Of a DNA stretch of 64,000 nt, positions 1-64,000 are shown piece by piece. A program made the position numbers and the translations under genes. The stretch covers positions 1,364,001 to 1,428,000 of the forward strand of contig JAALGY010000054.1 of assembly GCA_032358165.1 (NCBI GenBank), read 5' to 3'. Under the pieces are notes generated by a model that was not told the DNA's origin, did no database searches, and worked only from the letters and a program-made list of their open reading frames with translations. How positions within the stretch are numbered: position 1 is the first letter of the stretch; every line of letters starts with the position of its first letter. The stretch comes from Diplosphaera chodatii (lineage: Eukaryota; Chlorophyta; Trebouxiophyceae; Prasiolales; Stichococcaceae).

Positions 1-880
1 CTGAAGCATTTCATGTAGGCTAAGGCGGTGTAACCACCGACAAGTAGTGTAGTTGCTTTGATTTGTGTCAGATCTGCTGACGCCCTGCACAACAGCTCCG
101 CCGGGCGGTTGCCAAGCGGCGAGGGGCGTTAGGCAGTCCAACCTCATTGCAGAAGTGCAGCAGCTCCGCCGACTGCCGGACTGGCGCTTGCAGACGTTGA
201 CGAGAGATTACAAGTCCGCCTGGTCTGTTATGTTCTGTTGACGATCGGCAAGCTTCAAGCCCCACTGCACCTGGCTTCGTTGTCGTCAGGTTGTCGTTCG
301 CGGCAACGGCAGCGCGGCGGCAGGCGGCGTTGGTGCCTCTCAGCGGTCCCATGCCCTTCCTCAGATCAAAGCGGAACTGGAAGGATGAGGTGCGCTGCTT
401 CTTGCACCTGATGTCGAGAAAGCGCTGCCGCCCCCGAGCTGAGCGGGGTCAAACTAGGAACCCCCAGATCAGCCAACGACCTGCCTGATATGCAGCGCCT
501 GCTGCGTGCAAACCCACAAAGCACTGCAGGCGAACGCGTTCGTGGGGTGCGCAATGCCACTGGCACGGCGGGGCAGACATGTGTCGAGCAACAGACTGGA
601 GATAGGGGTGCCTGTTTCGATCCGACAATGCGCAGGCTGGCCATGAATATGCCAGGAGCACATCCGATACATGTGGTTGCACATCTTCATGTGGTCGGTC
701 GGTCTCTCTGGCGGTCGTCCCGGGTTGGCCGAGTTGGCGGGGGGGTGGGCAGCAGGTCGTTGGGCTGCAGCAGGCCAACGGGCAGCAGGGAGGACGGCTC
801 CCCGAGCAGTCCGAATAAGGCAGCGGCACTGGTAATCACGGCGGACGCAGCTGACGGAAGCCAGCCTTCTCGCCTCGCAG
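1..880. other. No confident gene; presumed upstream region of the RING-CH gene
   Basis: Several frames are open here on both strands, but none shows a recognisable domain or a convincing splice chain. The RING-CH exon at 881 has no in-frame ATG before an in-frame TAA at 833-835, so one or more 5' exons of that gene probably lie in this stretch. They could not be identified. Confidence 0.4.
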
Positions 881-1999
881 GAGGCGTGCTGGGTGTGCCT
901 GGAGGGCGCGGCGGAGGACGGCGGCGGCGGGGGGCTGGTGCGCGTGTGCAAGTGCCCTCGGCCCGTGCACCCCGTGTGCCTGGCGCGATGGCAGCTCAGA
1001 TCAGCCGGCAAGGGGTGAGCTCCGCACTCCGTTGACATCTGTGCCTGCCGCATTCGAACTATTCTTGTGCGCTGAAGGCAGCAACAGCAATGCCTGCGCT
1101 GCAGGGAGGAGACGCACTGTCGGTTCTGCTCCGAGCAGCTGCCGGACTGGAGGCAGTCACTGACGCCGCAGGCGGCTGTAGAGGTTCGGCGCTGTGGCCT
1201 GGCACCGCCGGCCACGATGACAGTGGCTTTTCTGGGCCAGGTGAGCGCGCTTGTACACACCTGAACCACCTCGAGTCGAGTGTTGAACAGGCTCCAAGTG
1301 AGGTCACCCTGCTCTGTCGCGCTGACTGATTGAAGTGTTGCTGTCTCATCAGTCGCACGAGCTGGAGGTGGAGAGCGGCCCGGATGGCTTTGAGGAGTTT
1401 CTCGGCAGAGTACGCAGCCTGTTTGGCATTGACGCGCAGCAGCACATGGACCTGACCTTCGACTGCGCCGAGCCAGCAACAGGTGCTGATCCTGCCCGGC
1501 TGGCACCACTTGCAGTGCTGGGTGAGGAGGATGGCATGTATTCCAATGTGCTATGGCCCACTCTATGCCGTTTCCCCTGCTGACAGGCCAGCCGCTGCAG
1601 CTCAACGGCAGCGGCGCATTCGATGCGGCCGTGCACTGTGCGGCGATGGCAGCAGCTTCCCGTGCTCGCAAGCGCCTGAGGCGTTCGACCATTGCGCGGC
1701 GCCTGCTGGCGCCATTCGCGCGCAGCGCCTCATGCTACGCCACCATGGACACGGCTGGCCTCAGCGACTGCACCACAGCTGGGGGGCAGGACCTGCAGCC
1801 AGGCCCCATGCGGTCAGCGCTGTCGGCGTCGTCGCTGGCGTCCACCGAGTTGGGGGCCCCAGGGGCGCACATCAACGTGCAGCCCACAGGCAGCCACATG
1901 GATGTGCAGGACGACGAGGCAGCAGCCCAGAAGGGTGTGGCGTCACCGCAGGCGCGATGGGGGCTGTCGCCAGACTGCGAGCGCCTGCTGTGGCGGTAG
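881..1999 (+). CDS. RING-CH (RINGv/MARCH-type) zinc-finger protein, 5' end unresolved
   Basis: Zinc-binding protein of the RING-variant class; family members are usually E3 ubiquitin ligases, often membrane-linked. The first recognisable exon (881-1014) encodes CWVC, CKCP and HPVCLARW. The second (1078-1240) follows in phase and encodes CLRC and THCRFC, then a Leu-Pro-Asp-Trp-Arg motif. Together these give the C4HC3 spacing with the tryptophan after the His-Cys pair. The next exon (about 1353-1482, possibly extended to 1521) encodes SHELEVESGPDGFEEF and joins in phase 1 to the last exon (1587-1999), which ends at TAG. The C-terminal half is basic and then Ser/Ala-rich, with no clear membrane segment, unlike MARCH ligases. 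The initiating exon was not found; a TAA lies in frame at 833. The ligase role is inference. Confidence 0.65.
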
Positions 2000-2899
2000 C
2001 ACAGCTGGCTGCTCAGACGTCACGTTCCAGGGAACTCGGCCCGCTGCATGCTGTCACTGAGCTGATAGAAGCGTCCACAGGGGCAGCGCAGACAGACCCA
2101 CCTGGCCGATGCTGCGGGGCAGTAAACATCAGCATGCAAGCGTTTGCATGGGGACCGCTGATGAGCACCCACTACCAGGGCAGCGACAGCGCCAGGCTTG
2201 CAGGGCTGCGGGGAAGGTAGAAGCTTGTCGTACGGCAGCCCCACCCTAGACTGTTTTGCATCTTGCACACATGGGTCGGAGCTCATGAACGCTTTACGTT
2301 GATGCAATTTAGTTAGACCAGTAGCATGAGGTAGCCAACAGCAAGGCCATTCATCGTCAGTTTCATTTTGATACATATCGTTTTTGATCAAGTCACCACA
2401 GGCAGCCTGTAAGTATCGTTGTTCGCCCACCTACAGCTCCTCCCGTCCGGGGAGCTACTCTGATATCATGAGGCTGGAGATAGACTCACATCCCAAAGCC
2501 CCTCAGCAGCTACGTACCTATGCCCTCCTGGCTGGGAGGCGGCTGACCATGCATGGCATAGGTCGGGAGGTGTCCAGCATGACCTGACCCATGCGTGGTT
2601 TGCGTAATAAGTGCGAAAATGAGCACAATCTCACGTATATGAATGTTCTGACACGGCACTGTTTGCAACTGCCTTGGCAGTACATGAAGAATAACTTAAT
2701 GCATGCGTTCATTTCGCTCCACTTCTGCCCGGCCCGCGTCACACCATGTTCCATGTCACAAAACTCGCACAGCTATGTATACTCCGAATTGGCATCGCGG
2801 CCAGAATTGATCGTAAGGGTAGGGCGTCTGACTGGGCGTCAGCTGTCCTGGCTTGCGGCCTGCAGGGTTGGACAACCCGAACTTCAGAATCTCACCAAA
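2000..2899. other. Convergent intergenic region
   Basis: This lies between the 3' ends of the RING-CH gene (+) and the cupredoxin-like gene (-). Only short open frames without domain signal are present. It probably contains both 3' untranslated regions; no repeat or RNA gene was recognised. Confidence 0.5.
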
Positions 2900-3784
2900 T
2901 CAAGGAGGCACTGTAGCACCTGTTTTGTTGTACAGACATGGGTATGCAACAGCCCCAGGACTGTGAAGCTGCAGCTCACCGTAGCTATCCCAAAAGTAGT
3001 AGACGCCAGGCGATCGTAAAGTCATGGTGTAGGATGATTTTCGCGTGGCCATCTTCAAATATGTGTACCGTCCCTTGGTGATGTTGCACACTGTGAGGGA
3101 CACAGCAGTCGAAGCCAGCATTGTCACAATCTGAGTGTGCTAGCATAATGCGAACTGATTCACAACGACCGACAGAGTTGCGGCAGCAGGCAGGTGCATT
3201 GGGGTACCTGAGATGCGGGACATGGCGACGCCCCGTGACTGGGCCGCTGCCCCGGTGTTGACGGGGATGTTCCAATCCAGCTTGAGCTTGCAACCGCGCC
3301 CCAGCGTGATGCTCTTGTAATCCCATTGGTACGTCTCCGGGTCCATCTTGACGAACTTACGATAGGGGTACACCACTGACATGGCTGCAAGACGACGGCC
3401 TGCTGCTGATGACGGTTTGATGTACTTTCGCACTTTGTAGTCCGCCAGCATGTTGGGGTTGCTCCACGGTATGGTGCGAGCTGCATGTATGACACATACT
3501 AGGGATGGTCTCTTGCACTGTTGCTATTCCGCAGAGGCTGCACACCAGCATGAGCAGGCTGCCCGGTAGCAGCTGCTACCAAGCATCCACTGCACAATTT
3601 GGTCAAACATGAGGATTTGGTGAGTTTCTGAAGTCAAGTGTAGAGAAAACGCACTGCATGCTGTTAGCAGTCTCCGGTGTAGGTCGCTGACTGCATCGTC
3701 CCTTGACAGTGGCTGAGCACGCGCTGATGACAAATGAAGTAGAAGCAGCGCGACAGCCAGCGCCGCGACGGACGACGCCTTCAT
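2900..3784 (-). CDS. Secreted cupredoxin-like (phytocyanin-like?) protein
   Basis: Three exons join with intact phase: 3784-3655, 3480-3208 and 3090-2900, with GT-AG borders (donor GTGCG and acceptor TGCAG; donor GTACC and acceptor CACAG). Exon 1 starts MKASSVAALAVALLLLHL, an excellent signal peptide, so the product should enter the secretory pathway. The mature part contains a Trp-Asp-Tyr segment followed by GRGCKLKLDWNIPVNTG, then CNITKGRYTYLKMATRK, then a beta-hairpin-like SPGVYYFWDS. This order resembles the end of a cupredoxin fold, where a Gly-x-Tyr-Tyr-Phe strand precedes the copper loop. The usual Cys/His copper ligands after that strand are absent. The product is about 197 residues. 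The fold assignment is tentative; it may simply be a lineage-specific secreted beta protein. Confidence 0.55.
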
Positions 3785-4964
3785 GCACCCACAGCTGATT
3801 CCTGCGTTGCAACAGCACAGCACCGTCAGTCACTGAATCTTTGACAGAGTGCCTGACCTGCAGTAACAAACGTTTTTGCTATGTGTTGTTGCATGCTGCA
3901 GTCCCTCTGGTGCGGCACCCGCACTTGTGTATAGCGCTAGGCGTCCAGAGATCACAGTTCGAGTGGATCGCTGGTGCCTGTCTGCACTGCGCTGCGTCTG
4001 CACTGACCAAGGGCAGGCTCGCCGTATTGCCTGCTTGGGGTGCACTCGGTGTCCTGGCAAATCAGGCAGCGCACGTCACTCCCCTAGGCGAGTTCACAGT
4101 GTGTATCGGGCACGTTGCGGACGGCGTTGAGCTTGCACAATCGCATGCAAGGTGTCTGCACCTGCATATCGCGGCTGGCATGCGCCCGTGCTGTGTCGGC
4201 TGGTACAATACGAACCTAGCGTACTGCTAGATCGATCACTAATCTTCTATGGGACTGCCGTTTCTCCCGCGTGTGGGCGCCCGGCTGGGCCAGCGCAACT
4301 CACATGCCGCGTTGTATCCTGATTATATGTCTGCACGCATCCAGTGGCGACTGCTGCGCGGCGTCAGGGGCCGGTTGCTGACGGAAGCTAACTTACAGGC
4401 TACTCCCCTAATCGGGTCAGCTGCCCTAATCACACATGCGGACATGCCCCCCTGCCCTTCACAGCCTCCCCTTCTGGCAAAGGGCCGCCGAAATGAAGGG
4501 GCCAATAGCTAGTATGAATAGAAATGAGAGTTAATTAGGTGAGTTTCACAGTCCCCCTGACATCTTTGCCTGCTTCACCTGTGCATCGCAACACTCTGGC
4601 ACCGCTTCACGAGCAGCATAGGCAGCTGTAGATCTATGTCTGTTCTCTGACAGTGCAACGCGCTGCCTGCAGTTGAACTGATCTGAACAACATTCGGTGC
4701 CCCCTGATCACCCGAAATAGATCATTCAAGAATCCGAGCGCCTGCGCGAGTACTGAGCTCAACAGTACTCACTTGGAATACCAGTCTCTGACTAGTGCAT
4801 GCACATGGTATGCAATCTCCGCAACGCGTGACAAACTGCATGCCGTCACTAAAATGCGCCACCCTTCATGCATGAAGAGCCTAGGGAATGATGCTTACTT
4901 GCCAACCAGCAATGCTTCCTTAGCGCCGCTCACCTGTTCAGTGTGTCCTGCAGTGTGCGGCTCG
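3785..4964. other. Divergent intergenic region, about 1.2 kb
   Basis: This lies between two divergent genes and should hold both promoters. Open frames such as 3841-4230 (+) and 3830-4060 (-) have no domain signal or splice partners. No TATA box, repeat or RNA gene was recognised. Confidence 0.45.
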
Positions 4965-7900
4965 ATGAGGAGCTTTTTCACCAAAGCGCTGGGCGCCGCT
5001 AGTCCAAAGGCCGCAGCCGATGCAGATGCGGCAGCAGCGGCCAGCGGCGAGTTGCTGAGCAAGGCAGAGGATCTGCTGAAGCAGTTGAGGCTCGGCGATG
5101 GTGAAAACTTTCCGCTGCTCAACGAGGCGACTCGATATGGTGGGCTGCCTCCCGACCGATGCCCACACACTCGAGCGTGATTCGGCTCATCGCTACGGAC
5201 ACCTCGGTTGGAGCCCTGTCACGCTGCCTGCAGTCCAGCAAGTCGAAGGAGCCGTCATGCGCATGCCGGACGGTGACACGAAGGCGGCGTGGCGGGAGCA
5301 GGTCACAGAGCTGCAGCGAGCGTTGCAGATGGCCACCGCCCGCATGCTGTCGGACACCAGCCAGCCAGCCTCCAGGTACACCTCTGCTTCCTGGCGTGCG
5401 ATTTGCACCCGTCCACCGCAGTCCTTCCATCTACAAGTCGCCAGCCTCAATCTCCCGAACAAATGTGCTGTCGTGCAGCTCACCTAGCGCGTTTGCTGCC
5501 GCACATGCCGGTGGCTCTGGAGGCGGCGGCGGCGACGGTCAAACAGAGCGTGCTGCCGCACAAGACTCAGGTGCTTTTCGCAGATGTTGTCTTCATGAGG
5601 ACACAGGAATGGTTCCGGTCCTTCGGGTGTGGGTGGTAAACGCTATGCTGCGACAATGCAGGGGACTCCCTGTTTGCGGGCCTGAGCCTCGCAGCGCCCA
5701 GCGCCACAGTGCCGCCACCGGCCGGCAGCACCCCGGCGAGGCAGGCCAGCACAGCAGCGCCGCCTGACGACAGCCTATTCAGCGGTTTGGACATGGCGGA
5801 TGGTGGCCTGTCGTTCGGTGTTGAACCCCAGCCTGAGCGTGTGCCCAGCAGCAGTGACGGCAGGTGAGTGCCGTCAATCCTGCATGTGAGGCGGTCAACA
5901 GAGCGACAAATTGTGGTCATGCAGTTGCAATGCCAGTGCTCTGCAAGACGGGGTGAGTGCCATCGTTGTTACAGGGGGACAGTGGCAATGGTCGATGGTA
6001 GCAGCACGCTTTCAAGTGTGAGCAACGACGCCACACATCTCAGCGCTATCACAACCAGCAGTGCAGCAGCAGCTTCGCCGCACGGACACGATCTGCAGAC
6101 AGCGTTGTCGCCAGCAGGCTCAACAGGCAAGTGATATAGCTGATCGTCGTGAGTAGGCAGATGTCAGTGTCTCATGCGGCCCGCACAGCACTGTTGCTGG
6201 TTGCCGTGGTTGTGTGAGGCTGCATCAGGCTGCCTACAGGTGAGTCGCCGCGTGTGCCGGCGCGGCAGAAGCGGCCCGGCTTTCGGGTGGGGTACGCCCG
6301 CACGGCTGAGGTGGAACAGTCGCTGCCCCAGCCACAGCCCGCAGCGCATCCAGTCAGGGCGCCCGTCTCACCGCAGCACCTCGGCCACCAGGCGCAGCCC
6401 GGTCAGCCGGCCGCTGTGTCGCGGGCCTCATCAGTCGCGGCCTCGGACCATGCCAGCAGCCCTGCAGTGCCGCCAGCCCCCGTCTCGCCAGTGGCGCCCG
6501 TCTCGGCGATGGGGTCGCCGCCGCCGCGGATGCGGCAGTCATCAGCTGACCTGGACGGTGCACCGCCCGCAGCTGAGCCCGACTTGCCGCGAGCAGCACC
6601 GCAGCCTGCTGAGCAGCCGCTGGCAGACCCCATGCTGGACTGGGCGGTCCCCGACGGCGCCGCAGGCTCAGCGGATGCAAGCCTGCCTCTGGCAGACTCT
6701 GGGCTGGCAGCAAGGACAGTAGTACCGGCAGGCCCAGCAGTCAACCTGCTGGATGAGCCCAGCTTGCAGGTCAGCACGTGGCAATCCTTTCTCAGTGCTT
6801 CCACAGCTACAAAGTGTGACCACAGCCCGACATGTGACGCGCCCCAGTGGATGCACAGGTAATGTCGCATGCTGCAAGCTGATCTTGCTGCTGTCACTTG
6901 ATGCAGGCTGCGCCGCTGTCGCTGTTCACGGCCGGCCTGGACGGCTGCAGCTTCCAGGAGCAGGTCGCGATGGTGCGGCAGCGCGCCGACCTGGAGCACC
7001 AGCGCCTCAGCGACGGTGGGCCGCGCACCTCGTCCGTCATATGCCGTGCAGCCCAGCTCGCTGGAGGCTTGCAGCCAGCTGTCCAGGGTGCAGGTGTGAT
7101 GCTGCCACTCTACAAGTGCAGGCTTGGCGGCCGCCGCCCAGGCGGAGCAGGAGGCGAAGCAGAGGCGGCGGCAGCTGGCGGCGGACGCCGACGCTGCGCA
7201 GGGTGAGCGTCATCTGCTACAAATAACCTTGCGGCAGCCAAGCACAGCTGATCTGTCCATGCCCGAGTTGCCCGCCAATCGATCAGCTGACCGCTCAACG
7301 GCGGTGCCTTCCTGATGTGCAGCCGCCATCCAGCGCCTGCGTGACGAGGAGGCGGCTGCGGTGGAGGCCGAGGACTTCGAGCGGGCGGCCGACCTGAGCG
7401 CCAGGCTGGATGCTGCGGGGCGTGACGCCGGCGCGGCGGCAGCGGCGGCCCGCGAGGCGCAGGCCAGCTGCGAGGCCACCTCCCGTCACAGGGTCGAGGT
7501 CAGCTCAGCGATCGCATGGGAAGGAACCGTCCCCCCTTATGGCATGGGCACGACCAGTGCATCCAGCATAACTGTGTGCTTGCAGTTTTTTTGCAACTTG
7601 AAGTGCGGTCGATCACTGCAATACCTGGTCTGCAGGCGGCAGCCCAGCAGGCGCTGGCATGGGAGCGTGCGGCGCAGGCGCTGCAGGAGCTGGCGGCTCA
7701 GCAGCAGGCCGAGGCAGACTCCATTGTGCAGCGTGCCAAAGAGGCGGGCACCTGGCAGTGCAGTCAGATCCACCACGTGGAGTAGTGTGTTCAGGGGTCG
7801 GTATGCAGTGTCACTCAGTGCTGAACGGGAGGTCAGTGCATTCCGGATGTCTGTGCATGCAGGAGACTGCAGCAGCCGAGGCCGCCGCCGCCGAGGCACG

Positions 7901-10592
7901 CCAGCATGCTGTCGAGCTGCGGCGGCGGCTGGATGAGCGGTCTGCTGCCCTCGACAAGGATGCGGCTGAGCTAGACGCCAAGTGTGCAGAGGCAGCCGCG
8001 CCCGTGGCAGCAGAGCGCGAATCAGCTGCAGCAGCTGTGGCATCCCTGAACGCTGAGGTTGACGAGCTCAGGTGCACCTGCAAGCGCGCTCAGTTCACGA
8101 AGATGCAGTTTAGTTCACGAAGATGCATGAAACTGCATACGGTGCATGAAGAGTGGTGTGCGGCTGCAATCACCCACAGGTGTCGGTCACGTTCTGTCCG
8201 TGATCTCACGACAGGCAGCAGCTGGCGGCAAAGGAAGCAGAAGCTGCGACTGCCGCCGAGGCACTTGCGGCTGTGGATGCAAGGGTCGCCGCAGCGACGT
8301 GTGAGTTTGACGGAGCTCGGGAGCGATTGGCAGCCGAGAGGGAAGCCCTCGCTGCTGACTCGGCAGACTGTGAAGAGGCACAGGCACAGGTCGGTCACTA
8401 TTGGAAGCTTGCAACCACTCACAGATGCCGTGCGGTCGGCATCAGACCAGGATTGTCAAATTACAGCGATCTGCTAGCAGAATGCCCCTGTGTGCTGCAG
8501 GCTGATGCCAAGGTGACAGCAGCTATGCAGGCAGCTAGCGCTGCAGCGGAGGAGCACACGCACTGGCAGCCGCACGTACGTTCTGTTCGACTTGTGGCTC
8601 ATGTCTCTGCCAGTCAACAGCATATGCAAACAATGTCGAGTCATGGTGTACTCTCAGCAGCCACTCTGCTGGGCTCGGTCATTTTGTGGTCAAAGTGCCC
8701 AATCACCTATCCTGCTCAATCGATCATGGGCACCCACAGGCGGAGGAGGCCCTGGCGGCAGCTGCGGAGTTTGGCGGCCAGGCCGCGGGGCTGCGCACGC
8801 AGGTGGAAGCGGAGCAGCGCCTCGGCGGCCTGCTGGCCCGGCTGCGTGACGCGGAGCAGGCCGCCGATGCCGAGCTGCAGGTCCGGCTGCTCACGGATCG
8901 CGGCATGTGCAACCAGCTTCACCCAGTGACGTGCCTAGCAGCATGCCTCGGCCTGAACAGGGACTCCCTTGTCAAGAGCTGGACCCTGCACCCACCGCAA
9001 GCCGGCCAGGGGACCTGCGACGCTGGCAAGCGTGGCGTCGGCGCCCGTGCAGGGCCTGGACGAGCGGGTGGGCGGCGCGCAGGCGGCGGCGCGGGAGGCG
9101 GCGGCCGCCGCCGCCTCCCTGCAGCAGGAGGAGGCCGCTGCGCAGGCGGCCGCCGCCCGCTCCGCCGCGCGCCTCGCGGAGCTGGAGGCCGCCAAGAGGG
9201 CGGCCGCCGCCCGGCGGGTGACCAAGCTGTGCAGCGCCCGCTGGCAGCAGCGCTGCACCCACCTGTGCTGGTTCCCACTGTTGCAGTGCAGCATGGCAGA
9301 GCTGCGTGGCAGAGCTGACCTGCCAGCTTGAACTCCATCTGACATTGAAGGCTGCAAAACGACTGATGGCAAACCTGGTTTTCTGCAGCCGCTGTCCAGC
9401 ATATCTGTTTCTCACTCTTGCACAGGACTTCAAAGAGGCGGCGCGGCTGTCGGCGGAGGCCAAGGCACTGGGCGCCAAGGCCGCGGCGGATGCAGCGGCA
9501 GGCGGCGGCCGTGCAGCCCGCCTCGCTGACCTGCAGCAGCAGCAGCAGGTGCAGCTGGCCGAGGCTGCTGCTGCTGCAGAAGCCGCTGCCGGAGCCCGCA
9601 AGCAGGTGTGCAGTGCAGCGTGCGGCAACATGCTCCGCCCTATGTGTCGTGCGACCTATGTAGACTGGCAGACCTCCCGCAATGGCTGTCGTGCTGCATC
9701 CGGATGTTACCTGGAGCTTCCGTTCGGCGTGCAGGCGGCGCGGGCGCGGTGGCGCCGGGCCCACGCCACAGCAGCAGCCTTCGTGCAGCAGCTGGACGCT
9801 GCTGCTGCGGCTGAGCAGTTCGAGGAGGCGGCCGCCCTCCAGGTATGGTATCTAGACTTGGTGTGCCTGCACACCGGGACTATCTAAATCGCCTCCTCAG
9901 CCTGAACAAGCATCACTGCAGGCAGCCCGCCGCGTTTCCCAGTTCCAGGTGATCTGATGAGCACGCTTCTGGGGACTCGTGTGGCACGGGGATGGGTAAG
10001 AGTCTGTGATTTCACCGCACTGCAGGCAGAAGTGGAGGCAGCCAGCGACGAGGCAGAGGCGCTGGCGGCACAGCACGGCTTTTCAGACGCAGACGCAGCT
10101 GACATTCTGGCAGACCTTGCTGCTGCACAGGCTGCCGGCACTGCCCCTGGTGCAACTGAGCCCGCACCAGGCCTGCACCAACCGCAGGATGCCGCTGCCA
10201 CCGCGGATGCTGTCCCAGAAACAGACACCGGACCACAGCAGTGGGAAGAAGCTGCACCTCAGCACGACGAACCAAATCATGCTATGGACGGCGCAGCAGA
10301 TGTAGGTTCCAACGCTGCTGCTGCTGCTGACCATGTGGCTGCACAGTCGCTGAGTGCCGAGTCAGCACCAGCAGAGACTGCAGAGGCTGCAGATGCACAG
10401 CCTGGCGAGCTTCAGCCAGAGCCAGAGCCAGCGCCAGCAGTGCCTGACGAGCCTGATTCAGCGCCAGCAGATCAGCCAGATCAGGTGCATGTTGCGACGG
10501 CGGATCCAGGGTTTGATGCTGCCGGCAGCAATGGTGAAGATACCGTGGCAGAAATGAGCGCGGGCGACAGCCCGCATCCCGGCGAAGCCTGA
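4965..10592 (+). CDS. Long Ala-rich coiled-coil protein with UVR-like motifs
   Basis: About 18 exons spread over 5.6 kb. The start is ATG 4965 (MRSFFTKALGAASPKAAAD) and the stop closes the terminal exon (about 10026-10592). The N-terminal third is Pro/Ser/Ala-rich, with repeated Asp-x-Leu-Phe-x-Gly-Leu patches (exon about 5662-5863). A Lys-Arg-Pro-Gly-Phe-Arg-Val motif follows at about 6270. From about 6.9 to 9.85 kb every exon encodes heptad-like Ala/Gln/Glu coiled coil. Three UVR-type motifs are visible: EDFERAADLSARLD (about 7373), DFKEAARLSAEAK (about 9426) and EQFEEAAALQ (about 9814). The C-terminus is an acidic Pro/Glu/Ala tail. UVR motifs are short helical-hairpin protein-interaction modules. 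The overall make-up suggests a cytoskeletal or trafficking scaffold, but no specific family is recognised. Internal splice sites are approximate. Confidence 0.7.
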
Positions 10593-10636
10593 GGCAGGGG
10601 CCTGGAAGGACACTGCACCATCTGTATGTACGTACA

Positions 10637-10666
10637 GCTTTGTAGCTTGGTGCTTTGTAGCTTGGT
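10637..10666 (+). repeat. 15-bp perfect tandem duplication in 3' UTR
   Basis: The unit GCTTTGTAGCTTGGT occurs twice back to back, 45 bases after the stop of the coiled-coil gene. It is a recent-looking microduplication and no function is evident. Confidence 0.9.
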
Positions 10667-10852
10667 TTCAGAGATGATTGTGTAGGCTCAGTGCGGGTGC
10701 TGATCAAAGTTGCAGGTAGGTGGCTTGGCCGCAATGTGGGAGTGAATACCATCTGATTTGGGAGCGGATTCCCGCTTGCAAACCCTGCATGTGCGTCGTT
10801 GCATACATTGGCTACTTACCAATGCAGTGCAGCATGATAGTTATTGAACCAA

Positions 10853-12338
10853 TCACTGATTGCCCATAGTCCTGTACAGCTTGCTGTTCAGCTCTCCAGG
10901 TGTGAGCACCAGCTCCTCTGGCGCCCCCACTACCCCACTCTTCTCTATGTTGTGATATATGACTTTCGGTCTAGCTCCGCTGTCGGCGCCATCATGTTGG
11001 ATTTCAACGACCTGCACACGCAGAGCTAGTGTCTGGTACAGAGCGTCAAGAGCTGATTACGTCGTCCAGGCTTTGCATGGCAACAGCCTGCATGATGTCC
11101 ATAATATTGGCACAGCAAGTTGGCCCCCACAACCACCTCTGCCAGCAGCACATGCTTTTTGGCGCCAAGTGCGCCCCGCCGTGACGCTGACAGTATAACA
11201 TGGCTGCGCTTCATCATGTCGTGCTGCAGCCAGACATGGCCAGATTCAAGTGAGACATGTGTATCAGTTGTGGTCATAGTGAGCACCACAGCACCGGAAG
11301 TGTATGCGACTCACCTGCACACGGACGGTGTACTGAGCATGGAACAGATGCGGGTCCCCCTGGTAGCACAAGAAGTCCCCGCCAAACTTGTGTCCACTTG
11401 TCACATGGAACCTGCATCGCTGATGATGCCACTGACAGACCACCTGGCGCAGCCATATAGCGCCATGCAACCATGCAAGTGGATCAGGAAAAAGCAAGTG
11501 AGCCGGCTAGGGACCGATGTGCCTACCCGCGGTCATACAAATCCCTGAACACTATGTGCCTCCGCCGCAGCCGCCGCTTCTGTTCGGCACTGAGCTCTAC
11601 GCCCTGCGCCGTGCTGCCCCATCGCTCTGTGCCCGGCTGTTGCGATGCGACTGGCATCGAGTATGCAACACCACCCTTCAGGGCCTGCTTCCAGTCTGAC
11701 TCAGGCTCGTCCTGTGTCCAGCAAAAAACGCTGCGTATCATGACCAAAGGCTGTGCATACCTATTCGACAACAGAGCGACTGCTCGTTGCATGTCACATG
11801 CTGATGCTGCACACACCAATGCCTCACCTCGCCACTCAGTGGGGCAGCAGTCGGTTCCCGCAGACCTCCTAAAGTGCTGCTGGATGTGAGCCAGCCTGCG
11901 TGCACTGCTGGAATCACATTGCAGCTGGAGACTCACTGCAGGCAGGCAGGCAGGCAGAGCATCATCTTGCACACTTGCAGTGCACCTCGCTCCAACACCA
12001 GTCCTGCTTCGTATGGGCTCAGCTCCAGGGGTAGCTCCAGATCGGCGTTCTGCTGCATGTGGCCTGCATTGAGGTTGCTTACTTTGAGCCCAAGCTTGGA
12101 CAAAGGGCTGCCGCTGCTAATACCTGCATGTCATGCTTTGCACATCATGACGCAATGCACTGCTTTGATCTCTTGATACACTCTACGTACCGAAACTTGT
12201 GCCGATCAGCGCCCCTACTATACGGTGGTTCTTTCTTAGGCCAACAGCCACTGCATATCAAATGCCTCATCAATGCTGGAACATGGCATCGCATGTGCAC
12301 AGTATCCATACCAAATGATCAGCGAGCACAGCCATCAT
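10853..12338 (-). CDS. SEN34: tRNA-splicing endonuclease subunit SEN34 (TSEN34)
   Basis: Catalytic subunit that cuts one splice site of intron-containing pre-tRNAs. Exons from high to low coordinate: a putative first exon from ATG 12338; one with LRKNHRIVGALIGTSF (about 12190-12250); one with LPLELSPYEAGLVLERGALQ (about 11990-12080); one with Lys/Arg-rich RRRHIVFRDLYDRG (about 11523-11700); one with GHKFGGDFLCYQGDPHLFHA (about 11310-11430); one with SRRGALGAKKHVLLAE (about 11110-11200); and a last exon ending at TGA 10853-10855. The KFGGDF...GDP..FHA block and the later Lys-Lys pair are hallmarks of the family catalytic domain and carry the candidate His and Lys of the active site. The last junction (LLAE to VVEIQHDG) is phase 0 with AG|GT borders. 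The first exon is less certain; an alternative ATG lies at 12369. Confidence 0.8.
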
Positions 12339-13053
12339 CGCACAACTCCAAGATGCTGACCTTTTGCATCCCATATGTATAGCGATGCTTCAGCGTACAT
12401 AGGCGATTGAGCGGCAGCGGCGCACGTCATGTCGCCGCTGCCTGAAAGAGTTAAGCTTGTCGCGCGATCTCCCTAACCGTGACTCTGAGCGCTTGAGAAG
12501 CTGATCTGACTGAGCAATGCTAATGCCAGCACTAAATGAGCATCTGCATGGTTGGCTGGGTTGCTAAATAGTCCCCAGATCGATGCCAACTCGTAAGTTT
12601 TGGTGTCGCAGCAGCAGCCATACACCTCAGAGAGTGCGAGTGTTACGTCAAATTGAAGAGTGGCAAGGAAACAAGAGCAGCAGACACTCAGCAGACTCTG
12701 TAGCTCAGCGAGCTTTGAGCATGGCGGTGGGTGTGGCGGTGCATGACTAATGAAGCAAGTACAACCAGGTGATGCTGGTTGCCACTGCTTATGGAGTGGC
12801 AACGACAGCACATACGCAATAGCCTCAACCTCAACCTCATTCGCAACCTATGCGCTAGGAGGCCTCCGACATCGGCTCCTAGTCCTGATGATGTTGTCTG
12901 CCAGCAACGGAGCGAAATCGGGTCTGCCAGTCAACCACCAGCTACATTGCAGTCATGTCCAATCCGAGTGCATTTGACAATACAGCATCGATAGGAGAGC
13001 AACAGTCAATCAAATGGCAATGCATCATTCTGGTCAAGTTTCAACGCCGGATA
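12339..13053. other. Intergenic region between tandem minus-strand genes
   Basis: This separates the 3' end of the galactosyltransferase gene from the SEN34 start. A 112-codon minus-strand frame at 12473-12811 begins with GTG and shows no domain. It is likely SEN34 promoter plus the neighbour's 3' UTR. Confidence 0.4.
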
Positions 13054-15697
13054 TCAAACTCGTGCCACGTCAGGCAGCCCGCGGCGCCATGCCAGCCACC
13101 CCTGGTAGTCTCCAGGTTGGTAGGTACCTGATGATGGGCGGAGCTTGCAGTCACCTCGAGATGCCGGAATATTTATGCAGTCTGAGGCACATCTGCCCTC
13201 TGCACAGAGGAGACAGGAGCGCGTGTGCTGTACCTGTGGAGCATTGGACGGTCTTAGCGGACCAGAGGCCAGAGATCTCCTGAGCCGCTAGCCCATCCAT
13301 GAGCAGGGGCGCATCGGTATCAAGGTGCTTGACAGCCGTGTCATTCGTGCAGCTGCGCCACGCTGCCTTGAAGGCTGCACACAGCCATGGTCAAGCGCTG
13401 TGCCTGGAGTGGTTGCACTCAATCTGCGGGGTAAACACAACCATCTTCACACCTAGCGATGCCAGATCATTGCGCACCGCCGTTGGTGATTGGGATGTCA
13501 ACAATCTCGTCAGCAAGCAGCCCAACCATGACGTCCTCCCACTGAAGTCCCGGCAGCCAGACTGATACACATACACATCATTGTATTGCACTCTTTTGCA
13601 AACAAGCTGCATGTATTGATGGCCCTCAAATTGGTTGTCAGGCATCGAGACGAGGGTGCAACATGCATGCGAAGAAGCACCTGGCCGCATTGCCGGCTGC
13701 AGGGCAAAGCTGGTCACAAGTGCCACCAAGTCTTGGACGACATCATGCGATAGCACATATGCCCAGCCTGCCAAGTAAGGCTTGCCGCGAGGCACAAGTC
13801 GGTCTGGCAGCTGTTCCTGTGACATATACCACTTTGATTCTGCATATGAGAGCCACATGTATGTCTTTTCTGTGGTCCACACAAAAATCACAACGGAACA
13901 ATGGGCACGGCGCGATGCCTTTGCTGCTGGAGCGTCGCGGCAATGCAATGTACACACCAGGATCGCGTACAGGGTGGAACCCATATTGGTTCTCCATGTA
14001 CCCCAGGTACAGCTTCTTGTGCCAGATGCGGCCAGTAATGGGGTTCTGCAGCACTTGTATCTCCATTCAATGTCACCATACATATGTGCATGGTCATGGC
14101 AGGCTTGTATGCGTGGGAATGCTGCATTCGTGGTACATACCTGCACACTGCGAATGACATGCTGCAACCGGACATAGCAGTCATCGTCAGTCTTCAGCAG
14201 GTGTGTCCACTTGCTCGTCAATCTGGCCATGTATGTCAGGATGTTCACCTGCACGGCACGTAGGGCCGTCAGCACCACTATTGCTGGAACATGCAAGTGC
14301 AGGCGCATCAGGGAGTTTCTCAGGCACTGCAAGCGAGAGACCAACCGTCTTGTTCGGCAGATTCACGTAGGTGTCTGCACCCCGCAGCATCACCAAGTCG
14401 CTGTGCTCCATCAGCTCGTGCTGTGATAGACAACATGTATTTACATATCACCGGCACTCACAGTCTGCACATGCGCCCTGCATGCACTGGCAGCACCTCG
14501 CAGGTTGCAGCAGCAAGCACACTGACAGCACGGCTCGGCAGGCTGGTGCACCTGAAGCAGGGAGTGGGCGTCACTGTATGAATGACTATCACGGACGGCT
14601 GGTGGCTGAGCGAGGAAGAAACGAATGGTAGTCTGAGGCGCTTGCTTGGCGGCCAGCTTTGCCCATGTGCGACGTATGGCATCCCGTCTTTGCTGCGCCT
14701 TGTACGCGTGCACGACAAGAAGCCGCATCAGAGCACATGCCTGTGAAGCTAGGTGAGCATGAGCACTGGCTCTGTACACAATACCTCACAACAATCAGTC
14801 AGCGCCCACCGCTTTCGAGCAGCAGGTGGATGTAATGGCTATGAAGAAGGTGATCGGCAGCTGCTCAACTGACAATGTGTCAAGCCTTGCAAACACCTGA
14901 GCAAAGCCTCAGAGGCTCTCAACAGGTGTCACGCTGATGGACCAGCAGGTGGCTGCACGACATGCCACAGCGCAGCAGCTGAATGGATGGCAAGCCAACT
15001 CACCGGGTCTACTTCTAAACCTGTTGAATGCGGCAAGCTGTCATCAGCATGCCTTGCAGTGTTCATGTGTGTGACAGGTTCCTGCTGCCGCTCTGCTGCT
15101 TGCTGCCACTGCTGTTCGGCGGGCTGCGTCGAAAGCGACAGATCCAATGCTTTGCTGAGAGGCAGCAGCAGGCCTGTGAATGCAAGCTGGCATTTCTGCA
15201 ACATGTTGCTGATAACCTCACAGCCACCAGCCATATTATGCATATGCAGGAACACGTGAGGAGGCTGATGTCACACCTGGAACCGAGAACTCAATCTGCA
15301 ATTCATCAATCTGTGCGCAGCAGGCATCTATTCTTAGCCCATATTCTGTATTGATGCAGGGCAAGCCGCGGCTTGTTATCCTGACATACTGCAGGCAGTA
15401 ACTGCCACTTACCTCGTGCCGCAGTCCAACTGCTGGGGCCATGGCGTTGGCTTGCAAGCAGTGGGCCGGATGCCGGCCCAGGACGGTCGAATGACTGAAG
15501 AGTAACACCTGCAGTCGCATGCCTGTGCCAACAGCCAGCAGCAGCAGCAACACGACTACTAGGCTGCGAAGCCCAGCAGTTCGCCTCACGGCAAGCCATC
15601 GTGCTCGCAGCAGCAGCAGAGTCTGCCGGCAACCTCGCTGCTGCAGCACTTGCGGCGACAGCATGCGGGGCAGCCGGGTGCCGTCAGGCAGTGCCAT
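13054..15697 (-). CDS. GT31-family beta-1,3-galactosyltransferase-like type II membrane protein
   Basis: Golgi-type glycosyltransferase expected to add galactose or N-acetylhexosamine in beta-1,3 linkage. ATG 15697 opens MALPDGTRLPRMLSPQVLQQ; a signal-anchor helix LRSLVVVLLLLLAVGTG follows after about 40 residues and gives type II topology. A coiled stem follows at about 14.95-15.3 kb. The catalytic domain shows RRDAIRRTWAK (about 14650), a Gly-Ala-Asp-Thr-Tyr-Val-Asn-Leu segment (about 14370), the metal-binding motif KTDDDCYVRL (Asp codons about 14180-14188) and AGWAYVLSHDVVQDLV (about 13760). The C-terminal exons (CTAG donor to AFKAAWRSCTNDTAVKHLD, then EGRCASDCINIPASR, then GTYQPGDYQGWLAWRR) join in phase 1 and end at TGA 13054-13056. 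The donor and acceptor sugars cannot be read from sequence. Confidence 0.85.
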
Positions 15698-16162
15698 GTC
15701 AGCCGCCCGGCTGACTACTCCATTGGTCACCTATGAGTCCATGCAGAAAGTCTGGGCAGGGTTGCCGTGCAAGAGCAGTGGTCTGTCCAACGGTCTTGCA
15801 CCACATTCACACGGCGGTTGCTTAGAAACTTGACCTTCAAGTTGACGACGCTGCATCGCGTTTCGTCTTGGGATGGTGCTCAACCGCCCACATGTGCTTG
15901 AGAGTTGAGAAGCCCAGGCAGTCGTTGCACGCGCAACACGCATCGACTCGGAAGATCCGCCGATAAATCTGGACGTGGCGGCGTGACCGCGGCGTGATTA
16001 TTACACTGTGTGGCGAGCCCAGTGTTGCAGCTTGGCGACCATGATCTGTGCTGTCTTGGAGTGACAACGTTTGGCTGCCTTTGATTTACCCCGATGAGCC
16101 ACCGGAAAGTGCTTGTGCAGTGCAAGGATATCGTACTAGGCGATTTTGCAGAGCATCGGTCT
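15698..16162. other. Intergenic region, tandem minus-strand genes
   Basis: About 465 bases between the IGPS-like 3' end and the galactosyltransferase start. Nothing beyond short open frames was seen; the region should contain the galactosyltransferase promoter. Confidence 0.4.
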
Positions 16163-18150
16163 TCACCGGTTACCAGACAGCAGGTCCAGCAGCTCGTCAA
16201 ACACAGCCTGCTGCTCGCTGCACTCGCTATCTTCCTTCAACACCACTGGTATCTGCTCAACATTTTCCTGCACGAAGTCAGCCCTGACGAACAGGCAGTC
16301 GGCGCCAGCCGCCTGCATGCTACGCGCTTCCGCAAAAGTCCTGTGAGCAGACAGGTTTCCTCTGGAAAGCGATATTGGCGTTCCCTGATTTCTTTCACTT
16401 GCTGTAGAGAGCTTGCAGTATGACGTGTGCACATCTTGCACCTGACGCCCACGATGGTCATGTTTCCGAAGGGCTGATCTGTTACCAGTGCCTCTGCAAT
16501 CATGTGATGGCTGTCAGTAGGAAAACACGACGGATGATGCAGCGCCTGTGGATGCCAGGTGACTAGGAGGCAATATATGTACTGCATTGGCGTACCTGCA
16601 ATCTTCAAGGCGATGCTTGGCATGCTGAGTGAGAGTCCGACTGAGAGGTTGACTGCCACAAAGGGCACACCCAGCTGCTCCACCTTGTCCGACTCCTGCT
16701 TATTGACGACCTGCCGACAGGGCAAGACAGTCACAGGGTAGCAAGGTGAGGCTGGTGAGGCGGGTGCGCATATGGTCCTCAGCACGCATGACTGTATGAT
16801 TGCTGCTAAAACAAGCCGAGAGGCTGACCTCGACAGGCGCCTCCAGTCCGAGGGCTGAAGCAAAGCTGCTCAAGACCGCTGCATAGCCAGCAGCACAAGG
16901 ATGAGCTGACTGCTGATGGTTCGCACCAGTGCCTGGGAAGAGTTTGCCCAACACAGTGTCAGCCTTGCCTGGCAACGCATTGGGCAGCACCTGTGCCGTC
17001 GGCGCTGACTGACGTGACGATGCCCAGGACGCCTGAGGCGCCGGCTTCCCGGGCGTCCACGATCTGCAGCGGGTGCAGGATCCAGTCCCGCATCAGCACC
17101 GGCGCGTCCACCGCCTGGCTCACGGCGAACAGGTCCGCAAGACCTGCAGCGCAAGCACCGTCCTCCTCGCATTTGATAGATCACAGGATGCGGCCTGGTG
17201 CTGCGTGACAGCGCAAGTCGGTCGAGTCGAGCACGCTGCCGCCAACTGGTGCTCATTCCAGAGCAAAGTGCACAGCGAGCAATCGACATCTGTCCATGTT
17301 CACCTGAAGGCGTGTCTGCTGAGTCTGTCGGTATGGCAACAGCGTCGGCGCCGGCTGCCAGCACCCGCCGCGCCTCTGCTGCCAGCTCCTGGGGGCTGCT
17401 GATGTTTTTGCCGCGGCGCACCTCTGCAATGATGGCTGACCGTCCATCTTGGGACCTCACGTCCTGCGTGCAGTAGATGAGACATCAGCATCACATTGTC
17501 AGGACAGGGAACAGCAATGGTGTGTGCGCAAAGCGCATGTTTGCTGACAAACCATGCGAGGACACACGCTCAAGGGTACTAAGAAAACCGGAGGGACCCA
17601 CGCTGATGAGGCGCGTCAGCCGGAAGTCGGGCGCTGCACGACGCTCCTCGTTGGCCACCGCCATCTGCAGCTGCTCCTCCAGCGCCTCGTCGCCCAGATC
17701 CTCAATGCGTGTGCGGATCTGCTGCATCTTGCGCCTGCAATGGCGCGCGGACTGACCGTCAGATGTCTGCCACTTTGCATTTGATTTGAGTGATGGCTGC
17801 TCCGAGACACGAAGACGTTGCTCAGAGATACCTGAGCCTCATAGCATGAGCTGTCGGTGCACCTGATGGTTGCGCCCAGCCCGTCGCCGGGTGCGGAAGC
17901 ATCGCTGTCTGCAGCATCGCCGCCTGCAGCGGCGCAGCGCACCCTACGTACTGCCCTGCTGCTCGATACTCTGCGGCAGCACAAGGCGGTTACATCGGCA
18001 GCATGACAACAGGGTGGGGGTTACACCACCCATTTGCCTGGAGGTGCGCACCGCTTGGCTCTGTGAGCAGCCGCAGGTGGGATGCATCTGCGTCGCGCAG
18101 CAGCCGCTGAAGCCGCTATCTGAGCATGTCCGCATTGCTTGCAGATGCAT
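16163..18150 (-). CDS. IGPS-like TIM-barrel protein, probably plastid-targeted, catalytic lysines replaced
   Basis: Related to indole-3-glycerol phosphate synthase (tryptophan pathway). Exons from high to low: Arg/Ser/Ala-rich putative transit region (below about 18.0 kb; no ATG in the longest frame, so the first exon is uncertain and 18150 is an outer estimate); TRIEDLGDEALEEQLQMAV (about 17.6-17.7); SAIIAEVRRGKNISSPQELA with ARRVLAAGADAVAIPTDSAD (about 17.3-17.46); LADLFAVSQAVDAPVLMRDW and REAGASGVLGIVTSV (about 16.99-17.15); VVNKQESDKVEQLGVPFVAV (about 16.6-16.72); TDQPFGNMTIVGV (about 16.45-16.5); and SMQAAGADCLFVRADF to the stop at 16163. Canonical IGPS has Glu-x-Lys in AEVKR and Lys in LRKDF; here these are EVR and MRDW, so both catalytic lysines are Arg. 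A non-canonical role is likely. Comparable IGPS-like barrels exist in plants. Confidence 0.75.
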
Positions 18151-18693
18151 GCTGCCATGTCTGTGCTGATTGCTGGGTCGTCCCGCCAGGCGCAGGATGC
18201 AACGGCGACCGGGCCACTAAGTTATCATCCGTGAGTAGAGCAATTGATCTGACGCTGCAGCGTACTGGTTGCGACTGGTAGGTCTTGGCGTGCAACGCGT
18301 TTGTGAGACGTTGGCTCGCAGCATGATGTCGCACTGCATGGGATGCCCACTGCAAGTCATGCAGTCCCCACTTCTGACCTCAAACCGCAATTTGCGCTGG
18401 CCGGAGGATACACGATCTTCACGCCAGCTGCTCGGAGGTCTCACTTCGCTTGCTTTGCAAATGGCAGACAGGCTGACGCCGAAGTGCCGGTGTGCATCAT
18501 AAGGGATTGTACAATCCAACATCGACAACACCTCTGCTGCGACGCCAAGGTGATCGGAGGCCTCGAATGCGACATGCTTGCGTCATCATATATGCAGCTG
18601 GCATGGCAAGGGCATGACGGCACGTCATGTCGTGTGCGGTTTCAGTGCTTGATGCGTGTGCGCATGACAAAGTGCGCAGGGACAACAGCTCGC
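18151..18693. other. Divergent intergenic region
   Basis: This lies between the uncertain 5' end of the IGPS-like gene (-) and the two-pass membrane protein (+). No convincing exon is present. It probably holds both promoters and perhaps the missing first exon of the minus-strand gene. Confidence 0.4.
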
Positions 18694-19334
18694 ATGGCGA
18701 CAGCTGCGGCAGCAGATGGTCAAAGGAGACGAGTGACGGGTATTGGCTCAGGCAGAGCCGGTGCACCTGTGAATTGGGACAAAGAGAAGCGAAAGTATGT
18801 TGCGGCTCCTTTTTTGACTGACATTGCACCCAACATCCTCCCGTCAACAGCTGAGTATTATTGCTGTAAAGCAGGCAGTCCTCACGAATCAAATGTGTCC
18901 ACCTGGCTGATTCCGGTTGGCACAGGAAGCAGCTGGTACAGTTCACTGGTCTCGGCCTCACCGTGTGCTTTGGCGGCCTGGCCGCACTGGGCCGCGTCAG
19001 TGACACGCTGCAGCCCAGCAGCCAGTATCGGCGGCTGCTCGGGCCGCTGGCAGCTTTCTGGTGTGTCGCAATGCTGCTTGCGGCTTCGGTCATGCCCATG
19101 CCCAATCTGCCCGACTCGTTCGACAGGGAGCCTGAACCCGTGCTTTCTGCCTTTCGTAGGGTGGCCCTAGTCTTACGCGTGCTTTGGAGCTTCGTGTGGT
19201 TTCCAGCCAAACCAGCGGCAAACGGTGTCGGCGCTGCAGCCGGTGGCAACGGCAGCACAGCCGTCAGCGGCGGCGAGGGGGGCGCAGCAGGGCCAGTTGC
19301 CACACAGCGGAGGCGGCGCGTGCAGCAAGCATAG
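18694..19334 (+). CDS. Small two-pass membrane protein of unknown function
   Basis: Two exons, 18694-18794 and 18926-19334, join in phase 2 through a 131-base GT-AG intron (NWDKEKRK to KQLVQFTGLGLTVCFGG). The product is about 169 residues. It has a short basic N-terminus, a hydrophobic segment FTGLGLTVCFGGLAALGRV, a second one LLGPLAAFWCVAMLLAASVM, then a possible amphipathic third segment (LVLRVLWSFVWFP) and a Gly/Ala-rich tail ending in RRRRVQQA. Initiation could also be at an upstream in-frame ATG (18664). A TGTAA element, the usual green-algal polyadenylation signal, lies about a dozen bases after the stop. No family is recognised. Confidence 0.65.
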
Positions 19335-19344
19335 CAGGGGGATT

Positions 19345-19351
19345 GTGTAAA
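19345..19351 (+). terminator. Putative TGTAA polyadenylation signal
   Basis: TGTAAA follows the TAG of the two-pass membrane protein gene by about a dozen bases. TGTAA is the known poly(A) signal of chlorophyte algae. It is closer to the stop than usual, so confidence is moderate. Confidence 0.4.
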
Positions 19352-19501
19352 CTGTCAGCTCGATCGTTTTATAAATTCTGAAGACCAGCTCAACGTCCGC
19401 ATGCGCTCATCAGGCGACAGCCCCTTGACGGCAGTGGTCATCTTGTAGCATGTACACCGCCCAGCAGCACAGACATCATTAGTTGCGTGATCTTTTTATA
19501 C

Positions 19502-19997
19502 TCAGGCTGCCTTGGTGTCTGTTGCGTGCACGACGACCATGAAGTAGTTCGTCTGGTCCTCGGGAACCACAATCATGATCTCGTGTTTCGTTGTCCGTAG
19601 CCTGACATGCTGCAGCTCGTCTGGCACCGCGCCTGCACATGCAGCACCTGGCTGCTTGACGCACATCAACAGAGCTGATAACTGATGGATAGGTAGGGTC
19701 AGCGGGCAAGACTGGATTATTGGCGGTAGATCAGGCCCCACCAGCGTCAGCTCTCTTCTGATCGTCCTGCTGGGCTGCGTCGCTGCCGTATGTGGCATGT
19801 GACAACTGTTTCACCGCGCGCCGAGCCACCTGGCTGACGTTGAGCGCGAGGGCAGCATACTGAAGTGCGACCTGCGGCTCAAATGTTGTGCGGATCGGAA
19901 TGCCGTCTGTGGTGCAGACCAGTAGTCCAAGTACGCCCGGCACGCTGCTGAGCCGCTTGAACGTCTCATCAAGCAGTTTCAGGTTGGCTGCTGCCAT
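19502..19997 (-). CDS. DYNLRB: Dynein light chain, roadblock/LC7 type
   Basis: Light chain that dimerises on dynein intermediate chains in cytoplasmic, axonemal or IFT dynein. Two exons, 19997-19742 and 19632-19502, join in phase 1 (KRADA to GAVPDELQ). Exon 1 starts MAAANLKLLDETFKRLSSVP and contains the family signature GVLGLLVCTTDGIPIRTTF followed by YAALALNVSQVARRAV. Exon 2 carries the last strands: HVRLRTTKHEIMIVVPEDQT and then YFMVVVHA. The predicted 128 residues exceed the usual 95-110. The extra residues (SHATYGSDAAQQDDQKRADA) sit at the exon junction, so the donor might lie upstream of the one chosen. Confidence 0.85.
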
Positions 19998-20544
19998 GGC
20001 GATCGGTGTCGTTGCTTGACTATGTCCTGCACGCAGTATATGAACACAGCGCGACGTTGATCGGGCTGTTATCAGCAGGCGATGTCGGAGCGATGGGGCG
20101 CGCAGCATATCGCTCAAGGGTGGCTTTCCCGTTGACAAGCCTGCTGAAAAAGTGTGCATGCGCTTACGTCCAGTGATATACCTCAATTTAATAGCCTTTG
20201 ACTTACGAGGCCACAGCTCGAATGTTACACCCTGAGCCTTTTCCTGAGGGTTGACGAAGTTGCCCTCATGTATGTACAATGTGCACAGACCACCGCCACC
20301 AGACTCACTCCCAACCAAGCGCCCGCAACATCACAGCAATCAAAGGTGCTAGATGGACATATGAATTTGTGTGCAGATCAAAATGAACGGAAGTGTGCCT
20401 AGTCACTCCCGGACGCACTGACACTGTGCAGCACGCCATCAGTGGACCGCTGCATGCTGCAATGTGCAGTTCTGCCTCATAGACTCTGACTCGCGCAGCC
20501 GACCAGACAGCAACCGTGCTTTGGCGTCCTGGCAGCGTGTCATA
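19998..20544. other. Intergenic region upstream of the roadblock gene
   Basis: An open minus-strand frame at 20050-20318 is continuous with the roadblock gene but has no confident upstream ATG. It may be 5' UTR or upstream intron. The 3' UTR of the neighbouring plastid-protein gene also falls here. Nothing else was recognised. Confidence 0.4.
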
Positions 20545-23500
20545 TCATTCCTCTGACCGCGTAGCGGCATTGAGCTGCTTGGTGCCGGAGCCATTGCCGT
20601 TGCCGTTGACCGTGGCGATTGTGCCGTTGACCAGCAGGGCGGTGTCCTTGCGGGGGCGGTACCCCAGCTGCAAAGCACAGGGTGCCGTTGGGTCTCACGT
20701 CACAATTCCATCTTTGACACATTGCAGACTCTGGGCAGTCCAGACAGAAGAGCGTGCCATTCGGTCCCGTGCCACATGAAATTGCACATATGATGAGGAA
20801 GAGCGCACCAGGTGGTTGGCCTTGATCTCATCAGAGACATGCCGCGGCACCAGTTCTGGCAACCCAAACAGGAATGTCAGGCCCATAGCAGAGCAGCAGC
20901 AACTGTGCACCAGAGACATGATAAGACAGCTTCACGCCCGAGTACGCATTGCATTGATGCCTCACCCTCCCACAGCGAGGTGCCCATACGGATGCTCTCC
21001 GTGACGGCCTTGCTGACGTCGCCGTGCATCAGCAGCTCCCTGCATGGTCACCACTCACAGCAGTCGATATGGAGCACAGGCAGTGGACATCGGAAGTTGA
21101 TGCAGCGCCGAGTGAGCAGAAGGTGTGCAATGACCAACGCACTTGTTGTAGGTGGTGATGGCGACCAGGGTGCCGCGGTCGCGGATGTACTCAAACAGCT
21201 TCTGCACTTGTGGCGCCACCACCACGGTGTCCACCGTCTCCAGCTCCCCGGTCTGCCGAGGGTGCAAACGAGGACAGACTCAGCATGTGAGGCAAACGCA
21301 TTGTGCCGTCCACTGGGGCGCTGGACTGACAAGTCACCCTCAGTCTGCGTCTGCAGGCGTGAAACAAGAAGGAAGGTTGGCACCTTCTCGTTGATGGTCG
21401 GATACACGTAGACCTTCAGGTCGAACTTGAGCAGGCGCCCAAAGCCCTCCAGAATGCCGCCATCCAGGTCTGCATAGTGCCGCTCGGAAAACAGCTCCTG
21501 TACCATGTGCGTGAATCTTGTCCCATCTCATCAGTGTGCCAGTGCCTTGACGATGATGTTGGCCTGTACATGATGTTCGTCTGCACATGGAGACAGCACT
21601 CACTCTGAGGGACGGGACGCCCATCGCAATGACGATGGACTGGTCGGTGTGCGTCGAGATGTAGCTGGCCAGCTTGAAGTACCGCCGGAAGTTGGACAGC
21701 AGCACAGTGTACCTGCAAGATAGTGGCGGCTATGTTTGGATGTGCTTGCAATTGTTGAGTGTCGGTTGCTGCACATCGTGGCACCGCCGGCAGCCTGCTG
21801 GTTCAAAGGGACGTGCAACAGTGGCACGCACCCCATCGTTGACAGCGCATCAATGCGCTGGATGAAGGCGTCCATCTGGATGCCCTTGTCAGAGGTCCAG
21901 TCCAGGAGGTCGCCGCCCTGCGTCACACCAAAGAGTGCAGGAGTTTATCCAGAACAGCTGGAAGGTAGACCGGTGCTTCTCAGCCTTACATCTAGAGCAG
22001 GAAGTCTGCTGGGCCCACACCTCCATCATGTCGCGCGTTGTCATCTCCAACAGGACCAGCGTATCATCTCGGAACACGCACTCGTCGTATGTGTCAGACA
22101 CCTGCTGGGCACATGTTGAAATGCTTGCCGCGCATGGTGACGCTGCATCTACAGGATCACAGTGCCCGCTCCTAAGCACATATGAAGCCTATCTACCCTG
22201 CAAACAGTGAAGCCAATGGGCAAGGGTGCGCACATTGTCCACGGACACCTCGCCCTCTGGCTCGCAGAAGAACTGCGCTGCCGCACCCTGCAGCATGTCG
22301 TTGTGCAGCAGGGTGAAGGGCCGGAAGCGGCCGCGCACCATCATCACGTTCTTCTTGTACCTGCGAAATGCTGGGAGCCTGAGCTCAGCCCTGCAGACAA
22401 GGCAGGTGGTGCGGCTGCGGCGTGCTGCCAATGCAAGGCAGGCAATGACATCAAGTCATGAAGCTGGGGAGTGCATGCTCACAGCGTCTCCTGGGGGATG
22501 AGCATCGACCCTGCAACATGCTTTGCAACTATCAGCCAAGGCGCATGTACAGCCAATTCGAGGGAAGCTACTGCTGCTTCACAGTCCATCATGCTCTTTG
22601 AAAAATATCAGTTACGACCATGCGGATGCTTACCCTGCGGCGAGAAGAGTGCCGCATCGCACAGCCCCTTCTGAACCAGCGTCAGCGCTGCAAACCGGTT
22701 GTCCACGTGCTCAAAAATGGGCCCGCTGAAGTCCACAAGGTCCACCTGCCACAGGGCAAATGTAGTGCGTGTACAGATGTCAGTGCCACAGGATGCAGGG
22801 CAGTTGCCGCTACAGACACCAAACTGCCATGTAACTGTCATGCTGTAAAGTAGGTACCAACAGCAGCAGACTGCATCATTCAGGAGTGCGAAGCGTACCT
22901 CGACACGTGCGCGGCTGAGGTCGTCCATGAGGCTGGACACAATGGCATAGTGGTCTCCACCCTTTGTCAGCGCGCTGTGGATCAGGTTGACCCCCAAAAT
23001 ACCCAGAGCCTCGGCCTGACATCATGCACAGCCGATGTCCAGGTGGCCGGTGCAGCACGCAGTCAGCTTCCGAATTGCAGCTAGGTAACAAGCGGATGCA
23101 CAGTGAGATACAGTCTGAACACAGTGCAGTGTCACCTGAGCCTGAGCCGTGTTCTCAAGCATGCGTGTATGAATCAGGATCTGGCTAGGCTCCGTCCTGC
23201 GAGTTTGGAGGATGCACCATCGCACTGGACATGATCAAACTCGAAACAGCACAACAACAACAAGCAGCCCTGGGGCAGCTCCCGACTTACTGTGGCTTAG
23301 CCTGGTACTTGATGCCCTGGGGTAACCAAAAAAACATGTGATTCAGGCGTGAAAACATGGAAAATTTATGACAGCCAGCGACGTACAGCATCAAGTCAAC
23401 GCCAGTTCCACGCACCAGCCAGCCATGGCACTCGTTGTCACGGTTGTAAGCTTTTGCAACGACCTGCAGGGCAGCACATCTGTACTGACCGAAGATTCGA

Positions 23501-24526
23501 AGACTCTTGCATAGCAAGCAACACATTGTGCACGTGCGTGGTGGTAGGGTGTTGTTCATGAGTGCTGCGAGACAGTCTGCAGTCATCTACCATGCTCCCA
23601 CCGTGTCAGCAAATGCAAAGAATGCGGTGTTCTGCCCCTTCTCCTTCCTCAATGTCAAGTTGCATTGCAGATACTGCACGATGCATCCAATGTCAGCTTC
23701 ATCAGCTCAACCTGTCAACACGATGTCAGCCTTCTGTGGCCAAACAACTTGAAGCACTGGCTCGAGCCCAGATATGCCTACCTCGTAGTCAAGCATTGCC
23801 TCCAATCGCTCCCTTGTCACGTACCTACATATAGATGCCTCGGCATGTGAAGCGGCTTGCTTATGCTCATGTCACCTTGGACGATTTTGATGGACACCAT
23901 TTTCATGGATACCGTTCGGTGGCCGTCTACGCACCTCGCACACGCCCCATACATCGAGTCGCTGATACTCATGTCGTAAGCTGAGATTGACTTGGCAATG
24001 GTGCCTGCCGCTCCGCCCACCCTGCATAATGGCCGCTAGCCTGAGTGGCCCCAAGCTGGAGGCAGGCCCCCATGTGGGTGCACAACAGTCGGTGCAGTCC
24101 AACGTATTGCAGTGACCTCGTCCGGTGAACACACCAAAGTCGGATACGCCGCATGCATGACCCAAACCCTCACCGGAAGAACCAGCGTGCAACCTCCTGG
24201 CCGGCGCCAATCTCGGCAAAGCTGCCGTAGTTCTGAGGGTCCAGGTTGATGCCGAGCGCCTTGCCGGCGGTCTTGCTGTACGTCTGCTCCATAGGCTGCT
24301 GCAGCGGGGCTGCGGCTCGGCATTGCAGCCTCTGGCCGCTGCGGGTCGAGCATGCCGCGTGGCTTGCATGCAGACCAGCTGTGCGGTTGCCGAGAAATGA
24401 GGACGCTTTCAGTGTGCGCTTCTGGTGCTGGGCTGCACCGGGACGCTGGGGCACTGCGGGCCAGCATGTGCTGCTGGCATGCCCCGAGCAGGCCCTCGGA
24501 TGTGGCGTCGACTGCAGCGCCTTCAT
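20545..24526 (-). CDS. Plastid-targeted conserved protein of unknown function, cyanobacterial-type
   Basis: About 13 exons. ATG 24526 opens MKALQSTPHPRACSGHASS, an Ala/Ser/Arg-rich presequence of about 78 residues typical of chloroplast transit peptides. It runs directly into YGSFAEIGAGQEVARWFFR (about 24170-24240). Further exons encode VGGAAGTIAKSISAYDMSIS (about 23960), KAYNRDNECHGW (about 23450), ILIHTRMLENTAQAQ (about 23170), LGVNLIHSALTKGGDHYAI with SSLMDDLSRARVEV (about 22900-23000), VDLVDFSGPIFEHVDNRF (about 22720), KKNVMMVRGRFRPFTLLHND (about 22330), DTLVLLEMTTRDMMEVW (about 22040), FRRYFKLASYISTHTDQS (about 21660) and ILEGFGRLLKFDLKVYVYP (about 21430). The stop is at 20545-20547 after a Gly/Asn-rich tail. 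From memory, close relatives occur in cyanobacteria and other bacteria under unreliable names; I cannot assign an activity. Splice borders are approximate. Confidence 0.75.
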
Positions 24527-24880
24527 GCTTGCAGGCGCCTGCTGATGCTAGTGGTGCATGGCTGCATCAGAGTTTTGCAACAATGGATAGAAACGGCACG
24601 GTTCCGCAGTTTCACAGCATCCTTACGGAATGGCAGGTCATGTCAGGAGCATGTCGCACGTGGTAGCAAATGCATGCTGCATTGTGCGGACGGCATGTCA
24701 GCACTCCGATGACTGTTCGGGCATACAGCGCAAAGTTGTCGGAGCGCAGCTACAGCAGCATGAGCTGATTTGCGTGGCACTGCGCAGCGCACCATGTGAC
24801 CCTCAGCACAGCAGAGCATGGCGAACAGAGGTATTGGCTCCCAACCACGGTCGTGATTGCTTCAGTGTCTACTAGTATGC
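24527..24880. other. Divergent promoter region
   Basis: This lies between the plastid-protein start (-) and the first recognisable nucleoporin exon (+). The missing N-terminal exon of the nucleoporin should be here, but no complete CCCH finger is visible. Confidence 0.4.
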
Positions 24881-27035
24881 CGTGGATGGGATCTACAGTG
24901 CTATCGTGCAGGTTGGGGCACTGGGTATCAGGGTGGCCGCGGTGGAGGCGGTCAGGGCGGGCAAAGTGCTTGGGGATCTGGGTTTCGTGGCGGCCAGGGC
25001 AACCAGCAACAAGGTGTGTAGCAGCTGTACTGGCAATGCTCGCCACATACGCGGGCACATACATCATGTCCACCAGCAGCGAATGCCCGATCGCCCTTGA
25101 GCTTCAGGGACTGCCCAGCGCACAATGTCGCTGCGTGAGGCTGACACTTAGGCATAAGCAGGACGTCAGCAGGAGCATGCCTCGTGCATCCTGCGAAACC
25201 GTCGAAGCACATGCAGGGCGAGGCCGCGGCCGGGGCGACAACCGCTTCCAGCAGCTGAGCGAGGCGGAGGACAATGAACGTGCCTTCAACACCTACCGCG
25301 GGGGCCGCGGCGGCGGCGGCGGCGGCGGCGGGGGCCGTGGCCGCGGCCGGTCAGTTTGCGCCCAGTGCCGGCACATCAGACGCAGCCACTGTACTCTTGT
25401 GCTGGCACCTGTCCAAATGTGGCCCGTGCTGTGAAAGCCAACCCCACGTCGGATGAGGCAGCCCTGCGCCATACTGCAGGCAGGGGCGCGGGGGCGGCGG
25501 CGGCGGGCAGCCCTCCTGGCGGGAGGCGGTGCAGTTCGACGACGGGAACGAGCGGCCGGCGTGGCGGCTGACGTCGTACGCGCACGAGCGCGGGGAGCCG
25601 TCCGACCTGCAGGGCGACACCTCCTTCGAGGAGCTCCGCTGGCAGCAGCTGCAGGCGGCCCGCGGCGGCGCCACCCCCACGCAGGTCTGCGAACGAAATC
25701 CTTGACATCCTCACCCGGAGATGCAACTGTGAAACTGTCAGGGGAGCGCCAATGGGCGTGTTGCACCCTTACCGCGGCAGTGTCCAGCTTCATGCTGTGG
25801 CGGGACAGCACGGCTGTCGAAGTTGCACATGTCTGGCACGTGCAGCATGCTCAACCAGCTTGTCTCGGCATGCAGATACAGCAGCAGTATACCGCAGCGG
25901 TGCGCGCCAAGCAACAGCAGTGGGAGGTGAGCTCGCATGTAGACACTGGTGTGTGTCCGCTCTCTGCTGCTGGTGCTGTTGCAGCAAGCTGTCATGTTGT
26001 AAGTGCATGCAGCGCACTTGGCAGGCAGCTCCCTCGATTCCGTTTGCAGGCACTGCTGAAGGCTCAGCGACCACCGTCAAAAGGTGGGCCAGACATCCCG
26101 GTGCCAGATGCGGCTGGCGCCTCAGCAGTCCAGGGTGCAGCGGGGCCCTTCCAGCAGTCCTTCCAGCAGCAGCCGCAGCAGCCGGCAGCAACAGCGTTCG
26201 GCCAGCAGCAGCCAGCCTCGCCTTTTGAGCAGCCCCAGCAGCCGGCGGCAGCGACAGCATTCGGCCAGCAGCAGCCAGCCTCGTCATTTGGGCAGCCCCA
26301 GCAGCCAGCGGCAGGGTTTGGGCAGACAGCCGCCGCCTCGAAGGTCGTCTTCGGGCAAGCAGCGCAACCAGCAGCGGCCTTTGGCTCCTCCAGCGTGCCG
26401 GGGTTCAGCACCAGCCTGGCTGCGAATCCATTTGGTTCCGGGGCATCCGGCACTGGTGCGACAGCCACTGGGGCGTTTGCACCGGCAATGGCAGGCGCAT
26501 CACCCTTTGGCGGCGCAGCAGCGGCAGCCCCCGGGACCTTTGGGAATGCTGCTGCCAGCCAGCCGAATGCATTTGGTTTCGGCGGTGCAGCCGCGCCACC
26601 TTCACTGCAGCAGCAGCAGCCAGGCGGCTTCGGGTTTGCGGCCGGTAGCACGGCGCCGGGTGCAGGGCAAGTAGCCATGCCCACATCCAGTCATGCGGCA
26701 TCGCTGGGCCAATCCCCTGGGTTTGGTCAGTCGATGGCGGGAGCTGCCCCGCCTTCACAGCCGCTTGAGAACGGACACAGTCCATCTGCAGGTTGGTCCC
26801 AATCCCGCGCCTCAGCATCTCAGCGCATGCAAGTCGGTACTGCACTCATCGCCGCACTCATTGCATGGCAGCACTGGCATCTGTTGACACTGGGGTGGCT
26901 GCACTGCCAGGTGGCGCAGATAGTGGCCGGCAGGTGTCAACGGCAGCAGGCAGCGACCTTGCAGTGTGGCAGGCGCCCAGCTTCACCAAGGGTAAAATAC
27001 CCGAGGAGCCGCCCCCGCCCTCAGTTTGCGTCTGA
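24881..27035 (+). CDS. NUP42: NUP42/CG1-like FG nucleoporin, N-terminal exon unresolved
   Basis: FG-repeat nucleoporin of the NUP42/hCG1 type, which acts at the cytoplasmic face of the pore in mRNA export. The first visible exons encode RGG-like repeats (YQGGRGGGGQGGQ, about 24915-25014; then GRGRGRGDNRFQQLSEAEDN, about 25215-25350, running into a poly-Gly tract). The next encodes PAWRLTSYAHERGEPSDLQG (about 25500-25684). The long exon (about 26050-26790) has more than a dozen AFGQ, SFGQ, PFGG and GFGF repeats in Gln/Ala/Pro-rich linkers. The last exon encodes VWQAPSFTKGKIPEEPPPP, matching the Trp...Phe-x-x-Gly-x-Ile-Pro-Glu-x-Pro-Pro ending of this family, with the stop at 27035. The N-terminal CCCH zinc finger expected in plant and animal members was not found. 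Confidence 0.75.
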
Positions 27036-27537
27036 TGTGTGAGATTCCCATGCGAGGCTGCTATCTCCACACGTAGATGCACCAGGTTGTAGATGACGTT
27101 CAGTACTGCTCGCTTGTGTACCGTACTTTCTGCTCAGGTTTACACCTCAGGGCCGACACCATCGACTGTTGTGTCAGGACAGATGTGACGCCTCACTGAC
27201 TTTGGTGCACTGACAACGATGATCAAAACACACGGCAAACCACTTGCATGCAGATTATTCAGGTCTAAACTTGGTCGCACTGACAAATCCCAGTCTTTGA
27301 GTGCCACCGATGCGAAACCTCGTCTGCACAACAACAAGCCCGACGGTTGCGCAGGCATGCGACTGCAGGGATCACCAACACGAGTAGCGGGCCTAGCATG
27401 ACGTGCCAGCATCTGCAGCCAGGTGCACTGCATGTGGCGATGTGCTGCGAACAGGCGCCTCCAGGTGGGCATCGGGCATGGGACGGAGGCCGTCTCTAAT
27501 GGCAGGTTCGCTCTGTGCAACACGCCAAGCATGCTGC
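27036..27537. other. Convergent intergenic region
   Basis: About 500 bases between the 3' ends of the nucleoporin (+) and the bZIP gene (-). It is presumed to be mainly 3' UTR; no further feature was recognised. Confidence 0.45.
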
Positions 27538-30412
27538 TCAGCTGCTGCCGGCCATCTTTGCCGCTGCTGCTGACGCCATCGGGCCACTCTGCATCACTGG
27601 CATGCCAGCTGCAAGGCTGGCCAGCAGCTCCGGCTGCGACACGGCAGCCAGGTTTGCAAACAGCGAGCTGGGCCCAATACCCTGCAGCGCCGCAGGAGCG
27701 GGGCCCCTCAGGCCCATGTCAGCCGCAGCACCAGCGTCATGATGGAATGACCGCTGCGCGTGTCCAACAGTGTGACAGTGTACATGTCTGACGGGCAAGG
27801 ACATAGGATTGGGCAGCAGCTCAGAGGTGGTTGGCCTCACGGGCGGCAGGGAGGCGGGCGGCGCGCCGGGCGGGCCCTGCCCATCCGTCGCCAGCAGCTC
27901 GACCAGCACCGCGCCGTCCAGGTAGAAGGGGTACGACTGCACCACCGCCTTGCCAAATTGCTTGGGAGTGAGCACCTGCCCAAGAGGTATACACGATCAC
28001 CAGGCTGTTGTGCGCGGCGCGCCCAGGGCAGGCTTCTGACAGCAATGGCCGACATGCAATGTATGGGATGTCAAGGATGTCGTACCTTGGTGTAGATCTC
28101 CTGCAGGACCTGCACATTGGCTTCCGACTCTTCCTGCAGGCTGTTGCGCAGCTCTGTGGTTGCCGCCTCCATCTGAATAGGAGCACACACCCTCAGCACG
28201 CGTGGGTTCGGTTAGCAGCGCGCGGCACATGCCGTCTGCCAACAGGTCAATCCCTGCGGCACATGTGCATGGTGTGTGCAGAACACGGGCACGCCATCAA
28301 ACATGTATGCTGGACAGCCCACTGGGCTCTACCTGCGCAGTGTTGTTTGATTTAGCGCCTGCAGTCACGTTGGCGGTGAGCTGGTGCCGCGCCACCTGCA
28401 GATCGTGCAGCCTCTGGAGGTGCGCATCCCGCAGGCGCTTCACTTCCGCTCGCTGCTCTGCCGTCGCCCCCATGTTGGCCTGCCGTGACAGTCTGTAGAA
28501 ATCAGCTCCCATGCGTGGGAGTCGTGCATGCGTGTTCCACTCTTGTGCCACAGGTGGACAGGCATGGCAGCTGATGCCACAATTGCCACGCTTCGACAGC
28601 TGACGGACGGACACGCACTGCAATGCTCTTCCAGCGTGCAGGGTCCACACTGCCAGCATCACGGGCTGCGCCGTTAGCTGGTGACGTGAACGGCGCATTG
28701 CGGGCACTCAGCTGCGCCTGTTCGATAAGCAGCAAACACGCAGGGGTCATGCATGCTTGTGCTCTATCACAGCACTGATGACGTTGAACAGCGGCAGAGG
28801 CAGGTAGGGAGACGGGCAGGGCAGGGAGGGCAGGGCACACACCGCCTGCGATACGATCTGCGTGAGGCGCCGCTCTGATGTGGGCGATGCCTTGTCCTCC
28901 GTCAGCTTGGACAGCTCATGCACATAGTCCATCCATTGCGGATTGGCGCCCTGCAGTTGGACCCTGGCTGATAAGTAGATCGCCTTCACAGCTTGGAAAC
29001 ATGTCGGCAAAGTTTTTGCCGCCACAGCAGATGATGTGGCTCTCACGCTGACCGGGGTTGCAACGCGGCACACACCTGCTTGTCAGCGCCGCCTCCAGCA
29101 TTGGAGCCGCCGGTCAGCAGTCCAGCGGTCGGCGGCAGGGTCGAGCCCTGCAACATGCAAAACAACCCGTCTCATGTCACTGACTTGCAAATGCTACAGC
29201 ACCCCCTTGTGCACGGTGTACTTGTAGCACGCTGTGTCAGATTCGCGTGCTCTGACGAGAGCAGCACCTGTGTGCTGCTCGGCGGCAGCAGCCCCACGCT
29301 TGCAGCCGCACCGCCCCCCGCCAGCGGCGTGTACCCGAGCGCCGCCATCTGCAGCAGGCAGCCGCGTGGCAAGCATCATGCACAGCACGTGATGCGAAAC
29401 TATGCTGCTCTACAAGGTGAGACCTGTTGGGCCAGCGGTACATTTGAGACCAGCGGTGCATAGCCATGCGCAACATGCGCCTGGCATCCGGGCATTGTGG
29501 ATGCAAACTGGAGCGCATCATCTCTGATCCAGCAGGCTCTGCTGGGGAATCTGCACACCTGATTATTGTCCACGGCGCCGCCCTGCTGCTGCTTGAGCTG
29601 CTCCTCCCGCAGCGCGAGCACCTTCTCCAGCACCGCGTTGCGGCCCGCCAGCGAGCTGTTCTCCTCCCGCAGCGCCGTCAGCTGCCGGTCCTTCTCCGCG
29701 ATCTCCGCCTCCATGCTGGACATCTTTTCCTGCAGCGGGGGAGCAAGGTTTCAGTGCCTGTGCAAGAGCAGCAGCACAGTTGGCAGCTGGTGCATCTGCT
29801 GCTTGTGCAAGTCGCATGCTGCCATGCCTGATACGCTACATCTGCGTCCATGCCAAGCCAGCTGTTGACCGTGCTATCTCCGGCCATCACGAAGATGATC
29901 TTGCGGTCTTGCTGATACAGAGTCGCAGCGACCAGGCGACAGGACGGCGCAGTAAGCCATGCAGGGAGTACAAACCTTCTGGCGCTCGCGGAAGCGCTTC
30001 TGCGCTTTCCTGTTCTTCTCCTGCACCGCGGCCAGGCGCTCATCCTGCGGCCGGCCGGACATGGCGCGCTTGCGACCGCGCTGCGCGGCGCCGTCGTCCT
30101 CCGCGGGTGCGGCTCCACCGGGGGCAGCCTGCGATGAGTCATTGGGATCCAGGTCGTGGAGCTGCCAGGTATCACGGCCGGCAAGCACATCTCAAGCTCT
30201 GCAAACACTGATCTGAACGCTGTAGGTTGCAGATGTGCTGATCTCAAGTGAGCCAGCAGCTGTGCAAGCCCTGGCCCACGCCGGCCAGTTGGGTAATTTT
30301 TGGTCATGCCGGTCACCTAATCCCTCACCTGCGCAGGGGCCGCGCCGCCTTGCCCCTGTTGCGAGGTCAGAAGCTCCATGATGTGTCCCACTTGCGGCAG
30401 ACTAGACGCCAT
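27538..30412 (-). CDS. bZIP transcription factor
   Basis: Nuclear DNA-binding protein. ATG 30412 opens MASSLPQVGHIMELLTSQQG. The second exon (about 29970-30145) encodes an acidic patch, then RGRKRAMSGRPQDERLAAV and the basic region NRKAQKRFRERQK, with the invariant Asn and, nine residues on, Arg of bZIPs (Asn codon about 30012-30014). The third exon (about 29570-29725) gives the zipper: MSSMEAEIAEKDRQLTALRE and LAGRNAVLEKVLALREEQL. Later exons encode WMDYVHELSKLTEDKASPTS (about 28900), an AEQRAEVKRLRDAHLQRLHD helix (about 28430), NSLQEESEANVQVLQEIYTK (about 28100) and QFGKAVVQSYPFYLDGAVLV (about 27920). The last exon is Ala/Pro-rich and ends at TGA 27538-27540. The long helical C-terminal region recalls that of other algal bZIPs. 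Targets are unknown. Confidence 0.85.
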
Positions 30413-30893
30413 GCTCGTCTGCGATGCTTATGACCAGGCCCACTTGTCGAGAGGGGCAGCAACGCCTCGGATCGGGCCGCCGCTTCACACGGAACAAGCT
30501 GCAACCCCACGTTGGCTTTACACCATCGTCGACGCCAACCTGGCCGGCCGTAGAGCAAGCGGCGGTGTGGCAATCTGGCATTAGCCAATGCAGTTGCCGT
30601 AACCCCTTCGTGACACTCTAAGGAGTCGCAAACCGCATTCCCGTGGCATCCTGCATCCGCCTGCCACCAGCCCGATGATCCTGAAACTGGCGGCCGCAGG
30701 GCTTCAGGCAAGCTGCTAAAGGGCGCTACGGCCCGACAAGCGTGTGGTGTGTGCCTCTTGCGGACTGTGGTACGTCAGGTAGTGTTGCATCGTGCAGGCG
30801 ACCATTGCCATTCAGGTCACACTGGTAACTTCAGGGTGTGAACCCATTCTCAGCACACCATGCGAGTGCAGTTCGTGCAACCGTCCATGAGGT
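30413..30893. other. Intergenic region, tandem minus-strand genes
   Basis: About 480 bases between the DUF952 stop and the bZIP start. It should contain the bZIP promoter. A minus-strand open frame (30367-30711) overlaps the bZIP start in another frame and has no domain. Confidence 0.4.
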
Positions 30894-31634
30894 CTATACA
30901 TGATCGATATGGTCAATGCCGAGGAAGCTGCCCCCAGCATCGCGGCGCACCGGCAGCCGCTGCAGCACTGCGTCATAATCGAGCGTGCCATACAGGTGTG
31001 GCCACTTGCGGTCATCACTGGGCCGCGCTGCTGTGTTGCCAACTGGTGCCGCAGCTTCGAATTTGACCTGTCATGCAGGAATTCGAATGTCCAGCTACTG
31101 TCAAAAGCAACAGTCACGGCAGCTGGGAATAATTGCCCACTGCCGCAGTTGAGCTGCATGTGCTGCAGCTGCGCCTCAAATGGAGCTTCATGTGTATGAC
31201 ATGGCCCGGCATACATGTAACACTTCACATCACTCACCTCAGCTGTAAGTCTGGCAGAATCAATCACCAGGACCTCCCAGTCGCCTTGGGATTTAGTGTA
31301 GAACCTGTTTGCCACTTCCAGCAGCAGGCTGGGATCTGCCGTCAGATGAATGAAGCCATCCTGCACGCACGTCAGTGATGGTGTCATACCAGTGTCACAG
31401 GTTGCTGCAACGTTGCGCCTCTGGAGGACGCTTGTTACGGCGCAGTGTCCCTTACAGATGGTACCGCTCACAATGCACCTGGTAGGATGCCGACAGGCCC
31501 ATGCAGTTGCTCAAACATCGCACCTGTGCGTAGGTAGGGGGAAAGTACGGCTGCCCAGACTGCACTGCACGATCCCACGATGCGGTCTGCACAAGGTGGT
31601 ACAGCCGCTGCGCCTCAGCTGCGGCCTCCGTCAT
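30894..31634 (-). CDS. DUF952 family protein
   Basis: Small protein of the DUF952 family (PF06108), widespread in bacteria and cyanobacteria, with no established function. ATG 31634 opens MTEAAAEAQRLYHLVQTASW, and the family pattern continues: DRAVQSGQPYFPPTYAQ, then GFIHLTADPSLLLEVANRFY and WEVLVIDSARLTAEV (about 31245-31370), then KWPHLYGTLDYDAVLQRLPV and a C-terminus ending at TAG 30894-30896. The His of Gly-Phe-Ile-His-Leu and the Trp-Pro-His-Leu-Tyr-Gly motif are the family's most conserved positions. Three exons are evident with short introns. No strong transit peptide is seen, so a cytosolic location is likely. The gene shares a divergent intergenic region with the universal-stress gene. 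Confidence 0.85.
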
Positions 31635-32028
31635 GTGTGATCTGCTGCACGGTGGCGGGTGGCAGCTGCCTCGCGATAGCTTTCACTGCGATGTGGATGA
31701 GGAAACGTTCAAATACAGCCGTGTTCTGCACCATACACAACTCAAACTCAATCCGCCATCAAGATTGTCGTGTGCCAACCTGGACAGGAAGCTGGATGCA
31801 GCCATGACAAACATGTCGGAGATCGAAGAGAACAGGCCAATGCAGGTGCCCGTGCAGCCTTGCGTATCCCGCAAAAACCTGCAACACCTGAGAGCGCTGC
31901 TTACAGTACTGGAAGCTTGACTGCACGGCACGTTTCATGCCAGCTTCGGTGATGGGTGCTCGCGTGTGAGGTTTCGCTGATGACTGGTGTGTAAGAGGGT
32001 CAACCGTCGAAGTTCCTGGAGAAGCGCC
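31635..32028. other. Divergent promoter region
   Basis: About 395 bases between divergent starts of the DUF952 (-) and universal-stress (+) genes. Short open frames exist but none has a domain. No TATA element was recognised. Confidence 0.45.
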
Positions 32029-35000
32029 ATGGTGTTCCAATCTTCACGGAAGATTGCCTTGTGCGTGTCGACATGGAGCTCCGAGAGCACACTGTATATG
32101 TGGTAAGCAATCCTGCGCGCCGTCTGATGCTGCGGCAAGTTGCATGTGGTCCGCCAAGCTGCTGAGCGGTCCTCAGCATGCATGCTGGGTTCGCACCTCG
32201 ACCACCGCGCTGGTGTCTCCCTGTGCAGGAACTATACCAAGCAGTACCTGCTGCGGGTACAGTACCAGCGCCCTGCCCAAAACTTGCCACGCAGCGCTAA
32301 CAGCATCCCATGTTTCGTTGCGGCGCACACTGTGCCTACTGGCAGACTGTTTGAGCGAGGTGATCGGCAGCCTCGAGTGTAGCCGCCGATCGTGTCTGTG
32401 TGGTCCTGTACAGAAGCAGCACAGCCCGCTGGGCGCGGGGCTGCACCCGGGCGACACTTTGTACATTGTCCACGTTCACAGCCCCAAGCAGGGCGGCACC
32501 AAGAGGGGCGCATGGCAGATGGGCGGCGCGCTTATGCACAACATGCAGGTGTGTCGCACACCCAGCTAAGCACTGTTCCAGAGCTGCATTTGAGGCACTT
32601 TCGAGCACAGTGCATGACACCGACCCGAGCTTGCATGACCACGCAGGATGCACTTGAGCAGTACCCACACACGACTGTGGAGCTGACGGGCAGCAATGTG
32701 ACAGCCGCAACTCTTGATTGGGCGGAGGGCGAGGGCGTTCACATCCTGGTCATGGGTGCGCTTTCGGTAGCTTCGCGATCAAGCGAATCACATCAATGTG
32801 GACCGTGTTGAGGTCGCCATAATCTGACACGCACAAAGGAGCTCGTTATGGTCTGCGCAGGCTTCAGGGACGCCAAAGTAAAGGCCGCCATGACCAAGGT
32901 CATCCCGGGGGAGTGGGGTCTCGGCAGCGTCAGCGGCAGGACGCTGCAGCACACACGGGTGCACTCCAGACCTGCCTCTTGGCTGTGTCGCTGCTGTCAG
33001 TGTACATTTCGCAAAGATGAGATTGAGTGGTGCACAGCGATGCACTTCGTTGCGAGCCGGACGCCTCCTGTGCTGCAGGTGCCGCTGCTGGTGGTGCGCC
33101 CAGACGCCGCGCTGAAGCTGAACAAGCTGCGCATCACCCAGCCCAGCATGGCGCCCGGCTCAGCCGATCAGGCAGGGGGTGCCTGGCTGTCGCATGAACA
33201 GCTTCTGGGCAAGTTTTGAGCGCACCTCGAGCACACGGGCTGGGCAAGTTTGCCCTGACACATGCCCGATCTACACAAGAAACCCCTGCACGCCCCCCGT
33301 GCAGGCAGCAGCTGCGGCGGTGGCGGCGGTGGCGGACAGCCCCGCCCCGTCGCTGACCACCAAGTCGGTGCCCGCTCTTGTGAGGACGCTGTCACCCGGC
33401 AGGTTGCCCAGATTCGTGCCCGCCGACACGAGGAAGGTCGGCATCGCCTTCGAGCAGGACGTCGCAGGTGCTGCAGGCGTGCTGCAAGCTCGCTGGCCCA
33501 CTGACTGCTGTTGATTGCTGACAGACACGTGCATGTCACACACATCACCAGATGCAAACGAGCTGCAGTTGGTCTGTGTGGGACGGGTAGGCCGCTGTCA
33601 GTCCAAAGCCTCGGATCATGTTTTGCAGGAGCAAGCATGCTCCGGTGGGCTGCCGCGCATCTGCTGCAGACGAGCGACGAGGTGCCTTCTTTAGACACCT
33701 GTCGAGCAATTGCGTGCAAAATCTACCTGCCATGCCACAGTGGGCCGGGCAGAACGCCAGCGAGGGCTGTGTGGGCGCTGCAGGTGTACATCGTGCAAAT
33801 AACGTCGGGGCCGGCAACCGGGGCAGCGCCTGCGCTGGGTGCGCCTGCCCCTGACATGGCACCACGAGGAAGCGTATCTGCTAGCAGCAACGCCTCGGCA
33901 CGAAACACATGAAACGTAGAGGGCAACCACCTGGTCGTGATCCCCATGTGGTGCAGGGTCGATGCTGGGGTCTGGCCCAGCCCTCAGAGCCGACACTCCC
34001 ACGGGAACATCAGGTGAGCAGCCGGAGGCGACCATTGCTAGCGAGCTGGACACCTTCAACGTGGCCGTCAACAAGCAGTTGCAGGTGGGTGGCACACGAG
34101 TCAGGCCTAGGTTTGTGTAGATCACATCAACCACACATCTGTTGTTGCTGTAATCACGGTTCCTGTGGGCATGCAACTCCCATCACACTGTCCTGAGGAG
34201 CGCCATTCTTGCAGGGTGACCCAAGGGACGCCATCATCAACTTCGTCCGTGATCAGGGCCTCGACTTGCTGCTGGTGGGCCGCTCGCTTGGCGGCCGCTT
34301 CAAAAAGGTGCGGCGGCGTTGTTGCAGGTTTCGCTGTGAGATGTCGGGGCAGTGGCCAGTAGTATTCTGCCGCACAAAGCGAGGCATGGTTGTCGTGTTA
34401 CATATGTGCTGCGAAATGCAGGCCTTTACACCAGGCGGCACCGTTTCGCAGCATGTTGTTTCGCACGCGTCCTGCCCCGTTCTCGTCATCCCAGCTAAGG
34501 CGGTGAGTGCAGGGCAGCACCACCTGCTGTCTGCCTGGCTCTGCTGGGCTTGAATGTCTGCACCAGGGCTTTCCTCGAGTCGACAGAGCAGGGTTCGGCA
34601 ATCATGGCGCTGCAGCGGTGCACCTGATGCCCCGCTGTGAAGCAGGTGCAGGGGGGAGACGCGTCGCCGCAGTACCCCCTCAGCCCGCGTGAGCCCCGGG
34701 CGTCGAGCGAGCAGCCGTCGTCGTTGCTACGGCGCGGCAACAGCGGCGGCGTCGCGCCCACTCCCACATCGCCCACGGTGCCTGCTCATACTGCAGCTTC
34801 CATTCGGAGCAGACGGGCGCACTGTCAGAAAAGCTCAGAGCACAGTGTGAACTTGACGGCACGGCAGGGTTGCATGATGCTGCACAGCAGGCGGTGGTGG
34901 CGCCGGGCAGCCCCCCGGCACTGGAGGCCGAGGTGCAGCAACTGCGCATGCAGCTGAGGGAGCGCGATGCGGAGGTGGAGCAGCTGCGCGGGGAGGTCGC

Positions 35001-35294
35001 CGCCCTCAAGGTCTGCATGTTCCTGCAGAATGTGCTTCGAGCGGTTTCTGGAAAGATGTGGAGCACATGGTCGGAGGCATTATCATCAGAACTTCTTGAA
35101 CTTCCGAAAGAGGTTGGCGAGCCGTGCACATGCTGACTGACCGAGTCTGCACAGCTCACAGCTGTTAAGTATGCGTTGCTGCACCACAGGAGCAGGTTGG
35201 GCGGCAGCAGCCGGACACACACGCAGCTGGCTCGGAGGTTGCAACACTCCGGATGGGGAATGCTGCGGGCTTGCAAGGCACAGATGCGACCTGA
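32029..35294 (+). CDS. Tandem universal stress protein (two USP domains plus coiled-coil tail)
   Basis: ATG 32029 opens MVFQSSRKIALCVSTWSSES, the first strand of a USP domain. Exon about 32412-32549 encodes HPGDTLYIVHVHSPKQGGTK; about 32646-32755 gives GSNVTAATLDWAEGEGVHIL; about 33080-33170 gives VPLLVVRPDAALKLNKLRIT, closing domain 1. A Ser/Pro-rich linker leads into RKVGIAFEQDVAG (about 33440), then SMLRWAAAHLLQTSDE, IINFVRDQGLDLLLVGRSLG (about 34225-34310) and TVSQHVVSHASCPVLVIPAK (about 34440-34500), the second domain. The C-terminal part has a Pro/Ser-rich segment and a coiled coil, LEAEVQQLRMQLRERDAEVE (about 34920-35010). The stop is TGA 35292-35294. USP domains bind nucleotides or act as stress-responsive modules. 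Domain 2 keeps a Gly-Arg-Ser-Leu-Gly-Gly loop, but the full ATP-binding Gly-x2-Gly-x9-Gly-Ser motif is not complete. Confidence 0.85.
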
Positions 35295-35533
35295 TCACTG
35301 TCACATCATTGCGTATGACAATGCGGACAGTGTGTCATGTACCTATCGACAACTGTTGCACTTGGACTGGAACAGAAAGCATTTTTGCAACACTGCAACA
35401 CCATCAGTCTCTTGCAACTGTTCGGGGCGCATCCTATCTGTAATGTTATTTCATGGACTTTCCTGCAACTATTGCACTCAGTATTTGGCTCTGCACATGC
35501 CTATCCACCATTCCACTCTAGCGCCATGGATCG

Positions 35534-37347
35534 TCATGAAATCAGAGCAGGTGCAGTGCTGGTTGCAATCACATCAAACTGCAGCGACGTCTGCATACCT
35601 ATCTTCCCCTTCGAGGCTGCCCTGCACGTGGCAGCCGCTGGGGCAGCTGCCTCTGCTGCAGTGTCACTGCCATCGCAGCTGGGTGGTGCAGCCTGGCCTG
35701 TCTCAGAATGCCCCTTACAGACCCCCCTGGCTGCATGCCGCCTCCGCAGCGCATGCTGCTCGTCTGGCAGTGCAGGACTGCTGCTGAGGTCGAGCTGCTG
35801 CCGCTCGGCTGCAGCTCTGCTGACACCTTTCACACCTCTTGAAGCTGCAGCCGCATGCCTGATGTCGCCATCGCACGCTGGCGTCGGCAGCGGCTGTGCT
35901 GCTCTGCTGTCTGCGCTGCGCTGCTGGCTGGCCTGGGCGTTCCGCTGCAGGGTGGGTGCGTCCCGCTGGTACTGCGCCAGCGCGCCCAGCATGTCCAGAA
36001 ACGAAAAGTCGGGCCACAGCGCCGCGGAGAAGTGCAGCGTGGCGTGGCCGCTCTGCGCCAGTAGGAAGTCGCTGAGGCGCGTCTCGCCGGACGTCCGGAT
36101 CATCAGGTCCACCGGCGGGCAGCCCTGCGTCGGCGCCAGTCGAGGCAGTTCCTCACCCACGTTGGGCAATTGGCACCGTGAAGTGCTCGCTGGAACACAG
36201 CCTCTGACACATAGTACTGGCCTGAAACACAGTGGAGTTGCACCTCGGTGTACAGGTGCTGTTGGATGGTGTCGATGCTGACATCTGCCGCCGCCAGCTG
36301 GCCCGCTGCCACCCGCTGCTGCACAGCTGTCACTGCCTGCCACATCTCCTGCGTGGCCCTGCGCAGCAGTTGGCACATCGCGATCATGTGTCAGTTGCTG
36401 ACGCATGGCGACTGTCACGATCAAGTTGATAGCGTGCAGGCAGCATGACCCTCCACCGGACCAGATGGTCCCGCTGGAAGACGAGCCCGACTCACGTGTA
36501 GGCCAGGCAGATATTGAGCACGCAGCGCGTCTGGTGTGAGGTGGCCGCCATGCAGCGCTGCGCCGCCGCTGCGACGCTGTCCGGCAGCCGGCTGAGGTCG
36601 CCCAGCACCTGGACCCGCACCCCGTGCCGCTCAACAATGCCCCGCTCCTGCAAAACGCCAGGTCATCTGATCAGCATCATGCTGGCCGCCCACTGGTGCA
36701 CCAGAACTGGCCTCCGTGGGACAGTGGCACGTGGCACGTGGGACTGTCAACTTGGTGCATGCAAGCCCACGGCGCCTCAGCTGGCAGCCCGCGGTGCCGC
36801 GGGCGGTGCGCCGACCACCTGCAGGATGGCGAGCAGCTTCCGCTCGGCCAGGTCCATGAGCACGGCCACCTCGGCGGCGCTGCGGCTGAAGTTCTCCAGG
36901 CTGAAGGCGTACACGCTGACGCACGGCACGCCCAGCTCCAGGCACCACTCCAGCGCTTGCACCAGCTGCACAGCTGTTGCGAAAACTGGTCATGGTGTGG
37001 GCTTGTCAGGAGCATGCACCCCTGCAGGGAGGGTCGACATCAGATGCAACAGCGGGTGGCACACGCCATGATCTCCTTGCAGTATTTTAGCACGATCAAA
37101 GTGAGGAGCTGTGCATTCATGTTGCAGAAAATTGCTTCGGCGACATCAGTACGCCAGCGGTGGGTAATTGCATGCAATGCATGCACACCTTGTCGTAGCC
37201 TCGGCTGTGGCCTCGTAATGCCTCGATCTGCAGACGTTCTGCGAAGCGTCGGTTTCCGTCCATGATGAAGGCGACGTGTCGTGGCACGGGCCCCATCCGC
37301 AGGATGGCGGCGGCACCGCGACGCATCCACCCCGCCACAGTCTCCAT
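35534..37347 (-). CDS. cis-prenyltransferase (dehydrodolichyl/polyprenyl diphosphate synthase)
   Basis: Condenses isopentenyl diphosphate units in cis onto an allylic primer, making polyprenols such as dolichol precursors. ATG 37347 opens METVAGWMRRGAAAILRMGP; then HVAFIMDGNRRFAER carries the catalytic Asp (codon about 37258-37260) and HSRGYDK follows. Further exons: ALEWCLELGVPCVSVYAFSL with ENFSRSAAEVAVLMDL (about 36830-36975), GIVERHGVRVQVLGDLSRLP (about 36545-36650), an Ala-rich helix region, and DLMIRTSGETRLSDFLLAQS with FSAALWPDFSFLDMLGAL (about 35980-36120), the family's C-terminal signature. After the catalytic domain a roughly 150-residue Ala/Ser/Gln-rich extension continues in the same exon to TGA 35534-35536. 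Upstream the peptide is short, without a clear transit peptide. The NgBR-dependent versus homomeric type cannot be decided; the RTSGE/RLS motif suggests an active subunit. Confidence 0.9.
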
Positions 37348-38398
37348 CGATGGCTGACTTTATAGGTTGCGATATTTCAACAGATGCTGCACGTAAATGC
37401 AAGATCGAATGTCCTTTACTAAAGCACGGCTTTGCCCAGCGATATGCTGTTATTGCGAGGCTGAACTGAGATGGGTTGCACCCAATGGTTGACGAGTTGA
37501 TCGGGTTCGCTGACCTCTACTTCAATGGAGGGATGCAACAGCAACTTGTGAGTTGACAGCACAGCAAAATTGCAACAGCTTGCAACGAATTCGGCCCGCA
37601 AAATGTCTCAAAGTGTCACGCTCTGTTGGCAGGAGTCTGATTGGCCAATGGGCGTTTCTGGTGGCTGGATGTAGTTTCAACACCTCGACAACTCCGCGCA
37701 CCCAGGATGCATCCTCGATGCCAGTACAGGCGCTGGGCTGGGACACCATACGAACCAATGTAACAACGGAGGCAGATGTTGGCTGCACCTTCTTTGGTAG
37801 TCGTGACATGCGTGTCTCACACCGAGCGCCCGGCAAGCCGGGGTATAGCAAAGCATCATGTCTTCAGACCTTCAGGCTTCACACATTTTGTCAGGTACAG
37901 CTCACAATCAACCAGGTATAATCTCTGCACGCATCGAGTTCAGGCCAATAGCTAATGTACATGCCATGACCCAATGTACAGACTGCACTCAACTTCAACC
38001 CAAGCCCACACACCGAAAACTCCAACACTCAACCCTCTGCCCCATTGCAGCAGGTGGCAGAAATCCCGAGAAATCCCAACGCATAAATCGTACCCAACGT
38101 TGCTCGTCTAAAATGGTGAGCCAAGAATGGTCCGGCAGTCTACACTAGTACATGCACCTTGATGACAGCGGAGGCGCTCGACTCGAGCATCGTTCTTGTG
38201 TGGTCGCGCTGGTGCTGGGCAGCTTCACGGCTTCAGGGCTCGGTTGAGTTGTAAGAAGTCCCCGGTATTCACTGATGCCGGCGTCTGCTGGCCAGGCCTA
38301 AGCTGGGCGGCTGCTGCCAACAGTCACCAGACTGAAGAGGCCGACTTTTGCGATCTGCAAGCTCAAGTCTCAATGTTATTCATGTATGCCAGCATAAT
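37348..38398. other. Intergenic region of about 1 kb
   Basis: This lies between tandem minus-strand genes. Open frames at 37522-37851 (-, starting TTG) and 37553-37921 and 37858-38148 (+) lack domains and splice support. A plus-strand ATG at 37858 opens only a dozen residues before a possible donor. No gene is claimed. Confidence 0.4.
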
Positions 38399-41300
38399 TT
38401 AAGCGCAGCAAGGCAGCCTGTCTGGTGATTCAATCCAGGTTGTATGCAGATGTGCCAACGACCAGGCGCACCCATTGACAATGACGGAGGCCGGCAGCGG
38501 TGGGGCCTCTGGCTGCGCTGCTGAAGCCTTCAGGGGCTTCTTGAAGCTGAGCGACTTGGTGGATGAGGCGACGGTCTTCATGTGCGGCAACAGACCTGCC
38601 TCCTCGAACAGCTGGCCTGCAAGACCAAACAGATCAAGATCTGAAGTGGGGGCACATGATCATAGATGTACCAGATTATGGCACAGATGTGATAAGGGTG
38701 GAGGCAGCTGCAGAACCAGGCACAGTGGCAGGGTGTGCTCACCGATGTCGCTGTTGATGTAACCCTGGTAGTATGGCTCGTTGAAGTTGCCTGCATTTGT
38801 GCAGCCAGACTGACGGGTCAACCTCGTGACTGCGCCACCACACATTCCGCACGCTGCACCCCTTGCATCGGGGTGTTGGCATCGAATTTAGGACAGCTCA
38901 CCAAACTGGCCCAGCTGCGGGTCGAAGGCCTCACGATCGCCCAGCTGCACACTGTCTGTGAGCACCTGCAATGGCACATGCAGGATACTGCAACAGCTGG
39001 GTGCATTGGATGAGGATTGTCCACAGCTGGGTGCATTGGATGAGGATTGTCCACAGCTTCCGATGAATGCATGTGTCATATGATGCCCATGAGGTCCTTT
39101 ATAAGAGCAGCCAGCAGCTGCCAGGGAACGCGACTCCCAAAGATCCTAGATGCTTGTGATCCCAAAGATCCTAGATGCTTGTGAGCGCCATGCTCATGCG
39201 CATGCTCACCACCATGCCGCCGGGCTTGCAGACGCGCGCCATCTCGGCGGCCGCCTTGCGGCGCACCGCCGCCGGCAGCTCGTGGAACAGGTAGACGCAG
39301 GTCACCTGCGAGGAGCGGGTGAAGACGGTAGGACCAGCATTGCTGTTCTGCACCGTTTGTGACAAGCAGGCAATGACAAGTGCATGAGCTCGGGCAACAG
39401 CAGGCTGCGTACCACATCGTACGACTCGTCCGCCACGGGCATATCCTCTGCAGCAGCCTGCAGATCCATGATGAGCAAAAGATTAAGCTGAAGCCCACCA
39501 CTGTGTCACAGTGCACCTGAGTCCTTATTGCTTCCACTTGCGACGCAGAACTAGCCTGTGACAGACAGTGCCATCCGTCACCAGCGTTCGTCACCGACCT
39601 GGATGAAGGCGTCTGTGGTGTTCTTCTGGGAGGCGGGCGCCCTCATGCGGCGCCAGTAGTCCATGTTCTCGCGGCTCTTCTCCAGGTAGAAGGGCGACAG
39701 GTCCAGGCAGGTGATGTCCATCTCCGGGTAGTTGTCCTGTTGGGCCAGGTGATTGGGCGCTTGCCTCTCTTGATGTACACTTGCTCATCTTGACAATTGC
39801 TCGACACTGCTGAGCATGTGCAACCAACACTGAAACAAGACACCACCTTGATGAAGGTCGCGAAGCGGCCTGTGCCGCAGGCGACCTCCAGGCACTTCAT
39901 GCCGACGCCGCCAGGGGGCTTGCTGCGCATGTGGTGGTGCAGCGGCACCAGCGTCTGCCGCTGCATCGCGTCCTGCTTCCCCAGGAACAGCGTCTCTGTC
40001 GACGTCTCGTAGATGTCTGCGCGTGAAAATTGTCACATGGATTTTGTTTGTCAGCAGCCATATGCACGGACAACACTCTGTGATATTCTATAAGAACACG
40101 AAGTGGCAGGACATGCCAATCTCAGCGAAACATACCTGCAGACGCCTTGGACATCCAGCCATCAGTCTGCAGCCAGCCACAAGCGTAGGAATCACTCACA
40201 GTCCATCGCACTGTATGCTGACAGGCATGACAACTGTTAGTTCGTGGGCCCATGCTACATGTCGGCCCAGATCAACAAACCTGATAGTGGAACGTTGATC
40301 TGTAATACTGCGGGTACAGCTTGGAGTCTAGCCACACGCTGGTGTCTGCCTGCCGGTCGCGGCGGCCGAGCGTGTCGGACGCCTCCCGAATGAATGCTGC
40401 TGCCTGTCACAGCATGACATACCGTCGTGGTGTTGCACAGAGGCCTGCCTCGGAAGTTGACCTTGGGCAATGTCAGCAGCGGCAATAAACATTGCTAGGA
40501 CTGTGGTGGACACAGCTGCACACCTTCTGCAGCACAAACAGCGGGTTGGTCTGCCTGTGCCCGGGCGTGGTCATGTCCCAGGGCAGCTTGTACAGACCAG
40601 CCCTGCGGCACAGCAGCATGGAAATGTGTGATATGCAGACGCATGAAAAGCATTGCAGGCAGATGTAGTATTGTCGGCTGGCAGGTTGGCATCAGGGGAA
40701 CGCCGGATGAACCGCACTTGATGTTCTCGTAGTCCTGCTGGTAGGTGGCAAGCGCCTCCAGGATGGGGCCTGCACAACACCCAGTGTCATCAGGAAGTTC
40801 ACACAACTGCCTGACGTTCATTGTTCAAGCAATCCTGACGCAAGCACCAGCCGCGTGCAGCTGTGCAAGCCATCGTCGACGCCCTCACCCGCCACGCCCG
40901 ACTTCACGAGCTTCTCCAGGCGGACGCCAGTGCCGCCCTCCGCCTCGCCCGAAGCAGCGCTTGACGTGCGCGCCGACAGCAGCCCTGCACCGTGTGCAAC
41001 CCATCATACAGGACTGCATCATGTAGGTGCAGCAATACTGCTTGTCGAGGCGCTGCTGTCCACCTGAATGCTGGCCTTTGTGTACGCCAGCAGCCAAGCC
41101 TCATCCCAGTAGCACAGAATATAGTGTACTGCTATATGCCGCATGGGTGTGCAGGGAATGTGAAGCACCTGCGACGCCTTGCACGGTGAAGAAGCCCATC
41201 CTGCCCAGGTGGTACGCCCAGTAGGCGGTCGACTCGCGGCTCTCAAACAAGCTCGTTGTTCCAGACGACCTGAAGCTGCGCTGCAAGCTCTGCAAAAGGA

Positions 41301-41874
41301 CACGCTTGTGTAAATAAACACAGGAAATTAACCCGGCTGTGACAGCCTGTATCACGAGGGACAAGCCGTGCCGTGATGCGAGCATGTCACCTGCAGCGCG
41401 CCCTGAACTTGGTTAACCACCGAGGCATCCGCGTCAATTGATGCAGCGGGGTCAAATGTGCGCCAGGTGTTTACTGACGGGTGCAACTGGAACCGCTGCC
41501 TGTCTGCCTGTGCTGGCTTCGCCTTGGGCAGCACGGCACCTGCAATGATGCACCAGTAATGTCACAAAAAGCGATTGCAGCAGCTGAGATATAGCACAGG
41601 GTGTGATGCGGCCGAACACAAAACAGTTGGTGCCACTTTGCAGCTCGATCACAACATTCCCCGTCGCTGCTGGAGTGGATTTCTGGAGTATAGCATTACA
41701 GTGATGTTCACCGCCGCACAACACACCTGGTGTCGCAACTGCAGTGACTTCTGCCTCCAGCACGGCATATGTTCTGACGCATGCCGCCCGGCTGTGCTGC
41801 ACGGCACGCAGCCGGCCCAGCAGCGGCGCGCGCAGGCCCATGACGCTTCTCATCTGTGCTGGCATCTGCATCAT
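38399..41874 (-). CDS. Plastid-targeted class I SAM-dependent methyltransferase
   Basis: ATG 41874 opens MMQMPAQMRSVMGLRAPLLG, an Arg/Ala-rich presequence typical of plastid targeting. Exons then encode QRFQLHPSVNTWRTFDP (about 41480), TAYWAYHLGRMGFFTVQG (about 41180-41240), GLYKLPWDMTTPGHRQTNPL (about 40540-40600), SVWLDSKLYPQYYRSTFHYQ (about 40290-40350), DAMQRQTLVPLHHHMRSKP and motif I MKCLEVACGTGRFATFIK (about 39850-39970), YPEMDITCLDLSPFYLE (motif II, about 39690-39740), VTCVYLFHELPAAVRRKAAA with EMARVCKPGGMVV (about 39210-39300), VLTDSVQLGDREAFDPQLG (about 38900-38970), NFNEPYYQGYINSDIG (about 38750-38790) and HMKTVASSTKSLSFKKPLKA to the stop at 38399. The layout matches a conserved plant/algal plastid methyltransferase family (Arabidopsis At4g29590-like, from memory). 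The substrate is unknown. Confidence 0.85.
38993..39058. repeat. 30-bp tandem duplication inside an intron
   Basis: Two perfect copies of a 30-base unit (38993-39022 and 39023-39052) plus a 6-base partial third. It begins ACAGCTGGGTGCATTGG and lies in the methyltransferase intron between the KPGGMVV and VLTDSVQ exons. Confidence 0.95.
39135..39184. repeat. 25-bp tandem duplication inside the same intron
   Basis: Two perfect copies of a 25-base unit (39135-39159 and 39160-39184), beginning TCCCAAAGATCCTAGATGC. They sit just downstream of the donor site of the same methyltransferase intron that carries the 30-base duplication. Confidence 0.95.
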
Positions 41875-43099
41875 AGCGAGGCAAACTTCATGATCAAAGG
41901 CCTGTGCACTCGATTCGGCGATGCGGTCCCGACGTTCATGAAAGTTGATCAAGGCTCGAAATAGTCAAGCCGCACTGCAAGCCAGTAGATTTGCTACACG
42001 AAATTGCTACACTTGCGCGTCAACGCGGTGCAGTCACCGATCTGCGAAACGGTGTTGTGAAACGGGGATACATGCGGGTGACGTATGCAGGCTTGCAGAA
42101 CAGTTTTCACGCTCCTGTGCAGCAGCTACACCAGATGCGACCATCGACGCTTGCGATGGACGAACAACGATCCAGCAGGGCAGTAGCACGGCGAAGTTAT
42201 GACGCCACAAAGGCGTGCACCTCAAGAGTTGAAGTTTGCCAGCTTGGGGACTTCGTACGCTCAAATGCCTGGATTGCGGGACAAACGCCACAGCAGGGCT
42301 GTCATCTAAGTACCATTCGCACCTCGGCAGCGCGGCGGTCAGCACCCGATGGTCGGGCGGCGTGACGAGACACAGTGACCTTCATTCTCCAGTGCCCTGC
42401 GGATTGCTTCTGCAGGCTCTCCGCAGCTGGTCCAACGGCTTCCGGCTGTATGGCAGTTGAACCTTAAGACAACTCCGCTTGACGATGCATATACAACGCG
42501 CAGAAGCGCGCTGGGGCCGCTGCATACACGGCGAAGCTGCCACGTGGCCAGGGAGGTTAACCTCGACGCAACCTCGGTTGAATTTGAAGCAGGCACCTAG
42601 TGAGGTGCAGCAGAGCGGCTCAAGTCTGACTGGTCAACCGCCAGAAGTGGTGTATCGACGATGTGACTGACCGTGGTTTGAAATAGACGGCTATGTTGTG
42701 ATTGGCACGCATGTTTCCTGGGGCAGACATGCATCCATTGGGTAGTCTGACAACAAACTGAAAACTGCGGTCAGCCAGCCGGATGAAGGTGTTTCCAATC
42801 GACTCGGACATTTCCTGCGGCTGCACTCCGCCGCAGCCACAGCGCCAGAAGCGGACAAGGTGCGCTCATAGCATCATTCAGGGAAAGCGCATGCACAGCG
42901 CCACATGCGCTGGATCAGCTGCGCAGACAGACGCCACAACTGAACATGCTCAACGTGCAGGAAGGAGGCGATCAAACAGCAGGGATCGGATCACGATGTG
43001 CTTGCAGAGGCTATCATGCTGGAGGACAGTGACAATGGTGCGCTTTGGTGGAGTGCGTTCGGTCGAGTCTGGTTGATAGAGTTGCAGTGCTTTCGGCCC
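41875..43099. other. Divergent intergenic region, about 1.2 kb; short unsupported ORFs
   Basis: This separates the methyltransferase (-) and ATAD5-like (+) genes. A minus-strand ATG at 42811 opens MSESIGNTFIRLADRSFQFV and runs 63 codons to 42620. A 124-codon plus-strand frame (41991-42365) starts with TTG. Neither has recognisable homology. The former is the better candidate for a small gene or an unrecognised exon. Confidence 0.35.
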
Positions 43100-46000
43100 A
43101 TGCAGCGAGACTCAGCTCGAAGATCTGTGGCAGATGCAGATCCCACGGACAGCCAGGATGCACAGCCGAAAAGCAGCAAAGCCAGCGCCAATGGCCCACA
43201 GCATGCGTCCAGGCGGAGGCAGCGCCGCACCGCCATCATCCTTGACGCTGGCTCTGGTGAGCGCACAGACAGTCGTCAGAAGCACGGTGTGGGTACCTAA
43301 GCGCAGGCAGTCCATCGTGCTCTTTCGAAGGCGTCACCATGCTGATGTATTGCGCAGATGAGGACTTTCAGCCAGAGCAAAGGACAGCTGGCAGCCGTAA
43401 AAGCCGCAAGGCTGCTGCCAAGGGCTCGCCACAGTCGGCAGCCGCAGCGCAGCATCAGGAGGGCAGCAGCACGCCTCCACGCCGGAGGCAGCCCACCCGC
43501 AAGCCAAGGAGTGCGGGTGACGCTACCCCAGGCGCACCTACAGACTTCTTCATGCCCCTGGCGCAGAGGAAACAGAAAAAGGTGACGGCACACTGTGGTT
43601 CAGGGTGCAGTCGTTCCCATGGACTAGATGGCAGGCAGTGACTGGCATGACTGGTCTTTCACGTCAGAGTGTGCATGTTCCCCAGGCAGCAGACAGGGTG
43701 GCAGCTGAAAGGGCCGCGGCGGAGGCAGCAGCCCAGGCAGCACTGGAGCGGGACGCACAGGAGCAGGCGGAGGCAGAGGAGGCGCGCAGGCAGGCCGCAA
43801 AGGCAGCGGCTGTGACCTTCCAGCAGGACCTGAAGCGGTCCGCAGAGGTGAGCGTTCTTATCAATGATCCAGCGTTTCAAGGGCGGGGCGGTCAACGAGT
43901 CGAGGCAGTAGGGGAGGCAGATCAGCCAGCAGCTGCTGCATGATAGGTCATGTAGGGTGTAGGACACATCGAGTGGTACCATACGCACATGTGGGTCTCA
44001 TGCAGGACACTGCGAGGATCAATGCGGGGCGGGTGCCGCACGCATTTTTTGACCGCCGCGCCGCTGCGGATGCGGGCGCAGCCAGGGTGAAGCTGGTGAC
44101 GGAGCTGACAGAGCCTCCGATGCCGCCGATACACATCACACAGGTGGGTGTATAAAAGGCAGTCGGCGGCATTTACACCCGGCCGTGTCAAGCAACAGGT
44201 GTCGACAGGTGTATTGTGTAGCACAGGCAGTCAGTCTGTCGTTCTTCTACGTACTTCAGGTCGGTGAGGCTGCAGCCGCCCACAGCATCCAAGAGACTCG
44301 GACCTTCCGGTACGAGGCGGCCCCAGCCGAAGCTCCAGCAGCAGAGGAGCATGCAGCAGCAGCTGTCAGCTTTGCGCTGGTCAGTCGTCAGGCAACAGCC
44401 ACTGCAAGCCCAAACACAGCTGCGCCTGCTGCCGAAGCACAGCCGGCCGGCCAGTCCCTGCTTCAGCAACTGGCCCAGCAGCTTGCAGATGCAGAGCGCC
44501 CCTCCGCCAGCAGCAGCAATGCGGTGGGCTGCAGATGCTGTGTTGATCCAACACTGGCAGGTTGTGGCTGCATCGAGCTGGGGGTTCGCAGTGTGTGCCA
44601 GGAAAATGCAGTAGTCAGCAGTTCATCTGTGTGTGCAGGAGCTGGAGGACCGCCCGACAGCGGAGCAGCACCTCCAGCGCCTGCAGCAGCGGCTGGCTCA
44701 GGTGTCGGCGGCCCGCGACGGCGCGACGCGGGACCCCGGGCTGGCGGCTGCCGAGCCTGGCGCCGCCCCCCCGCCGCCGCCCTCGGCCACACACGCGCTC
44801 TGGACCGAGCGCTTCCAGCCCCGGCAGCCCTCGCAGGCATGCGAGATGTGTTTGGGTGTGGACCCTGTGTACTCGCATCAGCATCTGCCTGCCTCCAGAG
44901 GTGTACAGCATGTTGCACCCCGGGCGGGGTCGAGATGATGGCCTTGCCCGTCGCAGGTGTGCGGCAATGCGGATGCTGTGGAGGAGCTGCGCAGCTGGCT
45001 CGGTGCTTGGCAGGAGAACGCGGCAGGCGCTGCCGACCTTACACAGCCAAGGCGACCACCCAGGTAAGCCTCAGCATTCACCCACTAGTTGGAAACGGAT
45101 GCTGCCAGTTGGCAGCAGACACACCACGACCTCGTGACCGCAGGCATTGCCAGATCGGTTGCACCTGTCTGCAGGCGCAGCCATGCGCGCGCTCTGCTCA
45201 GCGACAGCGACTGGTCGGCCGGGGAGGGCGACGCGGACAGCGATGACGACGCACGCGCCCCCGCCGTCGACCGCGGGAACGCGGTGCTGCTGAGCGGGCC
45301 GGTGGGCAGCGGCAAGACGGCGGCCGCCTACGCCGTTGCAGTGGTGGGCTTGCCCGAGATGCTGGGACCTCGCCTGAGGCCACGGCGATGTACATCAGAG
45401 TTTGGGGTAAACTGACAGCACACAGCAGCAGATCGCCTTCACTTGCACCCACAGCACTCCGCGTCAGCTCCCGCCTGGTTTGCACACCGCAGGCGGCGGG
45501 GTACCGGGTCATCGAGGTGAACCCCTCCGTCAACCGGGCGGGCGCGCAGGTGCAGCGCCTGGTGGGCGAGGCCACGCAGTCGCAGCGCGTCGCGCTGGCC
45601 CCGATGGGAGCCGCCGACGGGGGCGCCGCGGCCGATGACGGTGCCGGTGGCGGTGCCGCTGCTGCGGCTGCCGCTGATGTGCCGGCAAAGCCCGCCAAGA
45701 AGGCGCCCGTGAGCAGCTTCTTCAGGCCGCAGCAGGCGTCCACACGTGCCGGGAAGCAGCTTGACGGCACCGGCGGCCAGCTCGGCAAAAGCAACGGCGC
45801 GGTCGCTGGCAGCAAAAAAGGCGGCGGCTCCAGCGTGCTGCAGACCCCGGCCGCCGGCGCCGGCACCGCACCAGCCAATGGACAGGTGCAGCCCCAGGGC
45901 TGCGGGCAGCCGCCGCCGCTGACGCTGCTGCTGTTCGAGGAGGTGGAGAACCTGCAGGACGAGGACCGCGGCTTCATATCCACCCTGCAGACGCTGCTGA

Positions 46001-47647
46001 CCTGCTCCAAGGTAATGCCGACCGAGCGCTTGGCTAGATGTGATCAGACTCTGGGCACATGCCCTTTCCTGAATGGGTGGTGTCTCTTGATGGTATCCCA
46101 ATGAACGACCTACTCTAACAGTGCCTTGTCCGTGCTGCCTCACTTTCGACCTGCCAAATCTGCGTGGCCTACCTGGAGAGTGCATGCCACTTGTGCGACT
46201 TTGTCTGCAGTGCCCCATCATCATGACGTCGAACCACAGCAGCCCGGGCGGCATGCTGAGCGGCATGCAGGCCCGCGTCATCAGCTTTGCCCGTCCCAGC
46301 CCCAGCGAGGTGGGCCCGGAAGCTGCATTCAAACCCCCTGATCTGAACAACCGTTAGTGCCAGCTGTTCTATGAGTGCACGAGTGTGCCCCCAAGAAGCC
46401 TAAGAGCAATGTTAAGGCTGTTGCATCGGGGCCACAGGTGTTGCAGCAGCTTGTGCTCTTGCACGAGGCCGATGGCGCGCCCAGCACCCCTCTGCAGCAC
46501 CTGGCGCACCTGGCAGCGGCCTGCCGCGGGGACCTCAGGTGCTGCGGGCTGTCGTGCCATGACCAGTGAGCGCATCGATGCCTTGTCTCATCAAAGCAAC
46601 GCAGGCGACAGGGAGCCAAGGCTGAGCTCTGCTTGCCCCCAAGCGCAGGCAGAGCATCCACATGGCGCAGGCGCTGCGCGGCTGCGCCCACCCTGGGCCC
46701 TTTGCAGCGGCTGCCGCGCCCGCTGACGACCGGGCCCCGCCGGCTGCCGAGGACCTCGACCGCCGGATGCCGTCCCTGCTGCAGGTGCGCCATGTGCACT
46801 GTCCCGTCCAGCATGATACTCTGGACTAGTGCTGATCGCATTTTGCGGTTGGAGCAGCGTGAAAGCGGGAAGCTGCTGATGTGTGCTGAAGGCAGTGGCA
46901 CTTCGTGGAACTCCCCATGTGCACTGCAGGGTGACTTGCAGCCGGCAGAGCAGCTGCGCATGGTCGTCTTTGCCTCGGCGGCTGACACAGTACACCACCG
47001 GCTGGGTGGCACGCGCCGCCATCGGGGCAGTGAACTGTCCAGCGGTGCGGTCGCAGCGGGGCCTCTCAGCAGCTGGACCCTGGAACAGAGCAGGTGTGCC
47101 GTACTGTTGGTCGTCAGTATCTCCACTACTGACAACAGTCTGGAACTGGTAGAGGCCGCCCAAGCAAGCTCGACAGCCAGGAGCATCTTTGGCGTTTGCG
47201 CGTGTAGGTACGGCGATGCGTGCGCAGCGTGGGTGGCGGCCGCCGACGACGCACTGAACGACTCCGTCAGGGCGCATGTCAGCCACGTCTGCGACGCCCG
47301 GTATGAGCGCCTGGCCGCCCTGCGCAGCATCGCGGCCGTGCAGAGGGTCCTGAGTGGCACCGGAGGTGCGTGCGCACCATGTAGATCTTCGGTCTGCAGG
47401 AGCATGCAGCCTGGGGATAGGTTTTACGTCCTGCTGCGACGTCAGGCCTTTGCTGGCACGGCTGATGCCTCATCGTGCTGACATGCACATGCACTGCAAC
47501 CCGTGCACTGTTTGGTTCGCAGGTGGTGGGCGCACGCGGGGTCGTGGGCACCGCAACTACTTCGAGGGATCCCTCTCGCTGGCCACTTCAGTAGCAGTGG
47601 AGCTGACCAACACGTGCCCTACACTTGGTGGCAACAGCAGCGTGTGA
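43100..47647 (+). CDS. ATAD5: ATAD5/ELG1-like AAA+ clamp-unloader large subunit
   Basis: Large subunit of the RFC-like complex that unloads PCNA after replication. The likely start is ATG 43100 (MQRDSARRSVADADPTDSQD). N-terminal exons are Lys/Arg/Ala-rich: KSRKAAAKGSPQSAAAAQHQ and TDFFMPLAQRKQKK (a possible PIP-like motif), then an AERAAAEAAAQAALERDAQ helix. The exon about 44640-44840 ends THALWTERFQPRQPSQ, then VEELRSWLGAWQENAAGA precedes the AAA+ core. Walker A is VLLSGPVGSGKTAAAYAVA (about 45280-45340). Next come GYRVIEVNPSVNRAGAQVQR (about 45500), a long Ala/Gly insert with SSFFRPQQ, LTLLLFEEVENLQDEDRGF (Walker B region, about 45920-45970), CPIIMTSNHSSPGGMLSGMQ (about 46213) and HLAHLAAACRGDLR (about 46500-46540). 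C-terminal exons run to TGA 47645-47647. Walker B reads LLLFEEVE, close to the FEEVD of known ATAD5 proteins. Confidence 0.85.
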
Positions 47648-48311
47648 GCACCTGGCATCGTGCAGCAGCCGGGGCTGCCGGGTGTTCCCGCTTTGTATGT
47701 GCTGACGCACCTCACAGCCATGGTGCAGCACTCGATTGGGGTAGCCAGCTATGCAACCAGCCTCGTGACAGAGCGTGAAACTGTGACAATGACACATCCC
47801 AGGTAGCAGTGTGTGCACACGTTATGGGGTAGCCATTCTTGACAGCCTGCCAGATGACGGCTCTTGCCGGCATTGCACCTGAACTATGCCACATCGCCCA
47901 TGTACGTGAGCAGGACTACGTGGCTACCATGCATTGAACACAGCTTGATATATTGCTGATGCTTTGCACAAGCTGTATAGCCGCTGGTGAACCCAGTACA
48001 CCCTGCAAAGTTCTGTGCATTGCAGCAGGGGGCTTGCTCCCGATGTATGTTGGCAGGCCTTTCACGCCGTTCTGTACGTACCCCTCAGTACACATGACCA
48101 TGACAGCTTGAGGTGGCAGGTCAGCCCTTCCTGCTGCTGCGCTTGACTACAATCATGCGCATGAGCGCCTGCGGTCTGCCTGAGCTGCCAAAGAATATTC
48201 CAATGCACACTTCTGCATGCTGCAAGCCCAAGTGCACGGCGCCAATGTGGCGCACAAGACAGCCCCCCTTGCATGCTCCCTGGCAAAGCTGCACAAATTG
48301 GGAGCCAGGGC
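47648..48311. other. Convergent intergenic region
   Basis: About 660 bases between the ATAD5-like (+) and hexosaminidase (-) stops. It presumably holds both 3' UTRs. Only short frames without domain signal were seen. Confidence 0.45.
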
Positions 48312-51300
48312 TCAGCCCAGGGGCCGGTATCTGAGGCCAGTGGCCTCGAAATGTGCCAGCAGGTTTGGCAGGCGCTGCAGGAAGCTGTCCCAGTCCTTCG
48401 CGGCGGCTGGACTCCACAGCACCTCTGCCATCGCGCACACGCGCGGCAGCAGCATGTACTCCACTGTCGGCTCGTTGCCGATGTACTCTGTCCACACATT
48501 GGCCTGCAACGGTTGAGGTAGGAGTGAGAGGAGAAAGCGTGCAAAGAAGGCGCAGTCTCGTTTGTATGCCAATGTAGAGATTCCATGTGCTGCAGCAGAC
48601 GTCTGACATGTTGAGGCGTCCATCACATGCCATGCAGACTATATGCAGACCGCCTGCTGTATTAAGGGAGTGCCACAAGCGGCACACGCCACAGCACCTG
48701 GCCGCCGATGATGTTGCGCCCCTCCTCCGCCGTCAGCATCATGTCCGCGTCGGGCGGCAGCAGCGGCGGCTCGCTGGCCAGGTCCTCCTCCGGCACCGCG
48801 TCGCTGGGCGCCGGCGTCAGGTCCTCGTCACCTGTCGCGCGCGTGGCGGGGCTGCCGGCTGTGTCCCTACAGGATTGTAGCATGGGATTCGGCCATCTAA
48901 CAAGTATTTTTGTGGCCTGCAGCTGAGTGTACGACAACACAGCAGCAACAGAGACTGCAAGTGAAGGTGCGCTGACGTCCAAAAACTGCCCCAGGAGTGG
49001 GTCTGAGCCGGTCAAGTGGTTGACGTTGAAAGTGCGTGAGTCATTGGCCGCACCCGTCGGCTGCGGAGCACTCCATGTCGCCGTCGCTGTCGGCCGGGGG
49101 GGAGGGGCCGCCGGGCGACATGGGCGCCGCCTCGGAGGCCGTCGCCGCATCGTCCAGCGCCATGTCCGCCGCCGGCGGCGCCTCTGGCGGCACCGGCTCG
49201 AAGGCGTACACCATCTCCAGCGGCAGCAGCGCATCTGCGGGACGCACAGGCTCCTGTCCTCATGAGCAGCTGGCAAGCATCTGGCACTGTTATGCACTGG
49301 GATAGGCCTCAGCAGACGCGCTTTTTCCGTACGCCAGGGCGAACACAGCTCGTCCTGTGATGCGATGCAAGGAGCCTGTTGATCGTCTGAAACCCACTCA
49401 CACCAAGCGCCGGGCTCGCCCGCTCGCAGCGACTGCCGGTAGTCCAGGTAGCAGTGGCTGGTGGGCGTCATGATGACCTGGTGCCCCGCCCGCGCCGCCC
49501 TCACGCCCCCCGAGATGCCCTGCAAGGACATGAGTTCTTGGCCTCCACACGAGCCAGGACTGCGGTGCCAACGTCACGTGTGATGGCGGTGGAGGGCATC
49601 TCACGCGCAGCTGCAGCCACAGACACGATGCAGCATGCTGTGCAGGCAGACACACCCGCCAGGACATGACGACGGCATCAGGCGGCAGCCGCCGCCCGTC
49701 GGCTGTGCCCTCCAAGATCTCGTCCCAGCCAATCAGGATGCGATTGTGCCGCGCCAGGAAGGCGCCTATCCGCCCCACAAACCTGCGAGGAGCACCTCAC
49801 AGAGGGTCAAAGATCCAACATGTCGCAGCCAGACCCGCAATCATGCTCATTTCCAGTGTGATGCTGTGCATGCATGCAGCACAACAAGCAGGGGCGACAG
49901 GGTGCTGCGCACCAGGACTGCAGCTCGTACTCGTCGGCGAGGCCCTCCTCAGCTATGCGCCGCTGACAGTGCTCGCACTCTGCCCACCTCACCTTTGGGC
50001 ACTGCACGCACAGCGACACGTATATGTTGTTGACGTCTACGTCGGCTGATCACAGGCATGCAGAGTCGGCTCCAGCCATGCATGCGACTGCAGCAGCAAC
50101 AGCAGCAGCGGACCTCGTCGCCGCCTATGTGGAAGTGGGTGCAGGGGAAGATGTCGATGACCTCCTTCAGCACCGCCTCCAGGAACTCGAACACCTCCTC
50201 CTTCCCCGCGCAGTACACGTCCTCGTGCACGCCCCAGTAGTAGGGCGTCTCTGTCACCTGCCCCGTGCCTGCATGGCGGCGGCAAGAGGCCCGCCATCAG
50301 CCTCGCAAGATCTCAGCTGTAAAGGAATGATGGCCAGGAGCAAGCCTGTCCACTCATTGCTGTGCAACACATGCACAGCAGGAGTGAGCCAGTCAGAAAC
50401 GTGTGCTCACATCCCAAGTGCGGGTATGATGCCAGCGCTGAGCAGCAGTGCCCTGGCAGCTCGATCTCTGGCACCACCTCGATGAAACGGGAGGCTGCAT
50501 AAGCAACAACCTCGCGCATCTGCACCAGTTGCCAAAACATCTGCTGTGAGGAAGCTGCAGGCCAAAAAGCTGTCGCGGGTGTCGTGCCAGAGCAGATGTG
50601 GTGCTGCAACATGCTCAATTGTGGTGGCGGACGGCATGATCATGGCACTGTCTTCAGGCCTGCACCTCGTCCTGGGTGTAGTACCCGCCATAGCGAGGCA
50701 CGCCGTCACAGCCCCCCCGCCATGCCCCCACATTTGTCAGCTGTGGAAAGGCGTGCACCTCCACCCGCCATCCCTGCACTTGCAATGTAGACTTGAGCCG
50801 GCAGCAGGCCGCACAAGGCCGCCACATGAGCCGCACGGCTCATCGCAAGCAGACAGCGGACACCTGCATCACGGGGGGAATCAGGCTCCCAACACACGGA
50901 CGGAAAGCGGCCTGCCTGGTCCTCGACAAGGTGCCAGTGGAAGCGATTGAGCTTGTGCAGTGCCATGACGTCCAGGAACTTTTTGACGAAGGGCAGCGGG
51001 AAGAAGTGGCGGCCGCAGTCCAGCAGCACCCCACGCCACAGGAACCTCGGCGCATCCACGATCTGCAGCCCGTATTACGAGGTTCCAACCCTGAACATTG
51101 TAGCTTGACCGCGCAGAATGCACTGAACGGCCGAGCCTATGGTCTGCAGCCATACACAGTGAAGGCGCAACTGCGACAACCCAATGCGGTGGATAGGCTA
51201 CAAATCAGTACAGTACCGTGAGCGCAGGCAGCATGATCGGCTGTGGCATAGCAGTGTCTCGCGTGGCTGGCAGCAGCTGCAGGAGGCTCTGCACGCCGTA

Positions 51301-51718
51301 GAATACACCCGCCGCTGCAATACCCCGAATGACGACGCCTTCGCTGCTGACTGTCAGCTCATAGCCCTCTTGCGCCAGCGGCTGCCCCTCAAGTGCCGAC
51401 AGCTTTGCCGATGAGCAATCCAGTGTGACCGTCGGCACATCAACTTGGCCATCCTGCACTTGCGAACACTGTGCATAAGGGGGTGCCTTGCAGTGGTGGC
51501 ATCTGACAGCCGTCCATGCCGTACCATGTGCAATCTGTTGATCGACCCACCCTTGGCATCCGTGCGACAATTGCCAGCCTGTCTCGTAGATAGGCGGCAA
51601 GCAGGTCGCCAACGCCCTGACATCCTCCGGTGCAGCTGATGGCCACTGAGCTGCTGATTTCTAGTTGGCCATCCTGCTGAGTGCAGCTGATGGGTGCGGG
51701 AATGATCGGACAGTCCAT
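48312..51718 (-). CDS. Beta-N-acetylhexosaminidase, glycoside hydrolase family 20
   Basis: Removes terminal beta-linked GlcNAc or GalNAc from glycans. ATG 51718 opens MDCPIIPAPISCTQQDGQLE, the start of the GH20b domain. Then come YELTVSSEGVVIRGIAAAGV with FYGVQSLLQLLPATR (about 51250-51400), WRGVLLDCGRHFFPLPFVKK and LNRFHWHLVEDQAGRFPS (about 50890-51050), SRFIEVVPEIELPGHCCSAL (about 50410-50510), VFEFLEAVLKEVIDIFP and the catalytic pair in THFHIGGDEV (Asp 50117-50119, Glu 50114-50116), RILIGWDEILEGTADGRRLP (about 49680-49770), VIMTPTSHCYLDYRQS (about 49430-49480), ALLPLEMVYAFEPVPPE followed by an acidic insert, and PTVEYMLLPRVCAMAEVLWS (about 48410-48470). The end is TGA 48312-48314. No signal peptide precedes the first Met; an acceptor-like CAG just upstream suggests a missing first exon. 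Confidence 0.9.
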
Positions 51719-52120
51719 CGCTGAGGTTCACACAACAGAACGTGCCAGTAACACACAGAGACACACCAAATGAAGACACACAGTGCGTGTGCATGCGCAG
51801 CGTCGATTGTGGCAGCATGCATCAGCTGAAACACTCCGGTGCAGATGTGCAAGTGCTGGCTAGCTGACGCAATGCCATTGAGGGTCTGCAGTCTGACCCA
51901 CGATTGCCTTGAACATTGACTGATCCCATGTGTATACGCCTCTCAGCAGGTTGGTCATTTGGGCAGCATGCTGGTGCATCCACGTGAACTGCAATGAAGC
52001 TGCAGTAGGGTGTTGGACTTGGCCGCTGGCGAATGCGAATGCTGCGGTCTGCATTTGCTTTGCAGATTGGCTGACAGACGTGTTACAGAGATCAACAGCA
52101 TCGGAGCCTGGCGGCCTTAC
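51719..52120. other. Divergent promoter region
   Basis: About 400 bases between the hexosaminidase (-) and RPC8 (+) starts. It may contain an unrecognised signal-peptide exon of the hexosaminidase. No specific element was recognised. Confidence 0.4.
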
Positions 52121-53339
52121 ATGTTCCAGCTCTTGCAGATCCAGGACAGTGTGCGGTGAGCGGCGGTGCGACCGTGTGATGCATGATGCACATCATGTAT
52201 ATATTTGAGCAGATGTATTGCAGATCCCCTTGTTGCTGCTGTAGAGTGGAGCCTTGCGATCTTGGCCGCGCACCCCCCGACGCCATCAAGGCCACGCTCG
52301 TCAAGACCTTTGTTGGTGCGTCGCCGCACCCTGCACCCCCGGGCCGGCGCAAAGCTCAGATCATATTGGTCCCCACGGCTTAGTCCAACCTACACCACCA
52401 GCACGTTGCTCCAAGTGCGTCTCGTGTGCCACAGACAAGGTTGTGCCCAAGGTTGGCCTGGTCATCTGCGTCTACGACATCCTCGACATCCAGGGCGGCT
52501 TCGTGTACCCTTCCGACGGCGCGGCCATCTACGACGTGAAGTTCCGCCTGGTGGTGTTCCTCCCCTTCATCGGCGAGGTCCTCGTCGGCCGCCTGACCAG
52601 CTCCAGCAAGTGAGTGGCCCAAGATGATGTGGATGGCGGCCTGCGTGTGCGGGCATTGGCGCCTGCTTCCACTGAACTGTGCCAAGACTACTACGGTCCT
52701 GCATGTGTGGCACAACGATCGCCCTACCGCCTCTGAAAGAGGGTCCGATAGGGTCAGCTGCTTCCCTCTTGTTCGTACAGGAGGGGACTCAAAGTGAGCC
52801 TGGGCTTCTTCGAGGACATCGACATCCCCAGCTATGCGCTGCCAGCCCCCAAGGAGTTTGACGCAAACGAGAAGCTGTGGTGGGCAGAACGTCGAGCCTC
52901 GTTTGATGCTCGTGCATGTGACGCTGCATGATCGATTGGCGTGTGAGTTACACAAAGCTGAATGCCTCTGCAGGTACTGGGATTTTGACGGCAACAAGAT
53001 GTGGTTCGACTTGGACCAGCCGATCCGTTTCCGGGTGCAGAGCGTGAAGCTGCACCCTGTGCCCACACGAGCAGACATGCAGGTGGCTGTGCCTGCGCTT
53101 GGTACTGTAGAGGAATGTGGGTGTTGCTTACCGAAACACCGAACTGGCGCTTGCTGAGAGGAAGCACTTGCACGACGCTTGACAGCATGTTGCAGGACGC
53201 CGAGCAGGCGGGCAAGCCGGTGGTGGGGACGGCGGCGGCGCCGTACGCCCCAATGACAGTGGTTGGCGATGCGCTCGACTCTGGGCTGGGGCTGGTCAGC
53301 TGGTGGGACGGGGACGAGGACCAGGATGTGGAGGAGTGA
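52121..53339 (+). CDS. RPC8: DNA-directed RNA polymerase III subunit RPC8 (RPC25/POLR3H)
   Basis: Rpb7-like stalk subunit of RNA polymerase III, needed for initiation on tRNA and 5S genes. Six exons fit exactly with all phases intact: 52121-52155, 52245-52315, 52435-52609, 52781-52879, 52974-53082 and 53196-53339, predicting 210 residues, close to the human and yeast proteins. It starts MFQLLQIQDSVRVEPCDLG. The conserved core reads KVGLVICVYDILDIQGGFVY, YDVKFRLVVFLPFIGEVLVG and LKVSLGFFEDIDIP, and the OB-domain end is YWDFDGNKMWFDLDQPIRFR. The tail is acidic (WWDGDEDQDVEE), a feature of the family. Every family landmark is present, so the assignment and gene model are secure. Confidence 0.95.
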
Positions 53340-53636
53340 CGCTGACTGACAGGCTGTGAACGACCGGCAGGTGTGGCATGTCTGGCAATGTGCTGTGGTT
53401 TCCGTGCTACCAGATGAAGTTAGGTGACGAGCGTGCTGCACCGCACTTTCTGTATCTGTACACTGCAACTGGGTGCACGTCAGTGAGCTAAGTAAGAAGG
53501 AGGCTGGCCAACAGTACTGTATTCCCACCTAGTGTGAGGGACAAACAATAGCCGCCACCTACAAGAATGTGTTGTAGCAATTAATGGGTTATCCAATTAA
53601 ATTGCTGAGCGTTGCACTCTGGTAACGTGTATAACG

Positions 53637-56600
53637 TCAAGCAGCCGCTGCAGCTGGCTCCTCGGCAAACCCTGCGGCGGCAGCCTGCTCCGCTTTCACG
53701 CTGTTGTAGGTCTCCATGAACAGCTGCCGGCACGGCACCACCTGCAACATGCAGAAACACCCACAATTGTCAGTGCCGGGTTTGCAGCATATCGCATAGG
53801 TTGACTCCCTGCATGTCAACGGGTAACACGCTGTTCGTGACGGGAGTGGGCTGATGATGTGCACACCGCGCCGAGCTTGATGCAGGCCAGGAAGGCGCCC
53901 GACAGCTTGCGGTGCAGCGAGTACGCCTGCAGCAGCGCAATCACCGGGTCTCAAACCGCAGCACTGACAAAACCTCAGCAAAGTGCTGGGATGTCCCCTT
54001 GCTTGAGCAGTAAGGGTTCACAGCGTCTCACAACACAGCTCAGGTCCGCGCACCTCGCGGGGTGGTGCCACGAGGCGCTCCTTGACCATCACCGCGCCGA
54101 GGTTGCCCACCTGGCGTGTCATGTCTGCACAAAGGCCCAGCAAGTTGCAGCAAGGCGCTTAAACACAAATGTACACTTATGTCGCATCGCATGCACCGCA
54201 CTCATCGCACACCAGAAAGCAGGCAAGCCCGGAGGACGATAGCAGAGAAACCTGCATTAAACTCCCGTTGCGTATCAGCAGTCACGGAGCTCACCACCGT
54301 GCAGCTTGAAGTCGTAGCCGCCCTCGTGGGCAAATGGCACGCCGACCAGGAAGCCAGCCTGAGTGTGTGCGTCCAGCATGGCGCTGCTCTCATCGCCTGT
54401 GTTGTACAGAAAAATGTGGAGTGCACAGTACAGCAGCTGTCAGGTTCACCGGATGGCACCCTGCTATGCGGATTTTGAGCTCCAAGCAGGTCAGAGTAAC
54501 GGGAAGCGCACCGGTCAGGAACCCTAGCTTCTTGGAGCGGGTGAGGATCTCATCCCGATCCTTGTCGGCACAGGCCCTCACCATCTCCATGTAATCCTGC
54601 CGGTGGCGATGGCAGCAAACATGAAGGTAAATCATTGGCATTGCGCCTTGTTTCGTCTGATGCATGCATCGGAACGCATGAGCAAGTACATGCGACAGGC
54701 AGCAGGAGGCAGGTCCGCTCACAGCTACGAAATCAGCAGGGTAGTCGCGGGATGCGCCAAAATCGATCAGGTGCAGCATGTCGGTGGCCTCGTCATACAA
54801 GAAGTTGCCCCTGCAACACAGAAAGGCACCTTCAGGCCTGCATGCCACCCAGCACACACACTGCCTGACGTAGAAGGTTTTCTTGCAGTGTTGTTGCACA
54901 TGACAATCACCACAAGCCTGACAGGATGTCAAACGCTGTCCATTGCGCACCAGTTGGGGTCTGTCTGCATGAACTTCCAGTGGAACAGCTCGTGCAGCGT
55001 CAGCTGCAGCAGGCGCGACCCCACCGCATCACGCACCTCGGGCGCAAGGTGCCGCACCTACGACCATGCACAACGATGTGCTGCCAGGCAGTCCAGGCAC
55101 GCTGCCGCCATTTCGCACCAGCTGCAACCCATTGTGGACGCCATGACAGGTTCACACCAGCACATGTACGCCCGGAGACCATTGACTGCCCACCTGGTCG
55201 ATAGGCACGCCGGGCACACGCTCTGTGGTGAGCAGCCGCTGCGCGCACAGCTCAGGCACGACCGCAGGCACCGAGAACCTGCCGGCAAACGCGGGCTCCG
55301 CCTCGATGAGCGCCTTGAAGCGCTGCTGGCACTGCGCCTCGTACGTGTAGTCGCACTCCAGTGACAGCTCCTCCTTGGCCACCTGCCAAATGCATGGAGA
55401 CTGTTAGCTTCACAACAAACAGACGATATCATGAATCCCAGAAAAGTGCCCTGGAAGTGTCAGCGCCAGTTTCAAGCAATTCTTGTTATTGGAAATGAGT
55501 GACGACACACATAGTGCTGTGCACTTCTGCATTGAGCGACACGCTCAATACCTGCAAATGTGGAAGCTTGTTCGACAAGCCACAATATGACCACCACCCG
55601 CCGGAACTCAAAACACGTGAACCATTGTCTCCCATGGCTGGGGTGGTCCAGGAGGCATGGCGGGGAGGTTGCATTGACGTTGTCCGCAGCAAGTGTGCAT
55701 GGCAGACTGTGCCGGCACGCCCTGCTCAAGGCGCACCTCAGCAGCCTGGCGGATATACAGTCCCTCTGGCAGCAGGTTGAAAGTGTTGACCAGGCGCAGC
55801 AGGTTGTCCACGTCTGACGCAATGCTGCGAGCGACTCCCGGGTACTGGATCTTCATGACGACATCCCGGCCGTCGTGCAGCTTTGCAGCGTGCACCTGCG
55901 CACCATGTCACCAGGCGTGATCAGCGCACATGGGCGGGCTAGTCACCCAGCTTCAGGCGCACCAGCTGCTGCAGCACATGCAAATTCCTCGAGCACCTGG
56001 CCAATCGACGCGGCAGCCAGCGGCTCATCGTCAAACTCTGCAACCTTGGAGCGCCAGTCGGGCCCCAGCTCGCTGCTGATGGCCTGCTCCAGCTGCCGCC
56101 GCGGCATCGTGTCGGCGCCTGCAGCGGCAGCCTTGCGTCTCAGCAGCAGACAGCAAATGGGACCACGGTACATCGATCGAGGTGACATAGCGTACATGGG
56201 CAAAACGCAGCAGGGCCGAGTCGAGGAAGAGCGGCTTACCTGCCCGCACACGGTCGAGCGCAGCCTGGAAGGCCGGCGGCAGCACGTTGTCGTCCTGGAT
56301 GGACTGCAATCCACAGGCAGCAGCAGCTCACCCGCGGCATGCATATGACACGAAAAGCAGAGGCGGAACATTCCGCAGCTGGAGGAGGCATGCTGATGAG
56401 GCATGGGTCTAGAGCCGATGCGCACCAGCATCTGGCCGAGCTTCAGGGCGGCGCCCCGCATGCGGCACAGCGCATTCGCCAGCCGCTCGGCGTTCGCCTC
56501 GGACAGCACCACGCTGTGCGCCGGCGCGCCCTCCTGCTTCGGCCTGCACCCCGAGGTCCACACCAGCTGAGACGGAAACTTGAGCCCGAAGCTCCGTGTT

Positions 56601-58775
56601 GTTACCTGGTGAGTGCTGGCGCAGCCTGAGCCAGACGCTGGGGCTGCAGCAGCTCAGCGACGTCGAGGTTGCAGCAGGGTTGGGACATCAGGCGGCCACA
56701 GCACATGCAGGTCACCTGAACAGGCTGGTGATGGAGTCGACGGCGGTGCCGGCGGCCAGGCGGGCGCCCAGGCCGGCAAAGCCCATCACGCGGCCCAGCT
56801 GGCTGGACGGCACCCGCCGCTGCCGCAGCTTCCTGCGCTCCGCCTGCACCGCGGGCCCGACACGCTCAGGACACAGGCCCAGCTGTCGACCGGCCAGTGG
56901 AGTTGCGGAGCAGGAAAGGAGGTCTAGAGCTCTGTGATCGCGCCTGCTGCTTCGCCGCTGGCTGGGCTGCGGCGGCTGTGCCGGCCGCTCCACCGGCGAG
57001 GTCCGGCGCCAGCCGCGCTGACGCCCCGGCCAGACCCTCTGCCAGGCCCTCTGTCGCCGCTGCAGCGCCGCCGCTCTCGGCCCTCAGGGACGTGTCGGCC
57101 AGCGCGCTGCTGCGTGCTTGCTCAACTCCCTTCGTCACAAACAGCGGACAAGTTTGTCGGAACGTCTGGCTAGTCCATTTCAACGTTTATCTGGCTACGG
57201 ATCCAGCATGCCATAAGCTGACTATAGATGGGTTGTCAGGCGCGTCTCGTTGGCAAGCGCCCCTGCAATGCACGCAGTGCACGAGTACACACCTGGCCTG
57301 AGCTCCTGGAGGCCGCGGCAGCGGCTTGCGCCCGCTGCAGGTCTGCGATGGGATCGGGCCCGGGAACAGGCGCCTCAGAGACGGGCGGGCTGGCTGCCGG
57401 GTGCCGTGGCGGCGGCGGCACGCTGGCGGGTCCCGCCGGTGCTGCAGGGTGGCCTGGCGGCTGCGGCGGCGGGGCCCCGAGGCTGGCGAGGGTGGTGGAG
57501 AGGGAGGCGGACACGGCGGCCAGCGCCCCGCCGCGCGGCGCGGCCCAGGGCGCAAACGCCAGCCCCGGGCTGGACGCTGTGCGGGTGGCGGCTGCAAAGG
57601 GCGGGGGCATATGTGGCACCGGCGCATGCGGCAACGCCGCCTCCGCAGACCTTGCCCTTGCTGCGAGTGCACGAGGGGCAGCAGTGTTGGAAGCCTGCGC
57701 ACTTGATGTTTCGAGCTGTATGCAGCCATCTGAGCAGCGTGGAGCAGCTTTCATCCGGAGATTTCCAACCCTTTCAGTGAGTTGGCTGCATGATGCTGAG
57801 GTGACATCAGGACTGCTGACCGCGCTCTCACCAGCTTCTGCCTGCACCGCCGCTGTCTCTGATGACCGCTGCAGTGTCTCCGCTGTGCGCCTTGCATGCT
57901 GCGCAGTGGCATCTGCGGCGTCCTGGACTTGCTGCCGCGCAGCATCGGTCGCGTGCTGCAGGTCGGCCTCGCCACGCCTCAGGTTCGCATGCGCATCGTC
58001 CTGCGGGCATGATCGCCAAACGAAGATTCTGGGAGCAGTCGACCAGAGGTGCAAGCAACTATAGGTCTGCAGGCCGGCGTGCACAGCACCTGACAGCTGG
58101 CGCTGCAAGTGTTTTGAGCGAGATGGAGGTGCACACCTTCAGGGCGGCGCCTCGGGAGCTGACCCGGTTCATTGTCTCCCGCAGCTGCGGCTCGATGTTC
58201 TGCTGCGCCTGCTGCGCAACATGCTGCAGTGACTGCACCGCCGCTCGTGCCGCGTCCTTCGCCGCCCTCACGGCGTCGCGGGGCCCGCCCTGCGCCGCCT
58301 GGGCATGCTGCCGCACCGCGTTGTGTCCTGCCTCCTGCGCTGCTTTCGCCAGCTGCTGCCCCTGCCGCCGCACACACCCGAACAATCAGTACGTTCCAAT
58401 GGCGTCCGAATGCCGAGAAATCGAAAATCGAAGCCATGCAGTTGACAGGCCTCACGCAGTCGGGGTGCAAGGTTGCACCTGCGCTGCTGCTGCCTGCAGC
58501 TGCTGCCGCACATCTCCTCGAGCAAGGCCCTTCGTGACAGAGCTGCACATACACACGGAAGTCAGCAATGCGTCATGAGGAGGTGTGGAGTGTCCTTGTC
58601 ATTGTGGTCGATGGTCAGCTTGACTGATGAGGGACGACTGTGCCGCTGCCATATGCAGACGCTGCTTCAACCAGTGCAATGTCAAGTGCATGCTGCACCT
58701 GTCAGCGATGCCCTTGGCGGCCACTAATGCAACGCCACGGGCAACTCGCGTCAAGTCCTCAAGGAATCTTGCCAT
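53637..58775 (-). CDS. COQ8: COQ8-type ABC1 atypical kinase (ubiquinone biosynthesis) with long N-terminal region
   Basis: ABC1K/UbiB family protein of the mitochondrial COQ8 (ADCK3) class, which supports the coenzyme Q synthesis complex. ATG 58775 opens [20 protein letters not shown]. Ala/Arg-rich coiled and Pro-rich exons follow (about 57.3-58.4 kb), including [20 protein letters not shown]. The kinase part begins [20 protein letters not shown] (about 56750-56810), then ALKLGQML plus [19 protein letters not shown] (KxGQ motif, about 56250-56450), [10 protein letters not shown] (Ala-rich loop, about 56000), [20 protein letters not shown] (about 55800-55860), [20 protein letters not shown] and [11 protein letters not shown] (about 55200-55370), [20 protein letters not shown] (about 54750-54810) and [19 protein letters not shown] (about 53880-53930). 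It ends EEPAAAAA at TGA 53637-53639. SIQDDN and PRRQ spacing fit COQ8 rather than plastid ABC1Ks. The N-terminal extension is unusually long. Confidence 0.9.
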
Positions 58776-59079
58776 GCTCGCGCGAGATGCTACGTTGATG
58801 GGTGACAATCCGTGTGCAGATCAACTGGCGATGGCTTTGTCAAGGGAGCCATGCAGCCCAACGGCTGGCGCAGGTCGATGCCATGATGTGAAGAGCAGTG
58901 ATGTGGCCGCGTGCAGCAGTTTCTGCATCCTTGCATGTCGACGTCGCTGCCTCTTCAGCACGCTGCAGGGCATCTGCGTTCGTGGTGTACACACACCTCC
59001 TTTGTCGGCAGCCTTCACAATCGCCTGGCCTGGTGCGTGCACCCTCAGGATTGCCTCAAGTGTCCACTGTGCAGCGGGC
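58776..59079. promoter_or_regulatory. Divergent promoter shared by COQ8-type and DUF3253 selenoprotein genes
   Basis: About 304 bases between ATG 58775 (-) and ATG 59080 (+). A short plus-strand frame (MGDNPCADQLAMALSREPCS, about 58799) ends in a possible donor and could be an upstream exon or uORF of the selenoprotein gene. No TATA box was recognised. Promoter role is inferred from gene arrangement only. Confidence 0.4.
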
Positions 59080-59611
59080 ATGCCGCCGAGGGGCAAAGCA
59101 CGCGCTGCTGGCGTCGTCAAGCCCAGCAGGAAGGCACCGAGCAAGCGGCCAGCATCACGCCGTGTTGCAAGGGAGAAGCGGCAAGGACAGCAGCGGGAAG
59201 CGAAGCCGGAGCAGAGCGTTTCGGTTTCAGCAGACGACCTGAAACACCGGATCATGGAGCTCCTCGCTGCCAGGAAAGCTGGAGCTACATGCTGACCGTC
59301 CGACGTCCCGCGCAGCATGTCGACTGCAGGTGTGGCCAGCCGTGTTCACACATGTAGGTGGTGAGGTGTGCATATACAACACCATCGTACAATTTCCACT
59401 AGAAGGCGGCCTGTGATATGCTGCTCAAGAGATTGGCACATGTGCAGACTGGAGGTCGCTGATGCCGGCCACTCGGGATGCTGCTGTCGAGCTGGCACTG
59501 GGCGGCAAGTTGGATATCACGCAGAAGGGACAGACAGTGGACCCTAACAAGTTCAAAGGCCCCATCCGTTTACGGCTCAAAGCACCAATTGCACAAGACG
59601 TGCCACAGTGA
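59080..59611 (+). CDS. DUF3253 winged-helix-like selenoprotein (TGA 59293-59295 read as selenocysteine)
   Basis: Two exons, 59080-59329 and 59448-59611, join in phase 1 (CTGCAG|GTGTGG, acceptor GTGCAG) and predict 137 residues ending at TGA 59609-59611. The N-terminus is strongly basic (MPPRGKARAAGVVKPSRK, then KRPASRRVAREKRQG). The rest is a full DUF3253 (PF11625) domain: LKHRIMELLAARKAGATC, then an in-frame TGA, then PSDVPRSMSTADWRSLMPAT, AVELALGGKLDITQKG and VDPNKFKGPIRLRLKAP. As I recall them, bacterial relatives have GATICPSEVAR, so the TGA stands exactly where the conserved cysteine is. No GT lies between 59265 and 59297, so a local GT-AG intron cannot remove it. A SECIS-like hairpin follows the stop. 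The DUF3253 function is unknown; a Sec/Cys-dependent redox role is inference. An upstream 5' exon is possible. Confidence 0.85.
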
Positions 59612-59630
59612 CACGAATTAGCTTGGCGGC

Positions 59631-59698
59631 CTGAGATGACGGCACCGTCTGAAACTGCAGACTCAGCCGGCGGTGCCTGATACACATCATGTCCTCAG
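59631..59698 (+). promoter_or_regulatory. SECIS element (selenocysteine insertion sequence) in 3' UTR
   Basis: Helix I is CTGAG (59631-59635) with CTCAG (59694-59698). The non-Watson-Crick quartet is ATGA (59636-59639) opposite TGAT (59678-59681). Helix II is GGCACCG (59641-59647) with CGGTGCC (59671-59677), extended by TC/GG pairs. The unpaired AAA (59652-59654) opens the apical loop exactly 12 nt after ATGA, the spacing typical of eukaryotic SECIS. It lies 25 bases after the stop and about 340 bases after the Sec codon in genomic sequence. Confidence 0.85.
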
Positions 59699-60141
59699 CA
59701 TTTCGTGCATAGCTTGGCTTGACATGAATGTAGTTGTCTTCCCATCATGTGTTCAATGCATGTGCCCAGTGCTTTGAGGGTATTGCATCCATGTTTGCAG
59801 TACACATATGTGCCGATTGTTAGCCTTTGTTTCTGACTCTTGACATTAGGATAAGCATTCACCCATCTAGCACAGCAGCGCTTGCTGTGAGAAACGCTGT
59901 TATAACACTGCCATCCCTGAGGCATGCAAAGCATGCACGTCAATACTACATGCTCGCTTGCTCAAACACAGCCAAATCACGACGGAAGTTTATTTTGCAA
60001 CAGGCGCCCTTAAGAACACAGGCTGCACAGGCCTGCGTTGGCGCTGTAGCCACCGACAGGGCGACAGTGTGTGCCCCACGCCAGCCAGCTGAAGGCAGCA
60101 TAACTGGTACTACGAATTCCCACACACGGGCCAGGAGCAAG
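59699..60141. other. Convergent intergenic region
   Basis: About 440 bases from the SECIS to the B3-like gene stop. AT-rich relative to its surroundings; the remaining 3' UTRs should be here. No further gene was recognised. Confidence 0.4.
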
Positions 60142-63100
60142 CTACTGCGGCATTCTGCCCAGGAGCTGCGTGGCGTCCTGGTACAGGCGGTAGGCCCGCA
60201 GCGACAGGTCGTTCAGATTGTGGCCGCAGTACTCGAAGGCCTTGGTGGCAGGGGACACCGCCGTGCGGCCCAGCTGCAGGTTGAAAATTGCATGTTGTCG
60301 TTTTCTGAGCGGACACGACGGCATGTTGATGCCTGCCCACGCTGGCAAACGGTTGCACCAGCGGCTTGGATGGGCAGAGAGCATGCAGCAGCCACTGCAC
60401 TCGTACGATGTCGCGAGACGCTGCAGGAACCGACCTGGGGGTGCTCCCTGCGCACTGCTTGCAGCAGCTTGCTGAGCGTTTCGTATACCTCGCCCATGTA
60501 CACTATCCTGGCTGCAGGACACAGGGATGCATCAGCAGTGCTGCAGTGAGGCGGCAGCAGCAGCAGCAGCAGCAGCAACATGTTTGACATTCACCGTGCA
60601 GTAGTCACTTGCAGTGACACCACTGCATCTAGCCAGCAAAGTTCGACATTCGGGTAGGAGGGATAGTCCACTGTTGACGTGCAGCAAGGCGCTCACCATC
60701 GGATGTCACGGTGCAGGTGATGGTCACAGCAGGGCCCTTGTTTGTGCGCACCTGCTCGCAACAGATTGACAATGAGATACATTTCTGATCTCTAATATTT
60801 CACATGCCCAAATTTGCTGATAGTCGTGTCAGCAATGCAGGCATCTCACCACAAAAGCGGCTGCACCCTCTGCAATCCACCCGGCCTGAACCAGTAGCTT
60901 GATTGTTCGGGGTCCCGAAAAGCGTTCCTTTACAGCCTGCAGCACTGGCACACAACAATGACAATGCCATGGCATGTCCACACCGCATGGCCAGCGTGGG
61001 ACTGTTCAGCGTCGACACACTTGGCGCGATGGCCACACCGTCGCGATGTGCTCGAGGGTGGGGTCCTCTGGCAGCAGCTGTGGGCAGTCCTGCATGGGCA
61101 GGCTGCCAGAGAAGAGGCTGTCACTGCCCGCCGCTGTGCCAGAGTCACCTGCAACGCCATTCGACACCCCTCAACTTGTCGAGTTCACGACACAGTTGCG
61201 AGCACTCAGCGAAGCTGCTGTGCTACGAAGAAACTCGAGCAGTCAGACTGGCCTGCAGGAGTAGCGCTCACACCTTGGGGGGTGCCGGCATTGGCATCGT
61301 GCTGCGCTGTAGTCGCACCCACAGGGTTCAGTGCATGCGTGACAGGTGCGCTCGGCTGCGCGCCGTGGGCGCCTTTGCGTCTGCCAGCTGCCTGCGACGC
61401 CGGCTGCCTGCGCACCGCCCGGGGCTGCTGCTGCGCCTCCAGCAGCGCGTCCGCCAGGACAGCCGCCTTGCGCCTCGGGGTGTAGGTGGCGAGCGGCGCC
61501 GCCGGCACGTCGCTGCCGCTGTCTGCGCCGATGCGGCTGAGCTTGCGCCGCTTGGGCCGCTTGCGGCCGGTCCTCGCCCTGGCTCCCCTGCGCTGAGATG
61601 CAAGGTCGGCTGCAGTGGGCAGCGCCTGCCGGGGAGACGATGCCTCCGCGTCATGGTCCGCATCCGGCTCCGGCGTGACGCGGCTGCTCCTGGGCCGCTT
61701 GCAGCTGCGGCGTCTGCCATCGCCCGCCTCCGCCGGTGCTGGGGCTGCAGCCGCCGCGCCGCCCTGCCCACCAGAGCGGGCCGCGACCGCAGCGGTGCCG
61801 TCCGCTGCACCCTGCTCAGCTGGGCCACTGGGTGGCGCTGCAGGGGGGCGGCTGCCGGAGCCCCGGCTCAGGGCGCAGGCGGCCGCAGCATCTCCATCTC
61901 GTGCTGCACCACTGGCAGCACGCTCCGGCACGCTGCTGTGGCCAACGGCAGCAGGGCTGGGCAGCTCGCCGTGTCGTCCCTGAAGCCAGGCGTCTACATG
62001 TTGAGTCTCCTGTAACATCTGCCTGCATCATCTGAACGCATGCAAAGCATCAATGACTCAGGTCTTGAAGTGCTTTCCACCCTGTTAGTGGGCACTCACA
62101 TGAATGGCTTGCAGCAGCAGATCGTAACCGCTGTCATGCGCCCTGCTGCTGAGCTTGCGCATGCGCTGCGGCCGGCGCTGGTGAGCGCTGGCATTGGCCT
62201 CACTGCTGTTCGTCTCAGGGTGCTCAGTGGGCAGGGAGGCGGTGCGCAAGTGCTGCGGTCGCTGCACCTGCCGCTGCACTGGCTGCGACGCGCTGTGCGG
62301 CTGCCCGTCGGCTGTCCCGCCAACGCCTGTGGCGGCGACCACTGGCGGCCGCTCCGCCGCAGGCGTCGCATCCTGCTTGGCAAGCGCGGGTATTGAGCGA
62401 CCACCCTTGTGTGCACTGCCAATGCTGATGCGAAATGAGATTGCAATGAGTTTATGGCAGTCAGCACATACACTGAGCATGCCTGCCCACCGTTGAGTTG
62501 TCCGCGGTGCAACCATCGAGCGCTGCAGGCTCCTCATCCTGCAAGTCATAACCATTCTGATGCAGTGAGAGCAGCTAACACATACCCAGTATCAAGGGCA
62601 GTAAACAGGCACACATTGACAGTGCTATGTGTGTTCAATCAACTTGGGGCAGAGGAGTGCAGCCACCTGCAGTTGGCGCAAGCGCTTGGCGGGCCGGGCA
62701 GCTGCAGGCGTAGCAGCCCGCTTCTGCTGGCCACCCCGCCTACTGCCCAGCGCTGCAGCAGGCTGGCTGCCTTCCGTTTGGCTGCAGCCGCGTCTGCCGC
62801 GGGGCGAGGTTCGGAACCCGTTGCGTCCCCAGGTCGGCACGACGACAGCCGGCTGCAGGGCATCAGGTCCCGCGACAGCCACCTGTGCGCCGTCCGACTC
62901 TGCTGGCATCGAAGCTGCGGGCTCAGCTGCTTCAGATGATGGCAGGTCAAGCATCTGCGCAGGTGGCGAGGCTGCCGCCACCTCTTCAGCTGGCGCTGCT
63001 GCTGCGCCGTGGTCGGCTGGCTGCGGGGATGCGCTGCCCGGCTGCCGGACACGGATGTACAGCTCGAGCGGCTCCTGCAGCTGACCTGGCGAAGAGTGTG

Positions 63101-63800
63101 CGGCCCGCATGCGGATGACGTTGCCAGGCCGAATGCCCAGCTCTGCCGCCAGCTCGTGCCAGCCTGCCACAGAGGGCCTCTGGCCGTTTCCAGACAGCTG
63201 CGTCTCGTGGCGCCGGCCACCCGGCAGCACCATCGTGCAGGGTGTGACGCCCTTCCACAGCTGCCACTGCTGCACTGCTGCCGTTGGCAGGCTGAGCATC
63301 CGGTGCACGCTGCCGGGCACCCGCCACTCGACCTCGCCATCCGGCAGGATGGTGGCCTTGGACAACGGGTGCATTGCAGGCGGCAACGCATCCTGCTGAC
63401 CGGCCTCGTCCGCCGCTGGTGGTGCAGCATGCTGGGCAGCAGCATCAGCGGGCTCCTGTGGCCGCGCTGAAACTGCGTCTGCATCCAGGTCCGCCTGCCG
63501 CCCTGCAGGTGGGATGCTGTCGCTGCTGTCTGCCAGCAGCCGAGAGCGGGGCGACTCTGCTGTTTTTGTCCAAGACCCGGCTCGCAGATCGTCCTGTTGG
63601 TGACCACTGGCATCTGCAGCGCCTGGCACTGCCGAGGGCAGCATTGCCTCTGTGGCCATGGCTGACGACGCCCTGACAGGGGATGCCACATCAGCTGTGG
63701 TGTCAGCTGGCAGTGGGATTGCAGCCTCGCCAGGGGAGCCAGCATCGTTCTGGCTGGGAGCGGCAGGGGATGGGGTGCGCCCGTGCCAGGTGCTGTCCAT
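60142..63800 (-). CDS. B3-like DNA-binding nuclear protein with C-terminal RAMA-like domain
   Basis: ATG 63800 opens MDSTWHGRTPSPAAPSQNDA. The first exon (63800 to about 62670) is Ala/Ser/Pro-rich but contains a B3-like domain at residues about 157-252: EWRVPGSVHRMLSLPTAAVQ, GRRHETQLSGNGQRPSVAGW, HELAAELGIRPGNVIRMRA and LELYIRV. Basic AT-hook-like patches follow (SPRGRRG, RPAKRLRQLQ). Middle exons (about 62.1-62.45 and 61.2-62.0 kb) are disordered and very basic, with GRKRPKRRKLSRIG and RRRSCKRPRSSRV, clear nuclear-localisation signals. C-terminal exons encode RFSGPRTIKLLVQAGWIAEG (about 60850-60920), TNKGPAVTITCTVTSD (about 60710-60755) and RIVYMGEVYETLSKLLQAVR plus AFEYCGHNLNDLSLRAYRLY, ending at TAG 60142-60144. 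This end resembles a RAMA domain (AG.I, then ..DG.I.Y.G..Y.S.S). Both domain calls are by pattern. A GCA microsatellite lies in an intron near 60552. Confidence 0.7.
60552..60581. repeat. Short (GCA)n microsatellite in intron
   Basis: A run of about nine CAG/GCA triplets lies in an intron of the B3-like gene. On the minus strand it would read as poly-Leu, which creates a spurious hydrophobic ORF. Confidence 0.8.
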
Positions 63801-64000
63801 GACCTACACCCGACTTCTCTCAGCTCAGAGGCAATTCAGCCTGATATCTGAAAGGAGCAACATCAGACAATGTGCATCAAATACAGGATGCACGCGCAGA
63901 TGGGATCAAGGCGCTGGCCAGCCAGCCCAGGGTGAGGTGGCGTGCATTGGGTTTCGTTGCTCACCTCCGGGTCAGGCAACAATGGCAGCTCCAATCCAGC

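Follow-up and report, generated by a model that had tools for sequence, protein, structure and literature searches.

A 64,000-nucleotide stretch of Diplosphaera chodatii DNA (contig JAALGY010000054.1; hereafter the window) carries a two-exon gene that is very probably a functional eukaryotic selenoprotein gene, its TGA at 59293-59295 being decoded as selenocysteine (Sec). At the level of sequence, this assignment is supported by read-through coding, purifying selection, a SECIS element and the presence of the machinery genes, while Sec insertion itself, nucleic-acid binding and redox switching are inferred. On our best reading, the product, a winged-helix protein with a basic tail and perhaps a redox-sensitive nucleic-acid binder, would represent a new family of eukaryotic selenoproteins.

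A DUF3253 winged-helix gene with an in-frame TGA

The coding sequence is conserved on either side of the in-frame TGA (Table 1). When the exons are joined and the TGA is entered as Cys, they encode a 137-amino acid protein that matches PF11625 (DUF3253) over profile positions 3-80 of 81 with a score of 88.7 bits (E 2.9e-25; gathering cut-off, 22.1), in keeping with the claim of an earlier note on this DNA that the exon reads through the TGA into conserved DUF3253 sequence; NCBIfam gave no match for the protein. The solved DUF3253 member 2NS0 aligns across the TGA with a Cys opposite (E 1.6e-17), and this alignment, like that with the other homologues, places the TGA at the Cys of the CPSE motif, as the note had proposed. 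Its gene model also stood: the downstream exon joins in phase and runs to a proper stop, and from 59230 up to the TGA exon 1 contains no GT, so that a GT-AG intron starting there would be unable to excise the codon. A PF11625 profile search of the 85.6-Mb genome returned a single further place, L002 on contig C15, which shares the exon layout, the intron position and the TGA with the window gene (79% protein identity) and terminates in TAG.

Table 1. Features of the DUF3253 gene, in window positions
Feature	Position	Strand	Remarks
Exon 1	59080-59329	+	Basic N-terminal tail, first DUF3253 helix, Cys71, Sec codon
In-frame TGA, proposed Sec72	59293-59295	+	At the Cys of CPSE; same TGA in L002
GT-AG intron, 118 nt, phase 1	59330-59447	+	Same position in L002 (158 nt)
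Exon 2, remainder of the DUF3253 winged-helix domain	59448-59611, stop TGA 59612-59614	+	
SECIS element, presumed 3' UTR	59626-59693	+	Rfam SECIS_1, 28.6 bits

The DUF3253 fold is a winged helix, as seen in the solved 2NS0 and in a model of a bacterial-type homologue, with three helices and a two-stranded wing. The Cys/Sec position lies where helix 2 begins, and in both algal copies a Cys directly precedes it. After 2NS0, the next structural matches are Z-DNA/Z-RNA binding domains, with middling Z scores. The N-terminal tail is basic, with 15 K/R per 45 residues in the window copy (15-16 per 45-47 across both copies), and occupies the place where many DUF3253 homologues have a PF10013 (DUF2256) domain; in one metagenomic protein (P0008), DUF3253 is fused to PF14328.

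The Cys/Sec site and its possible function

DUF3253 is a large family, with 7880 of the 8000 scored candidates matching the domain (the best 120 of the 7880 were listed). Residue 72 is Cys in all 124 best-scoring homologues (P0003-P0126; P0001, the window itself, and P0002, which has no residue at the site, were left out), a set that favours the CPS motif through the search words and the profile. Conserved together with this Cys are Arg65, Arg78, Arg93 and Arg124 (124/124 each), as well as Trp85 (122/124). Since the count came from motif-favouring searches, we drew an independent, broader sample of 299 genomes from one bacterial phylum, which contained 36 DUF3253 domains in 35 genomes. After one domain that falls short of the site (L061) had been dropped, Cys was found in 22 of the 35 remaining domains and another residue in 13 (S 4, E 3, D 3, A 2, T 1), and we lowered the claim. 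The conserved Cys described by the earlier note thus holds for the best-scoring homologues but not family-wide, and the non-Cys homologues that it had named as counter-evidence do exist and weigh in part against it, so that a catalytic role is not supported across the whole DUF3253 family. The Cys thus characterises the branch to which the algal genes are similar, rather than the family as a whole.

The residue before the site is I or V in 118/124 and 26/35 sequences and Cys in both algal copies. Outside the alga, Cys occupies this position in 2/124 and 2/35 rows, and the four non-algal proteins with CCPS (P0004, P0005, L031 and L035) therefore have a vicinal Cys-Cys pair at the site of the algal Cys-Sec. 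In a tree of the short domain, built from 162 sequences over 83 columns, both copies form a clade with P0002 (support 0.995) that has P0015 and P0063 as neighbours and lies among Cys-bearing metagenome and bacterial sequences; a transferred bacterial Cys gene that later turned into a Sec gene would fit this placement. The full-length homologue search returned 11 proteins (P0002 is likely an algal exon-2 fragment), and none of the 16 candidates scored in the exon-1 search; neither search gave a Cys or Sec homologue from other algae that was readable across the site. Viral contigs, queried by protein and by DNA pattern, yielded no Sec or Cys form, and a scan of genome contigs gave one bacterial locus.

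As for gene neighbourhoods, a 3-methyladenine glycosylase lies near DUF3253 in a Variovorax plasmid record, and catalase, UmuD and a Y-family polymerase do so in an Arthrobacter plasmid record; DUF3253 matches occur in six plasmid records, and in the five examined there was no recurrent neighbour partner. Among 20 of 93 bacterial neighbour ORFs, chosen by length from 16 of 22 Cys-type loci and possibly including some wrong frames, eight had no Pfam match, two had GST domains, three were of VWA or Tad type (L026, L028 and L030) and the others differed. PADLOC gave no match for P0003.

On the selenoprotein reading, which we hold as very probable, the SECIS and the alga's own machinery direct Sec to the TGA of a single-domain DUF3253 protein whose N-terminal tail is rich in lysine and arginine. 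Sec72 then replaces the Cys at the N-terminal end of helix 2 and, since it follows Cys71, a vicinal Cys-Sec pair could form. In the mechanism that we tentatively consider most likely, nucleic acid or a partner is bound by the tail and the winged helix, and the pair acts as a reversible redox switch through a selenenylsulfide, or the start of the helix favours a reactive selenolate. A slightly less favoured possibility is that Sec belongs to an enzymatic or metal-binding site, the winged helix being a protein-interaction or small catalytic domain that does not bind nucleic acid. Winged helices often make protein contacts, and the Cys with the four conserved arginines and Trp85 could form such a site and not a surface for DNA, whereas the basic tail present in both copies and the Z-DNA/Z-RNA binding domains among the structural matches point the other way. 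This alternative contests only the mechanism and is compatible with a selenoprotein.

Probable decoding of the TGA as selenocysteine

Comparison of the two copies provides the strongest evidence that the sequence past the TGA is translated. Over these 55 codons, there are 18 synonymous and 8 non-synonymous changes, corresponding to a dS of 0.63, a dN of 0.068 and a dN/dS of 0.109 (a two-copy estimate from our own script, without a significance test), which argues against a pseudogene or a sequencing error. The tail evolves faster (dN/dS 0.60 over 47 codons). It is most improbable that the TGA is a true stop, leaving a 71-residue truncated protein or a decaying pseudogene: the window copy does also end at a TGA (L002 ends at TAG), but the constraint beyond the codon, the intron position kept in both copies and the SECIS that follows each of them speak against it, and such a product would be devoid of most of the domain.

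The SECIS that the earlier note had placed downstream of the gene was recovered with an E of 0.0085 (3001 bases, 4227 families), and L002 has its own (29.2 bits, E 0.0059), beside which Rfam matches nothing else in L002 at E values of up to 10. Both scores are below the SECIS_1 gathering score of 35, and both elements have the AUGA...UGAU core and the AA apical motif; in the spliced mRNA of the window gene, the AUGA quartet lies 222 nt downstream of the Sec codon. A genome-wide SECIS scan, which scored 133 of its 846 first-look candidates, listed four matches, namely L007 (45.1 bits), L008 (33.9), the window gene (28.6, E 0.0565) and L010 (20.6, E 8.7); four of 14 control genomes had a match at E up to 10, with none above the cut-off. 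Since the L002 element is missing from this list, the filter of the scan misses some. The L007 and L008 elements follow SELENOT-like exons with an in-frame TGA, whose joined pieces match TIGR02174 (SelT/SelW/SelH) in both cases and PF10262 in that of L007.

Of the Sec machinery, whose absence would have told against the note's proposal, genes for several components are present. Four tRNA-Sec genes score above the cut-off (as do genes in 5/14 control genomes), SepSecS is found at two places (3/14 controls pass) and euk_SelB_III (PF21208), which marks eEFSec, at two (0/14 controls); selD fragments at two places score below the model cut-off and constitute weak evidence, given that 14/14 controls match too. 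As an eEFSec marker, the selB model TIGR00475 was set aside: it hit 25 places, of which the best two are, by eye, what we take to be EF-Tu and eEF1A and the next six viewed (L020-L025) presumably HBS1-, eEF1A- or other GTPase-like. ARAGORN reports tRNA-SeC with anticodon TCA for two of the four tRNA genes, these two being identical, and misses the other two, L005 (1501-1600; G000:C33) and L006 (1501-1599; G000:C50). The latter are a second, diverged tRNA-Sec pair in which an insert of 14 or 13 nt, folding as a tRNA intron, directly follows the anticodon on its 3' side; minus the insert, each is an 86-nt cloverleaf resembling L003 and L004. In the accessible text of a 2017 paper, the Daphnia tRNA-Sec genes are called the first intron-containing ones in eukaryotes (PMC5330540), and a passage listing tRNA-SeC for four green algae makes no mention of introns (PMC12652284).

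Translation of the TGA as a residue other than Sec, by read-through or reassignment, is very unlikely in view of the SECIS in both copies, the machinery genes, the other SECIS-bearing TGA genes and the Cys of the best-scoring homologues. Nothing was found in favour of both TGA codons being assembly or sequencing errors, an explanation also foreseen in the earlier note and now extremely remote, as the same TGA is present in two diverged copies, which lie on separate contigs and whose surroundings share 77-83% identity.

The window is collinear with contig C15 over 57289-64000, at about 77-83% identity, and there are seven gene pairs (DUF3253, SepSecS, selD, eEFSec, SELENOT-like and two of tRNA-Sec), each of whose 14 members has a contig of its own. 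We read the pairs and the collinearity as the outcome of duplication of the whole genome, or of hybrid origin with two subgenomes that have diverged. The best matches of the rbcL on contig C55 are 8q04 and 1gk8, from Chlorella and Chlamydomonas, in line with a green alga.

Relation to known selenoproteins

The algal protein shares the domain along its full length, the CPSE motif and the GPIRLR strand with DUF3253 proteins such as 2NS0 from Rhodococcus and the DUF2256-DUF3253 fusions. Where the relatives examined have Cys or another residue, however, the alga has a TGA codon, together with a preceding Cys, an intron and a SECIS. SELENOT offers a parallel in its in-frame TGA, downstream SECIS and Cys homologues, and the SELENOT-like genes of this genome have the same layout; yet SELENOT is thioredoxin-like with a CxxU motif, while in the DUF3253 protein the fold is that of a winged helix and Cys and Sec are adjacent. 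Another algal selenoprotein has in common the algal host and a link to DNA; its fold includes a helix-turn-helix part, and it belongs to a different named family. Adjacent Cys-Sec is also shared with thioredoxin reductase (TrxR) and the CU families SaoL and KCU-star, which are different families; the pair of TrxR is C-terminal (GCUG), unlike that of the algal protein, which lies inside the domain. CU families such as these two appear in the accessible parts of a table of prokaryotic selenoprotein families, from which DUF3253 is absent (PMC13188914).

The earlier note knew of no described DUF3253 selenoprotein, and a literature search (subscription papers and preprints outside its scope) likewise found no paper naming DUF3253 or PF11625; nor, by title, did it give a winged-helix or helix-turn-helix selenoprotein in the part of the literature it reached. 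Sec is usually retained only where its reactivity matters, and its presence here therefore suggests that, in this large and functionally uncharacterised family, the residue is a functional one, making the site a handle for testing what the DUF3253 domain does. Families of eukaryotic selenoproteins are seldom added to: the available text of a survey of 137 algal species gives three new ones, DUF3253 not among them (PMC7539508). With a winged-helix selenoprotein, Sec would be known from a wider range of folds. It is a more doubtful proposition that this is the first selenoprotein family with a winged-helix, nucleic-acid-binding fold, acting as a nuclear redox sensor in which the helix-2 Cys-Sec pair controls DNA or RNA binding; if true, gene regulation or DNA repair in the alga would be tied directly to its selenium status.
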